Of a DNA stretch of 64,000 nucleotides, positions 1 to 64,000 are shown in pieces. The position numbers and the translations under genes were made by a program. The stretch spans positions 62,001 to 126,000 of the forward strand of contig NZ_JABWDU010000008.1 in assembly GCF_013371465.1 (NCBI RefSeq), written 5' to 3'. Source of the stretch: Ensifer oleiphilus. GTDB taxonomy: Bacteria > Pseudomonadota > Alphaproteobacteria > Rhizobiales > Rhizobiaceae. A model generated the notes under the pieces. It worked only from the letters and a program-made list of their open reading frames with translations. It was not told where the DNA came from and ran no database searches. Each line of letters opens with the position of its first letter. The first letter of the stretch is position 1.

Positions 1-611
1 TCGGCATTCTTGCCGGCTATCGCGGCGGCAAGGTCGACGAGGTAATCAGCTTCTTCACCAACATGGTGCTCGTGGTTCCCAACCTGCCGCTGCTGCTCGT
101 TCTCGCCGCCTTCATCGGCCAGGCGAACCCCTGGGTCATCGCGCTGATACTTGGCGGAACCTCTTGGGCCTGGGGCGCGCGCGTCACCCGCGCCGAAACG
201 CTTTCCGTCAAGCAGAAGGATTACGTCAAATCGGCGGAGATGATGGGTGAGCCGCGCTGGCGCATCATGACCTTCGAGATCTTCCCCAACCTGATCTCGA
301 TCGTCGGCATCAACTTCATCGGCAGCGTCATCTTCGCGATCATCACCCAGGCAACCCTTGAGTTTCTCGGCCTTGGCGATCCCAAGGTCGTCTCCTGGGG
401 CACCATGCTCTATGCCGCACAGAAGGCGTCTGCGCTTTCGGTCGGCGCGTGGTGGGACATTCTGACGCCCTGCTTCGCGCTCGCCTTCCTCGGTATCGGC
501 CTGTCGCTTCTGAATTTCGCTGTCGACGAAATCGCCAATCCGCGCCTGCGCACCGGCAACCGCCTCGGTCGCTGGTCCGCCCTCATTCGCTCCGGGGAGG
601 GTCGCCTGTGA
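1..611 (+). CDS. Peptide ABC transporter permease, DppC type (5' partial)
   Basis: Inner-membrane permease of a dipeptide/oligopeptide-type importer. The window begins inside the gene; the first complete codon is at position 3. The visible 200 or so residues contain hydrophobic segments and the EAA-type cytoplasmic loop (around SAEMMGEPRWRIMTFEIFPN) that docks on the ATPases. The C-terminal half is typical of BPD_transp_1 proteins. The stop overlaps the GTG start of the next gene (GTGA), so translation is probably coupled with the two ATPases downstream. Substrate cannot be read from sequence; peptides, opines and related solutes are the usual cargo of this family. Confidence 0.9.
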   Translation, partial: GILAGYRGGKVDEVISFFTNMVLVVPNLPLLLVLAAFIGQANPWVIALILGGTSWAWGARVTRAETLSVKQKDYVKSAEMMGEPRWRIMTFEIFPNLISIVGINFIGSVIFAIITQATLEFLGLGDPKVVSWGTMLYAAQKASALSVGAWWDILTPCFALAFLGIGLSLLNFAVDEIANPRLRTGNRLGRWSALIRSGEGRL

Positions 612-1411
612 CCGCGCCATTGCTATCGGTGAAAAACCTCACGATCGACTATATCGGCGAGGAAAAGGATTTTCGCGCGGTCGACAATGTCAGCTTTGAC
701 GTTGCGCCCGGCGAAGTCTTCGGCCTTGCCGGCGAATCCGGTTGCGGCAAGAGCACCATAGCCTTCGCCATCAGCCGGCTGCACAAGCCGCCGGCGCTGA
801 TCCGGCGCGAAAGCACCATCCTGCTCAACGGCCGCAACGTGCTCGATCTCGATGACAAGGCCTTGCGCGATTTCCGCTGGCGCGAGGTCGCGATGGTGTT
901 CCAGAGCGCGATGAATTCGCTGAACCCGGTGCTGCGCATCGAGCATCAGTTCTATGACGTGCTGAAGACCCATAAGGGCATGAGCCGTCCGCAGGCGCGC
1001 GACCGCACCGCCGAAATGCTGAAGCTCGTCGACATCGCGCCAGATCGCATGCGCGACTATCCGCATCAGTTTTCAGGCGGCATGCGCCAGCGCATCGTCA
1101 TCGCCATCTGCCTTGCGCTCGACCCGCGGCTGGTGGTGATGGATGAACCGACGACGGCACTCGACGTCGTCGTCCAGCGTGAGATCCTGCAGCGGATCAA
1201 CGAGTTGCGCCGCAGCCTCGGCTTTGCCGTCCTGTTCATCACCCACGATCTCGGCCTGATGGTGCAGTTCTGCGACCGCATCGGCATCATGCTCGCCGGC
1301 AAGCTGGTCGAGCAGAACACGGCGGAAGCGATCTACGGATCGCCGCAGCACGATTATACGAAACAGCTCTGGGCCTCCTTCCCCTCGCTCCATGGAGGCG
1401 TTCTGCTATGA
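608..1411 (+). CDS. Peptide ABC transporter ATP-binding protein, DppD/OppD type
   Basis: First of two nucleotide-binding subunits powering the importer. It shows Walker A GESGCGKST, a signature near FSGGMRQR, Walker B LVVMDEPTTALD and the switch histidine in ITHDL. I take the GTG at 608 as start because it gives a 4-base overlap with the permease stop and puts the ABC domain at the usual distance from the N-terminus; an earlier ATG at 449 would lie deep inside the permease. At about 267 residues it is short for a DppD and ends soon after the ABC domain, so the oligopeptide C-terminal extension is brief. Confidence 0.92.
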   Translation: MTAPLLSVKNLTIDYIGEEKDFRAVDNVSFDVAPGEVFGLAGESGCGKSTIAFAISRLHKPPALIRRESTILLNGRNVLDLDDKALRDFRWREVAMVFQSAMNSLNPVLRIEHQFYDVLKTHKGMSRPQARDRTAEMLKLVDIAPDRMRDYPHQFSGGMRQRIVIAICLALDPRLVVMDEPTTALDVVVQREILQRINELRRSLGFAVLFITHDLGLMVQFCDRIGIMLAGKLVEQNTAEAIYGSPQHDYTKQLWASFPSLHGGVLL

Positions 1412-2316
1412 CCGTTCAACAAACTCCGATCCTCGCCCTCGACCGGGTCACGAAGACCTTCGGCCACGGGACGGGCGCCGTTCGCGCCGCCCGTTCGATC
1501 TCGTTTTCGCTGCATGCCGGTCGGGCGCTTGCGCTTGTCGGCGAGTCCGGCAGCGGCAAGACCACCTGCGCCCGCATGGCGATGCGCGAGTATCTGCCGA
1601 CGGAAGGAGAGATCCTGTTCAAGGGTCAGCCGGTCGAAGGCACCAATGCCGCAGAGGCGGCACACTACCGCCGTGCCGTGCAGATGATCTTCCAGGATCC
1701 GTTCGCCTCGCTCAATCCTGCCCACACCATCGCCTATCATCTGAAGCGGCCGCTCATGCTGCACCGCCCGGATATCAAGCGCTCCGAAATCGACGCGACG
1801 GTGCGGGCGCTGCTGCAGCAGGTGAAGCTCGATCCCGACCTTGTCGCGCCGAAATATCCGCACGAGCTTTCCGGCGGCCAGCGCCAGCGCGTCAACATCG
1901 CCCGCGCGCTCGCCGCCAAACCGGAGGTCATCGTCGCTGACGAACCAACATCTATGCTCGACGTCTCCGTTCGTCTCGGCGTGCTCAATCTCCTGAGCGA
2001 AATGAAGCAGGAGATGAAGCTCGGCTTGCTCTACATCACCCACGATATCGCCACGGCTCGCTATGTCGCAGAGGATATCGCGGTGATGTATTCCGGCCAG
2101 ATCGTCGAGTGGGGCAATGTCGGCAAGGTGATCGACAACCCCGCACATCCCTATACCAAGCTCCTGCTGTCCGCGGTCCCCGACCCGGACGTCCGCTTCG
2201 ACGACCCGAGCGTGCGGCTGCGTCCGGAGGATGTGGAAGACATCCGCCGCCAATCGGCTATGACCCAGGACAGGATTGTCGAGGTCGACAGCGATCACTT
2301 CGTCCGGGCCGCCTGA
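1408..2316 (+). CDS. Peptide ABC transporter ATP-binding protein, DppF/OppF type
   Basis: Second nucleotide-binding subunit (302 residues), starting in an ATGA overlap with the preceding ATPase. Walker A GESGSGKTT, signature LSGGQRQR, Walker B VIVADEPTSMLD and ITHDI are present, and a C-terminal region around HPYTKLLLSAVPDPD matches the oligopeptide/dipeptide C-terminal domain. It is the last gene of the operon: a strong hairpin terminator starts about 50 bp downstream. Together with the two upstream genes it gives the permease-ATPase-ATPase end of a complete peptide uptake operon whose binding protein and first permease lie before the window. Confidence 0.93.
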   Translation: MTVQQTPILALDRVTKTFGHGTGAVRAARSISFSLHAGRALALVGESGSGKTTCARMAMREYLPTEGEILFKGQPVEGTNAAEAAHYRRAVQMIFQDPFASLNPAHTIAYHLKRPLMLHRPDIKRSEIDATVRALLQQVKLDPDLVAPKYPHELSGGQRQRVNIARALAAKPEVIVADEPTSMLDVSVRLGVLNLLSEMKQEMKLGLLYITHDIATARYVAEDIAVMYSGQIVEWGNVGKVIDNPAHPYTKLLLSAVPDPDVRFDDPSVRLRPEDVEDIRRQSAMTQDRIVEVDSDHFVRAA

Positions 2317-2365
2317 TCCATCTCCGATTTCCAGTCCGTCGACCGAGCTTTCGCCCAGGACTTAA

Positions 2366-2403
2366 AAACACAACGCCCCGCTTTGGAGCGGGGCGTTGTG
2401 TTT
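2366..2403. terminator. Bidirectional intrinsic terminator
   Basis: Perfect 17-bp inverted repeat (2366-2382 and 2387-2403) with a 4-base TTGG loop, flanked by A and T runs on both sides. It lies between the end of the rightward peptide ABC operon and the leftward glnII gene and can serve both. Confidence 0.9.
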
Positions 2404-2442
2404 GGGCAATCGTTGCCGATCGCGCATTCCTGGCGAAGCCGG

Positions 2443-2471
2443 TTGTGGCGTGCCGCTAGGGCACGCCACAA
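2443..2471 (-). terminator. Hairpin just downstream of glnII
   Basis: Perfect 12-bp inverted repeat (2443-2454 and 2460-2471, 5-base loop) beginning 7 bases after the glnII stop on the minus strand. There is no clear T run, so it is either a first terminator backed up by 2366-2403 or an RNA-stabilising 3' hairpin. Confidence 0.6.
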
Positions 2472-2478
2472 GCCATGC

Positions 2479-3522
2479 TCAGGCCGCCTTCATCTGCTTT
2501 TCGACGTCGGTCGGAACCGTGGAGATCGTCTTCAGGATCTGCGCGGCGATCTGGTAGGGGTCACCCTTGGAGTTCGGGCGGCGGTCTTCAAGGTAGCCCT
2601 TGTAGTCGTTGTTGACGAAGCTGTGCGGAACGCGGATCGAGGCACCGCGGTCAGCAACGCCGTAGCTGAACTGGTGGATCGAGGCGGTTTCGTGCTTGCC
2701 GGTCAGGCGCATGTGGTTGTCAGGACCGTAGACGGCGATGTGGTCGGCGCGGGCTTCGGCGAAGGCCGCCATCAGGCTCTCGAAGTATTCCTTGCCGCCG
2801 ACTTCGCGCATGTAGGCGGTCGAGAAGTTGGCGTGCATGCCCGAGCCGTTCCAGTCGGTGTCGCCGAGCGGCTTGCAGTGGTATTCGACGTCAATGCCGT
2901 ATTTTTCGGTCAGGCGCTGCAGGAGGTAGCGCGCCAGCCAGATTTCGTCGGCGGCCTTGCGCGAGCCCTTGCCGAATACCTGGAATTCCCACTGGCCCTT
3001 GGCCACTTCGGCGTTGATGCCTTCATGGTTGATGCCGGCGGCCAGGCAGATGTCCAGATGCTCTTCGACGATCTTGCGAGCGATGTCGCCGACATTGCCG
3101 AAGCCGACGCCACAATAATAAGGGCCCTGCGGCGCGGGGAAGCCTGCCTCCGGGAACCCGAGCGGGCGGCCGTTCTGATAGAAGAAATACTCCTGTTCGA
3201 AGCCGAACCAAGCGCCGTCGTCATCTGCGATCGATGCGCGGGTGTTCGAAGCATGCGGCGTCTTGGCATCGGGCATCATGACTTCGCAGAGAACGAGCAC
3301 GCCGTTCTTGCGCTCCGGGTCCGGATAGACGGCAACCGGCTTCAACACGCAGTCGGAGCTGCTGCCTTCGGCCTGCATCGTCGAGGAACCGTCGAAGCCC
3401 CAGAGCGGAAGCTGTTCAAGCTGCGGAAAAGCGTCGAATTCCTTGACCAGGGTCTTGCCGCGCAGGTTGGGGGTCGGCTTGTAACCGTCGAGCCAGATGT
3501 ATTCGAGCTTAAACTTTGTCAT
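2479..3522 (-). CDS. glnII: Glutamine synthetase type II
   Basis: ATP-dependent condensation of ammonium and glutamate to glutamine in the cytoplasm. This is the short, octameric eukaryotic-type GSII (347 residues) found in rhizobia and some actinobacteria, not the adenylylated 470-residue GSI. Recognisable blocks are PNLRGKT near the N-terminus, LWGFDGSST at about residue 40, the NGSGMHANFST catalytic segment in the middle and EDRRPNSKGDPYQIA near the end. In rhizobia glnII is an NtrC-activated, sigma-54-dependent gene induced by nitrogen limitation; a matching -24/-12 promoter lies upstream (3612-3628). It is monocistronic, with hairpins behind it. Confidence 0.97.
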   Translation of the reverse strand: MTKFKLEYIWLDGYKPTPNLRGKTLVKEFDAFPQLEQLPLWGFDGSSTMQAEGSSSDCVLKPVAVYPDPERKNGVLVLCEVMMPDAKTPHASNTRASIADDDGAWFGFEQEYFFYQNGRPLGFPEAGFPAPQGPYYCGVGFGNVGDIARKIVEEHLDICLAAGINHEGINAEVAKGQWEFQVFGKGSRKAADEIWLARYLLQRLTEKYGIDVEYHCKPLGDTDWNGSGMHANFSTAYMREVGGKEYFESLMAAFAEARADHIAVYGPDNHMRLTGKHETASIHQFSYGVADRGASIRVPHSFVNNDYKGYLEDRRPNSKGDPYQIAAQILKTISTVPTDVEKQMKAA

Positions 3523-3911
3523 TTCTTTCTCTCACATGACGCCAGAATGGCTTGGTTCCAAAGCGGGCGGGCAATCCAGATCGGCTGCCCGACGACCGTT
3601 AGCAATAAGAATGCATTAATCGTGCCAGTTGGCTTCGCTTGGCCAAAACACGAGATATCAATGGTCTCGGCATCCCCCGTGACAGCGCGAGCGGCGGCGC
3701 AAGACTAAGGATGAAGCGGACTGCACAGAAAATAGGCATCATCAGCCGCACTTTGAGGCACGGCCGCGAGCAAACCACTGCCGAAGAAGGCGCGGCGCTG
3801 CAAATGGGCCGCCGCGGCGTTGCCGCCCCGCAAACGAGGACCATCACAATGGCTGCACGGAAAACAAGCAGTGACGTCGCGCCCGGTAAAAAAACGCGGC
3901 CGGACTCGGGG
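3523..3911. other. Intergenic region between glnII and the MocR gene
   Basis: 389 bp with no convincing gene. It holds the glnII 5' untranslated region and the sigma-54 promoter at 3612-3628. The remaining part up to 3911 is the 3' flank of the MocR gene; several GCAC elements occur around 3724-3760, but I could not assemble a convincing NtrC dyad from them. Confidence 0.6.
3612..3628 (-). promoter_or_regulatory. Sigma-54 promoter of glnII
   Basis: On the minus strand the site reads CTGGCACGATTAATGCA, with GG (3626-3625) and GC (3614-3613) separated by exactly 10 bases, as required for -24/-12 elements. Only the first T of the usual TTGC differs. Predicted transcription start is near 3601, giving a leader of about 80 bases before the glnII ATG. 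Confidence 0.85.
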
Positions 3912-5309
3912 CTACCGGGTGATCGTTGCGAGCACGCGATAAAGCCGCTCGTCGGTCGACTGGGCAACGTTGAAGCGCAGAAACCCGGCAGCCGTTCCTG
4001 AATGGCTGAAGGCATTGCCGGGGGCCAGCACGATATCGTGCGCCAGCGCCTTCTGCGCCAGTTCCGATGCATCAAGCCCCTCCGGCAGCCTGCACCAGAG
4101 AAACATGCCGGCCTGCGGCTCGATCCAGGGCGTGATCCCAACCGCAGCCAGCCGCGTGGCCGTCTCGGTCATCGTCCGCGTCAGGCGCAGACGCAGCGCC
4201 TCCATGTGCTTTCGATAGCTGCCATCCCGCAACAAGGTCAGCACCAACTCGGCAGCGAGGCTCGGACCGCCGAATGTGGTGGCGATCTTAAGATCGGTCA
4301 GCCCCTCGATCCAGGCACGGGGGGCCGCGATGTAGCCGCAACGCACGGACGCGGAGAGCGTCTTGGAAAAGCTGCCGATCTGCACCACACGGTCAAGACC
4401 GTCAAAGGCGGCCAGCCGCGGCGCCGGTGCATGCTCGAAATCGGCAAAGATATCATCCTCGACGATCGTCAAGCCCACCTGCTCGGCAAGCCGCAGCAGA
4501 CGATGCGCAACCACGGGAGAAAGCGTGGCGCCGGTCGGATTGTGCACTGCGGAATTGGTGATGTAGAGGCGGGGACGATGGGCTTCCAGCACCTCGGCAA
4601 ACCGGTCGAGATCAGGACCAACAGGCGTATAGGGCACGCTGACGACATTGACGCGGTGCGCCCGCAACAGCGCCTGGAAATTGAAGTAGCAGGGATCGTC
4701 GACGATGACGGTGTCACCGGGCTCGAGCAGGAACCGACAAAGCAGATCGATCGCCTGGGTACCTGACTCGGTCAGGATGATCTGATCGGGCGATGCTTCG
4801 ACGCCATGCTCGGCGAGTCGCCGCGCCAGCAGCTGCCGCAAGGGCCGCAAGCCAAGCGGCGTGCCGTATTCCGTCAGGCTGGCTGTCTCCGCGCGCGCGA
4901 TCGAGCGCAGCGCCCGCCTGAGTGCTGCCTCCGGCATCCACGACGCCGGCAGCCAGCCGCAGCCGGGCTTCAGCACATTCACATCTGTTTCAAGAGCTTG
5001 CCGCGAAACCCAGAGGGGGTCGACCGCGCGGTCGAGCCGCGGACCGACCTCGGTCAGCGACAACGGCGCCAGGTGCGCAGACACGAAAAAGCCGGAACCG
5101 GGCCGCGAGCGGATCGTGCCCTCGGCGGCAAGACGCTCATAGGCTTCCACGACCGTCGACTTGGAAACCCGCATCGTCGTGGCGAGTGCCCGAATGGAAG
5201 GCAGCTTGACACCCGGCGTCAACGATCGCCCGGCAATGCGTTGCCGGATTGTGCCCATGACGCCCTCAATCAGGGTCTCGCCACCGGTCTCCGTTTGCTG
5301 AAACGCCAT
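3912..5309 (-). CDS. MocR/PdxR-family GntR-aminotransferase regulator
   Basis: Transcription factor with an N-terminal GntR winged helix (about residues 10-75, core LPSIRALATTMRVSKSTVV and RSRPGSGFF) and a fold-type I aminotransferase-like domain. The PLP-binding lysine is visible in GSFSKTLSASVRCGYI. I start at the ATG at 5309 (465 residues); the longer reading from 5411 would run through the divergent promoter region and adds no domain. It is divergent from an EamA-type exporter 100 bp away, a common MocR arrangement in which the regulator senses a PLP or amino-compound signal and controls its neighbour. The effector is not predictable. Confidence 0.92.
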   Translation of the reverse strand: MAFQQTETGGETLIEGVMGTIRQRIAGRSLTPGVKLPSIRALATTMRVSKSTVVEAYERLAAEGTIRSRPGSGFFVSAHLAPLSLTEVGPRLDRAVDPLWVSRQALETDVNVLKPGCGWLPASWMPEAALRRALRSIARAETASLTEYGTPLGLRPLRQLLARRLAEHGVEASPDQIILTESGTQAIDLLCRFLLEPGDTVIVDDPCYFNFQALLRAHRVNVVSVPYTPVGPDLDRFAEVLEAHRPRLYITNSAVHNPTGATLSPVVAHRLLRLAEQVGLTIVEDDIFADFEHAPAPRLAAFDGLDRVVQIGSFSKTLSASVRCGYIAAPRAWIEGLTDLKIATTFGGPSLAAELVLTLLRDGSYRKHMEALRLRLTRTMTETATRLAAVGITPWIEPQAGMFLWCRLPEGLDASELAQKALAHDIVLAPGNAFSHSGTAAGFLRFNVAQSTDERLYRVLATITR

Positions 5310-5331
5310 CTGTATTGGACCTTGATGCAGG

Positions 5332-5349
5332 ACAGTTTGGCGAAACTGT
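5332..5349. promoter_or_regulatory. Candidate MocR operator (inverted repeat)
   Basis: ACAGTTT and AAACTGT (7 bp each, perfect) are separated by GGCG in the 101-bp divergent region between the MocR and EamA genes. Further ACTGT elements follow at 5372-5376, close to the EamA start, so the operator may consist of several half-sites. Confidence 0.55.
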
Positions 5350-5410
5350 ACTGCATTGTCTCTGGAAGAACCACTGTCTCCAACAGATACATGTAGAAAA
5401 GGAGACGACA

Positions 5411-6274
5411 ATGGACAGAACGACCACCGGCTGGTTAAACGGCTTCCTCGGCGTATTGATTTTCAGCGGCTCGCTGCCGGCCACACGCGCTGCGGTGATG
5501 GATTTCGACCCGGTTTTCCTGACGGTCGCGCGCGCGGCGATTGCGGGCGCGCTTGCGCTCTGCCTGCTCCTCGTCTTTCGCCAGCCCAGGCCGACGCGCT
5601 CCGATCTGGTCTCTCTGGTGATCGTCGCCTTCGGCGTCGTTCTCGGCTTCCCGCTTCTGACCGCCCTGGCGCTCAAGCATGTGACATCGGCCCATTCGAT
5701 CGTCTTCGTCGGCCTGTTGCCGCTTGCGACCGCCGTCTTCGGCGTGCTTCGCGGCGGCGAACGTCCGCATCCGGCCTTCTGGCTGTTTTCCTGCCTCGGC
5801 AGCGCGCTTGTTGCCGGTTTTGCGTTGACGCAGGGCTTTTCCGCCTCGCCGGTCGGCGATCTACTAATGCTCGGCGCCATCGTTGTCTGCGGCCTTGGCT
5901 ATGCCGAAGGAGCAAGCCTTTCGCGCAAGCTCGGTGGCTGGCAGGTCATTTGCTGGGCGCTGGTGCTGTCACTGCCCGTCATGATCGCCATCGGTCTCTT
6001 CACCAACGCACCAGCCGTCGAAATGGTGAACTCCGGCGCCTGGGCCGGTCTGGCCTATGTCTCCGTCTTCAGCATGCTGATCGGCTTCGTCTTCTGGTAT
6101 CGCGGACTTGCGCTCGGCGGCGTCGCCGGCGTCGGGCAATTGCAGCTGCTGCAACCCTTCTTCGGCCTGGCGCTGGCGGCAGCGCTTCTGCATGAGCCGG
6201 TGAGTGGAGCGATGCTTGCAGTGACCGGGGCTATTGTCCTGTGCGTTGCCGGGGCAAAGAAGTTCGCGAAATAG
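5411..6274 (+). CDS. EamA/DMT-family transporter
   Basis: Ten-helix inner-membrane transporter of the drug/metabolite superfamily (287 residues, two EamA repeats). The sequence is almost wholly hydrophobic, with short charged loops such as RQPRPTRSD and GGERPHP. Start chosen at ATG 5411 because AGGAG lies just upstream at normal spacing; a longer frame from 5315 would cross the operator. Family members export amino acids, metabolites or drugs. Being divergent from a MocR regulator suggests a substrate linked to amino acids or vitamin B6, which is inference only. Confidence 0.9.
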   Translation: MDRTTTGWLNGFLGVLIFSGSLPATRAAVMDFDPVFLTVARAAIAGALALCLLLVFRQPRPTRSDLVSLVIVAFGVVLGFPLLTALALKHVTSAHSIVFVGLLPLATAVFGVLRGGERPHPAFWLFSCLGSALVAGFALTQGFSASPVGDLLMLGAIVVCGLGYAEGASLSRKLGGWQVICWALVLSLPVMIAIGLFTNAPAVEMVNSGAWAGLAYVSVFSMLIGFVFWYRGLALGGVAGVGQLQLLQPFFGLALAAALLHEPVSGAMLAVTGAIVLCVAGAKKFAK

Positions 6275-6296
6275 ACGGCGGGCTTTCGGCCCCTCG

Positions 6297-7190
6297 TCAG
6301 AGATGGTCGAGCTTCAGCCTCTTGCTCAGCAGGTCGATGAAGGTCCGCACCTTGGCCGTGGGCGCCCTGCCCTCGCGCCACAGGATGTGGATCGGGACGG
6401 GGGACGGCTCGAACGCTTCGAGCACCACCTGGACCCTGCGATCGACAATCAGATGTTCGATCTGCCAGAGCGGCGAATAGCCGAGACCGAGCTCTTCGCC
6501 GACAGCCGCATAGATAGCCGCCATGGCATTGACCCGCAAAGGGCCCGAGACCTTGACCCCGCGTGGCCTGCCGTCGATCGTGAACATCCACGTCCCCTGC
6601 CGATCGTCGCCCAGGCGCGTGATGCAGTCGTGGTGCTTCAGGTCCTGCGGGTGCTTGGGCCGACCGCGTGCGGCAAGATAGGAGGGGGCGCCGAAGACGA
6701 CCCGGCGCAAGCCGCCAAGCCGCTTGCCTGCCAGGCTCGAGTCGGCCAAGTCGCCAATGCGCACCACCATGTCGAGCCCGCCGCCTGCAAGATCGACGAA
6801 GGCATCGGAGAGATCGAGTTCGACCTGAACCTCCTCGTATTGCCGCATGTATTCGGCAACGATCGGCATCAGGAAGCGCGGCGCAAACAGCGCCGGCGCG
6901 CCGATGCGCAGCACCCCTGAAGGCTCCAGCCGACGCTGCGCCGCCTCCAGTCGCGCTTCGCGTATTTCATCCACCGCAGGCTTTACCCGACGATAGAAGA
7001 TCTCGCCCGCCTCGCTCGGGGTCGAACGTCGCGTCGTTCGGTGAATGAGTTCCACGCCGATATCGTCTTCAAGGGCGGCAAGCGCACGGCTGACGGTCTG
7101 CAGCGGCCGCGAAAGTCGATTGGCAGCCGCCGTCAAGCTCCCGAGCTCGACCACGGCGACGAACACTTCCAGATCTTCGATACGGCTCAT
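6297..7190 (-). CDS. LysR-family transcriptional regulator
   Basis: 297-residue LysR protein: N-terminal winged helix (about residues 1-60, FVAVVELGSLTAAANRLSR... LEDDIGVELIHRTTRR), then an inducer-binding domain starting near GVLRIGAPALFAPRFLMPI. It most resembles the CrgA/DsdC-like LysR branch with a short effector domain. It is divergent from an NmrA-like oxidoreductase gene (7308). A perfect dyad directly abuts its start codon, so autoregulation and control of the divergent pair are likely. Confidence 0.93.
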   Translation of the reverse strand: MSRIEDLEVFVAVVELGSLTAAANRLSRPLQTVSRALAALEDDIGVELIHRTTRRSTPSEAGEIFYRRVKPAVDEIREARLEAAQRRLEPSGVLRIGAPALFAPRFLMPIVAEYMRQYEEVQVELDLSDAFVDLAGGGLDMVVRIGDLADSSLAGKRLGGLRRVVFGAPSYLAARGRPKHPQDLKHHDCITRLGDDRQGTWMFTIDGRPRGVKVSGPLRVNAMAAIYAAVGEELGLGYSPLWQIEHLIVDRRVQVVLEAFEPSPVPIHILWREGRAPTAKVRTFIDLLSKRLKLDHL

Positions 7191-7219
7191 TATATTATCC
7201 CGGTTTTACAGATAATATA
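7191..7219. promoter_or_regulatory. Perfect dyad operator between LysR and NmrA genes
   Basis: TATATTATC (7191-7199) and GATAATATA (7211-7219) form a perfect 9-bp inverted repeat with an 11-base spacer. It touches the LysR ATG, so binding would block LysR expression while leaving about 90 bp to the divergent gene. The T-N11-A geometry fits a LysR box. Confidence 0.7.
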
Positions 7220-7307
7220 TCGCATTCTCGGCCAATTGTCTGAATTTTTGCCAAGCGATACCCTGTGGTCACATTTCATGAGAAGACCGTAAGGAAGGCG
7301 ACATCGC

Positions 7308-8219
7308 ATGGCAGCGACAGCGAAAACAACCGCCGGAAACAGGATACTCGTCGTCGGGGCGACCGGCCGATTTGCCAATCTCGTCGTGCCCGAGCTGGTC
7401 CGCAGAGGCGCTACCGTCCGCGCCCTTGTCAGGGACCAGTCAAATACCGTCCTGGCGCAGTCGCTTGGCGCCGCGCAAATTGCTGTCGGCGACCTCAGGG
7501 ATCGCCAAAGCCTCGACATTGCGTTGCAGGGTATAGACGGCGTCTTTCATCTCGGGCCGGCCTTCGCGCCTGATGAAGCGTCGATGGGTGTCGCGATGGT
7601 CGAGGCGTCGGTCCGCGCGGGCGTGCGGAAGTTCGTGTTCTCGTCGGTCATCCAGCCAACCAACACGCGATTGAAGAACCATGCGGCCAAGATCCCCGTC
7701 GAGGACGCGCTCTATTCGTCCACGCTCGAATACACCATCCTGCACCCGGCGAACTTCATGCAGAACATCCTCTCGGCCTGGCCGGCTGTCGTCGGGAGCG
7801 GCGTCTTTTCCGAACCCTTCCCGAAGACCGCGCGCGTGGCGCGTGTCGACTATCGTGATGTGGCCGAGGTGGCGGCGATTGCCCTGACGGAGGAGCGGCT
7901 CGCCTACGCCACCCTCGAACTTTGCGCCGATGGCCGCCACGACAGAGAGGAGATTGCCGGAATGATGGCGAGCGCGCTGGGTCGTCCCATCGAAGCCGCG
8001 GAAATCAGTTTCCACGAATGGGCTGCACCAGCCCGGGTCAAATACACCGAACACCAACTCGGCCTGCTCGCAAAAGTCTACGAGCATTACGCAGCCTTTG
8101 GCCTTGGCGGCAACAGCCTGTCGCTGCGAGCAGCACTCGGGCGGGAGCCGCGAAGCCTGCGGGCCTTCATAGAAGAGCTTGCGACCGCCGCTGCTGCCCG
8201 CCAGCCCTTCCAAGCATGA
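7308..8219 (+). CDS. NmrA-like NAD(P)-binding protein
   Basis: Atypical short-chain dehydrogenase of the NmrA/HSCARG type (303 residues). The Rossmann dinucleotide motif VVGATGRFANLVVPEL lies at about residue 14, followed by VRALVRD, which contacts the NADP phosphate, and a conserved GVFHLGPAF. Such proteins act as quinone or isoflavone-type reductases or as redox sensors. AAGGAAGG sits at good spacing before ATG 7308. It is divergent from the LysR gene that probably controls it and 25 bp upstream of a DUF2798 gene in the same direction. Confidence 0.88.
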   Translation: MAATAKTTAGNRILVVGATGRFANLVVPELVRRGATVRALVRDQSNTVLAQSLGAAQIAVGDLRDRQSLDIALQGIDGVFHLGPAFAPDEASMGVAMVEASVRAGVRKFVFSSVIQPTNTRLKNHAAKIPVEDALYSSTLEYTILHPANFMQNILSAWPAVVGSGVFSEPFPKTARVARVDYRDVAEVAAIALTEERLAYATLELCADGRHDREEIAGMMASALGRPIEAAEISFHEWAAPARVKYTEHQLGLLAKVYEHYAAFGLGGNSLSLRAALGREPRSLRAFIEELATAAAARQPFQA

Positions 8220-8244
8220 CACCCCAAACCGGAGCATCACCTCG

Positions 8245-8493
8245 ATGTCGAACAAACTTCCTGCTCGCTACAACGCCATCGCCATGCCTCTGGTGCTGTC
8301 GGTCCTGATGTCCTGCCTCGTCTCGGCAGTATCGACGGCCGCCAATACCGGCTTCAGCGCTGACCTCTTTGCCCAATGGATGAAAGCCTGGGGCATCTCG
8401 TGGCTCGTGGCGTTTCCAAGCCTGATGCTCGTATTGCCGCTGGTGCGCATGATCGTCGGCGCGCTGGTGCAAGCACCGCAAGCCCGGCGTTGA
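8245..8493 (+). CDS. DUF2798 small membrane protein
   Basis: 82 residues with two predicted transmembrane helices (about 11-33 and 48-72) and a basic C-terminus; the NAIAMPLVLSVLMSCLVS... WLVAFPSLMLVLPLVR pattern is that of DUF2798. Function unknown. Start at ATG 8245 with GGAG 10 bases upstream. It follows the NmrA-like gene closely and is probably co-transcribed. Confidence 0.85.
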   Translation: MSNKLPARYNAIAMPLVLSVLMSCLVSAVSTAANTGFSADLFAQWMKAWGISWLVAFPSLMLVLPLVRMIVGALVQAPQARR

Positions 8494-8593
8494 ATCTTCA
8501 ACCCTGCAGGCGATGAACCGATGCAGCGAGATCATCGCTGTGGGCCTGCGCGGTGATCGCAGCGAGCCGATAGGGCTCGCTGCGCGACTTGTC

Positions 8594-9652
8594 TCACGCG
8601 CCCCAGGTCGTTTCCAGCACGCGGATCCAGTTGCCGTGGCAGATTTTCGCCAGGGACGCCTCGTCGTAACCGCGCTTGCGCAAGAGGTCGACGAGCAGCT
8701 GCAGGTCGGCTGCGTCACGCATCGATACAGGAATGGTCGTGCCGTCGAAGTCCGAGCCGAGCGCCACATGGTCGAGACCGATGCGATTGGCGATATAGTC
8801 GAGGTGATCCGCCAGAAGGTCGAGGCTGGTGTCCGGGTTCCTGATGCCGTCGGAGCGCAGGAACAGAACGCCGAAATTGATGCCGGCCAACCCGCCCGTG
8901 TCCTTGATCGCGTCGAGCTGGCGATCCGTGACGTTGCGGCTGTGCGGGCAAAGCGCATGCACGTTGGAATGGGAGGCGACCAGCGGCGCTTTCGAAAGCG
9001 CGGCGATGTCCCAGAAGCCCTGTTCGTTCATGTGCGACAGGTCGACCATGATCTTCAACTCGTTGCAGGCGCGGATCAGGTCCTTGCCGCTTTCCGTCAG
9101 GCCCGGACCGATATCCGGCGACGAAGGGAAACGGAACGGAACGCCATAGGCAAAGATGTTCGGTCGGCTCCAGACAGGCCCGAGCGTGCGCAGGCCAGCG
9201 GCATGCAGCACGTAAAGGGCATCAAGATCGGCAGCGAACGCTTCCACACCTTCGATGTGGAGCACCGACGCAAACACGCCGTCTGCGATCGCCTGGCGAA
9301 TATCGGCCGCCGACCGGCAGATCTTCAGACGGCCCGCTGCCTTTCGCTCCAGACCCATCAGCAGGCGCGCCATGCCGAGCGTGCTCTTCAGCGCGTCCTG
9401 TTGTTCAGGTGTGGCGAAATCGCCATTGGCGTCCTTCTGCATGCTGGGAGAGGCGACATACACAGCGCAAAGACCGCCGGCGAGACCGCCTTTCTCCGCC
9501 TTCATGAGATCGATGTGGCCAGAACTGCCACCATCTATGAAACGGGCTTCAGCGTCTGGCTGCTGCGAATGCCACAAGCGCGACAGCACATCGTTATGTC
9601 CATCGAAGACCGGGATTTTCGCCTGTGTTGCCAATTGGGGATCGCCTTTCAA
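8594..9652 (-). CDS. Membrane dipeptidase (peptidase M19, renal dipeptidase family)
   Basis: Zinc-dependent dipeptidase of the M19 amidohydrolase fold (about 350 residues). The HxD metal motif is in VFDGHNDVLSRL near the N-terminus; further ligands appear in VDLSHMN and PLVASHSNVHALCPHSRN, and GSDFDGTT near the end is typical. The family cleaves dipeptides and characteristically accepts a D-residue at the C-terminal position. No ATG fits: the frame is closed by TGA upstream, so start is TTG at 9652 or more likely TTG at 9634, which has AAAGG 10 bases upstream. It is divergent from the peptide ABC operon and belongs functionally with the D-peptide genes that follow. Confidence 0.9.
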   Translation of the reverse strand: MKGDPQLATQAKIPVFDGHNDVLSRLWHSQQPDAEARFIDGGSSGHIDLMKAEKGGLAGGLCAVYVASPSMQKDANGDFATPEQQDALKSTLGMARLLMGLERKAAGRLKICRSAADIRQAIADGVFASVLHIEGVEAFAADLDALYVLHAAGLRTLGPVWSRPNIFAYGVPFRFPSSPDIGPGLTESGKDLIRACNELKIMVDLSHMNEQGFWDIAALSKAPLVASHSNVHALCPHSRNVTDRQLDAIKDTGGLAGINFGVLFLRSDGIRNPDTSLDLLADHLDYIANRIGLDHVALGSDFDGTTIPVSMRDAADLQLLVDLLRKRGYDEASLAKICHGNWIRVLETTWGA

Positions 9653-9920
9653 CCTGCTTGCCGGCCACGGCGACCGGCTGCGCGCGACTCATTGCATCGT
9701 CGCGCGCGAACATAATCATCCCACTCCCCTAGGGGAAAGCCGTCCATCGGCGCAAATGCAAACCATGCATAGGCCTTGCCGAAATCGGAATTGGTCGCGC
9801 CCAGCCATGTTGTGCTTAATCCGCGCCCTAACAAGGCAACACGGGTGACATCGAGGTTAACTGCAAAAACCTCACGGCGGCCGTTCGCATGACGTCAAGT
9901 CCGAGAAGGGGATATTTCCG

Positions 9921-11519
9921 ATGATTTCCAGACGCAACCTGTTGATCGGCGGCGCTGCCGTGCCGTTTCTGTCCTATGTCAGCCTGGTGCCGGCCTTTGC
10001 CGAAACGCCGAAGGACATCCTGGTTGTCGCCCAGCAGCTCGACAACATGACCAGCCTCGATCCGCACGAGAGCTTCGAAGCGGTCGGCAGCGAAATTTGC
10101 GGCAATATCTACCAGAAGCTGGTTCACCCCAACCTCAACGACGCCAACAAGGTCGATCCGACGCTGGCCGAATCCTGGGAAGCCGATGCCGACAGCAAGG
10201 TCTTTACCTTCAAGCTTCGCGCCGGCGCCACCTTTGCGAGCGGTGCACCGGTCACCGCAGAAGATGCGGCCTTCTCGCTGCAGCGCGCGATCAAGATGAA
10301 CAAGGGCCCGGCCTTCATCATCGCCCAGTTCGGCTTCACGCCTGAGAATGTCGAAGAGCGCATCGCCGCCGTCGACGGCTCGACCCTTCGCCTCACACTC
10401 GAGCAGCCGGCATCACTCGCCTTCCTGCTCTATTGCCTCTCGGCCAATGTCGGCAGCATCCTGGAGAAGAAGGTCGCGCTCGAAAACGAAGTCGACGGCG
10501 ACTTGGGCAATGCCTGGCTGCAGAAGAACACCGCCGGCTCGGGCGAATTCGCGCTGCAGTCCTGGAAGCCTAGTGAAAGCGTCGCGCTGACGGTCAATCC
10601 GAACGGCCCCTACAAGGGCAATATCAAGCGCATCATCCTGCGCCATGTCGCCGACCCGTCCTCGCAGCTGCTGATGCTGCAGAAGGGCGACGCCGATATC
10701 GCCCGCAACCTCAGCTCCGAGCAGCTTCGCACGCTGCAGGGCGACGAGAACTACACGCTCGTTCGCAAGGGTGTGGCCTCGCTGGTGCTGATTTCGCTCA
10801 ACCAGAAGCAGGCGAACCTGGCAAAGCCCCAGGTCTGGCAGGCGGTCAAGCACGCGCTCGACTACAAGGGCATGCAGGAAAACATCGTGCCCCTCACCCA
10901 CAAGATCCACCAGAGCTTCCTGCCGGAGGGCTATCCCGGCGTCGTCAACGACGCGCCGTTCGTGAAGGATGTGGCCAAGGCCAAGGCGCTGATGGCCGAA
11001 GCAGGCCTTGAGGCCGGTTTCGACATCGTCATGGATCACTATTCGGCGCAGCCCTATCCGGATCTCGCCCAGGCGATCCAGGCAAACCTTGCCGAAATCG
11101 GCATTCGCGTGCAGCTGCAGGCAGCAGAAAACCGCCAGGTGCTCACCAAGATGCGCGCCCGCGAGCACCAGATGGCGCTTTCGGCCTGGGGGTCGGACTA
11201 CTTCGATCCGCACGCCAATGCCGACGTGTTCAACATCAATCCCGACAACTCGGATGATGCCAAGTCGCGTCCCTTCCTGTGGCGCTCGTCCTGGCAGGAT
11301 GCCGAGATGGCGAAGAAGGCCGAAGCCGCCCGAGACGAGAAGGATCCGGCAAAGCGCATCGCGCTTTACGAGGAGCTGCAGCGCGCGCACATGGAGCACA
11401 GCCCCTTCATCTTCATGCTGCAGACAACGACCACGGCCGCCTGCCGCAAGTCGGTTGCCGGCATCCGGCTCGGCACGCTCTCTGACGCCCACTCCTATGC
11501 AGAGGCGTCGAAGGCTTGA
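9921..11519 (+). CDS. Peptide ABC transporter substrate-binding protein (SBP family 5)
   Basis: Periplasmic binding protein of the DppA/OppA class (532 residues). The N-terminus (MISRRNLLIGGAAVPF) looks like a Tat or SRR-type signal peptide with cleavage after AFA. The mature part shows the family-5 layout: LVVAQQLDNMTSLDPHESFE, TLAESWE, FTFKLRAGATFASG and a C-terminal HMEHSPFIFMLQ region. It heads a five-gene transporter (SBP, two permeases, two ATPases) with 4-base overlaps to the first permease. Surrounding D-peptidase genes suggest D-residue-containing peptides as cargo; this is inference. Confidence 0.93.
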   Translation: MISRRNLLIGGAAVPFLSYVSLVPAFAETPKDILVVAQQLDNMTSLDPHESFEAVGSEICGNIYQKLVHPNLNDANKVDPTLAESWEADADSKVFTFKLRAGATFASGAPVTAEDAAFSLQRAIKMNKGPAFIIAQFGFTPENVEERIAAVDGSTLRLTLEQPASLAFLLYCLSANVGSILEKKVALENEVDGDLGNAWLQKNTAGSGEFALQSWKPSESVALTVNPNGPYKGNIKRIILRHVADPSSQLLMLQKGDADIARNLSSEQLRTLQGDENYTLVRKGVASLVLISLNQKQANLAKPQVWQAVKHALDYKGMQENIVPLTHKIHQSFLPEGYPGVVNDAPFVKDVAKAKALMAEAGLEAGFDIVMDHYSAQPYPDLAQAIQANLAEIGIRVQLQAAENRQVLTKMRAREHQMALSAWGSDYFDPHANADVFNINPDNSDDAKSRPFLWRSSWQDAEMAKKAEAARDEKDPAKRIALYEELQRAHMEHSPFIFMLQTTTTAACRKSVAGIRLGTLSDAHSYAEASKA

Positions 11520-12529
11520 GCAAGCGTATCAAGAGCTTTTCCGCCACGTTGAGCAGCGTCTTCCTGACGCTGCTCGGCCTGACGATCGTCACATTCATGA
11601 TCGGGCGCGTCATGCCCGTCGACCCGGTGATTGCCGCGGTCGGTGATAACGCGTCCGAAGCGGTGATCGCCCAGGCCCGCATCGAGATGGGCCTCGACCA
11701 ACCCCTGATCGTGCAGTTCTTCCGTTATCTCTGGCAGCTGCTGCATGGCGATCTCGGCATGTCGATCCTGACTCGCAACCCGGTTTCCACCGACATTGCC
11801 CGGTTCTTCCCGGCAACGTTGGAGCTGGCGACGGCTGCATTGATTTTGTCGGCGGCAATCGGCATTCCGCTCGGCGTCTGGGCCGCCGTCCGGCAAGGCA
11901 AGTTCGTCGATCAGGCGATCCGCGTTGTCTGCCTTGCCGGTCACTCCGTTCCAGTGTTCATGCTGTCGCTGATCTCACTGTTGATCTTCTACGCCACGCT
12001 TGGCCTTGCACCGGGACCCGGCCGCCAGGACGTGATTTTCGACGGCATGATCGATCCCGTCACCGGCCTCTTGACGATCGACACATTGATCGCTGGCGAT
12101 TGGGATGCCTTCCGTGACGCCGTCGCGCATATGGCGCAGCCGGTCTGCATCCTCGCCTATTTCAGCATGGCCTATATCACCCGCATGACCCGGGCCTTCA
12201 TGGTCGATGCGCTGAAGGGCGAGTTCGTCATCACGGCGCGCGCGAAGGGACTGTCCGCCTCCACTGTCATCTGGAGCCACGCCTTCCCGACGGTCGCCGT
12301 GCAGCTGGTGACGGTTCTGGCGCTCACCTATGCCGGGCTCCTCGAAGGCGCCGTCGTCACCGAAACGGTGTTCAGCTGGCCGGGTCTCGGCCAATATTTG
12401 ACCGTGTCGCTGATGAACGCCGACATGAACCCGGTGGTTGGTGCGACCCTGTTGATCGGCCTCATCTATGTCGGCCTCAACCTCATCGCCGACCTTCTCT
12501 ATCGTGTACTGGATCCCCGCGTCCGATGA
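11516..12529 (+). CDS. Peptide ABC transporter permease, DppB type
   Basis: Six-helix inner-membrane permease (337 residues) that starts with TTG in a TTGA overlap with the binding-protein stop. The N-terminal helix leads into the RVMPVDPV periplasmic segment typical of DppB. The EAA loop lies around EFVITARAKGLSASTVIWSHAF, and the C-terminus ends LIADLLYRVLDPRVR as in DppB/OppB proteins. It pairs with the DppC-type permease immediately downstream. Confidence 0.93.
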   Translation: MSKRIKSFSATLSSVFLTLLGLTIVTFMIGRVMPVDPVIAAVGDNASEAVIAQARIEMGLDQPLIVQFFRYLWQLLHGDLGMSILTRNPVSTDIARFFPATLELATAALILSAAIGIPLGVWAAVRQGKFVDQAIRVVCLAGHSVPVFMLSLISLLIFYATLGLAPGPGRQDVIFDGMIDPVTGLLTIDTLIAGDWDAFRDAVAHMAQPVCILAYFSMAYITRMTRAFMVDALKGEFVITARAKGLSASTVIWSHAFPTVAVQLVTVLALTYAGLLEGAVVTETVFSWPGLGQYLTVSLMNADMNPVVGATLLIGLIYVGLNLIADLLYRVLDPRVR

Positions 12530-13428
12530 TGCTTATGACCTTCAGAAACTGGGCGCTGGATGAAACGCCCGCCTCACGCACCCAGGCCTCCTGGGGCCAT
12601 CGCTATCGCATCTGGCTGAAGCTCAGATCCAACCCGCTGGCGATGATCGGGCTTGCGATCATCCTCGTGTTTTCGCTGCTGGCAGCGCTTGCGCCGGTGC
12701 TGGCGCCGCACGATCCTGCAATCCAGAACCTTGCAAACCGGCTCGCCGCTCCGAGTGCCGCCCATTGGCTCGGCACCGATGAGCTTGGTCGCGACATCTT
12801 CTCGCGCATCCTTTACGGCGGACGCGTGACGCTCGGCATGGTCGTTTCCGTGGTCGTTCTCGTGGCGCCGATCGGCCTTGCAGTCGGCTGCATCGCCGGT
12901 TATTTCGGCGGCATCGTCGACACTGTCTTGATGCGCGTCACCGACGTCTTCCTCGCCTTCCCGCGCCTCATTCTGGCGCTGGCCTTCGTCGCAGCCTTGA
13001 AGCCGGGCGTCGAAAGCGCCGTTCTCGCGATCGCACTCACCGCCTGGCCGCCCTATGCGCGCCTCGCCCGTGCCGAGACCATGACGGTTCGCCGCAGCGA
13101 TTTCATCGCCGCCTGCAGACTGACCGGCGCTTCGCCCTGGCGCATCATCATGCGTCATGCCGCACCGCTCTGCGTTCCGAGCCTGATCGTGCGCATCACG
13201 CTCGACATGAGCTCGATCATCATCACTGCGGCCAGCCTCGGCTTCCTCGGCATGGGCGCGCAGCCGCCGTCGCCGGAGTGGGGTGCGATGATTGCCACTG
13301 CCAAGCGCTTCATCTTCGACCAGTGGTGGGTTGCTACCGTCCCGGGCATCGCGATCTTCCTGGTGTCGCTCGCGTTCAACTTCCTCGGCGACGGATTGCG
13401 CGACGTGCTCGATCCGAAGGGAGACTGA
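12526..13428 (+). CDS. Peptide ABC transporter permease, DppC type
   Basis: Second permease (300 residues), starting in an ATGA overlap with the first; an ATG at 12529 is an equally usable start. It shows the OppC N-terminal helix, HWLGTDELGRDIFSRILYGGR, the family hallmark, and the EAA loop around FIAACRLTGASPWRIIMRH. It ends NFLGDGLRDVLDPKGD. The ATPase gene follows after three bases. Confidence 0.94.
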   Translation: MMLMTFRNWALDETPASRTQASWGHRYRIWLKLRSNPLAMIGLAIILVFSLLAALAPVLAPHDPAIQNLANRLAAPSAAHWLGTDELGRDIFSRILYGGRVTLGMVVSVVVLVAPIGLAVGCIAGYFGGIVDTVLMRVTDVFLAFPRLILALAFVAALKPGVESAVLAIALTAWPPYARLARAETMTVRRSDFIAACRLTGASPWRIIMRHAAPLCVPSLIVRITLDMSSIIITAASLGFLGMGAQPPSPEWGAMIATAKRFIFDQWWVATVPGIAIFLVSLAFNFLGDGLRDVLDPKGD

Positions 13429-13431
13429 GCC

Positions 13432-14262
13432 ATGCTGGTCGACATCCAGAACCTCCGCATCGCCTTCGAGAATCGCTCTTCCCGGTTCGAGGCCGTGCGC
13501 GGCATCTCGCTTTCGCTTGGTGCCGAGAAGCTCGGCATCGTCGGCGAGAGCGGCTCGGGCAAGAGCCTGACGGCACGCGCGCTGATGAAGCTCTTGCCCT
13601 CCAATGCTGCCATATCAGCCGATCGGCTCTCATTCGACGGCATCGATGTACTCGCCGCGTCGGAAAAGCAGATGCGCCAGATCCGCGGCAAGCGGGCGGG
13701 CTTCATCCTGCAGGACCCGAAATATTCGCTGAACCCGGTGATGAACATCGGCCGGCAGGTGTCTGAAGCCTGGCGCACCCATAAGGGCGGCAGCAAAAAG
13801 CAGGCGCTCGAGGCAGCGATCCACCTTCTCGACCAGGTAAAGATCCGCAATCCGCGCGAAGTCGCTGGCTCCTACCCGCACGAGGTCTCGGGCGGCATGG
13901 GCCAGCGGGTGATGATCGCGATGATGCTGGCGCCGGATCCCGAACTGCTGATTGCCGACGAGCCGACGAGCGCACTCGACGCGACCGTGCAGGCCGAAAT
14001 CCTGCGGCTGATCGAGGAACTGGTGTCGGAGCGCAACATGGGCCTCATTCTCATCAGCCACGACCTGCCGCTCGTTTCGCATTTCTGCGATCGCGTCGCG
14101 GTGATGTATTCCGGTCGGGTTATTGAAGAGCTGAAGGCGTCGGAGCTGCTTAACGCGCGCCATCCCTACACCAAGGGTCTTCTCAACTGCATGCCCTCCC
14201 TTACGCATCCCAGGGACCGGCTGCCTGTTCTCAAGCGCGATGCTTCGTGGCTTACCGCATGA
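13432..14262 (+). CDS. Peptide ABC transporter ATP-binding protein, DppD type
   Basis: Nucleotide-binding subunit (276 residues): Walker A GESGSGKSL, signature VSGGMGQR, Walker B LLIADEPTSALD, switch ISHDL. The signature has GMGQR where GQRQR is commoner, a frequent DppD variant. The C-terminal HPYTKGLLNCMPSL is the start of the oligopeptide C-terminal motif. Its stop overlaps the ATG of the second ATPase. Confidence 0.93.
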   Translation: MLVDIQNLRIAFENRSSRFEAVRGISLSLGAEKLGIVGESGSGKSLTARALMKLLPSNAAISADRLSFDGIDVLAASEKQMRQIRGKRAGFILQDPKYSLNPVMNIGRQVSEAWRTHKGGSKKQALEAAIHLLDQVKIRNPREVAGSYPHEVSGGMGQRVMIAMMLAPDPELLIADEPTSALDATVQAEILRLIEELVSERNMGLILISHDLPLVSHFCDRVAVMYSGRVIEELKASELLNARHPYTKGLLNCMPSLTHPRDRLPVLKRDASWLTA

Positions 14263-14999
14263 TCGACGTTGAAAATCTCCGCATCAGGTTCGGCGACCGC
14301 GAGGTTGTCAAAGGTGTCTCGTTTTCGGTGAAGAAAGGCGACAGCTTCGGCATCGTCGGCGAAAGCGGCTCGGGCAAGTCGACGATCCTGAGGGCCATGG
14401 CCGGGCTCAACGAAAGCTGGGAAGGCCGCATCGCCTTCGGCGGCGAGCCTGCCCAGCTGAAGCGTCCGCCGGGCTTCTTCCGCCGGGTGCAGATGGTGTT
14501 CCAGGACCCCTATGGCTCGCTGCACCCGCGCCAGACGGTCGATCGCATTCTCAGCGAATTGCCGCTGGTGCACGGCATGGACAATATCGACAAGCGCATC
14601 GTCCAGGCACTGTCGGACGTCGCCCTGCCGCAGGCGGCCCGCTTCCGCTTTCCCCATCAGCTTTCCGGCGGCCAGCGCCAGCGCGTCGCGATCGCGCGCG
14701 CACTGATTGCCGATCCGCAGGTGTTGCTGCTCGACGAGCCGACGAGTGCCCTCGATGTCTCGGTGCAGGCGGAAATCCTCAATCTCCTGTCCGACCTTCG
14801 CGAGGCGCGAAACCTCACCTACATTCTCGTCAGCCACAACCTCGCGGTCATCGCCCATCTCTGTGGTCAGGTGGGTGTGATGCTGAACGGCGAGATGGTC
14901 GAACAACTGAGCGCGCAGGATCTGCGTGTAGGCAAGACGAGCCACGCCCATACCACGGAACTGCGCACGCTGAGCGTGGGACTGGAAGAACCGGCCTGA
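14259..14999 (+). CDS. Peptide ABC transporter ATP-binding protein, DppF type
   Basis: Second nucleotide-binding subunit (246 residues). Walker A GESGSGKST, signature LSGGQRQR, Walker B VLLLDEPTSALD and VSHNL are all present. I choose ATG 14259 for its ATGA overlap with the preceding stop; a GTG at 14247 would add four residues. It is shorter than most DppF proteins because the C-terminal oligopeptide extension is almost absent. The D-aminopeptidase-like gene follows 40 bp downstream, probably in the same transcript. Confidence 0.92.
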   Translation: MIDVENLRIRFGDREVVKGVSFSVKKGDSFGIVGESGSGKSTILRAMAGLNESWEGRIAFGGEPAQLKRPPGFFRRVQMVFQDPYGSLHPRQTVDRILSELPLVHGMDNIDKRIVQALSDVALPQAARFRFPHQLSGGQRQRVAIARALIADPQVLLLDEPTSALDVSVQAEILNLLSDLREARNLTYILVSHNLAVIAHLCGQVGVMLNGEMVEQLSAQDLRVGKTSHAHTTELRTLSVGLEEPA

Positions 15000-15039
15000 C
15001 CTCGACCCTTTCGTGACAACAAGCACAATGGAAGATCCC

Positions 15040-16554
15040 ATGCCGGCACATCTCGATTGGCACGCTGCATCCACCACCGCCGAAGCTTTCGCCAGGCAGT
15101 GGGCGGAAAACGAACCCGGTGGCGCCGTCATCGGCTTCGATGAGAGCGGCATCCGCTTTTGGCATGCGCGCGGCGTCGAGAGCCTGTCGACGCTCACGCC
15201 GTTTTCGGCCGACAGCGTCGTGCGCTACGCCTCCGTCACCAAACACTTCTTCTGCGCCATGGTTCTTCAGCATGAGGACGCCATCAATCTCGACGACCGG
15301 CTTGGGCAGCATCTGCCCGAACTGGCATCGCCGCTTGCCGACGTGACGGTCGGCCAGGCGCTCGACATGAGTGGCGGCTTGCCGGACACACGCGAATGCC
15401 TGTCACTGCTTGGGCTTTCCGTCTACACCGAAACCGAGGCCGCGCCGCTTCTTGCATTCCTGGCACGGTTGCGGCGGCTGAATTTCGATGCCGGCCACGA
15501 AGTCTCCTACTCCAACACCGGCTATCGCCTTGTCGAAGCGGCATTGGAGCGCCGCGGCTTTGCCTTCGACGATTTCATCCAGAAAGATGTTGCCGGGCCG
15601 CTCGGCGTCACCTTCAATGCGCCCGACGTCTGGAACGATCCGGTCGAAGGCCTGGTGCCCGGCTATTGGCATAACGGCGACCGCTGGCAGCTTTCCGCCG
15701 CCGGCCTACATATCTCCGCTTCCGGCAGCCTGACGGGGAGCGCCAATGCGCTGACGGTCTGGCTGCAGGCGTTGATGCGTGGGCAGGGCCATTTCGAAGG
15801 CGTGCTGGAGAAGTTGCAGGCGACGCGCTTGCTGGCCGACGGACGGCCGAGCGGCTACAGCCTCGGTCTGCGCCTGTCGACGCTCGGCAAGCGCAGCTTC
15901 GTCGGGCACGGCGGCTCGCATCCGGGCTACAAGACCTATTTCCTCATCGACCCTGAAAGCCGCTCGGGCTTCGTCGTCGTCTCCAACCGCGAGGACACCA
16001 ACGGCCACAAGATCGCGCTCGAAAGCCTGGCGGCGCTCACCGGCCTGCCGTTGCCGACGCCTGCCGCCGGCATTCCCGATGGTCTCTATGTGACGGAACA
16101 AGGCCCCTGGTGGCTTGAGATCAAGGGCAGCGTCTGCACCTACCTCGATGCCGACGACACGCTCTATGACGACGGCGACGGCTGGGTTTCGTCGCGTTCG
16201 GCCTCCTCGCCGATGCGGCTGCGGCTGGAGGGATCAGCGCTCGTCGGCGAGGCCGGTCATGCGGCGCGACGCTTCCTGCCGGTCACTGACAAGCAGGCGG
16301 TTGAGACATTCCTCGCCGGAACGTGGCAGTCGACTGAATGGGCGGAGTTCGAAGTCCGTGATGATGCCGTGGTGATGGGCGTCGGCCCGGTGCGGCACAC
16401 AATGCCACTCACGGCACTAGGCAACGGTCGCTACCTCTTCACCCTCCATGATGGTCCCTGGACGAAGCGCGTCTGCCTGCATGTCCTCGACGACAACAGG
16501 GTAGAGCTCGTGCTCAATCGTGCGCGAATGATGGAATACCGCCGTCGCGGCTGA
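15040..16554 (+). CDS. D-aminopeptidase-like serine hydrolase (peptidase S12 family)
   Basis: Penicillin-recognising serine hydrolase of about 504 residues. With ATG 15040 as start (GGAAG six bases upstream) the active-site triad reads S65-V-T-K68, Y157-S-N159 and H290-G-G. These motifs, their spacing, the overall length and a C-terminal region compatible with beta-barrel domains match the D-aminopeptidase DAP of Ochrobactrum anthropi, which removes N-terminal D-residues. No signal peptide is visible, so it is probably cytoplasmic and acts on imported peptides. It sits directly behind the peptide importer. A plain beta-lactamase-like esterase is the alternative; C-terminal length and context favour DAP. 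Confidence 0.8.
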   Translation: MPAHLDWHAASTTAEAFARQWAENEPGGAVIGFDESGIRFWHARGVESLSTLTPFSADSVVRYASVTKHFFCAMVLQHEDAINLDDRLGQHLPELASPLADVTVGQALDMSGGLPDTRECLSLLGLSVYTETEAAPLLAFLARLRRLNFDAGHEVSYSNTGYRLVEAALERRGFAFDDFIQKDVAGPLGVTFNAPDVWNDPVEGLVPGYWHNGDRWQLSAAGLHISASGSLTGSANALTVWLQALMRGQGHFEGVLEKLQATRLLADGRPSGYSLGLRLSTLGKRSFVGHGGSHPGYKTYFLIDPESRSGFVVVSNREDTNGHKIALESLAALTGLPLPTPAAGIPDGLYVTEQGPWWLEIKGSVCTYLDADDTLYDDGDGWVSSRSASSPMRLRLEGSALVGEAGHAARRFLPVTDKQAVETFLAGTWQSTEWAEFEVRDDAVVMGVGPVRHTMPLTALGNGRYLFTLHDGPWTKRVCLHVLDDNRVELVLNRARMMEYRRRG

Positions 16555-16641
16555 TTTCTCTTGAAGCATGCCCAACTGTGCCTAAAAGGGGTCAGGTCAC
16601 CGCTGCAAGGCGGAAATTGACGCTTTTCAGGAGTGCATGCT

Positions 16642-17544
16642 TTGGAAATCAAGTGGCTCGAAGACTTTCTGGCACTGGCGAGCACGCTCAATTTTTCGAA
16701 GGCGGCCGACGAACGGAACGTCACCCAATCCGCCTTCAGCCGCCGGATCAAGCAACTCGAGGCCTGGGTCGGTGCCAGCCTCGTCGACCGCGCCACCTAC
16801 CCCTCACGGTTGACCGAGGCGGGCCAAAAGTTCGTGCCGGTGGCGCAGGATACGCTTCAGCACCTCTATCAATCGCGGCGCAACCTGCAGAAGGAAGAGG
16901 GTTCAGACGCCAAGACGATTAAGGTGACCGCGCTCCACACGCTCTCCTTCACCTTCTTTCCCGCCTGGATGAACCGGATCAACAAGAAGGCAGGTCCGGT
17001 GTTCTCGCGGCTGCGCCCGGATTCCGGCAGCATGGAAGAAAACCTCAACTCGCTGGTCGACGGATCCTGCGACTTCCTTCTGACCTACGCCCACACCCAG
17101 GTGCCGCTGTTGCTCGACCCGCAGGCGTTCGAACACCGCTCGCTAGGCCACGAAAAGATCATTCCGGTTTCGGCGCCCAACGAGACGGGATCGGCCGCAC
17201 ACCTGCTGGAGGGCGGCTCGAGGCCTTTCCCCCATATCAGCTACGAGAAATCCTCGTTCTTCGGGCAATTGCTGGGCGAGCTCGTCGGCGCCGACCTGCC
17301 GCCGTTCCAGCGGGTTCACGAGGGCAGCATGTCCGTCGGCCTGAAAGCGATGGCGCAGGCCGGTTGGGGCATCGCCTGGGTGCCGGAAAGCCTGATGATG
17401 GCCGAGCTTGCCTCCGGCGCACTCGTGCGCGCCGCCGACCCTCGCTGGGATATCAGTGTCGAAATCCGAGTTTACCGCGCCAAGGACAACCGGCGCCCGG
17501 TCGTCGGGCGCATTTGGCAGTCGCAGGAGACGGTGGCCGCTTGA
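16642..17544 (+). CDS. LysR-family regulator of the peptide-catabolism island
   Basis: LysR protein of 300 residues with N-terminal winged helix (WLEDFLALASTLNFSKAADERNVTQSAFSRRIKQLE). I start at TTG 16642 because AGGAG lies eight bases upstream; a GTG at 16633 overlaps that Shine-Dalgarno. The effector domain begins near IKVTALHTLSFTFFPAWM, similar to the HypT/YjiE-like LysR branch. It follows the D-aminopeptidase-like gene in the same direction and converges with the D-transaminase/DmpA pair, so control of the whole island is plausible. Regulatory targets are inferred from position only. Confidence 0.88.
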   Translation: MEIKWLEDFLALASTLNFSKAADERNVTQSAFSRRIKQLEAWVGASLVDRATYPSRLTEAGQKFVPVAQDTLQHLYQSRRNLQKEEGSDAKTIKVTALHTLSFTFFPAWMNRINKKAGPVFSRLRPDSGSMEENLNSLVDGSCDFLLTYAHTQVPLLLDPQAFEHRSLGHEKIIPVSAPNETGSAAHLLEGGSRPFPHISYEKSSFFGQLLGELVGADLPPFQRVHEGSMSVGLKAMAQAGWGIAWVPESLMMAELASGALVRAADPRWDISVEIRVYRAKDNRRPVVGRIWQSQETVAA

Positions 17545-17559
17545 AGGAGGTATGATGCG

Positions 17560-17575
17560 GCTTCCGTCAGGAAGC
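17560..17575. terminator. Weak hairpin between convergent LysR and transaminase genes
   Basis: GCTTCC and GGAAGC around a GTCA loop, 16 bases after the LysR stop. The stem is only 6 bp and there is no T run, so it is a weak terminator candidate at best. Confidence 0.3.
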
Positions 17576-17617
17576 ACTTCGCACCACCGTCTTGACTGTT
17601 GCTCCTCTCGCCGACCG

Positions 17618-18484
17618 CTAGATCGCCGTCCGCCGGGCATTCTCCAGATAAAGTTCACGCAGCCGCTTGACCATAGGCCCGGGCTTTCCGTCACCGATCG
17701 GCTTGCCGTCGATGCGCGTCACAGGCACGACGAAGTTCGAAGCGCTCGTCAGGCAGGCCTCGCGGGCGTTCAGCGCCTCGTCGAGTGAGAATGGCCGCTC
17801 CTCGACCGTTAAACCCTGCTCACGCGCCAACTCCAGCGCGGCAAGCCGGGTGCAGCCGGGCAGCGTGGCGCTGCTGTTGCCGCGCGTCACGATCCGGCCG
17901 TCGTCGGTGACGATATAGGCGGTCGAAGACGCGCCTTCGGTGACAAACCCGTCCTCGATCATCCAGGCCTCGTCGCAGCCTTCGGCCTTCGCGATGCGCT
18001 TGGCCATCACCTGCGGTAAGAGACACACGCTCTTGATATCGCGACGCGCCCAGCGCAGGTCGGCGACCGACTTGACGGAGACACCCTTGTCGACGGCAGC
18101 CACATGCTCAAGCGTCTTGACCTGGGTAAAGAGCAGCAGCGTCGGCTTGATCTCGCTTGAAAACAGGAAGTTGCGATCCTCGGCGCCCCGCGTCAGCTGC
18201 AGGTAGACGACGCCCTCGACCACGTTGTTGTCGCGCACCAGCCGCCGCTCGATCTCGACGATCTCGCCAACGGATACCGGGAGCGGCACATCGATCTCGC
18301 GGGCGGAGCGTTCGAGCCGCGCCATATGCAGGGCGCTGTCGATCAGCTTGCCTTCCAGCACGGCGGTCACTTCGTAAATGCCGTCGCCGAACAGGAAGCC
18401 GCGGTCGAAGACCGAAAGATGTGCCGCGTTCTCGGAAACGAGCTCGCCGTTCAGATAAACGATACGGCCGGTCGGGTTGGACAT
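17618..18484 (-). CDS. dat: D-amino-acid transaminase (class IV aminotransferase)
   Basis: PLP enzyme of fold type IV (288 residues) that interconverts D-amino acids and 2-oxo acids. The Schiff-base lysine is K151 in RWARRDIKSVCLLP, the arrangement typical of D-amino-acid transaminases rather than branched-chain ones. YLNGELV, FDRGFLFGDGIYEVT and TEGASSTAY blocks are conserved. Start at ATG 18484 with GGAG five bases upstream. It lies 25 bp behind the DmpA-like gene on the same strand. Together they would release D-residues from peptides and convert them to central oxo acids. Confidence 0.9.
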   Translation of the reverse strand: MSNPTGRIVYLNGELVSENAAHLSVFDRGFLFGDGIYEVTAVLEGKLIDSALHMARLERSAREIDVPLPVSVGEIVEIERRLVRDNNVVEGVVYLQLTRGAEDRNFLFSSEIKPTLLLFTQVKTLEHVAAVDKGVSVKSVADLRWARRDIKSVCLLPQVMAKRIAKAEGCDEAWMIEDGFVTEGASSTAYIVTDDGRIVTRGNSSATLPGCTRLAALELAREQGLTVEERPFSLDEALNAREACLTSASNFVVPVTRIDGKPIGDGKPGPMVKRLRELYLENARRTAI

Positions 18485-18509
18485 GGGAACTCCGTCAGAG
18501 GGAAGAGAA

Positions 18510-19565
18510 TTAGGCCTTGAGAGCTGCAAGCCGGTCGAGCGAGATCGCCTCGACCGAACTCGCCTTGCCGGTGGCGGCGTTGAAGCCGGTCGTGGATTGC
18601 GCCGTGACCAACGAATTGAGGATCGCCTCTTCGGCCGCCTCGATCGTCGCTTCGAACAGCGGAGAGATCAGGTCGTTCGGCAGGTCGGGATAGCTGGCGA
18701 TCCCCGCGCGCCGTTCGCGCGTACGGCGGACGGATTCGGCTGTCGAGAACGCCAACGCATAATCGCCCGACCCGTTGCTGAGCGCGGCGCCGGTGCGGGA
18801 AAGGCCGCCAAAAGCGCGTTCGGCCAGACGTTTCAGGTTGCGCGCCGACAGCGGCGCATCGGTGGCAACGACGATGACGATCGAGCCGTCGCGATCATGG
18901 CCGGACGGCGCGGCGTAAGGCTGGCCGCAGACCAGAAGTCTGCCGCCATAATTGGACTGCACCAGCACGCCGACGGTGAAGATCTCGCCCGCCGCCTTGA
19001 CGCGGCGCGAGCTTGTGCCGATCCCGCCCTTGAGGCCGAAGGCGACCGTGCCGGTCCCGGCGCCAATGGCGCCCTCTTCGACCGGGCCGGGCTTCGCCGC
19101 GGCAAGCGCCCCGCCGATCTCGCCGACCGTTGGGCGGCCGGCGCGGATATCGTTCAGCCTGCTGTCATTGGTCTCGCCGACGACGGCATTGAGCGAAACG
19201 ACCTTTTCGTTGCCCGGCTGGGCCAGCGTAAACTGGTTGATCGCCTCGATCGCCCGGCCGGTCGCCAGCGTGTTGGTCAGGACGATGGGTGTTTCAAGTT
19301 CGCCGAGCTCGGCGATCTGGGTGGAGCCGACGAACTTGCCGAAGCCGTTCAACACCGCAAGCGCTGCCGGCACCTTGTCCTGAAACAGATTGCCCGGATG
19401 AGGAAGGATGGCGGTGGCACCGGTGCGGATCCTGTCGCCTTCGACGACGGTCGCATGGCCAATGGTAACGCCGGCTACGTCGGTGATCGCATTCAGCCCA
19501 CCGGTCTCGTAGACGCCGGGGCGAAATCCGAGATCGCGAAGTCTTTGACGCGTATTTGCCGACAT
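18510..19565 (-). CDS. DmpA-type aminopeptidase (peptidase S58/P1 family)
   Basis: Self-processing N-terminal nucleophile hydrolase (351 residues as precursor). The predicted autocleavage is G227-S228 in RDGSIVIVVATDAPL, which would expose the catalytic serine; NGSGDYALAFST follows in the small subunit as in DmpA of Ochrobactrum anthropi, an L-aminopeptidase D-amidase/esterase. N-terminal GVTIGHATV and GAGTGTVAFGLKGGIGTSS are further family blocks. Start at ATG 19565, preceded by GGGGA; ATG 19580 lacks a Shine-Dalgarno. It leads a two-gene operon with the D-transaminase. An extended upstream frame to 20306 only shadows the DUF930 gene. Confidence 0.9.
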   Translation of the reverse strand: MSANTRQRLRDLGFRPGVYETGGLNAITDVAGVTIGHATVVEGDRIRTGATAILPHPGNLFQDKVPAALAVLNGFGKFVGSTQIAELGELETPIVLTNTLATGRAIEAINQFTLAQPGNEKVVSLNAVVGETNDSRLNDIRAGRPTVGEIGGALAAAKPGPVEEGAIGAGTGTVAFGLKGGIGTSSRRVKAAGEIFTVGVLVQSNYGGRLLVCGQPYAAPSGHDRDGSIVIVVATDAPLSARNLKRLAERAFGGLSRTGAALSNGSGDYALAFSTAESVRRTRERRAGIASYPDLPNDLISPLFEATIEAAEEAILNSLVTAQSTTGFNAATGKASSVEAISLDRLAALKA

Positions 19566-19743
19566 GTGGCGTTTCCCCATTTTGCCAGAGGGCGATCCGC
19601 CGCAAACGACCGTCGCCTTATTTGGCTGGAAGCTACTCTTCCCCGCGACAAAACGGCATCGCAAAAATGGAATAGTTCTATGAGAAGTCCGCAAGACGAC
19701 CGGACGGCTCGTCTCGGGGAGAAGAGCGGTTGGCAAAATCGGC

Positions 19744-20766
19744 TCAGTTGGGCGGCAGGCGGCGGCTCTTCCAGGCCGTCTGCGGAATGATCCCGCCGAT
19801 AGCGAAGCTGAAGGATGTGACCTCAACCGTTTCGAGATTGACCTTGCACTTGAAATCGACGTCGTACCAGTTGCCCTTGCTGCGATAGGCGCCGCCGCTC
19901 GCGTCGATCTGTTCCTTGCCGATAAACCCGCCTGATGGCCCGAAGGGGACGAGCATATCGGGAAAGTCCTCCGGCCGCTGGTGGCGGATCTGCTCGAGCG
20001 CCTCGATGTTGCAGAGCTGGAGGATACGCTTCTTGACCGGCAGCTGGCCCATCGCCTGCTTGACGCGCGGATCGGCGATCGACTTTGCCGAGAACAGCTC
20101 CTCGGCCTTGACGAACCGGTCGGACGGCAACTTCGCCGTCGTTTCGGCCTTGCCGTCGGTTGCCTCGCTCTTCTCCTTGTCGGCCACGGGTTTGCGCATG
20201 GGCATCGGGTCGGTTTTGGCCACCGCCTTCTCCGCGTCGGTCGTGGCCGCCGGTTTCTTCTCGGCAGCACTTTTGTCGCCGGTCGCCGTGCTCGACAGGA
20301 CGGCAACTTGCTGCTGCGCCTGCTCTTCCGTCTCCTGTTGCTTCTGCGCCTTCGGCTCCTCTGTCTTTTCCACCTTCTCCGTCGCGGCAGCGGTCGCTTC
20401 TGCCTTCTTCGGCTGGTTCACCACGTCCCTCTTCTCAGCCTTCGCAGTGGGCGGAAGCTGCGCAACCTTGGCGTCCTGTTTCGTCGTGGCGGCGGCCGAT
20501 TCAAAGGCCTGAGGCTGGCGGCGGGCAGGCGCCGGCTGGGGCTTCGGCTGCTCCGTCTTCGGCTGCGCTTCCTGCTTGGGCTTTTCCTGCTGCTTTGGCT
20601 GCGGTGGAGGGACGAGTTCGACGTTGACGCTTTGCTCGCCCTCAGGCTTCGGCGTCTCGTGCGGCAGTTGGATCAGCAGCAGGGCGATGACAAGCAGATG
20701 CAAACCCACCGAGATCGGCGTCCCCCATCTGATCTTCTCCCACCATTTTTCGGAAAACAGCTGCAT
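19744..20766 (-). CDS. DUF930 protein with TonB-like architecture
   Basis: 340 residues: short cytoplasmic N-terminus, one transmembrane helix (about 16-36), then some 180 residues rich in Pro, Lys, Gln, Glu and Ala, and a C-terminal DUF930 domain (about 220-330, LPSDRFVKAEELFSAKSIADPRVK, RILQLCNIEALEQI). The layout imitates TonB: a membrane anchor with a periplasm-spanning low-complexity arm carrying a folded tip. DUF930 has no established function and is largely restricted to Rhizobiales. No partner exbB/exbD genes are nearby. An envelope-spanning role is inference from architecture. Confidence 0.85.
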   Translation of the reverse strand: MQLFSEKWWEKIRWGTPISVGLHLLVIALLLIQLPHETPKPEGEQSVNVELVPPPQPKQQEKPKQEAQPKTEQPKPQPAPARRQPQAFESAAATTKQDAKVAQLPPTAKAEKRDVVNQPKKAEATAAATEKVEKTEEPKAQKQQETEEQAQQQVAVLSSTATGDKSAAEKKPAATTDAEKAVAKTDPMPMRKPVADKEKSEATDGKAETTAKLPSDRFVKAEELFSAKSIADPRVKQAMGQLPVKKRILQLCNIEALEQIRHQRPEDFPDMLVPFGPSGGFIGKEQIDASGGAYRSKGNWYDVDFKCKVNLETVEVTSFSFAIGGIIPQTAWKSRRLPPN

Positions 20767-21376
20767 TGCCTACGAGATAATGGACCTCAGGGACGGAAGC
20801 TAGGTGCCTGCAAAATCTGACGGAATTATTGCATGGTCGGCCCATGCATTGGAATGTAGCAATTGCCCGCGTCCAGCGGGCGGGAGGCCAAGTTGGAAAC
20901 GGGACAGCTGCTTTTTGTTTTGCTCGTGGGCGTTCCGGTCATCGCGCTCGCCTTGCTTGGCGCTCTGTGGCTGATCTGCGTTGTAAAGCGCCCGCTCCTG
21001 GGAATTGTCGGAATGACGATCGTCGGTGCGACGTATTGCTACGGAGAAGGTCTTGTTTTCTTGCTGTTCGCTCCAAGCATCTTGGCCTGTGTTGCTGCGC
21101 CGAGAGGGCCTGGAAAACCCTCTCTGCAAGAATGCGAAGAGCGAACCCGTCGGCGTCTCACCGGCCTTAACCGGCATTGCTTGACTGCGCTGTCGCTTCG
21201 CTTCTGCGCTATCGCCGCCATTTTCCCCTCTAATGGGAAATTTCTTCCCACAACAGCGAAGATTCAGCACATCTATCTCTATTCTATAATTTCTATAGAT
21301 TTAAAACATAAATCAGTTGCGGTCCTGGATTTGACGGGCGGCGCGACGGACGAACATCATGGCCAGGAGCCTCTTC
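20767..21376. other. 610-bp region upstream of the aapJ-like gene
   Basis: No gene can be called firmly. A TTG at 20893 with a strong GGGAGG opens a hydrophobic frame (about 70 residues with two helix-like stretches) that then becomes unconvincing and has no stop until 21555, inside the next gene; it may be a decayed membrane-protein gene. From about 21240 the sequence turns AT-rich, with TATAAT at 21285-21290 as a plausible -10 element for the aapJ-like gene. Confidence 0.4.
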
Positions 21377-22420
21377 ATGCAGCGCAGTTCCAAACGAAGC
21401 AGATTTTTCACAAAGGCATTTGCAGCAACGGCGGTCCTGACCGCTGCTCTGGTCGCCTCCTCCGCGCTTGCGGGCGAAACCCTCGACAAGATCAAGGCGC
21501 GTGGCCTCATCAAGGTCGGCGTCGGCACCACGCCGGGCTTCTTCACGCCCGATAGCAGCGGCCGCTGGCAGGGCTTCTTCGTCGATTTCGGACGCGCGCT
21601 GGCTGTCACCGTCTTCAACGATGCCGAGAAGGTCGAGTTCACCAACTCCTCGCCGCAGCAGCGGCTGCCCGCTCTGCAATCGGGCGAATTCGACATCCTG
21701 CTCTCCGGCGTGACACAGACGGTCACCAGAGCGTTCAAGCTCGGCTTCCACTTCGGCCCCGTGGTCTTCTATGACGGCCAGGGCCTGCTGGTGCGCAAGG
21801 ATCTCGGTGTCGGCAAGGGCGAGGAGCTCGACGGCGCGACGATCGGCGTGCAGAGCGGCACGACCGGTGAACTCAACATCGCCGATTTCTTCCGCAAGAC
21901 CGGCAAGACCTTCACGCCGGTCACGATCGAAGAGACCGGCGAGTTCCTGAAGGCTCTCGATTCCGGTCGCGTCGACGCCCTGACACAGGACGCCACCGAC
22001 CTTGCCGCCAAGCGCACCCAGCTTACCAAGCCGGACGACTACGTCCTTCTGCCCGAGCGCCTGTCCAAGGAGCCGCTGGCACCGGCCATTCGTGCCGGCG
22101 ACGATCAGTGGCTCGAAATCGTCAACTGGACCGTCTACGCCACAATCCAGGCGGAAGAATTCGGCATCACCCAGAAGAATGTCGACAGCTTCCTGACCAG
22201 CGAAGACCCGGGCATCAAGCGCTTCCTCGGCGTCGATCCGTCGCTCGGCGAGGCCATCGGTCTCGATCCGAAGTTCGCCTACAACATCGTGAAGGCCGTC
22301 GGAAATTACGGCGAGATCTTCGACCGCAACGTCGGCAAGGGCACCCCTCTCAACTTCGACCGCGGCTACAACCAGCCCTGGACCGCCGGTGGCCTTCTCT
22401 ATTCGCCGCCGTTCCGTTGA
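21377..22420 (+). CDS. aapJ: General L-amino acid ABC transporter substrate-binding protein, AapJ-like
   Basis: Periplasmic binding protein, SBP family 3 (347 residues), with a signal peptide ending ALAGETLDKI. AapJ/BztA traits are visible: IKARGLIKVGVGTTPGFF, a long domain with DILLSGVTQTVTRAF, and C-terminal NVGKGTPLNFDRGYNQPWTAGGLLYSPPFR. Start set at ATG 21377, which has AGGAG seven bases upstream; an ATG at 21359 precedes that Shine-Dalgarno. It heads a binding protein-permease-permease operon of the Aap type, broad-range L-amino acid uptake in rhizobia. It may be a paralogue rather than the canonical aapJ. Confidence 0.85.
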   Translation: MQRSSKRSRFFTKAFAATAVLTAALVASSALAGETLDKIKARGLIKVGVGTTPGFFTPDSSGRWQGFFVDFGRALAVTVFNDAEKVEFTNSSPQQRLPALQSGEFDILLSGVTQTVTRAFKLGFHFGPVVFYDGQGLLVRKDLGVGKGEELDGATIGVQSGTTGELNIADFFRKTGKTFTPVTIEETGEFLKALDSGRVDALTQDATDLAAKRTQLTKPDDYVLLPERLSKEPLAPAIRAGDDQWLEIVNWTVYATIQAEEFGITQKNVDSFLTSEDPGIKRFLGVDPSLGEAIGLDPKFAYNIVKAVGNYGEIFDRNVGKGTPLNFDRGYNQPWTAGGLLYSPPFR

Positions 22421-22439
22421 GCCTTTGCCAGTATCTGCG

Positions 22440-23630
22440 ATGACATCGACCCTTCAACCGGGCCCCCGAGGGCCCGGCTTTCCCTCACGCCTGCGCACAT
22501 GGCTCGGGCCTTTGCCTCTTCAGCAGCATCTGCTGCTCGCCGGCGTCCTTGCGATCTTTGCCCTCTTCGGCTCCAACACCGCCGAGAGCATGCACCGGAT
22601 GGGCCTCACCCCCGGCTTTAATTTCCTTTCCCATCAGGCGAATTTCGAAATCGGCGAAACCGTGCTTCCCTATTCCGCGGGAGATACCTATGCACGAGCG
22701 CTTGCCGCGGGCCTTGCCAACACCGTCAAGGTCGCCATCGTCGGCTGCGTGCTCGCCACGGTTCTCGGTGTTGCCCTCGGCATCGCCCGGCTGTCGGGCA
22801 ACCTGCTGCTGGCAACCTTCGTGCACGGCTATGTCGAACTGCTGCGCAACACGCCGCTGTTGCTCCAGCTCTTTCTCTGGAGCGCGATCATCCACGCGCT
22901 GCCGCCGCCGCGCGGCGCTTACGCCTTCCTTGGCAGCATCTATCTCAGCAATCGCGGCGTCTATGTCCCCTCCATTTCGCTGCAGGGGCTTTCCTGGGCG
23001 ATCTGGCTGCCGGCGATCATGCTGACTGGCTATGCATCGTTGTCGCTCTCGCGCCGTTTGTTAACAGGCACCAACTTCTACATGCCGAAAGCCGCCATCA
23101 CTGTCCTTGGCTCGCTCGCCGTCTGCACGCTCGCCCTCACCTCCTTCGGCCTTGCTGCCACGATCGACCTGCCCGCCAAAGGTGGCTTCAACATCAAGGG
23201 CGGCCTTTCGCTGACGCCGGAGTTCTTCGCGCTGCTGATCGGTCTGGTCGTCAACGCCTCGGCTTCGATTTCCGAAATCGTGCGCAGCGGCATTCAGTCG
23301 GTGAAATCGGGCCAATGGGAAGCCGCGCGCGCGCTCGGGTTGAGCCCCGCTCAGATCCTGCGCCTCGTCGTCCTGCCGCAGGCGTTGCGCGTCATCACGC
23401 CCCTGATGATCTCGAGCTTTCTCGACCTGACCAAGAACTCCAGCCTCGCCGTCGCCATCGGCTACCCCGACATCGTCAGCGTCGCCAACACCACCGCCAA
23501 CACCACCGGCCAGGCGCTGGAAGCGATCTGCATCATTGCGGCGGTCTATCTTACACTCAGCCTGTCCGTGTCTGCGCTAATGAACCTTTACAACCGACGC
23601 GTCGTGCTTCGCGGGGAGACACGGCGATGA
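22440..23630 (+). CDS. aapQ: General L-amino acid ABC transporter permease, AapQ-like
   Basis: Inner-membrane permease of the HisM family (396 residues), with the long periplasmic insertion and extra helices typical of AapQ/BztB. The C-terminal third has TPEFFALLIGLVVNASASISEIVRSGI and an EAA loop around GQWEAARALGLSPAQILRLVVLPQALR. Start at ATG 22440, 19 bp after the binding-protein stop; a frame opening at 22389 would overlap that gene. It overlaps the second permease by ATGA. Confidence 0.87.
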   Translation: MTSTLQPGPRGPGFPSRLRTWLGPLPLQQHLLLAGVLAIFALFGSNTAESMHRMGLTPGFNFLSHQANFEIGETVLPYSAGDTYARALAAGLANTVKVAIVGCVLATVLGVALGIARLSGNLLLATFVHGYVELLRNTPLLLQLFLWSAIIHALPPPRGAYAFLGSIYLSNRGVYVPSISLQGLSWAIWLPAIMLTGYASLSLSRRLLTGTNFYMPKAAITVLGSLAVCTLALTSFGLAATIDLPAKGGFNIKGGLSLTPEFFALLIGLVVNASASISEIVRSGIQSVKSGQWEAARALGLSPAQILRLVVLPQALRVITPLMISSFLDLTKNSSLAVAIGYPDIVSVANTTANTTGQALEAICIIAAVYLTLSLSVSALMNLYNRRVVLRGETRR

Positions 23631-24700
23631 GCCATATCGAACTGCCGCCACCAGCCGCCCCGGACTGGCATCGTTGGCGAAGCGGCCTCTTCGGCGGCTG
23701 GGGCAACAGCGTCATCACGCTCGCCGCCCTCGCCGCCTTCGTCTGGCTGCTGCAACCGTTCCTTCGCTGGGCAATCTTCGACGCGGTATGGACCGGAACG
23801 GCTAGGGATTGCGCTGTCGACGGCGCCGGCGCCTGCTGGGCTTTCATCGGCGCCAAGCTGCGCTTCATCCTCTTTGCGTTCTATCCGCCCGACCTGCAAT
23901 GGCGCCCTGCCCTAGTCGTCGCGGTGGTGATCGCCTTGCTGGTGCTGTCGGCCTTGCCGCGTTTCTGGAGTTTCCGGCTGTTGCCGCTATGGATTGCTGC
24001 CCTCGTCTTGAGCTGGCTGCTGATGGCAGGAACGCTGACGCCGCCTCAGGTATCGACCAACAATTGGGGTGGACTGCCGATCACCCTGGTGGTTTCGATC
24101 GCGGGTCTTGCCTTTGCGTTTCCGATTGCGCTCCTGCTGGCACTCGCCCGACAATCGCAGATGGGCATCATCAGGACGCTTGCGATCGCCTTCATCGAGA
24201 CGCTGCGCGGCGTGCCGATGATCGCCGTGCTCTATGTGGCAATGCTGATCGTTCCACTCGCCCTGCCGAGCGGCGCTGCGATCGACAAATTGTTGCGCGC
24301 GCAGATTGGCGTGACGCTGTTCTTCTCGGCCTACCTCGCTGAGGTCATTCGCGCCGGGCTGCAGGTGGTGCCGTGGGGGCAGCGGGAAGCCGCACTTTCG
24401 CTTGGCCTTGGCTACATGCAGACGATCCGGCTCGTCGTCCTTCCCCAGGCGCTCCGTGCCGTCATCCCGGCGATCGTCAACCTTTCCATCGGCATCGTTC
24501 TCAACACGTCGCTGCTGGCGGTGATCGGCATATACGACCTGCTGAATGCGGCCAGGACCTCAGCCACGGATCCGACATGGCTCGGCTTCTATACCGAAGC
24601 CTATGTCTTTGCCGCCGCGGTCTACTTCGCCATCTGCTTTACCGGTTCGCGCTACAGCATCTGGCTCGAGAACCGTCTAAATGCCGCCGCTCGTCATTGA
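23627..24700 (+). CDS. aapM: General L-amino acid ABC transporter permease, AapM-like
   Basis: Second permease (357 residues), starting in the ATGA overlap. It has an AapM-like N-terminal insertion (a cluster of helices before residue 150) and the core transporter motifs LPITLVVSIAGLAFAFPIALLLAL and EAALSLGLGYMQTIRLVVLPQALR. The operon appears to end here: no AapP-type ATPase follows, and the next gene is an unrelated flavoprotein. Either an ATPase encoded elsewhere is shared, or the set is incomplete. Confidence 0.87.
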   Translation: MSHIELPPPAAPDWHRWRSGLFGGWGNSVITLAALAAFVWLLQPFLRWAIFDAVWTGTARDCAVDGAGACWAFIGAKLRFILFAFYPPDLQWRPALVVAVVIALLVLSALPRFWSFRLLPLWIAALVLSWLLMAGTLTPPQVSTNNWGGLPITLVVSIAGLAFAFPIALLLALARQSQMGIIRTLAIAFIETLRGVPMIAVLYVAMLIVPLALPSGAAIDKLLRAQIGVTLFFSAYLAEVIRAGLQVVPWGQREAALSLGLGYMQTIRLVVLPQALRAVIPAIVNLSIGIVLNTSLLAVIGIYDLLNAARTSATDPTWLGFYTEAYVFAAAVYFAICFTGSRYSIWLENRLNAAARH

Positions 24701-24782
24701 CGGCTATACTCCACACCGCCTTGCACGAAACGTCCTGGCGGGCCAAGAGTGCCGATAACGGAATCGGATGCCGGACGGGCAC

Positions 24783-25991
24783 ATGAAACGAAGCGAAATC
24801 GCGATCATCGGCGGCGGGCCGAGCGGGCTGATGGCGGCGGAGATCCTGTCTCTGCAGAACCACTCGGTGACGGTCTATGACAGCATGCCGACCGTTGCGC
24901 GCAAGTTTCTCCTCGCCGGGAAATCCGGGCTCAACATCACCCATTCGGAAGATTTCGAGCGCTTCTCCGGTCGTTTCGGCATTTCGTCAGTGCCCTTGCG
25001 AACTGCACTCGACGCCTTCACACCTCAGGATGTGCGCGCGTGGGCGGAGGATCTCGGAACGGAAACCTTCGTCGGCTCGTCCGGTCGCGTCTTTCCAAAG
25101 GCGATGAAAGCGTCGCCGCTACTGCGCGCCTGGATCAAACGTCTGGAAGCCCAAGGCGTGCGCATCCTGACGCGGCACCGATGGACCGGTTTTGGCGGCC
25201 AGGCCCTGACCTTCGAAACACCGGACGGCCCCAAGATCGTGCACACCGATGCCACGTTGCTCGCGCTTGGCGGCGCCAGCTATCCGCGGCTGGGGTCCGA
25301 CGCCGGCTGGTTGTCCGCGTTGACGGGCAAGGGTATCGATATCGCAGACTTCCGTCCCGCCAATTGCGGTTTCGATGTCGGCTGGAGCGACCAGTTCCGC
25401 GAGCGTTTCGCAGGCGAGGCGCTGAAGTCCGTCACGGCGACTTCAAAGGCGGGCACGATTCCGGGAGAATTCGTCATTAGCCGCCACGGGATTGAAGGCA
25501 GCCTCATCTATGCGCATGCGGCTGAATTGCGCGACCAACTGCAGGTGGAAGGGGCCGCCGCATTGACGATCGACCTCGCGCCCGGCCGGTCTCACGACCG
25601 GTTGGCCAAGGACCTGGCGCGCCAGTATGGCAAGGCGAGTTTCTCCACCCGCCTGCGCAAGGGCGCAGGGATCGAGGGCGTGAAATCTGCGCTGTTGCGC
25701 GAGATCGCGCCCGCTGCGTCCCATGCCGATCCGAAGGCGCTTGCCGATCTCATCAAGGCCTTGCCGATCATCGTCCTACGCCCCCGCCCGATCGCCGAGG
25801 CGATTTCGTCGGCAGGCGGCGTTCGTTGGAGCGCTGTGGATGAGGGCTACATGTTGAAGGCATTGCCGGGCGTTTTCGTCGCCGGCGAGATGATCGACTG
25901 GGAGGCGCCGACCGGCGGCTATCTGCTCACCGCCTGCTTCGCGACAGGCCGCGCCGCCGCCCGCGGCATCGACGGCTGGCTTGTGCGATAG
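24783..25991 (+). CDS. HI0933/BaiN-like NAD(P)/FAD-dependent oxidoreductase
   Basis: Flavoprotein of 402 residues with N-terminal dinucleotide fold IAIIGGGPSGLMAAEIL and the downstream RKFLLAGKSGLNITHSE motif characteristic of the HI0933/YhiN/BaiN family. Near the C-terminus, GVFVAGEMIDWEAPTGGYLLTACFATGR is the family's second FAD motif. Sequence features suggest the TIGR03862 subgroup. The cellular role is not established for most members. ATG 24783 chosen; ATG 24768 would add five residues. It ends before a strong bidirectional terminator. Confidence 0.9.
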   Translation: MKRSEIAIIGGGPSGLMAAEILSLQNHSVTVYDSMPTVARKFLLAGKSGLNITHSEDFERFSGRFGISSVPLRTALDAFTPQDVRAWAEDLGTETFVGSSGRVFPKAMKASPLLRAWIKRLEAQGVRILTRHRWTGFGGQALTFETPDGPKIVHTDATLLALGGASYPRLGSDAGWLSALTGKGIDIADFRPANCGFDVGWSDQFRERFAGEALKSVTATSKAGTIPGEFVISRHGIEGSLIYAHAAELRDQLQVEGAAALTIDLAPGRSHDRLAKDLARQYGKASFSTRLRKGAGIEGVKSALLREIAPAASHADPKALADLIKALPIIVLRPRPIAEAISSAGGVRWSAVDEGYMLKALPGVFVAGEMIDWEAPTGGYLLTACFATGRAAARGIDGWLVR

Positions 25992-26044
25992 GTGTCAGCA
26001 CACCTGCAAAGTGGTATCGCTGGTACCGCCCGATACCAGGAGAC

Positions 26045-26088
26045 AAACGCAAGACGCCGGCACTTTCGGGTGCCGGCGTCTTGCGTTT
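26045..26088. terminator. Bidirectional intrinsic terminator
   Basis: Stem of 19 bp (26045-26063 with 26070-26088), perfect, with a six-base loop and A/T ends. It separates the rightward flavoprotein gene from the leftward ABC exporter and can terminate both. Confidence 0.92.
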
Positions 26089-26105
26089 CAGCGTTGTGCC
26101 CTGCC

Positions 26106-27920
26106 TCAACTGTCGTTGAGCACGAGCCCCTTTGTCAGTTCCAGCGCCTGCCGCTCGAACAGGCCACGGTAGATGCCGCCGTCGAGGCGGATGAGCGCCT
26201 CGTGCGTGCCCTCTTCCGCGATCCGGCCGTGGCTGAACACCAGCAACCGGTCGAGTGAGCGCACCGTCGACAGCCGATGGGCGATCACCAGGGTCGTACG
26301 ACCCAGCATCAACCGTTCCATCGCCTGCTGGATCAGCACTTCCGATTCCGAATCGAGGCTCGACGTCGCCTCGTCCAGGATCAGGATCGGAGCATCCGCC
26401 AGGAACGCCCGAGCGATCGCGATGCGCTGGCGCTCGCCGCCCGACAGCTTCACCCCGCGTTCACCCACCAGCGTGCCGTAACCCTTCGGCAGGCCGGTGA
26501 TGAAGTCGTGGGCGCTCGCAAGCTTTGCCGCCTTCTCGATCTCCGCCTGCGTGGCCGAAGGCCTGGAATAGGCGATGTTTTCGGCAAGCGAGCGGTGGAA
26601 CAGGATCGGCTCCTGCTGGACGATCGCGATCTGCTGGCGCAGCGACGCCTGAGCGACACCGGCGATATCCTGACCGTCAATCCGGATCTGGCCGGACTTC
26701 AGGTCATGCAGCCGCTGGATCAGCTTGACGAAAGTCGTCTTGCCCGAACCGGAATGCCCGACAAGGCCCACGCGCTCGCCAGCCGGGATCGTCACCGAGA
26801 ACCGGTCATAGAGCGGCTTGCGATGAGCACCGTAGTGGAAGGTCACATCATTGAATTCGATGCGGCCATCAGTGATGCGGATCGGTTTTGCGCCAGCCTT
26901 GTCTTCGATGCCGAGCGGTTGGGCGTGGATGTCCACCAGCTCTTCCATGTCGTTGACCGAACGCTGCAGGTTGCGGATGTGCATGCCGACTTCACGCAGG
27001 TAGCCCTGCAGGATGAAGAAGGAGGTCAGCACGAAGGTGATATCGCCGGCCGTCGCCTGTCCCTTGGACCAGAGAAACAGGGCAAAGCCGATGACGGCCG
27101 CGCGCAGGACGAGGAGCAGCGCACCCTGCGTCGTGCCGTTGACCGTGCCACGCACCCAGGTGCGGCTCGTACGGTCGCGCCATTTGGTGATCACCTTGAC
27201 CAGCCGCGCATCCTCGCGGGCTTCCGCGCCAAAACCCTTGACGACATTGTTGCAGCTGACGGCATCGGCCAGCGAGCCGCCGAGCTTGGTGTCCCAGCTG
27301 TTGGCCAGACGCGCCATCGGCGCGACATAACCCAGCGACAACATCACCGTCGCCGCGATGAAGGTGAGCGAGCCCACACCGATAATGACACCCATCATCG
27401 GCCAGTACCACGCCATCAGGGCCGTCGAGCCGACCAGCATGATAACAGACGGAAACAGCGCGATCAGCAGTGTGTCGTTGAGCAGGTCCAGCGCCCACAT
27501 GCCGCGCGTCACCTTGCGCACCGTCGAGCCCGCAAAGCTGTTGGCATGCCAGTCGGACGAGAACCGCTGGATGCGGAAGAAGGCGGCCGAGGCGATGTCG
27601 GACATCATCTTGAGCGTCAGATCGACGACACCCATGAAGGTGAAATGCCGGAAAATGATGGCGCCGAGCGACAGCGCCGTCATCGTCCAGAATGCCGCAA
27701 GGGCTGCATCCCAGGCGACCTGGTCGGAGGCGGCTCCTGTCACGACCGCGTCGACCAGCCGACCGGAGTAGAGCGGCGTCAGCACATCCGCGATCGTCGA
27801 CAACATCACGGCGCCGAGGATGAAGGAAAGGCGAAGCGGCTGGCGCTTCCAATGAACCCAGGTGAAACCGAGAACGCTGCGGAACGCACCGCCGCGCAAG
27901 GCGAAACGAGTAAAAGCCAT
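26106..27920 (-). CDS. ABC exporter, fused membrane and ATPase domains
   Basis: Half-transporter of the type IV (MsbA-like) exporter fold, 604 residues. Six transmembrane helices span about residues 25-325; the C-terminal nucleotide-binding domain has Walker A VGHSGSGKTT, signature LSGGERQR, Walker B ILILDEATSSLDSE and H-switch IAHRLSTV. It would act as a homodimer in the inner membrane, exporting a lipid, drug or peptide; the substrate cannot be deduced. It stands alone, with terminators behind it and a non-coding stretch in front. Confidence 0.93.
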   Translation of the reverse strand: MAFTRFALRGGAFRSVLGFTWVHWKRQPLRLSFILGAVMLSTIADVLTPLYSGRLVDAVVTGAASDQVAWDAALAAFWTMTALSLGAIIFRHFTFMGVVDLTLKMMSDIASAAFFRIQRFSSDWHANSFAGSTVRKVTRGMWALDLLNDTLLIALFPSVIMLVGSTALMAWYWPMMGVIIGVGSLTFIAATVMLSLGYVAPMARLANSWDTKLGGSLADAVSCNNVVKGFGAEAREDARLVKVITKWRDRTSRTWVRGTVNGTTQGALLLVLRAAVIGFALFLWSKGQATAGDITFVLTSFFILQGYLREVGMHIRNLQRSVNDMEELVDIHAQPLGIEDKAGAKPIRITDGRIEFNDVTFHYGAHRKPLYDRFSVTIPAGERVGLVGHSGSGKTTFVKLIQRLHDLKSGQIRIDGQDIAGVAQASLRQQIAIVQQEPILFHRSLAENIAYSRPSATQAEIEKAAKLASAHDFITGLPKGYGTLVGERGVKLSGGERQRIAIARAFLADAPILILDEATSSLDSESEVLIQQAMERLMLGRTTLVIAHRLSTVRSLDRLLVFSHGRIAEEGTHEALIRLDGGIYRGLFERQALELTKGLVLNDS

Positions 27921-28419
27921 AGTGATTGCCCAATGCCTTGAGCATTGGCCTCAAAATTCTAGTCAATGAAACATGCCGAAAAGGGAAACGGTTTTCCGAT
28001 CGGCATCAACGATTGGTCGCTTCCGCATCAAGGGAAGGCCAAAGTCAGCGAGACAGGTTCTGACTTGAAACAGCAAGAGAGCAAGACTCTCCGTCGTCTA
28101 CTTCAGAACTGTACGCCGCCCCGTAGGGAGAAAGAATAAGCTGGCATCTGTAACCTCCCTGATCTGTTGCCGGAACTCGGGTTATAGGCGAATCGCCCGC
28201 AACCGCCAAGCGAGGAAATCTAGCCACGCCGCCAAAGTGCAACCGGTGCGGCCCGATTGCAACAGTGAATGGAAGCCTGTCGGGGTTTACCACGCCACCG
28301 TCTTCGTAGAAAAGTAGATCGTCGGCCGATGGCGGGATCAACCCGCCGGGACGCCGACAAAAGGGAGGGACCGCGGGCTTTTTTCCGGAAAGAGCTGGCG
28401 CCGGTCGTGGTGATGCAAA
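27921..28419. other. Intergenic region before the sensory three-component operon
   Basis: 499 bp with divergent promoters for the ABC exporter and the solute-binding-protein operon. A frame on the minus strand (28045-28614) covers most of it but has no recognisable domain and shadows the next gene. No -24/-12 element was seen here. Confidence 0.5.
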
Positions 28420-29770
28420 GTGCTTAAGTTTCGGTTCGTCATTCTTGCGGCGTTGCAGGTGCTGGCTTTTGCCGGCCTCGCCGTGTTCGTGACCGCCGCG
28501 CGTGCCGCCGAAAAACAGGATCTGGTGATCGTCACCTCCTACCCGCCATCCTTCTTCGAAGCCGTTCCGACGGGCATTCGAGACTGCAAATCCTGATATC
28601 CGCCTTTCGATCATTCAGCGCAATACGGCAAGCGCCACGCGCTTCGTCATGGAGAAGGCCGATGTGCCGGCCGACATCTTCTGGGCCTCGGCGACCGATG
28701 CCTTCGAGCTTTTGAAGCGCAACGGCGAACTGCGCCCGATAGCGCCGCGCCAGACGGGCGCCGCCGATAAGGTCTTCGGCTATCCCGTCAACGATCCCGA
28801 GGGCTATTATCTGGGTTTTGCGCTGTCCGGGTATGGCTTCGTCTACAATCAGTCCTACCTCGCCCAAAACAAGCTGCCGGTGCCGCGGGACTGGCAAGAC
28901 CTTCTGAACCCCGTTTATTCCGGACAGATCGGCATCACCACGCCGTCGCGCTCGGGCACCACTCACCTGATCGTCGAAGCGCTGCTGCAGACCTATGGGT
29001 GGGAAAAGGGCTGGGCGATGCTGTCCCAACTCGGCGGCAATCTGTCGACGGTCACGGCCCGCAGTTTCGGGGTTGCATCCGGTGTCGCGCAAAGGCGCTT
29101 CAGCATCGGCATCACCATCGACTTCCTCGCCAATGCGCCAGAATTCGCGGACGCTGGCAACGTCTTCATCCTCCCGCCCGATACCGTGTTCGTGCCGGCC
29201 AGCATCGCGATCCTGTCGCGGGCGCGCAACGTGCGCGGCGCTGAGCGCTTCATCGATTTCGTCCTCTCGGAACGCGGCCAGAAGGTGCTGTTGCAGCCGG
29301 CCGTCGCACGCATTCCGCTCAACCCCGCGCTCAACAAGGGCCTGTTGCCGCAGGAAAGCGGTGACGGCCTGTTGAAATACAGCGGTTTCGACGCGGCGCT
29401 GTCGGCGCGGAGGTATGGGCTCGTCAACCTGATCTTCGACGACTATATCGTGCGCCGCCGGGCAACGCTCGCCCGGCTTTGGAAAAGGGTGACAGACCTG
29501 GAAGCGATCGAGATCGACGACGCGCAGCAGCGCAGCATGCTCGCAAGAGCCCGGCGCCTGCTCTCCACGCCGCCGCTTTCGGCAAGTGACGTCGAAAACG
29601 CCGACGAAACGCTGAAGGCAGAGTGGCCGCGCAGTATCGCCCGCTCGCCCGCGCATACGGCAATGACGCAGCGACTGCGTGCCACGATCGAGCGGAACCT
29701 GGCAACGGCCGAAATGCTCCTGTCGTCTGTCGGGCGGCCGGCGGCGGGCCTCACGCCGTGGCGGCAATGA
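28420..29770 (+). pseudogene. Sensor-associated solute-binding protein with a +1 frameshift
   Basis: Starts with GTG 28420, encoding a signal peptide and the strand VIVTSYPPSFFEAV, then hits TGA at 28594-28596. Deleting one C of the CC at 28567-28568 restores VRRAFETANPDIRLSIIQRN and an open frame to 29770, for about 449 residues. The restored protein is a paralogue of the binding protein at 33172 (shared DLFWAS/DIFWAS, YPVNDPEGYY, SRSGTTHL, RSFGV). Next to a kinase and DctD-like regulator, it corresponds to the PgtC-type ligand sensor of three-component systems. The frameshift may be a true null mutation, a sequencing error, or bypassed during translation. Confidence 0.88.
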
Positions 29771-31674
29771 TGAGCCAATCGATAGAGCCTGCGGGCGACA
29801 TCCGCCGCTGGCGCTTCGGCATCGGTGCACGCCTTATCCTTGCCTTCGTCGCCATCGTCGGGCTCGCCGTTGGCGCCTGCCTGGTCGGATGGCTGTCCTA
29901 CGAACGGCTGTCGGGCGAACTGTCTCGAATTGCCGAAGACCAGATGCCGCAACTCGCTTTCGCCTCGCGGCTGTCCAAGGCGGGCGCGGATATCGGTTCG
30001 GTCACGACGGTTCTCGCCGGGGCCGAGACACGAGCCGAGTACAACGAGATTCGCAGCAGCTACGCCGCGCGCCTGCTGACGCTTCGATCGCTGCTCGGGG
30101 AAAGCGGGGCGAAGGCGGATGCGACCGACCTCTTGCCGCTGGCACAAGCGATCGGCGAAAACCTCGACAAGATCGACCTTGCCGCCGGCAAGCGCTTCAC
30201 GCTCAGAGAGGCGATGCGGTCCGATATCGAGGAGCTGCGCTGGGTCCAGGCGGACCTGCTCGAGGAAGCTGATCCGCTCGTAGACGATATTCGCTTCAAC
30301 ATCGAAGCCGAGACCCGTAACGGCCACGGGGCGGCAGCGCTTGCGGAACAGCAAAAGAGCGAGGCCCTGCTGACGGCGGTGTCGCAGGCAAACCTCGCCA
30401 CCGGGCTGATCGGCCGGCTCGTCAACGCCACCACGCAAGAGGAAATTCAAGAAACCAACGCCTTTCTCGGCGACAGCGCCGACGACCTAGCAAGCCGCAT
30501 CGCAAGCCTCGAAAACTGGCCGGATAGCATCACCGTCCGTCAGCTGGCACGCCGCATTCTCGACCAGTCCGACGTCTCGACGGGTATCCCCAATCGCAAG
30601 CGCTCGGAAATGATCGAGGCGGCAAAGCTCTCCGAACTTGCCGCCCAGAACGGCCGCCTGGTCGACGACCTCGCACGCAGGATCGAAACCGAAGTCGTCG
30701 CGATCGAGGCGAGCGCAGCTGCCGCCGCGCAGCGCGCCGCCACGGCGATCGAAACCGGCCGCAGCCTGCTGCTGGCGATCGCCATCCTTTCGGTGCTGCT
30801 GGCGACCGCAATCGGCTTCTTCTACGTCTATCGCAATCTGCTGGCCCGCATCCGGCTGCTTTCGGCCGCTGCCGGCGCGATCAGCAGCGGGCGTCCCGCA
30901 ACTGCCATCCCCGCGCCCGAGGCGGACGAACTCGGCGACCTCGCCCATGCGCTCGTGCTCTTCCGCCAGACCCGCGACGAATTGATCCAGTCGGCAAAGC
31001 TCGCCGCTCTCGGACAAATGGCGGCCGGCATCGGCCACGAACTCAACCAGCCGCTGGCCGCACTCCGGGCCCATATCCATAGCGCCACGACGCTGATCGG
31101 GCGCGGCAAGGGCGACCAGGCCGTCACCAATCTCGACAAGATGAAGGGGTTGACCGGGCGGATGGCCGACCAGATTAGCCATATCCGACGTTTCGCGCGC
31201 CGGCCCGACGCGCAACTGCGACCCGTCGACCTCACGGCTGCCGTCCGCGACGCGTTCAGTCTGCTTGAACATAGGTTCGAGGAGGAGGCTGTCGAAATGC
31301 AATTGCGCCTACCGGAGGAGGCCGGCGTCCTGGTCATGGCCGAGCAGGTGCGGCTCGAACAGGTGGCGGTCAATCTCATCGGCAACGCCTTGGACGCCGT
31401 CAGAGGCAGGCCCATGCGCCGGGTGCATGCAACGATCGAGCAGGTCGGCGCCGATGCCCGGCTGGTCGTCGGCGATACCGGCAGCGGCATTGCCGCTGAT
31501 GACGTCGCCGCCGTCTTCGACCCGTTCTTCACCACCAAGCCGGTCGGATCCGGCCTCGGGCTGGGGCTTTCCATTTCCTACAACATCGTCAAGGACTTCG
31601 GTGGCGAGATCTCGATCCTTGAGACCAGTGCGCATGGCACGCAATTCCTCGTATCCCTGAAAGGCCCGCAATGA
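29767..31674 (+). CDS. Sensor histidine kinase, DctB/PgtB-like
   Basis: Membrane kinase of 635 residues starting in an ATGA overlap with the sensor gene. A helix at about 20-42 and a second at about 335-355 flank a large helical periplasmic domain; a HAMP segment follows. The phosphoacceptor is H424 in GIGHELNQPLAAL, the DctB-type HisKA motif. The ATPase has NLIGNALDAV (N box), GDTGSGIA (G1), FDPFFTTK (F) and GSGLGLGLSIS (G2). It would phosphorylate the response regulator encoded by the next, overlapping gene. Confidence 0.93.
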   Translation: MMSQSIEPAGDIRRWRFGIGARLILAFVAIVGLAVGACLVGWLSYERLSGELSRIAEDQMPQLAFASRLSKAGADIGSVTTVLAGAETRAEYNEIRSSYAARLLTLRSLLGESGAKADATDLLPLAQAIGENLDKIDLAAGKRFTLREAMRSDIEELRWVQADLLEEADPLVDDIRFNIEAETRNGHGAAALAEQQKSEALLTAVSQANLATGLIGRLVNATTQEEIQETNAFLGDSADDLASRIASLENWPDSITVRQLARRILDQSDVSTGIPNRKRSEMIEAAKLSELAAQNGRLVDDLARRIETEVVAIEASAAAAAQRAATAIETGRSLLLAIAILSVLLATAIGFFYVYRNLLARIRLLSAAAGAISSGRPATAIPAPEADELGDLAHALVLFRQTRDELIQSAKLAALGQMAAGIGHELNQPLAALRAHIHSATTLIGRGKGDQAVTNLDKMKGLTGRMADQISHIRRFARRPDAQLRPVDLTAAVRDAFSLLEHRFEEEAVEMQLRLPEEAGVLVMAEQVRLEQVAVNLIGNALDAVRGRPMRRVHATIEQVGADARLVVGDTGSGIAADDVAAVFDPFFTTKPVGSGLGLGLSISYNIVKDFGGEISILETSAHGTQFLVSLKGPQ

Positions 31675-33011
31675 CGTTGGACCCGGATATCATCCTGATC
31701 GACGACGATGCCAGCGTGCTCGAAGCCTGCTGTCAGGTGCTCGAACTGGAAGACTTCAGCGTGTCGCCTCATGGATCGGTGACATCGGCGCTAACAGGCC
31801 TTCGCGCCGACAGCCGGGCCGTCATCGTTTCCGACGTGCGCATGCCGGATCACGATGGCTTCGACCTGGTCGCAGCCGTGCGCAACATCGATCAAGACAT
31901 CCCGATCATCCTGATGTCAGGCCATGGCGACATCCCGATGGCCCTTCGCGCCATGCGCGACGGTGCGTGGGATTTTCTGGAGAAGCCCGCCGATCCCGTG
32001 CATCTTATCGAAACCGTTCGCCGCGCCCGCGACCACCGCCGACTGCTGCTTGAAAACCGTCGGCTGCGGCTGTCGGTCGACGACGATGGCTGGGAAACAC
32101 GCCTGATCGGGCATTCCGCACCCATGGTTGCCTTGCGTGAAAAGCTGAAGCGCATCGCGGCTGCGGCAACCGACGCTCTCATCCTCGGCGAAACCGGCAC
32201 CGGCAAGGAGGTGACGGCACGCGCGATCCACGATTTCAGCGGGCGCAAGGGTCGCTTCGTCGCGGTCAATTGCGGCGCCATTCCCGAGACGATGCTGGAA
32301 TCCGAACTTTTCGGCCACGAGGCCGGCGCCTTCACCGGCGCGCGCGAAAAGCGCATCGGCAAGATCGAATATGCCGATGGCGGCACATTGTTTCTCGACG
32401 AGATCGAATCGATGCCGCTTGCCGCCCAGGTGCGATTGCTGCGCGTGCTGCAGGAGCGTGTCATCGAACGGCTCGGTTCCAACGTCGAACTGCCGGTCGA
32501 CATGCGCGTTGTGGCAGCGACCAAGGCGGATCTGCATGCGGCGGCCAGGAAGGGCGATTTCCGCGAGGACCTCGCCTATCGCCTCGACATCGCCCGCGTG
32601 GAACTGCCGCCGCTTGCGCAGCGCAAAGGCGACGTCGGCTTGCTGTTCCAGCACTTCCTCGGCCTCGCCGCCAAGCGGCAGGGCCGCACGCCGCCGCGCG
32701 TCAGCGCCGAGCTCCTGGCCGAACTCAATGGAAGAGCGTGGCCCGGTAACGTTCGCGAACTGCGCAACGTCGCCGAGCGCTTCGTGCTCGGGCTTGAGGA
32801 TCGCGCCGATGTGGATCGGGCGGCCGCAGGCGGCGAGACGCTGGAGGTGCAGATGGATCGGCTGGAGCGTGCCATCCTGCTCGACAGCCTCGCCAGAAAC
32901 GATGGCCGCGTCGGTGCGACCGCCGACGCGCTCGGTATCTCGCGCAAGACGCTCTACCTGAAGATGCGCAAGTTCGACATCGCCGCCCAGGGCGATGGCG
33001 AAGCGGGCTGA
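31671..33011 (+). CDS. Sigma-54-dependent response regulator, DctD/PgtA-like
   Basis: NtrC-class activator (446 residues). Receiver: acidic pocket IDDD at 10-13, phospho-acceptor D55 in VSDVRMPD, conserved K105. AAA+ domain: Walker A GETGTGKE (173-180), the sigma-54-contacting GAFTGA loop (219-224) and Walker B FLDE (241-244). C-terminal Fis-type helix-turn-helix at about 412-436. The intact GAFTGA means it should activate sigma-54 promoters; one lies 93 bp beyond the stop, before the transporter genes. The start overlaps the kinase stop by ATGA. Confidence 0.95.
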   Translation: MTLDPDIILIDDDASVLEACCQVLELEDFSVSPHGSVTSALTGLRADSRAVIVSDVRMPDHDGFDLVAAVRNIDQDIPIILMSGHGDIPMALRAMRDGAWDFLEKPADPVHLIETVRRARDHRRLLLENRRLRLSVDDDGWETRLIGHSAPMVALREKLKRIAAAATDALILGETGTGKEVTARAIHDFSGRKGRFVAVNCGAIPETMLESELFGHEAGAFTGAREKRIGKIEYADGGTLFLDEIESMPLAAQVRLLRVLQERVIERLGSNVELPVDMRVVAATKADLHAAARKGDFREDLAYRLDIARVELPPLAQRKGDVGLLFQHFLGLAAKRQGRTPPRVSAELLAELNGRAWPGNVRELRNVAERFVLGLEDRADVDRAAAGGETLEVQMDRLERAILLDSLARNDGRVGATADALGISRKTLYLKMRKFDIAAQGDGEAG

Positions 33012-33061
33012 TGTTACCGGTTTGACCCGGCCAATTCGCGGGGTTGTTACCTTTTTTACCC
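33012..33061 (+). repeat. Two direct 17-bp repeats, candidate enhancer sites
   Basis: TGTTACCGGTTTGACCC (33012-33028) and TGTTACCTTTTTTACCC (33045-33061) match at 14 of 17 positions and are 33 bp apart, about three helical turns. They lie 43-92 bp upstream of the -24 element at 33104, in the position expected for upstream activator sequences of the DctD-like regulator. Confidence 0.7.
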
Positions 33062-33103
33062 ATCAGGCGGCCATGAATGCCCGATTTCCAACAGTTTTCA
33101 ATC

Positions 33104-33119
33104 TGGCACGGTGCTTGCT
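33104..33119 (+). promoter_or_regulatory. Sigma-54 promoter of the transporter operon
   Basis: TGGCACGGTGCTTGCT matches the -24/-12 consensus nearly perfectly, with GG (33105-33106) and GC (33117-33118) separated by 10 bases. Predicted start is near 33130, about 42 bases before the binding-protein ATG. Confidence 0.93.
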
Positions 33120-33171
33120 CTCAATAGATCGGACACCAAACAAGCGTTGTCCCTATTGGGAGGAGATACCT

Positions 33172-34491
33172 ATGTTGAAGACCATTGCTGCGGCGATGCT
33201 GATGTCGGCTGCCTTCGTTGTGACGGTTCACGCCCAGGACGGCGGCAAAGTCACGATCGTGACGTCGTTTTCCAAGGACGTAACCGATCCGTTCAAGGCG
33301 GGCTTTGAGGCCGCAAACCCAGGCTTTACCCTCGACGTCCAGAACAAGAGCACGAGCTCGGGCGTCAAGTACATCGATGAGACCAAGGTGAACAACCAGG
33401 TCGACCTGTTCTGGGCATCGGCGCCGGATGCGTTCGACAGCCTCAAGAGCCGCGAGCTGCTCGCCAAGTTCACGCCGTCGGTCACGGGCCTTCCCGAGAA
33501 GGTCGGCTCCTACCCCGTCAATGACAAGGACGGCTATTACTTCGGCTTTGCCGCCTCCGGTTACGGCATCATGTCGAACGACCGTTATCTCGAAGCCAAC
33601 GACCTGCCGAAGCCGGTCGAGTGGAGCGACCTGACCAAGCCGGAATACCACGATCACATCGCGATTGCCGCGCCCTCGCGTTCGGGCACGACCCACCTGA
33701 CGATCGAAACGATCCTTCAAGGTGAAGGCTGGGACAAGGGCTGGGCGACGCTGAAGGGGATCGGCGGCAACCTGCAACAGGTCACCGAACGCTCGTTCGG
33801 CGTGCCGGACGCCGTCAACTCCGGCCAGACCGGTATCGGCATCGTCATCGACTTCTTCGCCTTCTCGGCGCAGGCGAGCGGCTTCCCCGTTTCCTTCGCC
33901 TACCCGTCGGTCACCACGGTGGTTCCGGCCAACATCGGCATCGTCGCCAATGCGCCGAACCAGGCCGGTGCCGAAGCCTTCGTCAACTATCTGCTTTCCG
34001 AAAAGGGCCAGGCCGTCCTGCTCGAGCCGGCGATCCGTCGTCTGCCGATCAACCCGGCACTCTACGAGAAGGCACCGGAAGGCTTCCCGAACCCCTTCAA
34101 GGATCCGCGCTTCCAGTCGATGATCACCTTTGATGCCGACGTATCGAAGAAGCGGACCGATGTCGTCGATACGCTTTACGACCAGCTAATTTCGTTCCAG
34201 CTCGACAACATCAAGGGTGCCACCAAGGCGATCCATGAAGCGGAAAAGGCGGTTGCTGCCAACGAGCAGGCTGCGGCCCGCGCGCTGCTGACCGAAGCCC
34301 ACGCCCTGATCGCCGCCATGCCGATCACGGCCGAAGAAGCTGCCAGCCAGCAGATCCGCGACGCCTTCACCGGCGGCGAGGAAAAGACCGCACGCCAGGC
34401 GGAGCTTGAGCAGAAATGGGCTGGCTTTGCGAGCGAGAAGTATGCCGCCGCCAAGGCCAAGGCCGAAGAAGCGCTGGCGCTCGTCGACTGA
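33172..34491 (+). CDS. ABC transporter substrate-binding protein (iron/phosphonate/thiamine-type family)
   Basis: Periplasmic protein of 439 residues. Signal peptide MLKTIAAAMLMSAAFVV...HAQ; mature chain begins DGGKVTIVTSF. GGGAGGAG lies just before ATG 33172. It resembles SBPs annotated as Fe3+ binding (FbpA-like), but the twin tyrosines of true ferric-binding proteins are not evident, and an extra 90-residue Ala/Glu-rich helical tail follows the core domain. Its closest relative in the window is the frameshifted sensor protein at 28420. It is presumably the transport partner in a sigma-54-controlled operon induced by the same ligand, perhaps an organic acid or phosphate ester. Confidence 0.9.
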   Translation: MLKTIAAAMLMSAAFVVTVHAQDGGKVTIVTSFSKDVTDPFKAGFEAANPGFTLDVQNKSTSSGVKYIDETKVNNQVDLFWASAPDAFDSLKSRELLAKFTPSVTGLPEKVGSYPVNDKDGYYFGFAASGYGIMSNDRYLEANDLPKPVEWSDLTKPEYHDHIAIAAPSRSGTTHLTIETILQGEGWDKGWATLKGIGGNLQQVTERSFGVPDAVNSGQTGIGIVIDFFAFSAQASGFPVSFAYPSVTTVVPANIGIVANAPNQAGAEAFVNYLLSEKGQAVLLEPAIRRLPINPALYEKAPEGFPNPFKDPRFQSMITFDADVSKKRTDVVDTLYDQLISFQLDNIKGATKAIHEAEKAVAANEQAAARALLTEAHALIAAMPITAEEAASQQIRDAFTGGEEKTARQAELEQKWAGFASEKYAAAKAKAEEALALVD

Positions 34492-34504
34492 TACCGGCTT
34501 AGAA

Positions 34505-34529
34505 GGCCGCCTGCTACCCGCGGGCGGCC
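34505..34529 (+). promoter_or_regulatory. Intercistronic hairpin
   Basis: GGCCGCC (34505-34511) and GGCGGCC (34523-34529) can form a 7-bp GC-only stem 13 bases after the binding-protein stop. There is no T run. Such hairpins between binding-protein and permease genes commonly stabilise the upstream transcript or partially terminate, giving excess binding protein. Confidence 0.5.
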
Positions 34530-34709
34530 ATCCCCGAAAACCTTTGCCTTCGCCAAGCCTGACGCGCCTGCCAGTCGGCTCTCAGAGGTCTGAACCGATC
34601 CTGGAGCAACGCGCAGCAGTCGAAAGCGTTGCCGCGACCCCAGCGATCCAGAGGCTTGGGGACGCAGCAAGCGCGTCAGGCTTGTCGACCACAATTCGGA
34701 GTCTGCCCC

Positions 34710-36419
34710 ATGGCGCTCGTTCAATCCATTCCCATAAGACGCGTTTCGGCCAAGCCCGGACAGATCTTTGCGATCTCGCTGATCGCGCTTTTCCTCGCCA
34801 TCTTCCTGATCATCCCGGCCGGGACGGTCATCTACACGGCCTTCACCGAAAAGGGCACCGGCGCGCTGACGATCGTCAACTTCGTCGACTTCTTCAACAC
34901 CGACCTGTTCCGGCGGTCTTTCTTCAACTCAGTCTACGTCTCCGGCATGTCGGTCGTCTGGGCTAGCGCCATCGCACTTCCGCTCGCAGTCCTGACCACG
35001 CGCTTCGACTTCCGCGGCTCGCTGATCATCCAGACGCTCGGTTTCGTGCCCTTGATCATGCCGCCCTTCGTCGGCGCGGTCGCCATGCAGCTGCTCTTCG
35101 GCCGCAACGGCACCGTCAACCTGATCCTAAATGACTGGTTCGGCATCCGCATTCCCTTCATGGAAGGGCTGAACGGCGTCATCTTCGTGCAGTCGCTGCA
35201 CTACTTCCCCTTCATCCTGATCAATCTGTCGACCAGCCTGCGCAACATCGACCGCTCGATGGAGGAAGCCGCCCAGAACCTCGGCTCGTCCGGCGTCCGA
35301 CTGTTTCGCCGCATCGTCTTCCCGCTCGCCATGCCCGGCTATCTCGCCGGCGCGTCGCTGGTCTTCGTCAAGGTCTTCGACGACCTGGCAACGCCACTGC
35401 TTCTGAACGTCAAGGACATGCTGGCGCCGCAGGCCTACCTGCGCGTCACCTCGGTCGGCCTCACCGATCCCATGGGCTACGTCATTTCGGTCATCCTGAT
35501 CGCCGTCTCGATCTTCGCCATGTGGTTGTCAGCCGTCGCCATGCGCGGCAAGGACTATTCGACGACGCAGCGCGGTGGCGGCGGCCTATCCCGTCGCAAG
35601 CTCAGCCGCGGCGAAAGCGTCATTGCCTATGGTGTCGTAGGCCTGATATTGCTGCTCGTCCTGTCGCCGCATATCGGCCTGTTGCTGCTGTCGCTGGCCA
35701 CAGTCTGGTCCTTCAGCCCGCTTCCCGACGCCTATACGGTCGCACATTACGGCCGCGTCTTCGGCGAAAGCTCGCTCTACATCAAGAACACGCTGATCTA
35801 CGCCAGCCTCGCCGGCCTGATCGACGTGGTCATCGGGGGTGCCATCGCCTACCTCGTGCTGCGCACCAAGGTCGTCGGCCGCCGCTGGCTCGACTGGGCG
35901 GCAACCGCAGCACTTGCCATCCCCGGCGTCGTGCTCGGCATCGGCTATCTCAGGACCTTCTACGGCATAACACTGCCGGATGGCACGCCGCTTGCGACCC
36001 TCTGGGTCATGGTGGTGCTGGCCCTTTCCATCCGCCGGCTGCCGTATGCCCTCCGTGCCTGCTACGCAGCCCTGCAGCAGGTGTCGGAATCGCTGGAAGA
36101 GGCGGCCGAAAACCTCGGCGCCACCAAGCAGCGGACGATCCGTCGCATTGTGTTGCCGCTGATGACGGGCGGCCTGCTTGCGGGCTTCGTCACCAGCTTC
36201 TCGACGGCTGCCGTCGAGCTGTCGGCAACGCTGATGCTGATCCAGAGCAACTCGGACGCACCGATCGCCTACGGGCTCTATGTCTTCATGCAATCGCCGG
36301 CGGGTCGTGGCCCGGGTGCAGCCCTCGGCGTTATCGCCGTGATCATGGTCGCACTCTGCACCCTGCTCTCGCACTACGTCATCGAGCGCCGCCAGAAGGC
36401 GCTGGGCATGACGAAATAG
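34710..36419 (+). CDS. Fused ABC transporter permease (FbpB/ThiP type)
   Basis: Large inner-membrane permease (569 residues) made of two fused BPD_transp_1 halves with about 12 helices. Each half has an EAA loop: EEAAQNLGSSGVRLFRR and EEAAENLGATKQRTIRR. GGAG precedes ATG 34710. This duplicated architecture is typical of the ferric, thiamine and phosphonate uptake families. It uses the ATPase encoded 18 bp downstream. Confidence 0.93.
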   Translation: MALVQSIPIRRVSAKPGQIFAISLIALFLAIFLIIPAGTVIYTAFTEKGTGALTIVNFVDFFNTDLFRRSFFNSVYVSGMSVVWASAIALPLAVLTTRFDFRGSLIIQTLGFVPLIMPPFVGAVAMQLLFGRNGTVNLILNDWFGIRIPFMEGLNGVIFVQSLHYFPFILINLSTSLRNIDRSMEEAAQNLGSSGVRLFRRIVFPLAMPGYLAGASLVFVKVFDDLATPLLLNVKDMLAPQAYLRVTSVGLTDPMGYVISVILIAVSIFAMWLSAVAMRGKDYSTTQRGGGGLSRRKLSRGESVIAYGVVGLILLLVLSPHIGLLLLSLATVWSFSPLPDAYTVAHYGRVFGESSLYIKNTLIYASLAGLIDVVIGGAIAYLVLRTKVVGRRWLDWAATAALAIPGVVLGIGYLRTFYGITLPDGTPLATLWVMVVLALSIRRLPYALRACYAALQQVSESLEEAAENLGATKQRTIRRIVLPLMTGGLLAGFVTSFSTAAVELSATLMLIQSNSDAPIAYGLYVFMQSPAGRGPGAALGVIAVIMVALCTLLSHYVIERRQKALGMTK

Positions 36420-36437
36420 AAATTCGGGAGGAACATT

Positions 36438-37538
36438 ATGACTGTCAACATCAACAGCGCAGCACTCGCGGTCAGCCCCGCTAAGGCGATCAGCATCAGC
36501 GACGTCAATCTCTATTACGGCGCCCTTCACGTGCTGAAGGACATCAACCTGGAGATTCAGCCGGGGGAATTCTTCGCCTTTCTCGGCCCGTCCGGCTGCG
36601 GCAAGACCACGCTTCTCCGGCTGATCGCCGGCTTCAACAACGCCCGGCAGGGCAAAGTCGTCATTGGCGGCCAGGACGTGCTCGACATGCCCGCATGGAA
36701 GCGGGATATCGGCATGGTGTTCCAGTCCTATGCGCTCTGGCCGCATATGACGGTGGCTGCCAACGTCGCCTTCGGTCTTGAGGAGCGGCGCCTGCCGCGC
36801 GCCGAAGTCGAACGCCGGGTCCAGGCGGCACTCGAACTCGTCGGCCTGAAGCACCTCGCCGATCGTCGCCCGTCGCAGCTTTCCGGCGGACAGCAGCAGC
36901 GCGTCGCGTTGGCGCGCACCATCGCCATCGAGCCGAAGGTGCTTTTGCTTGACGAGCCGCTTTCCAACCTCGACGCCAAGATGCGCGTCGAAGTCCGACG
37001 CGAACTGCGCGACCTGCAGCAGCGCCTGAAGCTGACGACGATCTTCGTCACCCACGACCAGGAAGAAGCCAACACCGTCTGCGACCGCATCGCCGTCTTC
37101 AACGAAGGGCGCATCCAGCAAGTCGGCACTCCGATGGGGCTTTACGAGAAGCCTGCCAACCTGTTCGTCGCCAACTTCCTCGGTACGGCCAACATCCTCG
37201 ACGGCACCGTCAAGGGTTCGGGCACGCAGCGCACCTTCGAAGTGGCGGGAGCAGGCTCGATACCGATTCCGGCCGGCGCATCGGTGCCGCCGGGCGCCAA
37301 GCTGGTCTTCCGGCCGCAATACGCAACCCTCGGCACGCTGGAGCCGGGCGCCGTCGCCCTCACCGGCACGATCGCGCATCGCGAATTCCTGGGCGCCACG
37401 GTGCGCTATGGCGTTCAGGTCGGCACGGCAACGGTGCTGATCGACGCGCCGTTCCACTCGGGAGACTCCTTGCTGGAGACCGGCGCAACGACAACACTCG
37501 GCCTCAAGCCCTCCTCGGCGCTCTGGCTTGCCGAGTGA
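36438..37538 (+). CDS. ABC transporter ATP-binding protein with TOBE domain (FbpC/PotA type)
   Basis: Nucleotide-binding subunit (366 residues). Walker A GPSGCGKTT, signature LSGGQQQR, Walker B VLLLDEPLSNLD, switch THDQEEA. After about residue 240 comes a TOBE-type regulatory domain. GGGAGG lies at good spacing before ATG 36438. It is the last gene of the sigma-54-controlled transporter operon, closed by the hairpin at 37546-37578. Confidence 0.94.
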   Translation: MTVNINSAALAVSPAKAISISDVNLYYGALHVLKDINLEIQPGEFFAFLGPSGCGKTTLLRLIAGFNNARQGKVVIGGQDVLDMPAWKRDIGMVFQSYALWPHMTVAANVAFGLEERRLPRAEVERRVQAALELVGLKHLADRRPSQLSGGQQQRVALARTIAIEPKVLLLDEPLSNLDAKMRVEVRRELRDLQQRLKLTTIFVTHDQEEANTVCDRIAVFNEGRIQQVGTPMGLYEKPANLFVANFLGTANILDGTVKGSGTQRTFEVAGAGSIPIPAGASVPPGAKLVFRPQYATLGTLEPGAVALTGTIAHREFLGATVRYGVQVGTATVLIDAPFHSGDSLLETGATTTLGLKPSSALWLAE

Positions 37539-37545
37539 CCAATCG

Positions 37546-37578
37546 GGCACCCGCCGCGCATTTTCCGGCGGGTGCCCT
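37546..37578 (+). terminator. Intrinsic terminator of the transporter operon
   Basis: Perfect 11-bp stem GGGCACCCGCC/GGCGGGTGCCC with an 11-base loop, followed by the T-rich TTCTCATTTCATTTT. It lies seven bases after the ATPase stop. Confidence 0.9.
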
Positions 37579-37628
37579 TCTCATTTCATTTTCGGCCGGT
37601 GTACAAGCCGCAGTATTTCGAGCATGCC

Positions 37629-38288
37629 ATGACCTTCCCTCTGCCAAACATCATCCTCATCCGCCACGGCGAAACCCAATGGAATGTCACCGGTCGGCTG
37701 CAAGGCCGAAAGGACACGCCGCTGACCGCCAACGGCGTGCGCCAAGCACTCGCCGTCGGGCTCAGGCTTTCCGAAAGGATTGCCGGCGAGACCAAGCTCA
37801 AATTTTGGGTCAGTCCACTCGGGCGCGCGCGCCAGACGGCGTCGATCATGGCCGACACATGGTCGGTTCCCTTCGAAGAATTTACCCACGACGAAGCGCT
37901 TGTCGAGCGGGCCTACGGTTCCTGGGAGGGCCGCGCCCACGATGAGATCGAGCGGGATCTGCCACAGGAATATGCGGCACAGAACGCCGAGCCGTGGGAT
38001 TACGCCATGCCCGGCGGCGAAAGCCGCACCATGCTCGACGCCCGCCTGCTTGCCTGGCTCGCGACGCTCGACCACGACAATACGCATGTGGTGGTGACCC
38101 ATAGCGGTTGTGTGCGCGCCCTGCGCGGCATCTACACCAAGGCGTCCCGCGCCGAGATCCTTGCCTATCGCGAACCGCAGACGGCCTCGTTCCTGCTTTC
38201 ATCAGGCCAGGAAACCATGATCGCCATTCCGCTCAACATTCTGCGGGCACTCGGCTGCGAGGGCGAAGGCCGCACCGTCTGGATCTGA
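37629..38288 (+). CDS. Histidine phosphatase (phosphoglycerate mutase-like)
   Basis: 219-residue phosphohistidine phosphatase of branch 1. The catalytic motif LIRHGETQWN lies near the N-terminus; the acid/second histidine region VVVTHSGCVRALRGI and a proton-donor glutamate in ERAYGSWEG are present. Family members are phosphatases or cofactor-dependent mutases; length suggests a small-molecule phosphatase. Start ATG 37629 follows the previous terminator, and a hairpin comes after the stop. Its proximity to a PgtABC-like sensor system may be coincidence. Confidence 0.9.
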   Translation: MTFPLPNIILIRHGETQWNVTGRLQGRKDTPLTANGVRQALAVGLRLSERIAGETKLKFWVSPLGRARQTASIMADTWSVPFEEFTHDEALVERAYGSWEGRAHDEIERDLPQEYAAQNAEPWDYAMPGGESRTMLDARLLAWLATLDHDNTHVVVTHSGCVRALRGIYTKASRAEILAYREPQTASFLLSSGQETMIAIPLNILRALGCEGEGRTVWI

Positions 38289-38315
38289 ACAGCAGCAATG
38301 CACTTCAACGCAAAC

Positions 38316-38340
38316 AAATCCCGCCGTGATGGCGGGGTTT
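38316..38340 (+). terminator. Terminator after the phosphatase gene
   Basis: Ten-pair stem AAATCCCGCC/GGCGGGGTTT (one G-T pair) with a five-base loop, 28 bases after the stop and ending in TTT. Confidence 0.75.
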
Positions 38341-38384
38341 GCACTTCGGCAATGGCGGCAATGAGCCTCAGTCGCGATCGGTTT

Positions 38385-38694
38385 TTAGAACTGAACCTTG
38401 AGCCGCGGGTTGACGCCGTGATCGGACACGCCGGAACCGATCTGGCCGCAGTAGTTGACGTCAAGCGTCGCCGACGGTGCGATGTTGAAATCGACACCGG
38501 CCTCGACGATTGCCGCGTCCCTTGCGATTGGTGCCCCGGCAACCGAGAAGGCATCGCCACCCGAAAAAGCCCGGGCTTCACTAGCCGATGTCGATGCGCT
38601 TGTCACCGATAGCCTGCCCGACGTAGGCATTGTCGCCCTGCTGCCAAAGCACGGCGTGAGCATTCACCACGAGCCGCCATGCCCCCGGTGCTTG
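38385..38694 (-). pseudogene. Remnant of an autotransporter beta-barrel C-terminus
   Basis: Minus-strand frame ending at TAA 38385-38387. The last 55 residues (GGDAFSVAGAPIARDAAIVEAG, then VDFNIAPSATLDVNYCGQ, ending RLKVQF) have the alternating pattern and terminal Phe of autotransporter beta domains. Upstream, a different frame reads WRLVVNAHAVLWQQGD and GDKRIDIG before a stop, which also fits barrel strands, so at least one frameshift separates the pieces. The rest of the gene is missing, abutting the GGDEF gene stop. It is a dead fragment of a surface protein. Confidence 0.65.
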
Positions 38695-40479
38695 CTAGGT
38701 GACGACCAGACCTGACGAGCAGACCGTCATGTTCCGTCCTCGCGCCTTGGCGTCGAGCAGCGCCGCATCGGCCCGCGTCAGAAGCGTCGCCACCGTACCC
38801 TCGCGTGGCGACGAGGCGATGCCGATCGACACCGAAACGGAGCCGAGGATGCGGCCGCGATGCGAAAGCGGCGTGGTTCCGATCTTGTCACGCAGGCGCT
38901 CAGCGAATTCGAAGCCTGCAGCTTCGCTCATGTCTGGCAAAAGCATGGTGAACTCTTCGCCGCCAAAACGATAGGTCGTTCCAAGCTCGCCGGCTGCATC
39001 CAGCATGATCTGGGCGACATATTGCATCACCACGTCGCCGGCATCGTGGCCGAACTCGTCGTTGAAGCGCTTGAAATGATCGATGTCTATCATCAGGCAA
39101 ACGAGTGGTTTTCCAGCCCGCTCGCGTAGTTGCTTGTTCAATGCTTCATCCAGGCACCGCCTGTTCAGCAGACCCGTCAGGGCATCACGGACCGCGAGAT
39201 TGGTCAGCTTCTCGCGCAACTGCAGGTTGGCAACGGCAAGGCCGATGTTTTCCGCGATCAGTTCGAGATAAAGCCGCGACGTCTCAACCGCCGGCTGTTC
39301 TGGCGAGCGCTCCTCGAAATAGAGCAGTCCGATCGTATCGCCTTGCGCCGTCAGCGGTACGCAGAGGCCGGCGACATCGCTCTCGTCCAGATGCTGGCAG
39401 GCAATGTCGCTCTGGCCGCCGTTGCTGACATGCGGCCTGCCGCGGCGAAGCCCCCAGCAGGCGCTTGAGGGGAAAGTGTCTGCCGAATGCTGCGGGTCGA
39501 GCCAGGTGCCGACAAGCGTCAGCGACGTCCGGTTGTCATTGAGCACATAGAGATGGCCGGCAAGGTTGGGGAAGATCTGCGGCGCAAACCGTGCAACCAC
39601 CTCCGCCAGTTCCTCCTGGATCTGGCAGGCCTGCAGCCGATGCATCATCTGCAGGATCAAGTCCTTGGTCTGCTGATCGAGCCGCCGCTCGGCATCCAGC
39701 CGATCGCGCTCGAGCCCGTTGGTGCGAAAGATATGGATCGCCTCGTTCATCTCGCCGATCTCGTCGCGACGGCGGTCGAGCGGGACTTCGACCTCGTAAT
39801 CCTGCTTGGCGAGCCGGGTGACGATGCCCGTCATGCGCACAAGCGGCATCGCCACCCGCCGCTTGAGCACGAAATAGAGAACGCCGAGGAAAAGTGCTGC
39901 CGTGATCGCAAGCATCGTCCTTGCGGCAAGGCCGAACCAGTCGCTGCGCTCCTTCGCCTGCTCCAGCACCGCACCAGTCCTGGCCTTGGTCAGTTCGCGG
40001 AAGCGGACGACCGTTTCAAGCAACGCGGTCTGAAGACGGTCATGTTCCGGGCCGAAGAGCATCTGTTGCGCCGCCGCCTGATCGCCCTTCTGATAGGCGA
40101 CGATCGCCGCGACCTCGATCTTGTCGAGCGCCTCCGCCTCGCGCTCAACCTCCTGAAGCGCCGCCAACTCCTTCGGCGACGCGCCGAATTCGCGCACATT
40201 GCGGATTGCCGCCTCGTGGGCGCGCTCTTCCTCTTCCTTGCCATGGAAGCGTTCGAGGTGGCGCAGGTCTCCCCGCATCACGTAGAGGCGCGCAGCGTCG
40301 CTTCGCTCTTCCGCGCCGAGCGCAAGATCCTCGCCAAGCGTGTCGAGCACAAGGTGCTGCTCGGCCGCCTGCCGCTCCTCGATCGCACTGTTCGTCGACA
40401 GGATGAAGGCCACACCGGACAATCCGGTCAGGAGGACCGTGACGCCGTAGGCCCAGTTTGTAATCGCATTGATTCTCAT
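38695..40479 (-). CDS. Membrane GGDEF diguanylate cyclase with HAMP and GAF domains
   Basis: 594 residues. N-terminal helix (about 10-30), periplasmic four-helix region, second helix near 195-215, HAMP (about 215-265), GAF-like domain (about 300-425), then GGDEF (about 435-590) with intact RFGGEEF active site and a nearby MIDIDHFKRFND metal-binding motif. It should synthesise cyclic di-GMP; no EAL domain and no clear RxxD inhibitory site immediately before GGEEF. Start ATG 40479 chosen because the preceding 41 codons lack membrane-protein character; no strong Shine-Dalgarno is visible. Confidence 0.9.
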   Translation of the reverse strand: MRINAITNWAYGVTVLLTGLSGVAFILSTNSAIEERQAAEQHLVLDTLGEDLALGAEERSDAARLYVMRGDLRHLERFHGKEEEERAHEAAIRNVREFGASPKELAALQEVEREAEALDKIEVAAIVAYQKGDQAAAQQMLFGPEHDRLQTALLETVVRFRELTKARTGAVLEQAKERSDWFGLAARTMLAITAALFLGVLYFVLKRRVAMPLVRMTGIVTRLAKQDYEVEVPLDRRRDEIGEMNEAIHIFRTNGLERDRLDAERRLDQQTKDLILQMMHRLQACQIQEELAEVVARFAPQIFPNLAGHLYVLNDNRTSLTLVGTWLDPQHSADTFPSSACWGLRRGRPHVSNGGQSDIACQHLDESDVAGLCVPLTAQGDTIGLLYFEERSPEQPAVETSRLYLELIAENIGLAVANLQLREKLTNLAVRDALTGLLNRRCLDEALNKQLRERAGKPLVCLMIDIDHFKRFNDEFGHDAGDVVMQYVAQIMLDAAGELGTTYRFGGEEFTMLLPDMSEAAGFEFAERLRDKIGTTPLSHRGRILGSVSVSIGIASSPREGTVATLLTRADAALLDAKARGRNMTVCSSGLVVT

Positions 40480-40789
40480 GGGATGAACTATAGCCGATGC
40501 CGATTGAGAGCGAATTAAGCGCTTCGGCCGCTTTTGGCGACAGTTTTTCTGCAGACAACGGCTGTGCGCCTCACGCTGTCTGATTGGCTGGCACGGTCGC
40601 ACCGATCCGGCGACACGTTCGATGAAGGCGCCCCTGGCATTTCGCGACCCTGCCGGACTTCGATCTTCTGGAAATCACACCGCATGCAGCAGTGACCGCA
40701 ACGGTCCGTTCTGGAACGCGCCAACGGCATCGGGACCGGCTGCAGCCAGTCCCGATGCCGTTGGCATAAATTGTACCGCTAAAGCCCGG
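40480..40789. other. Intergenic region between siderophore receptor and GGDEF gene
   Basis: 310 bp between two minus-strand genes, with no supported gene. It contains the receptor's terminator (40720-40765) and the promoter region of the GGDEF gene. Confidence 0.6.
40720..40765 (-). terminator. Nested palindrome downstream of the receptor gene
   Basis: A perfect 17-bp inverted repeat (40720-40736 and 40749-40765) encloses a second palindrome, GGCTGCAGCC (40738-40747). It starts 25 bases after the receptor stop on the minus strand. No long T run follows, but the stem is very stable. Confidence 0.7.
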
Positions 40790-43000
40790 TTACCATTGCT
40801 TGCTGAGCTTCAAGGTAAATGTCCGGCTTTCGCCATAGCCGCAGACCGAAAGTCCCTGGCACCCCTTCACATATTCCTTGTCGAAGAGGTTGGAGACATT
40901 CAGCGATGCCGCCCAATCATTCTTCTCATAACGGATTGCCGCGTCGACCAATGCAGCCGATTGGACCTTGCGTGTGTTCTCCGCATCGGCCCAGGACTCC
41001 CCCTGGTACCTGACGCCAGCGCCAAGGCTGACCCCCTCGAGCGCTCCGGACGGCACCGTATAGTCGAGCCACAGCGATGCCTGAGCATTGGGAACCAGGT
41101 AAGGCGTCTTTCCCACCAGCGCCGTATTGGCGTCCTCGGTCACCTCGAGATCGATGAAATCAAGGCCGGCGATCAGCTTCCAGTCTTCATTGATGTTGGC
41201 CTTGCCCTCAAGCTCGATGCCGCGGGAGCGGACCTCGCCCGTCTGGGTGGAAATGCTCGTCAACGGGTTGGTCACAAGCGCATTGCGTTTGGTCAGCTGG
41301 TAGAGCGATGCGGTCAGTACACCGTCGAAGAACGTCGGCTCGTACTTCACCCCGACCTCGAACTGTTCACCTTCCTGGGGCTTGGTATTTCCTGTGGCGG
41401 TCACCGCCACGATCGGGTTGAAGAAAGTTGCAACGCTGACATAAGGCGTCACGCCGTTGTCGAATTCGTAGGCAAGGCCGGCGCGGCCGCTGAAAGCGCC
41501 TTCGTTGTAGCTGAAGGTGTTGTCTTGCGTGGGAGCCCAGAAGGTCGGGCCGTTCCGGGTGTTGGTGTCCACGTAGTCGTAGCGGCCATTGAGCGTAACG
41601 AGCCAGCCGTTGCCAAACCGGATCTGATCCTGCGCGTAAACGCCCAGTTGCTGCTGCGTCACCACCTGGTTGATATAGGTGGCGTTGGCGGGCTGCGGCG
41701 CCCCGTAAATCGGATTCGTTGCGCTGATGGGTGTCGCAGGCGATGAAGCCTGGACATGGTCCAGCCGATAGTACTTGTAGTCGAGGCCAACGAGCAGCGT
41801 GTGTTCCAGTGCCCCGGTCTCGAATTCTCCCTCGACACGGTTGTCGACAGCGAAGGTATCGACCTTCGATGTCGCCTCAAACCCTAGGCGATAAAGCAGA
41901 TTGTTCGGAGTGGCGGGCACCGTCGACGACGGAAACGGCAGGCTCGGATCGTAGTAGCCGTAGGGATATGGACCGTTCTCATGCTTGTAGAGATGGCCAT
42001 AACGCAGGTTCTGACTGAACTGCCATCCACCTTCGAACTCGTGCTTGAATTCATAGCCGACCATCTGCTGGACATAGGTGCCCTCGTCCAGATCGGGTTC
42101 GCCAAAGAATGCATCGCGATCGATCTTGCCGAACGGCGCGTCGACGACGGTGCCGACATAAGGCAGGAAGCCGTTGCCGACATGCACCTGGTCGAGGCCC
42201 TGCAGAACGCCATAGACCGTCAGGCTGGTCGCATCGTCGGGTGCGTACGTGATCTGCGGAATGAGCAGGCCGCGCAAATCGTTGGAGAAGTCGGTGTAGG
42301 TGTCGCCGCCCGACACCTTGCCGGTGACGCGATACTGGATAGTGCCGTCGTCCGTCAGCGTGTCGTTGACGTCGAAGCCGGTGAAGGCGTTGCCGTCGCT
42401 GTTGATGCCGATCTCTGTGTAATAGAGCGGCTCATCGCGTGGCCGCTTGCTGATCAGGCTGATGATGCCGCCGGGGTTGGCACCACCGTAGAGCACCGAG
42501 GCTGGCCCTTTGAGCACTTCGACCCGCTCCAGCATGAACGGGTCGATCTGGAAGCCGCCGAAGCCGAAGCTGAACAGCGACAGACCGTCGAGAAACACGC
42601 CTGTCTGCCCGGCGTCGAAGCCACGAATGTAGTACCAGTCCGTATCGGCATCGACGCCGAAAGGCTCGGTGGTAACGCCGGGCGTGTAGCGCAGCGCCTC
42701 GTCGATCTTGTTGACCACGCCGCGATCGTCGAGTTCATCGCGACCGATGACGGAGACGGATTGCGGAATTTCGGCGATCGGCGTCGCCGATTTCGAGCCG
42801 GTCGTCGAGGCTTTGGCCACATACCCCTCGACCGGGCCGGTGGCGTCGTCGCGCCCGCCCTGCGCCTGCACCTCGATCTTCTCGAGTTTCGTTGTGCTGG
42901 CATCCTGGGCAACCGCGACGGTCGACACCAACAGCGCGATGCCGGCGACGCCGCTCGTAAGCAGTTCCTTCAAACGCACACCCTTACCGTCATGCTGCAT
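40790..43000 (-). CDS. TonB-dependent siderophore receptor (FhuA/FoxA-like)
   Basis: Outer-membrane receptor of 736 residues: signal peptide ending VAVAQDAS, TonB-box-like EKIEVQAQG, plug domain (SATPIAEIPQSVSVIGRDEL... PGGIISLISKRP), then a 22-strand barrel ending in KLSKQW. The late segment YVKGCQGLSVCGYGESRTF, with its cysteine pair, resembles FhuA/FoxA-type hydroxamate receptors. ATG 43000 chosen, preceded by AGGGG; the frame to 43039 adds a non-signal stretch. An iron-responsive operator lies upstream and an AraC-type regulator gene precedes it on the same strand, matching siderophore-uptake loci such as those with PchR-like activators. Confidence 0.94.
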   Translation of the reverse strand: MQHDGKGVRLKELLTSGVAGIALLVSTVAVAQDASTTKLEKIEVQAQGGRDDATGPVEGYVAKASTTGSKSATPIAEIPQSVSVIGRDELDDRGVVNKIDEALRYTPGVTTEPFGVDADTDWYYIRGFDAGQTGVFLDGLSLFSFGFGGFQIDPFMLERVEVLKGPASVLYGGANPGGIISLISKRPRDEPLYYTEIGINSDGNAFTGFDVNDTLTDDGTIQYRVTGKVSGGDTYTDFSNDLRGLLIPQITYAPDDATSLTVYGVLQGLDQVHVGNGFLPYVGTVVDAPFGKIDRDAFFGEPDLDEGTYVQQMVGYEFKHEFEGGWQFSQNLRYGHLYKHENGPYPYGYYDPSLPFPSSTVPATPNNLLYRLGFEATSKVDTFAVDNRVEGEFETGALEHTLLVGLDYKYYRLDHVQASSPATPISATNPIYGAPQPANATYINQVVTQQQLGVYAQDQIRFGNGWLVTLNGRYDYVDTNTRNGPTFWAPTQDNTFSYNEGAFSGRAGLAYEFDNGVTPYVSVATFFNPIVAVTATGNTKPQEGEQFEVGVKYEPTFFDGVLTASLYQLTKRNALVTNPLTSISTQTGEVRSRGIELEGKANINEDWKLIAGLDFIDLEVTEDANTALVGKTPYLVPNAQASLWLDYTVPSGALEGVSLGAGVRYQGESWADAENTRKVQSAALVDAAIRYEKNDWAASLNVSNLFDKEYVKGCQGLSVCGYGESRTFTLKLSKQW

Positions 43001-43069
43001 CGTATCGTCGCCCCTGGTTGCCCGGCCTGCTATCCCCACAGCGTAGAGCCTGGCTGACTGCTGATAAGA

Positions 43070-43084
43070 TGACCGTTTATATCA
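43070..43084 (-). promoter_or_regulatory. Iron-responsive operator (RirA-type, TGA-N9-TCA)
   Basis: TGA at 43070 and TCA at 43082 with exactly nine bases between them, 70-85 bp upstream of the receptor start. This matches the IRO motif bound by RirA in rhizobia and suggests repression under iron-replete conditions. The motif is short, so a chance match is possible. Confidence 0.6.
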
Positions 43085-43175
43085 AGTATTAGAGTGGGGC
43101 TTGTTTCGATCGGCGAAAGTTGAACGCTCTTGGGCAAATATGTGTGGGCAACTGTTCGACGCCGAAGGCATTTGC

Positions 43176-44060
43176 TCAAGCGAGCCGGCTTCTTTTCCAA
43201 AGCGCCGGCGTAACCCCGACGGCCTTGCGAAAGGCGCGAGTGAAGTGCGCCTGATCCGAAAAACCGGTTTCGGCAGCGATCTCGGTCAGAGACGCTTCAT
43301 TCTTCAGGAGAAGATGCTTTGCCCGCTCGATCCGGGCATTCGTCTGCCACTGGTGCGGCGCCACGCCGGTCGAAGCCTTGAAGGCGTGGCTGAAGTGCGA
43401 TTGCGAAAGTCCGGCAAGGCTCGCCAGCTCCTCCAGCCTGATGTTGCGAACGCTGTTTTCCTCGATGTACTCCACGACGCGACGCAGTTGCCACGATGCA
43501 AGCTGGCTGCGCTTGCGGGCACTGTTGCGGTTGAGCTTCATCAGGTCGATGAAAAGAGCGACCGCCAGCCCGTCGCCATAGAGATCGTGAAGAGGCTGCG
43601 GGTTCAGGCATTCCGAAGCGATCAGCCGGGCGAGCTGGAGAAACCGCTCGTCCTCAAACATCAGCCGCGGCACGTCGCACTGGCCTGTATCGAGGTCCTC
43701 CATCAGCCGCCGGCTGAGGATGTTGATGTTGAAGTGCAGATCGAGATGGCGGATATATCTGACATCGACCACATCCGCCCAGATCTCCATGCCGGCCGGG
43801 ATGTAGGAGATCGCCTGGTCTCGGTCGTTCTGGACGGTGCCGTTCGCCTGGGATGAGAGTTTGACGTTGCAGCGGCTCCCACCCTGCGCATCCAGCACGA
43901 TGAACATCCGGGGATCATTCGATACGTAATAGCCGCCTGCATGCGGCTCGCACTCGACATCCCACACATCGGCGATAATCCCGTTCCACTCCCGACGATG
44001 CAACTCGCCCAGGACCTTGAAACCGGCAATCTTGTTCTGCATCCGCGGCTGAAAGGTCAT
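43176..44060 (-). CDS. AraC-family transcriptional regulator, siderophore-type
   Basis: About 294 residues: N-terminal sensory domain (cupin-like region, GELHRREWNGIIADVWDVE) and two C-terminal AraC helix-turn-helix motifs (about 185-290; LEELASLAGLSQSHFSHAFKA and LTEIAAETGFSDQAHFTRAF). ATG 44060 is used; a GTG at 44111 would add 17 residues, and neither has a clear Shine-Dalgarno. It is immediately upstream of the receptor gene on the same strand and is probably its activator, sensing the ferric siderophore. Confidence 0.9.
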   Translation of the reverse strand: MTFQPRMQNKIAGFKVLGELHRREWNGIIADVWDVECEPHAGGYYVSNDPRMFIVLDAQGGSRCNVKLSSQANGTVQNDRDQAISYIPAGMEIWADVVDVRYIRHLDLHFNINILSRRLMEDLDTGQCDVPRLMFEDERFLQLARLIASECLNPQPLHDLYGDGLAVALFIDLMKLNRNSARKRSQLASWQLRRVVEYIEENSVRNIRLEELASLAGLSQSHFSHAFKASTGVAPHQWQTNARIERAKHLLLKNEASLTEIAAETGFSDQAHFTRAFRKAVGVTPALWKRSRLA

Positions 44061-44299
44061 GATCGCGTTGCCCGTCTTCGGGAAGGTGGCTCTTCTTATT
44101 CCTTCACTCACTACTCAACTTTAAACTCTGACGGAAGTCCCCCTGCGATTGCTTTTGAAAGGGACGCTGTACCGGCCGGTAGAGTAACCGCGCCGACAAG
44201 GAAGGTATTTCAAGCAATCCACATAAAAGCATCACGCGAGCGGTCGCCTGCGCAGGCAATCTGGATGTATGGCTTGCCTGAAGAGATCAGGAGACCCCG

Positions 44300-44506
44300 A
44301 TGGAAACCGTTGAAATCGCCGACCGCAGCGAGTTTGCCCTCTGGGCAATCCAGCGCGCCCAGGAAATCGTCGTGACCGAAGGCGCGTCTTTCGCGATGGC
44401 GGCGCGAGACATGGACGACGCGGCCCTGAGTGCCGCGGCCGCAGCCCTCGGCAAGGCCATCAGCGAGGCCATGCTCGAGGTGTTTGACGGTCTCGTCTCG
44501 GACTGA
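44300..44506 (+). CDS. Small hypothetical protein
   Basis: 68 residues, acidic and Ala-rich, predicted mostly helical (SEFALWAIQRAQEIV... AAAAALGKAISEAMLEVF). AGGAG lies seven bases before the ATG and codon usage matches its neighbours, so it is probably real. No family recognised. It stands alone, followed by a hairpin at 44521-44543. Confidence 0.65.
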   Translation: METVEIADRSEFALWAIQRAQEIVVTEGASFAMAARDMDDAALSAAAAALGKAISEAMLEVFDGLVSD

Positions 44507-44520
44507 GCCGCCAGAGGCAA

Positions 44521-44543
44521 AGGGCCGCGCGAAAGGCGGCCCT
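44521..44543. terminator. Hairpin between convergent genes
   Basis: 8-bp stem AGGGCCGC/GCGGCCCT with a seven-base loop, 15 bases after the small gene and 9 bases past the stop of the leftward metallo-beta-lactamase gene. T content after it is modest. Confidence 0.65.
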
Positions 44544-44551
44544 GCCCCCTC

Positions 44552-45412
44552 TCATTGTCTCGCCTTCTGTCTTGCAAGCTCCTTCTGGAAGGTCGCGCGG
44601 GATTTTTGAACGATCTGGCCGAGCAGATCAGGATCGACGAAGGCATCCTTGTCGCCTGCGTCGCGCCGTGCCGCCCTTCCGAGAACATCCGCGAATTCCG
44701 GATGCGCCGGCAGCACCACGTCCGCCTTCATGGCGGCAAGCCGGTCGAAGCTCACCTCGAAATCGCCGACGATACCGGGGTAGCGCTTGTTGGCGAACAG
44801 CTTGTTGCCGGCAACGGTGACGCTGCAGGGAAAAACCACTTTGAGCGCGCGTCCGGCCTCGGTCACCGACGTCGACCAGGTGGTGCAGCCTGGTGTGTGT
44901 CCTGGCGTCAGCGTCGCCTGCATGCTGATATCTCCGAGCGTCACGACGTCGCCGTCGGCAAGAACATGGTCGACCTTCACCGGCGGAAACGTTCCGCGCC
45001 TATAGCTGGTCTCACCGTCATGCAGGCCGTTTTCCAGCGCCCAGCGATCGGCCGCGATCGCATGGAGCTTGGCGCCGCTGTCGCGCTTAATCTGGGCAAC
45101 CCCGGCGACATGATCATAGTGGGCATGACTGGTGACGATGATCTTGATATCGGAGAGCTTGAAACCGAGCGCGACGATGCTCGCCTCGACAAGGCTGGCG
45201 GTGTTCTTCAACGTGCCGTCGAGCAGAATGGCGTCTCCACCCGAGGTAATGAGATAGGCCGAAAGCCCCTTGGTGCCGACGTAATAAATGTTGCCGACGA
45301 CATGGAACGGTATTGTCGGCTGCGACCACACTGTGTTGTCGGCTGTGGCCGCACTGGCCATGCAGAAGGTGGCGACCGCCGTCGCCAAAACACGCCTCAT
45401 CATTTTTCTCAT
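44552..45412 (-). CDS. Metallo-beta-lactamase fold hydrolase, subclass B3-like
   Basis: Secreted zinc hydrolase of 286 residues with signal peptide (cleavage near SAATAD). Zinc ligands fit subclass B3: H96-x-H98-x-D100-H101 (SHAHYDHVAG), H172 (TPGHTPGC) and H237 (PAHPE); the B3-type serine is in FPCSVTV. NIYYVGTKGLSAYLITS and LLDGTL blocks resemble rhizobial/Bradyrhizobium BJP-like enzymes. ATG 45412 has GGAG six bases upstream; longer frames lack a signal peptide at their start. It may hydrolyse penicillins, cephalosporins and carbapenems, but related B3-fold enzymes can have other substrates. Confidence 0.88.
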   Translation of the reverse strand: MRKMMRRVLATAVATFCMASAATADNTVWSQPTIPFHVVGNIYYVGTKGLSAYLITSGGDAILLDGTLKNTASLVEASIVALGFKLSDIKIIVTSHAHYDHVAGVAQIKRDSGAKLHAIAADRWALENGLHDGETSYRRGTFPPVKVDHVLADGDVVTLGDISMQATLTPGHTPGCTTWSTSVTEAGRALKVVFPCSVTVAGNKLFANKRYPGIVGDFEVSFDRLAAMKADVVLPAHPEFADVLGRAARRDAGDKDAFVDPDLLGQIVQKSRATFQKELARQKARQ

Positions 45413-45665
45413 GGAAGTCTCCGCATCTCGAATTTGGTTTTCGCGAACCTTGGATGCGCCTTGCCTAAGCAGCCGCGCCGAGGACGGCAAACGACGATAA
45501 TTTGCGGCAGCCATTAGAATTATTTGGATTTCGACCATCGGTGGCGATCACCAGCGGCAGCCGTGCCGCTGACGATTGCGGCAGCGAGAAAATTTAGACC
45601 ACGCAATGCTCATGCAACCCTTGAGACCGAGTGTCGCTCTTATTGCCACCAGCAGAAGAGGGACG

Positions 45666-46715
45666 ATGGTGAAGGGAAACGGGCTTCACCGCGACAGCGG
45701 CACACAGCAAAGCGTGGCTCGGGCTTGCGTGCGAAAGGTTTGCCCGATCGGGCGCTTCCTGCTGCTTGCCTTCACACCCTGGCTCGCCCTCGTTTTCTTC
45801 CTTGTCGAGGCTCATGCCGAGACCAAAGGCTATGCTCGAGAGAAAACCGTCGCCATCACATTCGACGACCTGCCGCACGCCCGCGCCGGCGAGGACGGAA
45901 CGGACGGACCTTCAGTACAAAGGATAGACGCGGCGAATACCCACATTCTTTCGGCCCTCAAGGCACACAAGGCGCCGGCGATCGGCTTTGTCGTGGAAAG
46001 CAAGGTGCGCGCCGTCGGGCCGCGAGCCAAAGCCATACTGAAGAGTTGGACCGGCCCGCGGCTGACGCTCGGCAATCACACCTTCTCGCACGCTGACACC
46101 AATGCGCTCGACCTTGCCGGCATCAAACGCGAGATCGTCGATGGCGAGCACACGGCGCGGCAACTCCTCAAGGCCGCGGGAAAGGGGCTGCGTTTCCTGC
46201 GGCTCCCTTACAACCACACCGGCGACACACCGGAAAAGCAGAAGGCGATCGCCGCGCTTGCGGCGAAGCGTGGCTACACGATCGCCGCCACGACTATCGA
46301 CACCTCGGACTACGTCTTCGATCGCGCCTATGAACGTGCTCTTGCCGAGAACGACACGGAAGCGGCCCACCGCATCAGGACGGCCTATCTGATGCACACC
46401 CAGCGACAGATCGCCTATTACGCCGATCTCAACGCGCAGGCCCTTGGCTACGAACCGCCAGCGATCATGCTGCTGCACGTCAACCGACTGAATGCAGACG
46501 CAATGAAGGGGATCCTGTCGCTGTTCGAAGAGAGCGGTTACGACTTCGTCACGCTCGAGAAGGCGCAGGCGGATGCCGCTTATCGGCGACCACTTTCCTA
46601 TGCAACGAAACACGGTCCGATGTGGGGTTATCGCTGGGCGAAAGACAGAAACGTACAGGTTGATGGCAGCCACGAAAGAGAGCCGCCGGAATGGATCGTC
46701 AGTTACGGCGAATAG
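45666..46715 (+). CDS. Polysaccharide deacetylase (CE4/NodB family), exported
   Basis: 349 residues with an N-terminal hydrophobic segment (about 32-52, FLLLAFTPWLALVFFLV) acting as signal or anchor, then a NodB homology domain. Motif 1 is AITFDDLPHA and motif 2 GNHTFSHAD, giving the Asp-His-His metal triad; RFLRLPYNHTG corresponds to motif 3. It could deacetylate peptidoglycan or another envelope or exopolysaccharide. ATG 45666 has AGAGGG upstream. The gene is divergent from the metallo-beta-lactamase. Confidence 0.88.
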   Translation: MVKGNGLHRDSGTQQSVARACVRKVCPIGRFLLLAFTPWLALVFFLVEAHAETKGYAREKTVAITFDDLPHARAGEDGTDGPSVQRIDAANTHILSALKAHKAPAIGFVVESKVRAVGPRAKAILKSWTGPRLTLGNHTFSHADTNALDLAGIKREIVDGEHTARQLLKAAGKGLRFLRLPYNHTGDTPEKQKAIAALAAKRGYTIAATTIDTSDYVFDRAYERALAENDTEAAHRIRTAYLMHTQRQIAYYADLNAQALGYEPPAIMLLHVNRLNADAMKGILSLFEESGYDFVTLEKAQADAAYRRPLSYATKHGPMWGYRWAKDRNVQVDGSHEREPPEWIVSYGE

Positions 46716-46809
46716 CCACAAGCCGAAGCTGTTGGCCTGGCAGCCCCACCGGGCCAACGCCGAGATATCGCCTTCAACTGTCGGAGCTCGCGCCCAAATG
46801 CGGCGCCGC

Positions 46810-47727
46810 CTACGCCGAACTGCTCGCCGCCGGTACATCGGCTTGCAGGGAGCTGTCTTCCTTTTCTGCCATCAGCCAATCGTGGAAGGCGGACATCGCC
46901 AGCGTCGGGGGGCGCGATTTCAGCCGCGTCAGCCAGTAGCTCCCCATTGACGTATAGACGCTGAAAGGCTGGCGCACCGTTCCGTTCGACAGCAGCCGGG
47001 AAAACATGAGAGGCGGCGCAAGTGCAACGCCGATGCCCTGGGCTGCCGCCTCCATCATGGCAAGCGACGAATCAAACACGACACCTTTGAGAAGCGGCGC
47101 CGGATAGGTGATACCGGCTGCGGCAAACCAGTTTACCCATTCATCCGCCCGGTAGGAGCGCAGCAGCGTGTGGCCGAGGAGATCTGAAGGACGACGCAGC
47201 GTATCGGCCAGTTCAGGAACGCACAGGACCGAAAGCGGCGCTTCGAACAGCCGCGTCGCCTCGATGTTGTGCCACGAACCGCTGCCGAAGCGAATGGCGT
47301 AGTCGAGCCCCTCGGCCGCCATGTCGACGCGATTGTTGTTCGTCGACAACCGGATATCGATGAAGGGATACTTTTCCTGAAAATCCGCCAGCCGGGGCAA
47401 TAGCCAGCCGACGGCAAAGGTGCCGACGGCGCCGATCATCAGAACTTCGCGAAGATGCCCGCCCTCGAACCTCTCCAGCATATCCGCCATGCGATCGAAG
47501 GAATCCTGAAGCACCGGCAGCAACGCCTCGCCCTCGGCCGTGATCATCAGGCCGCGCGGCAGGCGCTTGAACAGCGTCACGTTGAGGCGGCTTTCCAGGA
47601 GCTTGACCTGATGGCTGACAGCCGCCTGCGTCACGCACAATTCGATCGCCGCGCGGGTGAAGCTCAGATGTCTTGCAGATGCCTCGAAAGCGCGCAGGGC
47701 ATTGAGAGGGAGATGCGGCCTGACCAT
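46810..47727 (-). CDS. AmpR-like LysR-family regulator
   Basis: 305-residue LysR protein that follows AmpR nearly block for block: LPLNALRAFEASARHLSFT at the start, GLMITAEGEALLPVLQDSFDR, GAVGTFAVGWLLP, NNNRVDMAAEGLDYAIR and GSYWLTRLKSRP in the effector domain. AmpR binds muropeptide or UDP-MurNAc-pentapeptide signals of cell-wall damage and normally controls a divergent ampC. Here the divergent neighbour, 447 bp away, is a class A penicillin-binding protein, and the nearest lactamase is a B3-type enzyme two genes downstream. It could equally be a GcvA-like paralogue; conservation of AmpR blocks favours AmpR. Confidence 0.85.
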   Translation of the reverse strand: MVRPHLPLNALRAFEASARHLSFTRAAIELCVTQAAVSHQVKLLESRLNVTLFKRLPRGLMITAEGEALLPVLQDSFDRMADMLERFEGGHLREVLMIGAVGTFAVGWLLPRLADFQEKYPFIDIRLSTNNNRVDMAAEGLDYAIRFGSGSWHNIEATRLFEAPLSVLCVPELADTLRRPSDLLGHTLLRSYRADEWVNWFAAAGITYPAPLLKGVVFDSSLAMMEAAAQGIGVALAPPLMFSRLLSNGTVRQPFSVYTSMGSYWLTRLKSRPPTLAMSAFHDWLMAEKEDSSLQADVPAASSSA

Positions 47728-48174
47728 GAATGCCCTAATTCAGCTAATGGGTCCTGCAAATAAACGTCGTTTGCCGCCTCGGCACAAGCCCTTTACGGTG
47801 AACTCATGTCGGCACCCCGTCTCGTATGGGCGAGGCCGCCCACACATCGAGGTTTTGGCCCTCGTCGATACGCCCCCGTGGAGGATCCAACCAATGTGCC
47901 GTCTCAACTGAACGTCCACCAGGCACGCGCCCTGCACATTTCGCACCGTCACGCCGGCGTCGACCGTCGCCGCGCGCCAAAGCGGCGCGTCGCAGCCTTT
48001 GGTGGCAAAGGTGGGCGACGAACCCCCCTCTGAGGGAATAGACGAAACACCGGGCTCCTAGGCCTGGTCCGGCGCATCGCCTTGACGCAACAGACCTGCG
48101 CACGCCAGCCGCTCACGCCTGCAGCGGATGGCGAAGCCATGTCCTTCGAACCATGAAAGCCGCCGACATCCGTC
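47728..48174. other. 447-bp divergent region between AmpR-like and PBP genes
   Basis: No supported gene. Several overlapping open frames (for example 47804-48103 on the minus strand) have no domain and no Shine-Dalgarno. The 50 bp nearest the AmpR-like start are AT-richer (around 47738-47765) and are the likeliest regulator-binding stretch. Confidence 0.5.
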
Positions 48175-50628
48175 ATGAAATTCACTGCAAACCTTCTCGC
48201 GACCCTGATCAACCTTGTTGCGCTTCTCGGCGTCGGGCTGGCATTTTGCGTTGCGGCCCTGACACGTGACCTGCCGGACCATCGGGCGCTGGCGACCTGG
48301 GAGCCGGCGGTCACCACACGGCTTTACGCCGGCGATGGCGCCATGATCGCGCAATATGCGCGAGAACGCCGGTTGTTCCTGCCGATCGGCGCCATACCGG
48401 CGCGGGTCAAGCAGGCGTTCCTTTCCGCCGAGGACAAGAACTTCTACCTTCATCCCGGCATCGACCTGACGAGCCTTGCCACCGCGCTCTGGTCGAACGT
48501 TGCCAACTACAGCTCCGGTCGCCGCATGATCGGTGGCTCGACGATCACGCAGCAGATCGCCAAGAACTTCCTGCTGTCCTCCGACAGGACGGTGGAGCGC
48601 AAGCTGCGAGAAGCGATCCTTTCGATCCGCATCGACCAGACCTATTCCAAGGACCGCATCCTCGAACTCTATCTCAACGATATCTATCTCGGTCTTGGCG
48701 CATACGGGATCGCGCAGGCCGCGCTGACCTATTTCGACAAGCCGGTCGATCAGCTAACGGTGGCCGAGGCAGCCTATCTCGCCGCCCTGCCGAAGGCCCC
48801 GAACAACTACGACCCGCACCGCCATCCGGATCGCGCTGTCACCCGGCGCGACTGGGTCATCGAACAGATGCGCCGCAACGGCGTCATCGCTGCCGAGGTT
48901 GCGGCCGCAGCGACCGCTTCGCCGCTCGGCATCAAGCCGAAGCGACAGGAGGTATCCTCTGACAAGGCAGACTACTTCACTGAGGAAGTGCGGCGCCAGC
49001 TGGGAACGCGTTACGGCGAATCCGCCCTCTACACCGCCGGGCTCTCGGTGCGCACGACGCTCGATCCGCTGTTGCAACAGGCGGCCATGCAAGCGTTGCG
49101 AAAGGGCCTGATCGCCTACGATCAGGCAAAAGGCTACCGGGGGCCGCTCGCCCGTCTGCCCTCGCTTGATGGGTGGCAGCAGGCACTCGCCAAACGCCAG
49201 CCACTTTCGGATGTGCCGGAATGGCAGCTGGCTGTCGTTCTCTCCGCCGCCAAGGACAAGGCCGAACTCGGCCTCAGGCCCAAAGCGGCAGACGCGTCGC
49301 CAACGTCCGCGCGAACAGCCACGATCAAGCGCGAGGACACGGCCTGGGCCTTGTGTCGGCTCGCCGAAGGCAAGCGTCGTTGTGCCACCTCGCTCGACGG
49401 CGTGTTGTCACCGGGCGACGTCGTCTATGTCGAGAAACTGGAGGCCGGCTATGTCCTGCGCCAACCGCCGCAGGTGCAGGGAGCACTGGTCTCGATGGAT
49501 CCGAACACCGGACGGGTGCTGGCAGTCGCCGGCGGCTTTTCCTACGCCCAATCCGAATTCAACCGCGCGACCCAGGCCTATCGCCAGCCGGGCTCGTCGT
49601 TCAAGCCGTTCGTCTACGCCGCAGCGCTGGACACCGGCTATGCGCCGACAACGCTCGTCATGGACGCGCCGATCGCCATTCCCGATGGCACCGGCAAGAC
49701 ATGGCGGCCGAAGAACTATGACGGCCGCTTCAGCGGCCCCTCGACGCTGCGCACGGGGCTTGAGAACAGCCGCAACCTGATGACCGTGCGCCTTGCGCGG
49801 CATCTGGGCATGAATCTCGTCGCCGACTACGGCAAGCGCTTCGGCCTCTACGACGAGTTACGCACCTACCTGCCGATGGCGCTCGGCGCCGGCGAAACCA
49901 CGCTGCTCAGGCTCGTTTCCGCCTATGCCGTCATCGCCAATGGTGGCAAGGCCATCAATCCCTCGATGATCGACCGCGTCCAGGATCGCTATGGCCGAAC
50001 CATCTACCGCCAGGACAGCCGCCAGTGTGCCGACTGCAACGCGCTTACCTGGGAAAACCAGGAAGAGCCTGATCTCGTCGACATCAGGGACTACGTGCTC
50101 GACCCGATGACGGCCTATCAGATCACCTTGATGATGCGTGGCGTCGTCGAACGAGGCACCGCCCGCAATGTCGCCACCCTCGGCGTCCCGATCGCCGGCA
50201 AGACCGGAACCACCAACGACGAGAAGGACGTCTGGTTCGTCGGCTTCACGCCCAACATCGTCACCGGCGTCTTCCTCGGCTACGACACGCCGAAGCCGAT
50301 GGGCTACGGCGAGACCGGCGGCGGGTTGGCCGCTCCGATCTTCATCGACTTCATGAAGGTGGCACTTCAGGGAAAACCGGTGGCCGACTTCCACGCCCCG
50401 GCGGGCATGACCTTCCAGGCTGTCGACCGCAAGACGGGACGGTCGGTTGAGGAAGGCGCGCCGGGCGCCATCGCCGAAGCCTTCAAGCCGGGGACCGGCC
50501 CCTGCGACGGCAACTGCCCCATCATCGACGACCGGGAGACGGCCGAGTTGCCAGCCACTGATGCCGACAATGAGCTCTCTCCCGAGCTGCGGGAAAAACT
50601 GCTCGGCAATACCGGAGGGCTCTACTGA
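48175..50628 (+). CDS. Class A penicillin-binding protein (PBP1A-like)
   Basis: Bifunctional peptidoglycan synthase of 817 residues. N-terminal helix (about 8-30); GT51 glycosyltransferase with AEDKNFYLHPGID, STITQQIAKNFLL and RKLREAILSIRID; a linker/OB-like segment (about 290-430); transpeptidase with S474-S-F-K477, SRN and GKTGTTNDEKD. The mature enzyme polymerises lipid II and cross-links stem peptides in the periplasm. The 3' neighbour, a class B PBP, begins two bases after its stop, so the pair is co-translated. Divergent from the AmpR-like gene. Confidence 0.93.
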   Translation: MKFTANLLATLINLVALLGVGLAFCVAALTRDLPDHRALATWEPAVTTRLYAGDGAMIAQYARERRLFLPIGAIPARVKQAFLSAEDKNFYLHPGIDLTSLATALWSNVANYSSGRRMIGGSTITQQIAKNFLLSSDRTVERKLREAILSIRIDQTYSKDRILELYLNDIYLGLGAYGIAQAALTYFDKPVDQLTVAEAAYLAALPKAPNNYDPHRHPDRAVTRRDWVIEQMRRNGVIAAEVAAAATASPLGIKPKRQEVSSDKADYFTEEVRRQLGTRYGESALYTAGLSVRTTLDPLLQQAAMQALRKGLIAYDQAKGYRGPLARLPSLDGWQQALAKRQPLSDVPEWQLAVVLSAAKDKAELGLRPKAADASPTSARTATIKREDTAWALCRLAEGKRRCATSLDGVLSPGDVVYVEKLEAGYVLRQPPQVQGALVSMDPNTGRVLAVAGGFSYAQSEFNRATQAYRQPGSSFKPFVYAAALDTGYAPTTLVMDAPIAIPDGTGKTWRPKNYDGRFSGPSTLRTGLENSRNLMTVRLARHLGMNLVADYGKRFGLYDELRTYLPMALGAGETTLLRLVSAYAVIANGGKAINPSMIDRVQDRYGRTIYRQDSRQCADCNALTWENQEEPDLVDIRDYVLDPMTAYQITLMMRGVVERGTARNVATLGVPIAGKTGTTNDEKDVWFVGFTPNIVTGVFLGYDTPKPMGYGETGGGLAAPIFIDFMKVALQGKPVADFHAPAGMTFQAVDRKTGRSVEEGAPGAIAEAFKPGTGPCDGNCPIIDDRETAELPATDADNELSPELREKLLGNTGGLY

Positions 50629-50629
50629 T

Positions 50630-52369
50630 ATGGCTCAACGCATTTCATCGCGCGCGGATCGTCGCAAGCGCATCGCCTTTCTGATCACCGGGTTCGTCGT
50701 CGTGTTCCTGACGATGCTCGGGCGCTTGATCCAGCTCGGCACGGCCGAGATCGAGACTACAGGCTATGTGCCGAAGCACCCCTCGGTCGGCCGCCCCTCG
50801 ATCCTCGATCGCAACGGCAACCTCTTGGCGATCGACGTGCCTAGTTCCGGCGTCTATGCTGAGCCGCGCTTCATCGTGGACGCCGATGAGGCGGTCGAAA
50901 AGCTGACGGCCATCTTTCCGGAACTCGATGCTCGCGAGTTGCATCAGCGCCTGAAAAGCAAGGCGCCCTTCGCCTGGATCAAGCGGCAGGTTACGCCGGC
51001 ACAAGAGCAGGCGCTCTGGGACACCGGCATTCCTGCGGTCGGTTTCCAGCGCGAAAAGCGGCGCGTCTACCCGAACGGTTCGCTTGCCGCCCACGTGCTT
51101 GGGAGCGTCGACATCGACAATATCGGCATCGCCGGCATCGAGAAGTGGATCGAGACACAGGGGCTCGACGTGCTGCGCCAGACCGGCATGGATCTCTCGC
51201 ATCAGAACCTGCAGCCTGTCACGCTGACGCTCGATATCCGCATCCAGCACGCGCTGCAGATCGAGCTTGCCAAGGCAATCGAGAAGTTCGGGGCGAAGGC
51301 CGGCGCCGGGCTGGTGCTCGATATCACCAATGGCGAAGTCCTGGCGCTTGCCTCGGCCCCGGACTTCGACCCGAACAATCCGGCCGATGCGCTCAAGCCC
51401 GACCGCATCAACCGCATTGCCGCGGCCACCTTCGAGATGGGCTCCACCTTCAAGGCGCTGACCACGGCCATGGCGCTCGATTCCGGACAGTTTGGCATCC
51501 GCTCGGTGATCGACGCCAGCAGGCCGCTCGCCTTCGGCCGGTTCCGCATCCGCGACTATCTCGGCAAGTATCGGCCGCTCAGCCTGCCGGAAGCCTTCAT
51601 CTATTCCTCCAACATCTCGATGGCAAAAATGGCGATCGCGCTTGGGCCGGAGAATTTCCGCGCTTTCCTCTCGCGTTTCGGCCAAATGTCGCGGCTGACG
51701 ACCGAGTTGCCGGAAAGCGCCCATCCGCAGCTTCCGCGCTCCTGGGGGCAGATCGACACGGCAACCGCATCCTACGGCCACGGCATTGCGGTCACGCCGC
51801 TGCAGGCAAGCATCGCCGTTGCAGCCCTTGTGAATGGCGGCCGCCTGATCAGGCCCACCCTAATCAAGGGCTCTAATGTCGAGGAGCGGCTCCTTGCCAC
51901 TGACCTCATCAAGCCCGAAACCGGCGAGGCCATGCGCTTTCTGCTTCGCCTCAACGCCAGGACCGGTTCGGCTCGAAAGGCCGAGGTCAAGGGCTACTTC
52001 ATCGGCGGCAAGACCGGTACGGCCGAAAAGGTCGTCGGTGGCCGCTATGCCAAGGATCTCAATCTGACATCCTTCATGGGCGTTGTGCCGGCAGATAACC
52101 CGCGCTACCTGCTGCTGACCATCCTGGACGAGCCCAAGGGCCTGCCGGAAACCCACGGCTTTCGCACCTCCGGCTGGAATGCGGCGCCGCTCGGCGGCGC
52201 GGTGTTCGAGCGCATTCTGCCGATGATGAACCTGATGCCGTCCTTCGAGGTTCGCGACGTTACGTTTCCGTCGATTGCGGCCCAGAATGCCTATGGCTCG
52301 GAGCTGTTCTCCGGCCCGAACCGGGGCGAACACTCAGACCCGGCAATGCCGCCGGGCACTCCTTTATAA
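50630..52369 (+). CDS. Class B penicillin-binding protein (FtsI/PBP2 paralogue)
   Basis: Monofunctional transpeptidase of 579 residues. N-terminal helix (about 15-35), PBP dimerisation domain with RPSILDRNGNLLAIDV, then the penicillin-binding domain: S272-T-F-K275, SSN and GGKTGTAEKV. ATG 50630 lies two bases beyond the PBP1A stop, with GGAGG about 12 bases upstream. It lacks dcw-cluster neighbours, so it is an accessory FtsI paralogue rather than the division enzyme. With the class A partner it forms a glycosyltransferase/transpeptidase pair like that induced during envelope stress. Confidence 0.9.
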   Translation: MAQRISSRADRRKRIAFLITGFVVVFLTMLGRLIQLGTAEIETTGYVPKHPSVGRPSILDRNGNLLAIDVPSSGVYAEPRFIVDADEAVEKLTAIFPELDARELHQRLKSKAPFAWIKRQVTPAQEQALWDTGIPAVGFQREKRRVYPNGSLAAHVLGSVDIDNIGIAGIEKWIETQGLDVLRQTGMDLSHQNLQPVTLTLDIRIQHALQIELAKAIEKFGAKAGAGLVLDITNGEVLALASAPDFDPNNPADALKPDRINRIAAATFEMGSTFKALTTAMALDSGQFGIRSVIDASRPLAFGRFRIRDYLGKYRPLSLPEAFIYSSNISMAKMAIALGPENFRAFLSRFGQMSRLTTELPESAHPQLPRSWGQIDTATASYGHGIAVTPLQASIAVAALVNGGRLIRPTLIKGSNVEERLLATDLIKPETGEAMRFLLRLNARTGSARKAEVKGYFIGGKTGTAEKVVGGRYAKDLNLTSFMGVVPADNPRYLLLTILDEPKGLPETHGFRTSGWNAAPLGGAVFERILPMMNLMPSFEVRDVTFPSIAAQNAYGSELFSGPNRGEHSDPAMPPGTPL

Positions 52370-52391
52370 CGAGTGTAGATGGCCGGAGCGC

Positions 52392-52799
52392 CTAAAACGC
52401 AGAGACGCGAGCTGCGGCATGATATCCCGCGGTCGCGGCAATCGCGGTCAGGGCCGCGCCCCAGATCATGTCGACGATCGTCAGCGTCAGCGACCAATTG
52501 CGAAGCGTCGCCAGATTGCTGAGGTCATACGTGCCATAGGCGACGAGCCCGAGAATGGCCCCTGCCATCAGCGCAGTGGTCCAGCTCCCTGCTTGAAGTG
52601 CTGGAGATACGGCGAAGTAGACGATACCGGCCACGTAAATCACGTAGAAGGCGCCTGCGGCGCTCAAGTTGGGTTGATCAAGCAGCAGCCCGCCCAATCG
52701 CTCGCGATAGAACCCGGATGCGACACGCATGAGCCACAAAAAATCCAGAACCAGGAACACGAATGCGGTAGCGAGGTACGCGACGACATGCACCAGCAT
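52392..52799 (-). CDS. DUF2177 membrane protein
   Basis: 135-residue protein with four predicted transmembrane helices and the DUF2177 pattern: DFLWL near the start, FYVIYVAGIVYFAV in the middle and GTYDLSNLATLRNWS near the end. ATG 52799 is preceded by GGGAG at eight bases; a TTG just before it is less suitable. It is 31 bp downstream of the ChrR-like gene on the same strand and probably co-transcribed with the sigma factor, making it part of the stress regulon. Function unknown. Confidence 0.85.
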   Translation of the reverse strand: MLVHVVAYLATAFVFLVLDFLWLMRVASGFYRERLGGLLLDQPNLSAAGAFYVIYVAGIVYFAVSPALQAGSWTTALMAGAILGLVAYGTYDLSNLATLRNWSLTLTIVDMIWGAALTAIAATAGYHAAARVSAF

Positions 52800-52830
52800 C
52801 AAGTCTGCTCCCTTCGGATGGGCCGATCGC

Positions 52831-53499
52831 TCATATTCCGAGCACCGGCTGGATGAGCCGGACCAACCAGCTCTTGAACTTCAAAGGCGCATCGGTGACT
52901 GCAAGGCATATGCAATCCTCACCTTCGCTTGCCAGAGGTTGATGCGTGAGGCCGGCATCCGCCTCCTCCAGATCGCCGCGCGCAAAGACATCGCTGCCAT
53001 CGCGGAAACTTCCGGCGAGCACGAGGGTCAGTTCCTGCCCCGAGTGGCCATGCTCAGGAACGGGCTTGCCGGCCGGTATCCTCAGCAGCCTTGCAATGGT
53101 GCTGGTATCGGCCAAGCGGATCGGGATCTGGTAGGCCCCCATCCCGAGCGAGCGCCATTTGAGGCTGTCGATATCGCCGCCGAGATAAGAACGCAGCGGC
53201 TCCGGCAAGATTGGCTCGGCACGGGCCACCGACAGGCGGCCTTCCGTTGGATGCGAAACGCCCGTTGCCGCATTCTCGAGCCTGCTGCGCATGCGAGCCC
53301 AGGCATCATCGGGTGCCGTGCCAGTCGATATGTTTTCGAGAAGCGCTCCCCCGATCGTCTCCATCTTCGCCAGGCGTTGGCGACAGGACGGGCAAAGCGC
53401 AAGATGCGTGGCAACCGCAAGGCTCCAGCCTTCCGCCAGTTCGCCCGAAGCATAGCGCAACAGCAACTCGTCGCTGACGTGGTGGTTGATCGACATCAT
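52831..53499 (-). CDS. chrR: ChrR-like zinc anti-sigma factor
   Basis: 222-residue anti-sigma factor. The N-terminal domain has the zinc-binding H-x3-C-x2-C motif (THLALCPSC) that clamps the sigma factor; the C-terminal cupin domain has PEHGHSGQELTLVLAGSFRDG with metal ligands. In Rhodobacter sphaeroides ChrR releases RpoE in response to singlet oxygen and organic hydroperoxides. The ATG overlaps the sigma stop by ATGA, assuring stoichiometric translation. Confidence 0.93.
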   Translation of the reverse strand: MMSINHHVSDELLLRYASGELAEGWSLAVATHLALCPSCRQRLAKMETIGGALLENISTGTAPDDAWARMRSRLENAATGVSHPTEGRLSVARAEPILPEPLRSYLGGDIDSLKWRSLGMGAYQIPIRLADTSTIARLLRIPAGKPVPEHGHSGQELTLVLAGSFRDGSDVFARGDLEEADAGLTHQPLASEGEDCICLAVTDAPLKFKSWLVRLIQPVLGI

Positions 53500-54062
53500 C
53501 GCTCCTCCAATGCTGCGCGCAGCTTGGCAAAGGCGAGACGGATACGCGACTTCACCGTGCCGAGCGGGATCGAGAGGGCCTCGGCAATGGCGCTGTGGGA
53601 GTCGTCCTCGTAGAAGGAACGCTTCAAAAGATCGAGCTGCTCGGCCGGCAATGTCGCCATCGCGCGGTGCAGCCGCTCGGCCTCCTGAAACGCCTCAAAC
53701 GCCATGTCGGCAGGCGGCGCATCATCCTGAACGAAGGCGGGATCATTCAGGTCGAATTCTGGTCGCTTCGTCCGGCGGTAGACATCGATCCGCACGTTTC
53801 GAGCAATCGTATAGATCCAGGTCGAGACGGTGCCACGCGAAGGCTCAAACTGGGCTGCCTTGTTCCACACGACCATCATAGTTTCCTGCATCAGTTCTTC
53901 GGCGGCAGTCCCATCCCTGCAGAGACGCGCCATATAGGCCTTCACGCGCGGCGCGTAGTGGCGAAACAGCACCTCGAAGGCCTCGACATCCCGGTTCAAC
54001 CCGACCGAAACAAGCAAGTCGGACATATCGTTCGTCGGTGGTTCCTGGTCGTTTTCATCCAT
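53496..54062 (-). CDS. rpoE: ECF sigma factor, RpoE (ChrR-controlled) type
   Basis: 188-residue group IV sigma factor. Region 2 (about 20-90: FEVLFRHYAPRVKAYMARL, WIYTIARNVRIDVYRR) and region 4 (about 130-185: LPAEQLDLLKRSFYEDDSHSAIAEAL... GTVKSRIRLAFAKL) are intact. I choose ATG 54062 because its predicted promoter (54180-54205) would start transcription near 54173, downstream of the longer frame's start at 54206. It activates its own operon and two neighbouring units through (T/C)GATCC-N16-CGTA. Confidence 0.93.
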   Translation of the reverse strand: MDENDQEPPTNDMSDLLVSVGLNRDVEAFEVLFRHYAPRVKAYMARLCRDGTAAEELMQETMMVVWNKAAQFEPSRGTVSTWIYTIARNVRIDVYRRTKRPEFDLNDPAFVQDDAPPADMAFEAFQEAERLHRAMATLPAEQLDLLKRSFYEDDSHSAIAEALSIPLGTVKSRIRLAFAKLRAALEER

Positions 54063-54179
54063 GCGTACGCGCTTGCTCCCGCTTTTCGGCAAAACCCTGG
54101 CAAGACGATCCGGGCTTGGCTTCCGGTCGTTTTCGCATGGTGCCGCGAGGATGGGAACAGCGATTGTCATGGGGCTTGA

Positions 54180-54205
54180 TACGGAACGCTGGAACGGGCG
54201 GATCA
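54180..54205 (-). promoter_or_regulatory. RpoE-type promoter of rpoE-chrR-DUF2177
   Basis: On the minus strand TGATCC (54205-54200) is followed after 16 bases by CGTA (54183-54180). The R. sphaeroides RpoE element is TGATCC with a TA-rich -10 about 18 bases on, which this matches. Start expected near 54173. Confidence 0.75.
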
Positions 54206-54231
54206 CCGCGCCGAAAAATTATTCGGGCGAT

Positions 54232-54257
54232 CGATCCAATCGCGACACGGCTTCGTA
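54232..54257 (+). promoter_or_regulatory. RpoE-type promoter of the FAD oxidoreductase operon
   Basis: CGATCC (54232-54237), 16 bases, CGTA (54254-54257). It differs from the neighbouring minus-strand promoter only in the first base and has identical spacing. Start expected near 54265, some 27 bases before the ATG. Confidence 0.7.
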
Positions 54258-54291
54258 CTGATGAGCAGGTAAAAACGTGAGAGGTTCGTGA

Positions 54292-55644
54292 ATGGATGTC
54301 GGGGGCAGAGAAAAGCGGCAACAGCGGCGCGTTGCGGTCATCGGAACCGGCATTTCAGGCCTTTCCGCAGCGTGGCTGCTCAGCAAGAGCATGGATGTCG
54401 TTCTTTATGAAGAAGCCGACCGCCTCGGAGGGCATGCCAACACCGTGACCGCGCCTTCACCGATCGGCCCGGTGTCGGTCGATACCGGCTTTATCGTCTA
54501 TAACGACCGTAACTATCCTAACCTCGTGGCGCTCTTCGACCACCTCGACGTCCCGACGCTTGCCTCCGACATGTCGTTCTCGGCATCGCTCGATGGCGGA
54601 TCTTTCGAATACTCAGGCTCCGGATTGCGCGGACTTCTCGGCCAGAGGCGAAATGCGGTGCGTCCGCGCTTCTGGCGGATGCTGTCGGAAATCGTCCGGT
54701 TCTATCGCGAGGCGCCGCCCCTGCTTCGGCAACCGGAGTTCGAGGCGGTCTGCCTCGGCGACTATCTCGACCGCGGCGGCTACGCCCGCTCCTTCGTCGA
54801 CGATCACCTGCTGCCGATGGGTGCAGCCATATGGTCGACAACGGCCAGCGAAATGCGCGCCTATCCGCTGCATGCCTTCATCCGCTTCTTCGAAAGCCAT
54901 GGCCTGCTTTCCCTTTCGAACCGGCCGCGCTGGCGAACCGTGGACGGGGGCAGCCGCCAATATATTCAACGGCTGATGGCCGACTACTCGGGTTCCGTGA
55001 GGCTCGCGAGCGCCGTGCGCAGCGTCCGCCGTATCGGTGGTGAGGTCGAGGTCGTGGATCGGCGCGGTCATCTCGACCGTTTTTCGGATGTGGTCATCGC
55101 CACCCATGCGGACCAGGCACTTGCGATGCTGGACGATCCCGACGGCCAGGAGCGCCATCTGCTGTCGGCCTTCAAATACACGGCCAATGATGCGGTTCTC
55201 CATTGCGACGAGACCCTGATGCCCCGGCGCAAGCAAGTCTGGGCGAGCTGGAACTATATCGGCGACAGCGCGCACGAAGGCGTAAAGCCGCTCTGCGTGA
55301 CATATTGGATGAACCGGCTGCAGGGCATCAATCCGTCGGCGCCCCTGTTCGTGACACTGAACCCCTGCCGCCCGGTTGCACCGGAGCGCACGCTTGGAAC
55401 TTTCGCCTACACCCACCCACTCTTCGATCAGGCCGCCCTCGTGGCGCAACGTCAACTCTGGCAGTTGCAGGGACGCCGCAACACTTGGTTCTGTGGTGCC
55501 TATTTCGGCAGCGGCTTTCATGAGGACGGACTACAATCGGGCCTCGCCGTCGCGGAAGAACTCGGCGGCGTCGATCGACCCTGGGCGGTTCACGAGCCGT
55601 CAGGCAGAATTTTCCGCAGCGAAGCATTGTTGGCAGCCGAATGA
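54292..55644 (+). CDS. FAD-dependent amine-oxidase-like oxidoreductase of the RpoE regulon
   Basis: 450-residue flavoprotein with an N-terminal Rossmann motif VAVIGTGISGLSAAWLLS and the RLGGHANTV segment of amine-oxidase/phytoene-desaturase-like enzymes; FCGAYFGSGFHEDGLQSGLAVAEEL near the end completes the FAD site. Homologues occur next to DUF1365 and cyclopropane-fatty-acid synthase genes in RpoE-ChrR regulons and are thought to act on membrane fatty acids. GAGAGG precedes ATG 54292. It overlaps the DUF1365 gene by ATGA. Confidence 0.9.
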   Translation: MDVGGREKRQQRRVAVIGTGISGLSAAWLLSKSMDVVLYEEADRLGGHANTVTAPSPIGPVSVDTGFIVYNDRNYPNLVALFDHLDVPTLASDMSFSASLDGGSFEYSGSGLRGLLGQRRNAVRPRFWRMLSEIVRFYREAPPLLRQPEFEAVCLGDYLDRGGYARSFVDDHLLPMGAAIWSTTASEMRAYPLHAFIRFFESHGLLSLSNRPRWRTVDGGSRQYIQRLMADYSGSVRLASAVRSVRRIGGEVEVVDRRGHLDRFSDVVIATHADQALAMLDDPDGQERHLLSAFKYTANDAVLHCDETLMPRRKQVWASWNYIGDSAHEGVKPLCVTYWMNRLQGINPSAPLFVTLNPCRPVAPERTLGTFAYTHPLFDQAALVAQRQLWQLQGRRNTWFCGAYFGSGFHEDGLQSGLAVAEELGGVDRPWAVHEPSGRIFRSEALLAAE

Positions 55645-56459
55645 GCTTGAAATCCGCGATATACACCGGGCACGTCGCCCATGCCCGCCATCGCCCCCGC
55701 TCACACCGGCTGCGTTACCGCGTGTTTTCGCTGCTGCTCGATCTCGACGAACTGCCCAGCCTCGGCACGCGCAGCCGATTGTTCGGCTACAACCGCGCGG
55801 CCATCTTCAGTTTTCGCGACGAGGATCACGGCGATGGCAGCAGAGGCGGTTTGAAAGGCTGGGTCGGCCGACAGCTGGAGGACGCCGGACTGCCGGCGGA
55901 TGACCTGCGTGTGCGCGTGCTCTGCTATCCTCGAATTTTCGGTTACGTCTTCAACCCGCTGACCGTCTACTTCTGCTACCGGCCCGACGACAGCCTGTGC
56001 GCCGCGCTTTATGAAGTCTGCAACACCTTCCACGAGCGCCACACCTACGTCATTCCGGTCGGCGAACCATCCGGTGGCTCGATCAGGCAGCGTTGCGACA
56101 AGGCGCTCTACGTGTCGCCGTTCACCCCCATGGCAAGCCGCTACGACTTTCGCGTCGAGCCGCCAGTTGAGCGCGTTTTCGTGGGGATCAATCAGTCGGA
56201 CAACGATGGTCCGCTTCTGGCGGCGAGCTTTGCCGGAAAACATGTCGCTTTCTCTGACAAGGCGCTGCTGAAGCTGCTTCTCGCCTATCCCCTGATGACC
56301 CTGAAGGTCATGGGCGCGATCCATGTGGAGGCGTTTCGGCTATGGCTGAAAGGCGTGCCCGTTCATCCGCATTCGGCAGCAAACCTGCCGCGCGCCACCA
56401 CCATCGTCGTCGAGGAAAGCGTTTTGCGGCCGAGCGACGCGAAAGCACGGGCCAGTTAA
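55641..56459 (+). CDS. DUF1365 protein
   Basis: 272 residues beginning SLKSAIYTGHVAHARHRPRSHRLRYRVFSLLLDLDELP, the typical DUF1365 opening. RVLCYPRIFGYVFNPLTVYFCYR and NTFHERHTYVIP are further family blocks. Translationally coupled to the FAD oxidoreductase. The family travels with that enzyme and a cyclopropane-fatty-acid synthase in many Proteobacteria and probably takes part in the same lipid modification. Here the synthase is missing: a gene on the other strand ends only nine bases later. Confidence 0.92.
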   Translation: MSLKSAIYTGHVAHARHRPRSHRLRYRVFSLLLDLDELPSLGTRSRLFGYNRAAIFSFRDEDHGDGSRGGLKGWVGRQLEDAGLPADDLRVRVLCYPRIFGYVFNPLTVYFCYRPDDSLCAALYEVCNTFHERHTYVIPVGEPSGGSIRQRCDKALYVSPFTPMASRYDFRVEPPVERVFVGINQSDNDGPLLAASFAGKHVAFSDKALLKLLLAYPLMTLKVMGAIHVEAFRLWLKGVPVHPHSAANLPRATTIVVEESVLRPSDAKARAS

Positions 56460-56468
56460 CAGCTCACC

Positions 56469-57257
56469 TCAATCGCGCAGCATTCGTCGCGTGATCGCAA
56501 ATCTCAGGCGGGCGGGCATCAGCCTCAAGGCTTTCATTGCCACAGCCATCTGCCAGGGGAAGATGATCTCGTAGCGGCGCGCCTTCAGCCCGCGCGCTAT
56601 TATTGCCGCCGCCTTGTCCGCCGGCACGAGGAACGGCATCGGAAAATCGTTCTTCTTCGTCAGAGGCGTATCGACGAAACCGGGATTGATCAGGCTGAGA
56701 TCGATCCCCTGCTTGCGGAGGTCAGGATAGAGCGCCTCGCACATGGCAATCAGCGCCGCCTTGCTCGCGCCGTAGGCCGCCGCACCCGGCAAGCCGACGA
56801 GGCCGGCCGTGGAGGCGACGACGGCGATGTGCCCGCTGCCGCGCGCGAGCATCTGCGCCATGACCACTTCCAGGCAATGCACCGTGCCGAGAAGGTTCAG
56901 ATTGACGATCGATGAGAAGCGGGCAGCATGGAAATCCCGCACACCATCGCGCGCGTATGTACCGGCCGAAAACACCGCGAGATCCACCGGCCCGAGGCGG
57001 TCCTCGATCAGGCCGAAGGTTTTGGCGACAGCCGCACCGTTGGTCACGTCGAGCGGAAATGTAAAGATCTGGCCGGGAACGGCATCCTCAAGCGCCAACA
57101 GATCCTCCTTGCTGCGCGCGCTGACGGCGACCTCCCAACCCTCGCGCGCCAGTTCCACCGCAAGCGCGCGCCCGATGCCGCTGCTGGCGCCAGTGATCCA
57201 GGCAATCCCGGCGGTTCCGGAAGTCTTGCGCCTCATTGTCTCAACAACCAATTTCAT
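56469..57257 (-). CDS. Short-chain dehydrogenase of the RpoE regulon
   Basis: Classical SDR of 262 residues: cofactor motif TGASSGIGRAL, NAG-equivalent FSAGTYA, catalytic Ser in VASTAGLVG and YGASK containing the Tyr-x3-Lys pair. The C-terminal tail has a basic amphipathic stretch (PARLRFAITRRML). Substrate unknown; SDRs of this type accompany the FAD/DUF1365 pair in related stress regulons. ATG 57257 chosen from several in-frame starts; GTG 57299 and ATG 57236 remain possible. Last gene of the operon starting at 59599. Confidence 0.87.
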   Translation of the reverse strand: MKLVVETMRRKTSGTAGIAWITGASSGIGRALAVELAREGWEVAVSARSKEDLLALEDAVPGQIFTFPLDVTNGAAVAKTFGLIEDRLGPVDLAVFSAGTYARDGVRDFHAARFSSIVNLNLLGTVHCLEVVMAQMLARGSGHIAVVASTAGLVGLPGAAAYGASKAALIAMCEALYPDLRKQGIDLSLINPGFVDTPLTKKNDFPMPFLVPADKAAAIIARGLKARRYEIIFPWQMAVAMKALRLMPARLRFAITRRMLRD

Positions 57258-57309
57258 CACCCGAACGATATTTCGACATATGCAGATACGGTGTGCCACG
57301 GCAGATGGT

Positions 57310-58638
57310 TCACATCGCCTCGATCTTTTGCCTCAAGGCGCGCTGCTCGACCTCCCCGATCGGAAAACGCCACATCAGCGCAATCGCCGCGAGCTTGGCG
57401 GGGATCGGTAGCCAGGCGTAAAGCATCGAAAGCGCATTGAGCGCTTCGGCGGAATTGTTGCCCTCACCCGAAAACCCGGCAAGGGCAAGCAGCGGAAAGA
57501 CGATACCGACTGCCGCGGCAAGCGACAGCTTGGTCGCAAGGCTCCAGGCCGCGAAATAGAGGCCGGACCGCTGTTCGCCCGAAGAGGCCGTATCCTGATC
57601 GATCACATCCGCCTGGATGGCAGGGGGCAGCACCAGATCGAAACCGAGCATCAAGCCCGTCGCGACGCAGATGGCAACGAACAGATAGACATCGCCCGGC
57701 CCAAGAAAGCCGGCCACGGCGAAGATGGCGCACGCCACGGCCATTGCGATGCACCAGGCCCGATGCTTGCCGAGGAAGCGGGCGGAGAAAAGCGCAAGCG
57801 GAACGCCCGCAAGTCCGCTGACGAAATAGGCAAGCAGCAACGGCCCGCTCCATTGCGGCGCCTCCAGCCGCTGGCCAACGAAATAAAGGAACAGCGTTGC
57901 CGGAACGGCATTTGCAAAACCGTTCAAGACAAAGGCAAGGATCAGCCGCCTGAAGGGCCTGTTGGCAGCAAGAAACCGCCCCGCATCTCCAAGCGAGAGA
58001 CGATGCCTCGATCTGTCCTGTGGTTCGGGCACGCAAAGGAATGCGACGCAGGCCGCAAATGGCAGAAACACCGCGACAAAGACAGCGAGCGGTTGAAGGC
58101 CGACTGGGCTCGACAGTGCCCCATCGCCGACCGCGAATGGCAGACCAATAGCGCATACCGTGCCGATCAGCGTTGCGCCCTCTCTCCAGGCGGATACGCT
58201 CAGGCGACCCGAATAGTCGTTCGCCAGTTCCGCTCCCCAGGCGGAATAGGGCAGCAGCGTGCCCGTGTATCCGAGCGACAGAACGGTTCCCCAAAGAGCG
58301 AGATAGGCAAGCCCGGCATCGTCCGGCGGCCAAAACAGCATGAAGGCGCCAAGCGCGGTGGGGGCGGACGCGACCAGAAACAGCGTGCGCCGGCGGCCGG
58401 CCCTCGCGCTGATCCGGTCCGACAGCCAGCCGATGGCCGGATCGGCGATCGCATCGACAATTCGGATCGCGAGCAGCATAAAACCGACTGCGCCAAGCGG
58501 CAAACCGAGCGTGCTCACATAAAAGGTCGGAACGACGATGTAGAGTGGCAGGGCGAGCGCCGCCAGGACAACCGCGGGCAGCGCGTAGGCAAGCAACAAG
58601 CGGCTTGTCAGCGGGTGCTGGCCTGAGCGAAGCGTCAT
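57310..58638 (-). CDS. MFS transporter, GPH/MelB-like
   Basis: Twelve-helix major-facilitator protein (442 residues) of the glycoside-pentoside-hexuronide:cation symporter type. The motif DPAIGWLSDRISARAGRRR between helices 2 and 3 is diagnostic. Helix 4-5 contains LLPYSAWGAEL. ATG 58638 gives an ATGA overlap with the DUF3833 gene; the frame to 58671 would overlap it by 37 bp. In RpoE-type clusters such MFS genes may handle lipids rather than sugars. It lies 52 bp before the SDR. Confidence 0.9.
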   Translation of the reverse strand: MTLRSGQHPLTSRLLLAYALPAVVLAALALPLYIVVPTFYVSTLGLPLGAVGFMLLAIRIVDAIADPAIGWLSDRISARAGRRRTLFLVASAPTALGAFMLFWPPDDAGLAYLALWGTVLSLGYTGTLLPYSAWGAELANDYSGRLSVSAWREGATLIGTVCAIGLPFAVGDGALSSPVGLQPLAVFVAVFLPFAACVAFLCVPEPQDRSRHRLSLGDAGRFLAANRPFRRLILAFVLNGFANAVPATLFLYFVGQRLEAPQWSGPLLLAYFVSGLAGVPLALFSARFLGKHRAWCIAMAVACAIFAVAGFLGPGDVYLFVAICVATGLMLGFDLVLPPAIQADVIDQDTASSGEQRSGLYFAAWSLATKLSLAAAVGIVFPLLALAGFSGEGNNSAEALNALSMLYAWLPIPAKLAAIALMWRFPIGEVEQRALRQKIEAM

Positions 58639-59141
58639 CGCCGGGACCGTCGGAATGTGACGTTCGTCCATGCAACGGGCAGGCCGTACTTCGTCACAAG
58701 CGCCGTGTTTCTGACCTCGCCGTCGTCGCCGAGCACCATGAGGTCGTGGAACCGGACTTTGTTCTTCCGGGCAGCGTCGAGATAGACGACATAGGAGAAC
58801 CGCGCCTTGCGGCCTTCGATCCTGACTGGCACGCTGCCGACCACATCCTCACGCGAGCCGAGATATTCCCCCGGCCCCGTCTTGCGAAACCGCCAGGTCT
58901 TTGTATCCCGCGCACCATCATCGAATGTAAAGTCTTCGCGAAGCGTCAGCGTCTCTCCGTTCCAGCGCCCCAGCAAGGCGACCGAGAACCGTCGCGACAC
59001 ACCGTTGATCGCGGTGAAACTGCCGGTCGCCTGGGATTTGCCCACGAAGTAGCGTTCCAGCGAGAAGACGGGGTCTCGCGCCTGAGCAAAGATCGGGAAT
59101 GCGAAGATTGAAACCAGGAAGGCAATGGCCACCATACGCAT
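58635..59141 (-). CDS. DUF3833-like lipocalin-type secreted protein
   Basis: 168 residues with a signal peptide (MRMVAIAFLVSIFAFPIFAQA). The mature chain follows the DUF3833 pattern: FSLERYFVGKSQATGSF, LLGRWNGETLTLREDFTFDDG, and a late LVTKYGLPVAWTNVTFRR. Beta-rich, probably periplasmic. GGAGG six bases before ATG 59141 decides the start over a longer frame to 59216. DUF3833 regularly belongs to the RpoE-ChrR lipid-stress cluster, which supports the call. Confidence 0.83.
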   Translation of the reverse strand: MRMVAIAFLVSIFAFPIFAQARDPVFSLERYFVGKSQATGSFTAINGVSRRFSVALLGRWNGETLTLREDFTFDDGARDTKTWRFRKTGPGEYLGSREDVVGSVPVRIEGRKARFSYVVYLDAARKNKVRFHDLMVLGDDGEVRNTALVTKYGLPVAWTNVTFRRSRR

Positions 59142-59212
59142 AAAGAACCTCCCGTGGTCGACGGTTGTCGCAAGAGTTGAAGTCGGTTTGGCTCGAACGG
59201 CGGTGCACCTTG

Positions 59213-59599
59213 TCATAGCGCCGGCCCGATGCGCGCGGTTCCCTTGTCGCCGTTGTTCTGGATCCAGCGGATGCGCGTTTCATCGAGGCGGTAAAGCTCG
59301 AAACAGAGCTGCGAACCGTCGTACCAGGTGCTGAACTTCTGGCAGAGCCGGTCACCGTCTATCCACCAAGTGCCGCTATCGCGTGGGCGGGTGAACTTTC
59401 CCAGCCCCAAAGCTTCGCCAGTACCATCGACGCGGCCGTCACGGCGGTAGTTCAACGGGAACTCTCCGCCGAACGGAACGGCAAGAAACACCGTCCTGCC
59501 GACGATCTGGTCGCGGATGTTTTCGGCCGACAGTCGGTCCGATGCCGCATGACTGGAATGGGCAACGAGCATGAACAACAATACGATCAGCAGACGCAT
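59213..59599 (-). CDS. Small secreted protein, possibly DUF995-like
   Basis: 128 residues with signal peptide MRLLIVLLFMLVAHSSHA. The mature part has DQIVGRTVFLAVPFGGEF, RRDGRVDGTGEA, GTWWIDGDRLCQKF and SQLCFELYRLDE; the two cysteines may form a disulfide. This Gly-Thr-Trp/Leu-Cys pattern recalls DUF995-type periplasmic proteins, but I cannot confirm the family. GGAGGAG lies just before ATG 59599. First gene of the four-gene operon with DUF3833, MFS and SDR. Confidence 0.75.
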   Translation of the reverse strand: MRLLIVLLFMLVAHSSHAASDRLSAENIRDQIVGRTVFLAVPFGGEFPLNYRRDGRVDGTGEALGLGKFTRPRDSGTWWIDGDRLCQKFSTWYDGSQLCFELYRLDETRIRWIQNNGDKGTARIGPAL

Positions 59600-59650
59600 A
59601 CGCTCCTCCATATTGCATTGGGGGGACGGGTCAGGTTCTTCCCTGAGAGG

Positions 59651-59676
59651 TACGCGGCATCGCTCGCCTCGGATCA
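59651..59676 (-). promoter_or_regulatory. RpoE-type promoter of the DUF3833-MFS-SDR operon
   Basis: On the minus strand TGATCC (59676-59671), 16 bases, CGTA (59654-59651): identical hexamer, spacing and -10 core to the rpoE promoter at 54180-54205. Start is expected near 59644, 45 bases before ATG 59599. Confidence 0.78.
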
Positions 59677-59855
59677 CCGACGGCGGTCGAATTCCTGAAT
59701 GATAGAAGGCATCGAAGTGCGGCTCCCGAGCGGAAACCAGAACAAGGGCGCGACAGCGGTGATCTCGCAATCATCTGCAGGGACGCAGAGTCGACCGAGC
59801 GCCCAGGCGCTGGAAATGTCGGTGATGAGGCGTGGTATTTGCCGCTTGCGGCGTT

Positions 59856-59893
59856 TCGGCCGGCTCGTCCGTTGCCACAGGCGAGCCGGCCGA
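59856..59893 (-). terminator. Strong hairpin downstream of the nitroreductase gene
   Basis: Perfect 12-bp stem TCGGCCGGCTCG/CGAGCCGGCCGA with a 14-base loop, 7 bases after the nitroreductase stop. No T run. The 300 bp between 59600 and 59899 contain otherwise only the RpoE-type promoter; no gene is supported there. Confidence 0.6.
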
Positions 59894-59899
59894 CTGACG

Positions 59900-60502
59900 T
59901 CAGGCCTGTTCGAACCGGCCTTCGGAAACGATCTCTGAGAGCGCCTTTCGCGGACTTGGGACTTCGCGCTCTCTCAGCCCTTCGGGCAATTGCGCCTTGT
60001 CGCCGATCCTGCCGATCGCGACCGCAGCCTCGACGCGGTAGTCGGAAGGAATTCTGAGCTCGGTCCGTGCCCGATCATAGTCCAGGCCTGCCATGCCATG
60101 CGCCTGCCAGCCGGAATAGGCGGCCTGCAGCGCCAGTGCGCCCCAGGCGGCGCCGGTATCGAACGAGTGCGTGTAGGAGGGCACTTCTTCGTTGGCGCCC
60201 GGCGCCAGCAGCGTTGTTTTCGACAACACGAAGATCAGCGCGGACGCGTCCTTCGCCCAGCTTTGGTTGAAGGCGTTGAGGATGCCGAACAGCTTGTCCC
60301 AATGCTCCGTGCCGCGGCGGGCATAAATGAAATGCCAGGGCTGGGCATTGTAGGCCGAAGGTGCCCAGCGCGCCGCCTCCAGAATGCCGAACAATTCGGC
60401 TTCAGCGATGTCCGCTCCGGCATAGGCGCGTGGCGACCAGCGTTCGAGAAAGAGCGGATTGATCGGGTGGCCGGCGATCCGCGAGTTGATTTCGATGGTC
60501 AT
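59900..60502 (-). CDS. Nitroreductase-family protein
   Basis: FMN-dependent NAD(P)H oxidoreductase fold, 200 residues. RWSPRAYAG at the N-terminus and AARWAPSAYNAQPWHFIYARR are the FMN-binding blocks; GAAWGALALQAAYSGWQAHGMAG lies near the dimer interface. Physiological substrate unknown (nitroaromatics, quinones or other electrophiles). AGGAAAA lies just before ATG 60502. Followed by a strong hairpin. Confidence 0.92.
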   Translation of the reverse strand: MTIEINSRIAGHPINPLFLERWSPRAYAGADIAEAELFGILEAARWAPSAYNAQPWHFIYARRGTEHWDKLFGILNAFNQSWAKDASALIFVLSKTTLLAPGANEEVPSYTHSFDTGAAWGALALQAAYSGWQAHGMAGLDYDRARTELRIPSDYRVEAAVAIGRIGDKAQLPEGLREREVPSPRKALSEIVSEGRFEQA

Positions 60503-60551
60503 GGTTTTCCTGTGTGTTGGCTTTGGTATCTGCTCTCAGCCGCAATCGCCG

Positions 60552-60755
60552 TCACCAGGCCTCGTAACGCTCCGGTCGGCGCTTGAGATTGGAAATCTCG
60601 TCCGAAAGTTCGGCGATGCGATCACGAAGGTCGTTCGTCGTTCCGTCCTCGAAATCGTCGATGCCGAAACAGTCCCTTGCTTCGTAGAGCTCAAGCTTGC
60701 CTTGCAAGACATCCCGGATCGCGCTCAAGCGTTCATATTGTCGCAGGACACTCAT
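60552..60755 (-). CDS. Small coiled-coil protein of unknown function
   Basis: 67 residues, acidic, predicted helical with a short coiled-coil segment (DLRDRIAELSDEISNLKRRPE). GAGG is close before ATG 60755; a frame to 60797 has no Shine-Dalgarno. No family recognised. An inverted repeat GTTGTTT/AAACAAC (60779-60785 and 60796-60802) lies in its leader and could be an operator. Confidence 0.6.
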   Translation of the reverse strand: MSVLRQYERLSAIRDVLQGKLELYEARDCFGIDDFEDGTTNDLRDRIAELSDEISNLKRRPERYEAW

Positions 60756-60956
60756 GACACACCTCGTCAAAAGCCACCGTTGTTTAGAAATGCCCAAACA
60801 ACGAAAAAGGTTTCGTTCGATTGCTCGGCTTCAAGCATTCCGAAAATTATCGAGTTAAACAGTAGATTAAAGGAACCTCGGCCCAAAGATCGTGCCGGGT
60901 TTGGAAAAGTGATCCGGCGGCGTGCCGAGAGCATTCAATGCTAGCCTACGCCATAG

Positions 60957-61553
60957 CTACGGCCTTTCGCCTTTCAGGTGCTGCTCAAGGAACGGCAGGC
61001 TGTCCTGGCCCCAATAGATCTCGCCGTCGTAGCCGAAAGTCGGAAAGCCGAAGACGCCGCTCCGGACGGCTTGATCCCGATCGGAGGCCCATTTCCCGGC
61101 GACGTCTTCATCATTTTCCCGCGCGCGCAGGGCGCCGCCGTCGAAACCCGCTCGGATGGCCACCGCCTCGCGCACGTCAGGCTGGCCGATATCCTCCGCA
61201 CCGACCCAGAAGGCTTCCTGCAGCACCTGCGTCAACGCGAGCCAGTCCTTGCCGTCGAGATAGGCGGCAATCACCAGCCGCGACGCAGGCGTCGGATCGG
61301 CGAGCTGTGGACGGCCATCGATAAGAAGGTCCTTCCCGCGGGCCCGGCTCCACCGCTTCAGGTCGCGCGTGCCGTATGCCCGGCGCGCCTCCGGCTTGTT
61401 GCGCGACAGGATGCCGCCATTCTCCTCGATCACGGTCGTAAGGTACGGCGTGATTTCCGCTTCGTGGCGGCGTGCGAGAGTGGCAAAGGCTTCGAGCCCG
61501 ATGAACGACCAGGGGGAGCCGATCGAGAAGAAATAGTCGATGCTTTTCGTCAC
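60957..61553 (-). CDS. DsbA-fold 2-hydroxychromene-2-carboxylate isomerase-like protein
   Basis: 198-residue thioredoxin-fold protein of the HCCA isomerase/GST-kappa type. IDYFFSIGSPWSFIGL places a Ser where DsbA has its Cys pair, as in glutathione-dependent isomerases. GVFGFPTFGYDGEIYWGQDSLPFL is the cis-Pro region and C-terminal helix. It would use glutathione in isomerising or conjugating an organic compound. It lies 49 bp behind the LLM gene on the same strand. Confidence 0.88.
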   Translation of the reverse strand: MTKSIDYFFSIGSPWSFIGLEAFATLARRHEAEITPYLTTVIEENGGILSRNKPEARRAYGTRDLKRWSRARGKDLLIDGRPQLADPTPASRLVIAAYLDGKDWLALTQVLQEAFWVGAEDIGQPDVREAVAIRAGFDGGALRARENDEDVAGKWASDRDQAVRSGVFGFPTFGYDGEIYWGQDSLPFLEQHLKGERP

Positions 61554-61602
61554 TGCGGAAATGCCTTCATGGAGTTGGGATCTGGGATTGCCCGCGAGGG
61601 CT

Positions 61603-62664
61603 TCAAGCCGCCGCCGGGTTCACGGATGGGGCTCGGGCGGCCTCGTCCTTCGTCTGCGACCAGCCAAGCGCCGGGGCGATGCGCGTGGCGACGTCATCGA
61701 GGATCTGGCGGTACTCCTCGTGTTCGAATTCGTAGGGCAGCTCGAGCCGGAGCTCGCGCACGTGCGGCAGGATCGGATCGGCGAGCAAGCCTTCGAGGAT
61801 CTGTTCCGACGTACCCACGAGATCGCGGGCAAAGAGCGTGCGCCGCTCGCCCTGCGGCGTCAGCGTGCGCTCATGCCGACCGGCGGCGTAATCGAGATAG
61901 CGCCGCCTTGTGCTGGCGTCTGCGCCATCGAGCGGGACAATCACGCGGCCGAGTGCAACGCGTTTCCCCGCCCCGCCAGCCTGCCGGTAGGTTTCGAGCT
62001 GGCGTGCCTGGGCCTCGAAAAAATCATCCGTCTGCTCGCCCGTGGTGACGTTGCCGATCAGCAGATTGAAACCATTCTCGCCAGCCCATCGGGCCGAACG
62101 CAGGGAGCCGCCGCCGTACCAGAGACGGTCGGAAAGCCCCTTGGCATAGGGTTGCAACCGGGGCCGCTGCGGACCGAAAGGCGTCTTGATCACGGTGTGC
62201 GCATCGCCGAGGAAATCCGCACGCAGATTATCGGCAAAACGCAGAACGCGCTGATGCGAGAAATCGTACGCCGACCAGTCGCCGTCGAACGCCAATGGCC
62301 CGATCAGGTCGACATGCGGCGGGCGCCCCGCACTCAGGCCGATGTTCAGGCGGCCGCGCGACAACACGTCGACAGTCGAGAGGTCCTCGGCCAGCCGATA
62401 GGGATTTTCATATCCGATCGGGATCACCGCAGTGCCGAGCTGGATGCGGTCGGTCCGCTGCGTCGCCGCCGCCAGGAAAGCGGCCGCCGACGATATGCCA
62501 GGTTCCAGATGGCGCTGCCGCACCCAGGCGCTGGCGAAACCGAGCGTCTCACCATATTCGAGCAGGCGCAGCGTCTGCTCCAGCCCCGCCAAGGGATCAT
62601 CGCCCGCATAGTTGCCGGGGGTCAGAAAGCCGAGATGATCGATCGCGATCTTGTAGTTCGTCAT
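61603..62664 (-). CDS. LLM-class flavin-dependent oxidoreductase
   Basis: Luciferase-like monooxygenase fold (353 residues). Features: GETLGFASAWVRQRHLEPG, TAVIPIGYENPYRLAEDLSTVDVLSRGRLNIGLSAG and WYGGGSLRSARWAGENGFNLL. Such enzymes use FMN or F420 and often cleave or oxygenate organosulfur or other small molecules. It follows a binding-protein gene by 12 bp and precedes the isomerase-like gene, so the set may oxidise an imported compound. Confidence 0.9.
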   Translation of the reverse strand: MTNYKIAIDHLGFLTPGNYAGDDPLAGLEQTLRLLEYGETLGFASAWVRQRHLEPGISSAAAFLAAATQRTDRIQLGTAVIPIGYENPYRLAEDLSTVDVLSRGRLNIGLSAGRPPHVDLIGPLAFDGDWSAYDFSHQRVLRFADNLRADFLGDAHTVIKTPFGPQRPRLQPYAKGLSDRLWYGGGSLRSARWAGENGFNLLIGNVTTGEQTDDFFEAQARQLETYRQAGGAGKRVALGRVIVPLDGADASTRRRYLDYAAGRHERTLTPQGERRTLFARDLVGTSEQILEGLLADPILPHVRELRLELPYEFEHEEYRQILDDVATRIAPALGWSQTKDEAARAPSVNPAAA

Positions 62665-62676
62665 CGTTGCGCGTCC

Positions 62677-63615
62677 TCAGGATTTCGGCAGACCGGGAGG
62701 ATTGGTCTCAGACTTAGGCAGTGCCTCTTCAGACAACTGCCAGCGATCTAGGATTTTGGCGTAGGTGCCACTTTCGATGAGGCCATTGGTGGCGACGGTC
62801 AGCGCATCGGCAAGGCCGCTGCCCTTGCGGGTGGTGATCGCCACATCGGAGCGCTCCGGCCACCCCGCGCTCAAGGTGCCGACGCGCTTGATGTTCTGGT
62901 CGCGGGCGGCGATGAAGACAAGCTGCGCATGCGGCTGCACGATAACGTCGGCGCGGCCCGAAGCCAGCGCCACAAGGCTCGTCGCCTCGTCGTCATAATA
63001 TTGCAGCTCGAGTGGCTTCAGGCCGGCGGCGACGTTTTCGTCGTTCCATTTGAGAAGAATGCGCTCCTGATTGGTGCCGGCTCCAACGATGATCCGGAGG
63101 CCCGCCGCATTCTTCGGCTCCTTGATCGAGGTGACCGCACTGTCGGTCTTGACGAAGAAGCCGTGCAGACCCTGGCGGTAGCTCGAAAAATCGAACTTCT
63201 CCTTGCGTTGTTCCGTGACGCCGACATTGGAAATGACTGCATCGTATTTGCCCGACGTCAGCCCAAGCGGCCAATCGATCCAGGCGATCGGCACGAGTTC
63301 TAGCGTCAGCCCGAGACTGTCGGCGACCGCAAGCGCATAGTCCGGATCCGCACCGATCACGGTCTTCGCATCGGTCGCATAGGTCGCAAGCGGCGGTCCG
63401 CCGGGGCTGACGGCGACGGTGAATTTGCCCGGCGTCACGAACTTGAAGCCCGGCGATATCGCCGCGATGGCCGCATCGTTGCGCTCAGTACGGATGCGCC
63501 CCGGTTGTTCCGGGCTGAAATCGAAGCCGTCGGCTGCCTGAGCTGGACCGAGATGAAGAAGCGCCGTCGCAAAAGCGGCGAAAATTGCAAGGCGTAAAGC
63601 GGCTGGACCGAACAT
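62677..63615 (-). CDS. ABC transporter substrate-binding protein, family 3 (first of tandem pair)
   Basis: Periplasmic binding protein of 312 residues with a signal peptide ending AQAADGFDF. Family-3 blocks include GKFTVAVSPGGPPLATY, GADPDYALAVADSLGL, WPLGLTSGKYDAVISNVGVTEQRKEKFDFSSYRQ and GRADVIVQPHAQ. It ends TNPPGLPKS, a tail shared with the next protein, which is clearly a paralogue. GGAG precedes ATG 63615. It is upstream of the LLM flavoprotein in the same operon. Cargo not predictable, perhaps an amino acid or organosulfur compound. Confidence 0.9.
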   Translation of the reverse strand: MFGPAALRLAIFAAFATALLHLGPAQAADGFDFSPEQPGRIRTERNDAAIAAISPGFKFVTPGKFTVAVSPGGPPLATYATDAKTVIGADPDYALAVADSLGLTLELVPIAWIDWPLGLTSGKYDAVISNVGVTEQRKEKFDFSSYRQGLHGFFVKTDSAVTSIKEPKNAAGLRIIVGAGTNQERILLKWNDENVAAGLKPLELQYYDDEATSLVALASGRADVIVQPHAQLVFIAARDQNIKRVGTLSAGWPERSDVAITTRKGSGLADALTVATNGLIESGTYAKILDRWQLSEEALPKSETNPPGLPKS

Positions 63616-63685
63616 GTCTGTCGTCTCCGGATGGGAGGGGGAAGGAGCGGGCCGGCAACGAACCGACCCGCGATATCAGCGCGAT

Positions 63686-64000
63686 TTATGAGCCGCTCTT
63701 CGGCAGGCCAGGAGGGTTGGTCTGCGACGCGTCGACGGCCTCGTCGGTCAGGCTCCAGCGCTTCAAGACCTCGCCGTATTTGCCGTTCTTGATCAGATCA
63801 TTGATGGCAAGGGTGATCGCGTCGGCAAGCCCGCCACCCTTGCGGGTTGTCACGGCAATCTCGGCGGTCAGCGGCCAGCCGCCGCTGGCGATGCCGACGA
63901 CCTTGGTATCGTTGCGGATCGAGGCGGCGTAGGCACGCGTCGCGTTCGGATTGAATTCGACATCGGCCCGGCCGGATTGCAGCGCCAGATCGCCGGCCGC
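63686..64000 (-). CDS. ABC transporter substrate-binding protein, family 3 (second of pair, 5' partial)
   Basis: Only the C-terminal 104 codons are in the window; the frame is open at 64000. The translation GDLALQSGRADVEFNPNA, ASGGWPLTAEIAVTTRKGGG, LADAITLAINDLIKNG and the tail TNPPGLPKSGS aligns throughout with the preceding gene's C-terminus. TAA stop at 63686-63688. Tandem duplication of binding proteins in a transport operon often broadens substrate range. Confidence 0.9.
   Translation of the reverse strand, partial: AAGDLALQSGRADVEFNPNATRAYAASIRNDTKVVGIASGGWPLTAEIAVTTRKGGGLADAITLAINDLIKNGKYGEVLKRWSLTDEAVDASQTNPPGLPKSGS

Follow-up and report, generated by a model that had tools for sequence, protein, structure and literature searches.

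A predicted RpoE-ChrR stress regulon in Ensifer oleiphilus with two uncharacterised candidate members

Genes and predicted promoters at the locus

The window, which is the whole 64,000-nucleotide stretch of DNA analysed, contains an ECF sigma factor gene, rpoE (53496..54062, minus strand; Sigma70_r2 and Sigma70_r4), whose start codon is our own choice because its reading frame extends upstream without a stop as far as a GTG at 54206. RpoE has both of the sigma factor regions 2 and 4, and its gene lies directly before chrR (52831..53499, minus strand; TIGR02451, PF12973), which encodes an anti-sigma factor with a cupin-like domain. The two genes overlap by 4 bases and probably form one operon. 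ChrR scores 216 bits against TIGR02451 (curated cut-off, 124.5), and a predicted zinc motif, H-x3-C-x2-C, can be seen by eye in its translation. The last gene of the unit encodes a DUF2177 membrane protein (52392..52802, minus strand; PF09945, 158 bits).

On the plus strand, an FAD-dependent oxidoreductase gene (54292..55644; PF01593/PF13450) is followed by a DUF1365 gene (55641..56459; PF07103, 268 bits). Their gene order places them at the positions of RSP_1091 and RSP_1090 of R. sphaeroides, and we designate them ufaD-like and ufaO-like. UfaM, UfaD, and UfaO are described as the proteins of furan-fatty-acid synthesis (PMC7380195). The DUF1365 protein is paired with an FAD oxidoreductase, the arrangement by which we recognised the furan pathway, and judged by family and gene order the pair corresponds to ufaD/ufaO. 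This identity, together with the known and conserved layout, had been missed by the initial annotation.

The third unit is encoded on the minus strand and starts with a gene for a small secreted protein of 128 amino acids (59213..59599), in which a signal peptide was recognised by eye. It is followed by genes for a DUF3833 protein (58635..59141; PF12915), which is RSP_1088-like by position and size alone, an RSP_1089-like MFS transporter of the GPH symporter type (57310..58671; PF13347), and an RSP_1087-like short-chain dehydrogenase (SDR; 56469..57257; PF00106). The MFS/DUF3833/SDR set corresponds to RSP_1089-1087.

Three sites of a common layout had been proposed as promoters of these units, and all were found at the places claimed, each ahead of its unit. 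The predicted RpoE promoter of rpoE-chrR-DUF2177 (54180..54205, minus strand) is TGATCC-N16-CGTA and ends 117 nt from the chosen start codon. That of the ufaD-ufaO pair (54232..54257, plus strand) is CGATCC-N16-CGTA, ending 34 nt from the start codon, and that of the secreted protein/DUF3833/MFS/SDR operon (59651..59676, minus strand) is again TGATCC-N16-CGTA, at 51 nt. The agreement with the RpoE consensus also stands, as the sites match the layout TGATCC(N15)GCGTA given for R. sphaeroides (PMC5036791) and the ChIP-seq consensus TGATCC-N16-CGTA given for Pseudomonas syringae PSPTO_1043/1042 (PMC5507510).

Placement and conservation of the sites

In the window, YGATCC-N16-CGTA occurs six times, against 0.11 expected from shuffles. 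The other three matches (18698+, 48808-, and 53786+) were dropped as promoters since they are inside genes, the last being antisense within rpoE itself. The whole genome contains 23 exact matches, which our own ORF calling divides into six promoter-placed, 16 intragenic, and one intergenic but wrong-facing. A random site is promoter-placed 4.0% of the time, which gives P(at least 6 of 23) = 2.4e-4. With the window excluded, because its sites were chosen by eye, P(at least 3 of 17) is 0.029. In the genome-wide search proposed in the initial annotation, promoter placement supported the sites, but the raw counts went against them, and we rejected these counts as proof because N16 shows little or no excess. 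TGATCC-N16-CGTA is found six times, the mean per spacing over N6-N26 being 6.0 (no excess), and CGATCC-N16-CGTA 17 times, with a mean of 12.0. The TGATCT variant has 155 genome matches over the same spacings. CAATCC-N16-CGTA is present at three places in this genome, and no regulon protein gave a blast match in those three loci.

Comparison with relatives was more informative, and the support for the three sites is position and conservation rather than counts. TGATCY-N16-CGT precedes rpoE in 28 of the 29 family loci (shuffle mean, 0.08; L189 is the exception), 21 of the 27 class loci (shuffle mean, 0.06), nine of the 14 named loci, and all three plasmid loci, with shuffle means of at most 0.08 per set. 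It was missed in six class loci and five named loci, two of the latter having a spacing of 15. Before ufaD, [TCA][GA]ATCC-N16-CGTA is found in 25 of the 26 family loci, often with CAATCC instead of TGATCC. All three sites are present again in three named plasmids. Three features of an ECF11 RpoE-ChrR system were found here in the sequence, namely the sigma/anti-sigma pair, a ChrR above the cut-off, and a predicted autoregulatory site before rpoE. From this sequence evidence, the three sites are almost certainly RpoE (ECF11) promoters, and the RpoE-ChrR regulon of the initial annotation is supported by gene families, cognate sites, and comparison with relatives.

The regulon had also been called complete, which is wrong: at other loci of this genome, three further exact and well-placed sites precede genes from families of known RpoE targets. 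One precedes a photolyase-related (DPRP) gene and an SDR gene, one (CGATCC-N16-CGTA) a CMAS gene on contig C26, and one a fasciclin gene. The extent of the regulon was judged from exact matches. Among other R. sphaeroides targets, none of rpoHII, folE2, and cycA was recognised behind the six promoter-placed exact sites. A CMAS-type methylase (UfaM) is absent from the ufa locus. The C26 gene is the best candidate and the likely ufaM; its product has 65-68% identity to the CMAS proteins that the ufa clusters of L042 and L043, the two loci used for this comparison, contain.

The secreted protein and DUF2177

Assignment of the secreted protein and DUF2177 to the regulon has to be weighed against the possibility that RpoE truly uses the rpoE and ufaD sites as promoters while the two genes are unselected passengers, their motif or place having been inherited with the cluster. 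Both genes are indeed inside the cluster in Ensifer and in the named plasmid loci, and as neighbours there they therefore share a common history. We consider this explanation highly unlikely for the reasons given below.

We defined the secreted family by the 37 strong matches among 44 genomes; the other seven, with E values between 5e-6 and 6e-4, were excluded as weak. Strong matches occur in 26 of the 109 genera of the family sample. Among 29 relatives taken from the family sample, 18 have TGATCY-N15..17-CGT before the gene, as do three of four named loci and three of three plasmid loci. An alternative scan gave 20/29; L155 and L158 were left out because 6 nt separate the end of the match from the start codon taken there, and the other start choice gave no upstream site. 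The remaining 11 of these 29 loci outside this genome have no such site in the 220 nt upstream, and nine of them belong to genomes with ChrR. In 13 of the 18 site-bearing loci, the 1.5-kb flanks revealed no further gene of the regulon, which is not expected of a passenger. Moreover, the gene joins different operons: it lies between DUF3833 and MFS in L042, before SDR in R. daejeonense, and before DPRP in L137. The site is absent in both fetched loci of genomes without full-length ChrR (G342 and G384), which also argues against passengers. ChrR is present in 34 of 37 genomes with the secreted protein and 55 of 162 without it (Fisher 5e-11) or, by genus, in 24/26 and 31/83 (7e-7), both values being uncorrected for relatedness. 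The ChrR genomes in this comparison are the 89 with matches of at least 117.9 bits, three of which are just below the curated cut-off. The proposed membership of the secreted protein thus gains from the conserved upstream site and the co-occurrence with ChrR.

Two cysteines are invariant among 30 sequences of the secreted family. The protein has no Pfam match, and one of five members reached DUF7319 at E 0.26; a comparison of the family with the sequences of solved structures gave nothing above noise. With a possible lipocalin/calycin barrel in view, the structure model (pLDDT 77) was put through a fold search, in which the best PDB matches among the 50 listed of 838 were small barrels (best E 0.0084), with TM scores mostly below 0.5 and at best 0.54/0.67 (TP0435). 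A relationship to DUF3833 or DUF2147 was rejected, as the hhalign probability was below 1% with shallow profiles of four and two sequences.

DUF2177, a family named in PMC4067076, is predicted as a four-helix model (pLDDT 88) for which the fold search gave no useful match (best E 2.8). Among the 29 family loci, 17 have its gene immediately after chrR, and eight show no DUF2177 in the 3.6 kb that was fetched. Of the 31 class-sample genomes with DUF2177, only five carry the gene no more than 5 kb from ChrR, and a strict own site was found upstream of only three of 24 readable genes (six of 30 loci were unreadable, and a match inside the gene in L082 was uncounted). That most class-sample copies are neither near ChrR nor behind a strict site agrees with a passenger, whereas detached copies with their own site (L177, L190, L198, and Paracoccus-type loci) do not. 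ChrR exceeds the cut-off in 21 of 31 DUF2177 genomes of the class sample versus 79/258 (9e-5). Because it is often absent near ChrR and siteless, DUF2177 appears to be an accessory, rather than universal, member; its assignment to the regulon gains from its place behind chrR in relatives and its own sites when detached.

Comparison with known systems and the proposed circuit

The locus has the sigma/anti-sigma pair in common with the R. sphaeroides RpoE-ChrR system (RSP_1092-1093, RSP_1091-1087, RSP_2143-2144, and RSP_1409). It also shares the promoter layout (PMC5036791), and the furan fatty acid genes, SDR/MFS/hypothetical trio, photolyase, CMAS, and fasciclin (PMC7074977 Table 1; PMC7380195). 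In contrast to R. sphaeroides, the counterparts of RSP_1089-1087 are set apart here in a convergent operon of their own, with the secreted-protein gene at its head, and DUF2177 comes after chrR; for DUF2177 and the secreted family, the R. sphaeroides side of this comparison is the published descriptions. The CMAS gene lies at a distance, and the gene related to photolyases belongs to the DPRP type. RpoE2-ChrR of Shewanella oneidensis shares TGATCC and CGTA sites, one of which precedes a DPRP gene that is listed together with an SDR, whereas pgpD-hemH2 and a Lon-domain gene are among its listed targets, and neither DUF2177 nor the secreted family is named with them in the passages compared (PMC4336711). 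The P. syringae system has the same consensus and a different extended regulon, and degenerate cGATC/aGATCC variants are described as also responding (PMC5507510). In Stenotrophomonas maltophilia (rpoEc-chrR-chrA with smlt2375-2367), RpoE-ChrR is described as controlling CMAS, FAD, and membrane proteins, and also a small periplasmic protein annotated as a lipocalin (PMC11832516). In the accessible parts of the open-licence literature, neither DUF2177 nor the secreted family was found in a bacterial RpoE regulon, and an earlier report in print may exist.

We regard it as highly probable that this locus encodes a stress circuit of the ECF11 RpoE-ChrR kind, responding to singlet oxygen or peroxide and driving the units described above, whose promoter use, signal, and operon structure we infer. 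By analogy with R. sphaeroides and other species, RpoE would be held by ChrR in the unstressed cell; upon stress, ChrR would be lost and RpoE would read the TGATCC/CGATCC-N16-CGTA promoters. RpoE would then turn on its own gene, ChrR, and the co-transcribed DUF2177 membrane protein, as well as UfaD and UfaO, whose R. sphaeroides counterparts are needed for full RpoE activation. With the CMAS methylase UfaM, probably encoded elsewhere in the genome under its own site, these enzymes would form furan fatty acids. The third promoter would drive the operon of the small secreted protein, DUF3833, the GPH-type MFS transporter, and the SDR, and the remote ones the photolyase-related protein and SDR, the CMAS gene, and the fasciclin protein. 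We give almost no credence to a reading of the sites by another ECF sigma factor, or to chance matches: genome motif counts are barely above other spacings and conserved phrB sites are described in P. fluorescens strains without the sigma factor (PMC5507510), but conservation at orthologous positions is far above shuffles, rpoE has an autoregulatory site, the published consensus is matched, and the secreted family co-occurs with ChrR.

As to what DUF2177 and the secreted protein do, our guess is envelope or lipid-damage handling. The Chlamydomonas SAK1 response reportedly induces CFA, DUF1365, DUF1295, DUF2177, and fasciclin genes. A bolder proposal, which we think rather unlikely, is that singlet-oxygen sensing based on furan fatty acids has the barrel-like secreted family and DUF2177 as its dedicated partners in the envelope. 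On this view, the periplasmic protein would bind or clear oxidised furan fatty acid products, DUF2177 would handle modified membrane lipids, and both would tune ChrR turnover; the SAK1 response would be a parallel eukaryotic use of the same protein set.

The circuit is already known, yet much of its output is poorly understood. The new element is the comparative support for membership of two uncharacterised proteins, which would thereby gain a regulatory address: the small secreted family, in which two cysteines are invariant, and a membrane protein with four predicted helices. Such an address would make both families direct candidates for envelope singlet-oxygen defence in soil and plant-associated bacteria.

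Regulon genes and conservation of their predicted promoters

The regulatory system itself is already known, and the initial annotation identified it correctly. ChrR scores 216 bits against TIGR02451 (cut-off 124.5, NCBIfam), and the closest named ChrR loci, in Ensifer adhaerens Lc04 and Sinorhizobium sp. A49, share 91% protein identity. Pfam and NCBIfam models also identify the ECF sigma factor, DUF2177, the FAD amine-oxidase-type protein (ufaD-ufaO unit, with DUF1365), an SDR, a GPH-type MFS transporter and DUF3833, and assign no family to the 128-aa secreted protein. One published report lists 15 members of the RpoE regulon, including the fasciclin protein RSP_1409, and states that full RpoE activation requires RSP_1090/91 and CfaS (PMC7074977).

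The three proposed promoter sites, of the form TGATCC-N16-CGTA or CGATCC-N16-CGTA, were found in the window sequence exactly where they had been placed, 117, 34 and 51 nt before the chosen start codons of rpoE, ufaD and the secreted-protein gene, respectively. The rpoE start is likewise a choice, because its reading frame extends open to 54206. In the window, the exact motif outnumbers shuffled sequence (six matches against 0.11 expected), but three of the six are intragenic. The Ensifer/Sinorhizobium-like genome of 6.76 Mb contains 23 exact matches. The surroundings of all 17 matches outside the window were read; 13 are intragenic, three are well placed, and one is intergenic but wrongly oriented. 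With the window included, 6/23 exact sites are promoter-placed genome-wide, compared with a background of 4.0% estimated on the window and the fetched stretches. A spacing test on the raw genome counts gave little or no excess, and conservation is therefore the main argument.

Upstream of rpoE, TGATCY-N16-CGT is present in 21/27 class-sample loci, 28/29 family-sample loci, nine of 14 named contigs and all three plasmid loci; in no set did the mean for shuffled sequence exceed 0.08. Each of the class and family samples consists of the 30 ChrR loci that scored highest in the respective search, a subset of the ChrR genomes; our own locus was excluded from both, and in the class set one locus lacked an rpoE match and one was too short. 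Upstream of ufaD, [TCA][GA]ATCC-N16-CGTA occurs in 25/26 family loci and the strict TGATCY-N16-CGT in only nine, and in most near relatives (loci L164-L189) the -35 element is CAATCC, AATCC or similar, not TGATCC. In the same loci, the divergent rpoE promoter retains TGATCC, and an A/T-rich stretch often lies between both promoters. CGATCC was seen again before ufaD in R. daejeonense and Aminobacter. CGATCC in the window thus belongs to a conserved predicted promoter with a relaxed -35 element in the clade, which fits the responsive cGATC and aGATCC variants described for P. syringae (PMC5507510).

DUF2177 and the small secreted protein

DUF2177 lies immediately downstream of chrR in 17/29 family loci and nearby in another arrangement in four, with its own TGATCC-N16-CGT in L177 and L190; it was not found within the 3.6-kb locus in the other eight. 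Of the 289 class-sample genomes, 31 carry DUF2177; 21 of these 31 have ChrR over the cut-off, compared with 79/258 of the others (Fisher 9e-5). Comparison of match positions places it ≤5 kb from ChrR in only five class-sample genomes. A strict site of its own precedes DUF2177 in three (L077, L079 and L096) of the 24 readable class-sample loci, our own included, and a weaker one in two more; all five are in ChrR genomes. In the mutually close Paracoccus-type loci L047-L051, TGATCT-N16-CGT stands upstream of a DUF2177 gene that is detached; in E. adhaerens W2-B9, TGATCC-N16-CGTA lies 31 nt upstream of the gene. The predicted structure consists of four long helices (pLDDT 88), and a PDB fold search with it gave no useful match. 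According to a Chlamydomonas study, singlet-oxygen induction of a DUF2177 gene requires SAK1, as does that of CFA1, CFA2, DUF1365, DUF1295 and a fasciclin-like gene (Table 5 of PMC4067076); the CFA, DUF1365, DUF1295, DUF2177 and fasciclin families also occur in bacterial RpoE-ChrR clusters or regulons. The proposed membership of DUF2177 is supported, at the sequence level, as that of a frequent operon partner of chrR within the bacterial family.

A second style of rpoE-chrR locus was observed in Rhizobium johnstonii 3841 pRL12 (L197) and E. adhaerens W2-B9 p1 (L198). Both hold DUF1295, CMAS, DUF2147 and DUF2177, and L197 adds a lipocalin and a TspO gene. In L197, no [TCAG][GA]ATCY-N16-CGTA precedes these genes.

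Relatives of the secreted protein were detected in 44/199 family genomes (E ≤ 0.001), strongly in 37. In 18 of the 29 fetched loci (own locus excluded), the 220 nt before the gene contain TGATCY-N15..17-CGT, positioned between -51 and -98; a looser count gives 20/29, two of them doubtful, against a shuffle mean of 0.18. The spacer is 15 instead of 16 in six loci (L138-L142 and L157). In 13 of the 18 site-bearing loci, no other regulon gene was detected in the 1.5-kb flanks. Full-length ChrR is present in 34/37 strong genomes compared with 55/162 others (Fisher 5e-11), and the genus-level comparison gives 24/26 against 31/83, both uncorrected for shared ancestry. Three strong genomes lack full-length ChrR, and the two loci fetched from them (genomes G342 and G384) also lack the site, which is likewise missing in nine loci from ChrR-bearing genomes. 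The N-terminus appears by eye hydrophobic and Sec-signal-like, and two cysteines are invariant in 30 sequences. The model is beta-rich with moderate confidence (pLDDT 77), and its best fold matches are weak, mostly small barrels (designed, lipocalin-like and avidin-like). The upstream sites and the co-occurrence with ChrR in relatives argue well for the predicted regulon membership of this family.

Sites outside the window and a remote CMAS gene

The view that the window holds the complete regulon was not borne out, because further exact, well-placed sites lie elsewhere in the genome. On contig C30, TGATCC-N16-CGTA (L069:2483-2508) stands 80 nt before a fasciclin-domain gene, of the same family as the R. 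sphaeroides RpoE target RSP_1409 (PMC7074977). On contig C26, one exact site lies upstream of a photolyase-related gene of the DPRP type, with an SDR gene after it; just past these two genes, an exact CGATCC-N16-CGTA precedes a CMAS gene (both sites within L062:3094-5565). A Shewanella DPRP gene that the source lists together with an SDR is RpoE2-induced and bears an RpoE2 site (PMC4336711).

The C26 CMAS, likely ufaM, shares 65-68% identity with the CMAS located between ufaO and SDR in Kaistia and Pseudorhizobium. CMAS also occupies this slot in two E. adhaerens plasmids (CTYH.Ch1 among them) and an R. daejeonense plasmid. The slot has no CMAS in the window, where ufaO ends at 56459 and SDR at 56469, and it is also empty in loci L039-L041 and Aminobacter. 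In our reading, ufaM has probably been relocated in this organism and would still be under the control of RpoE.
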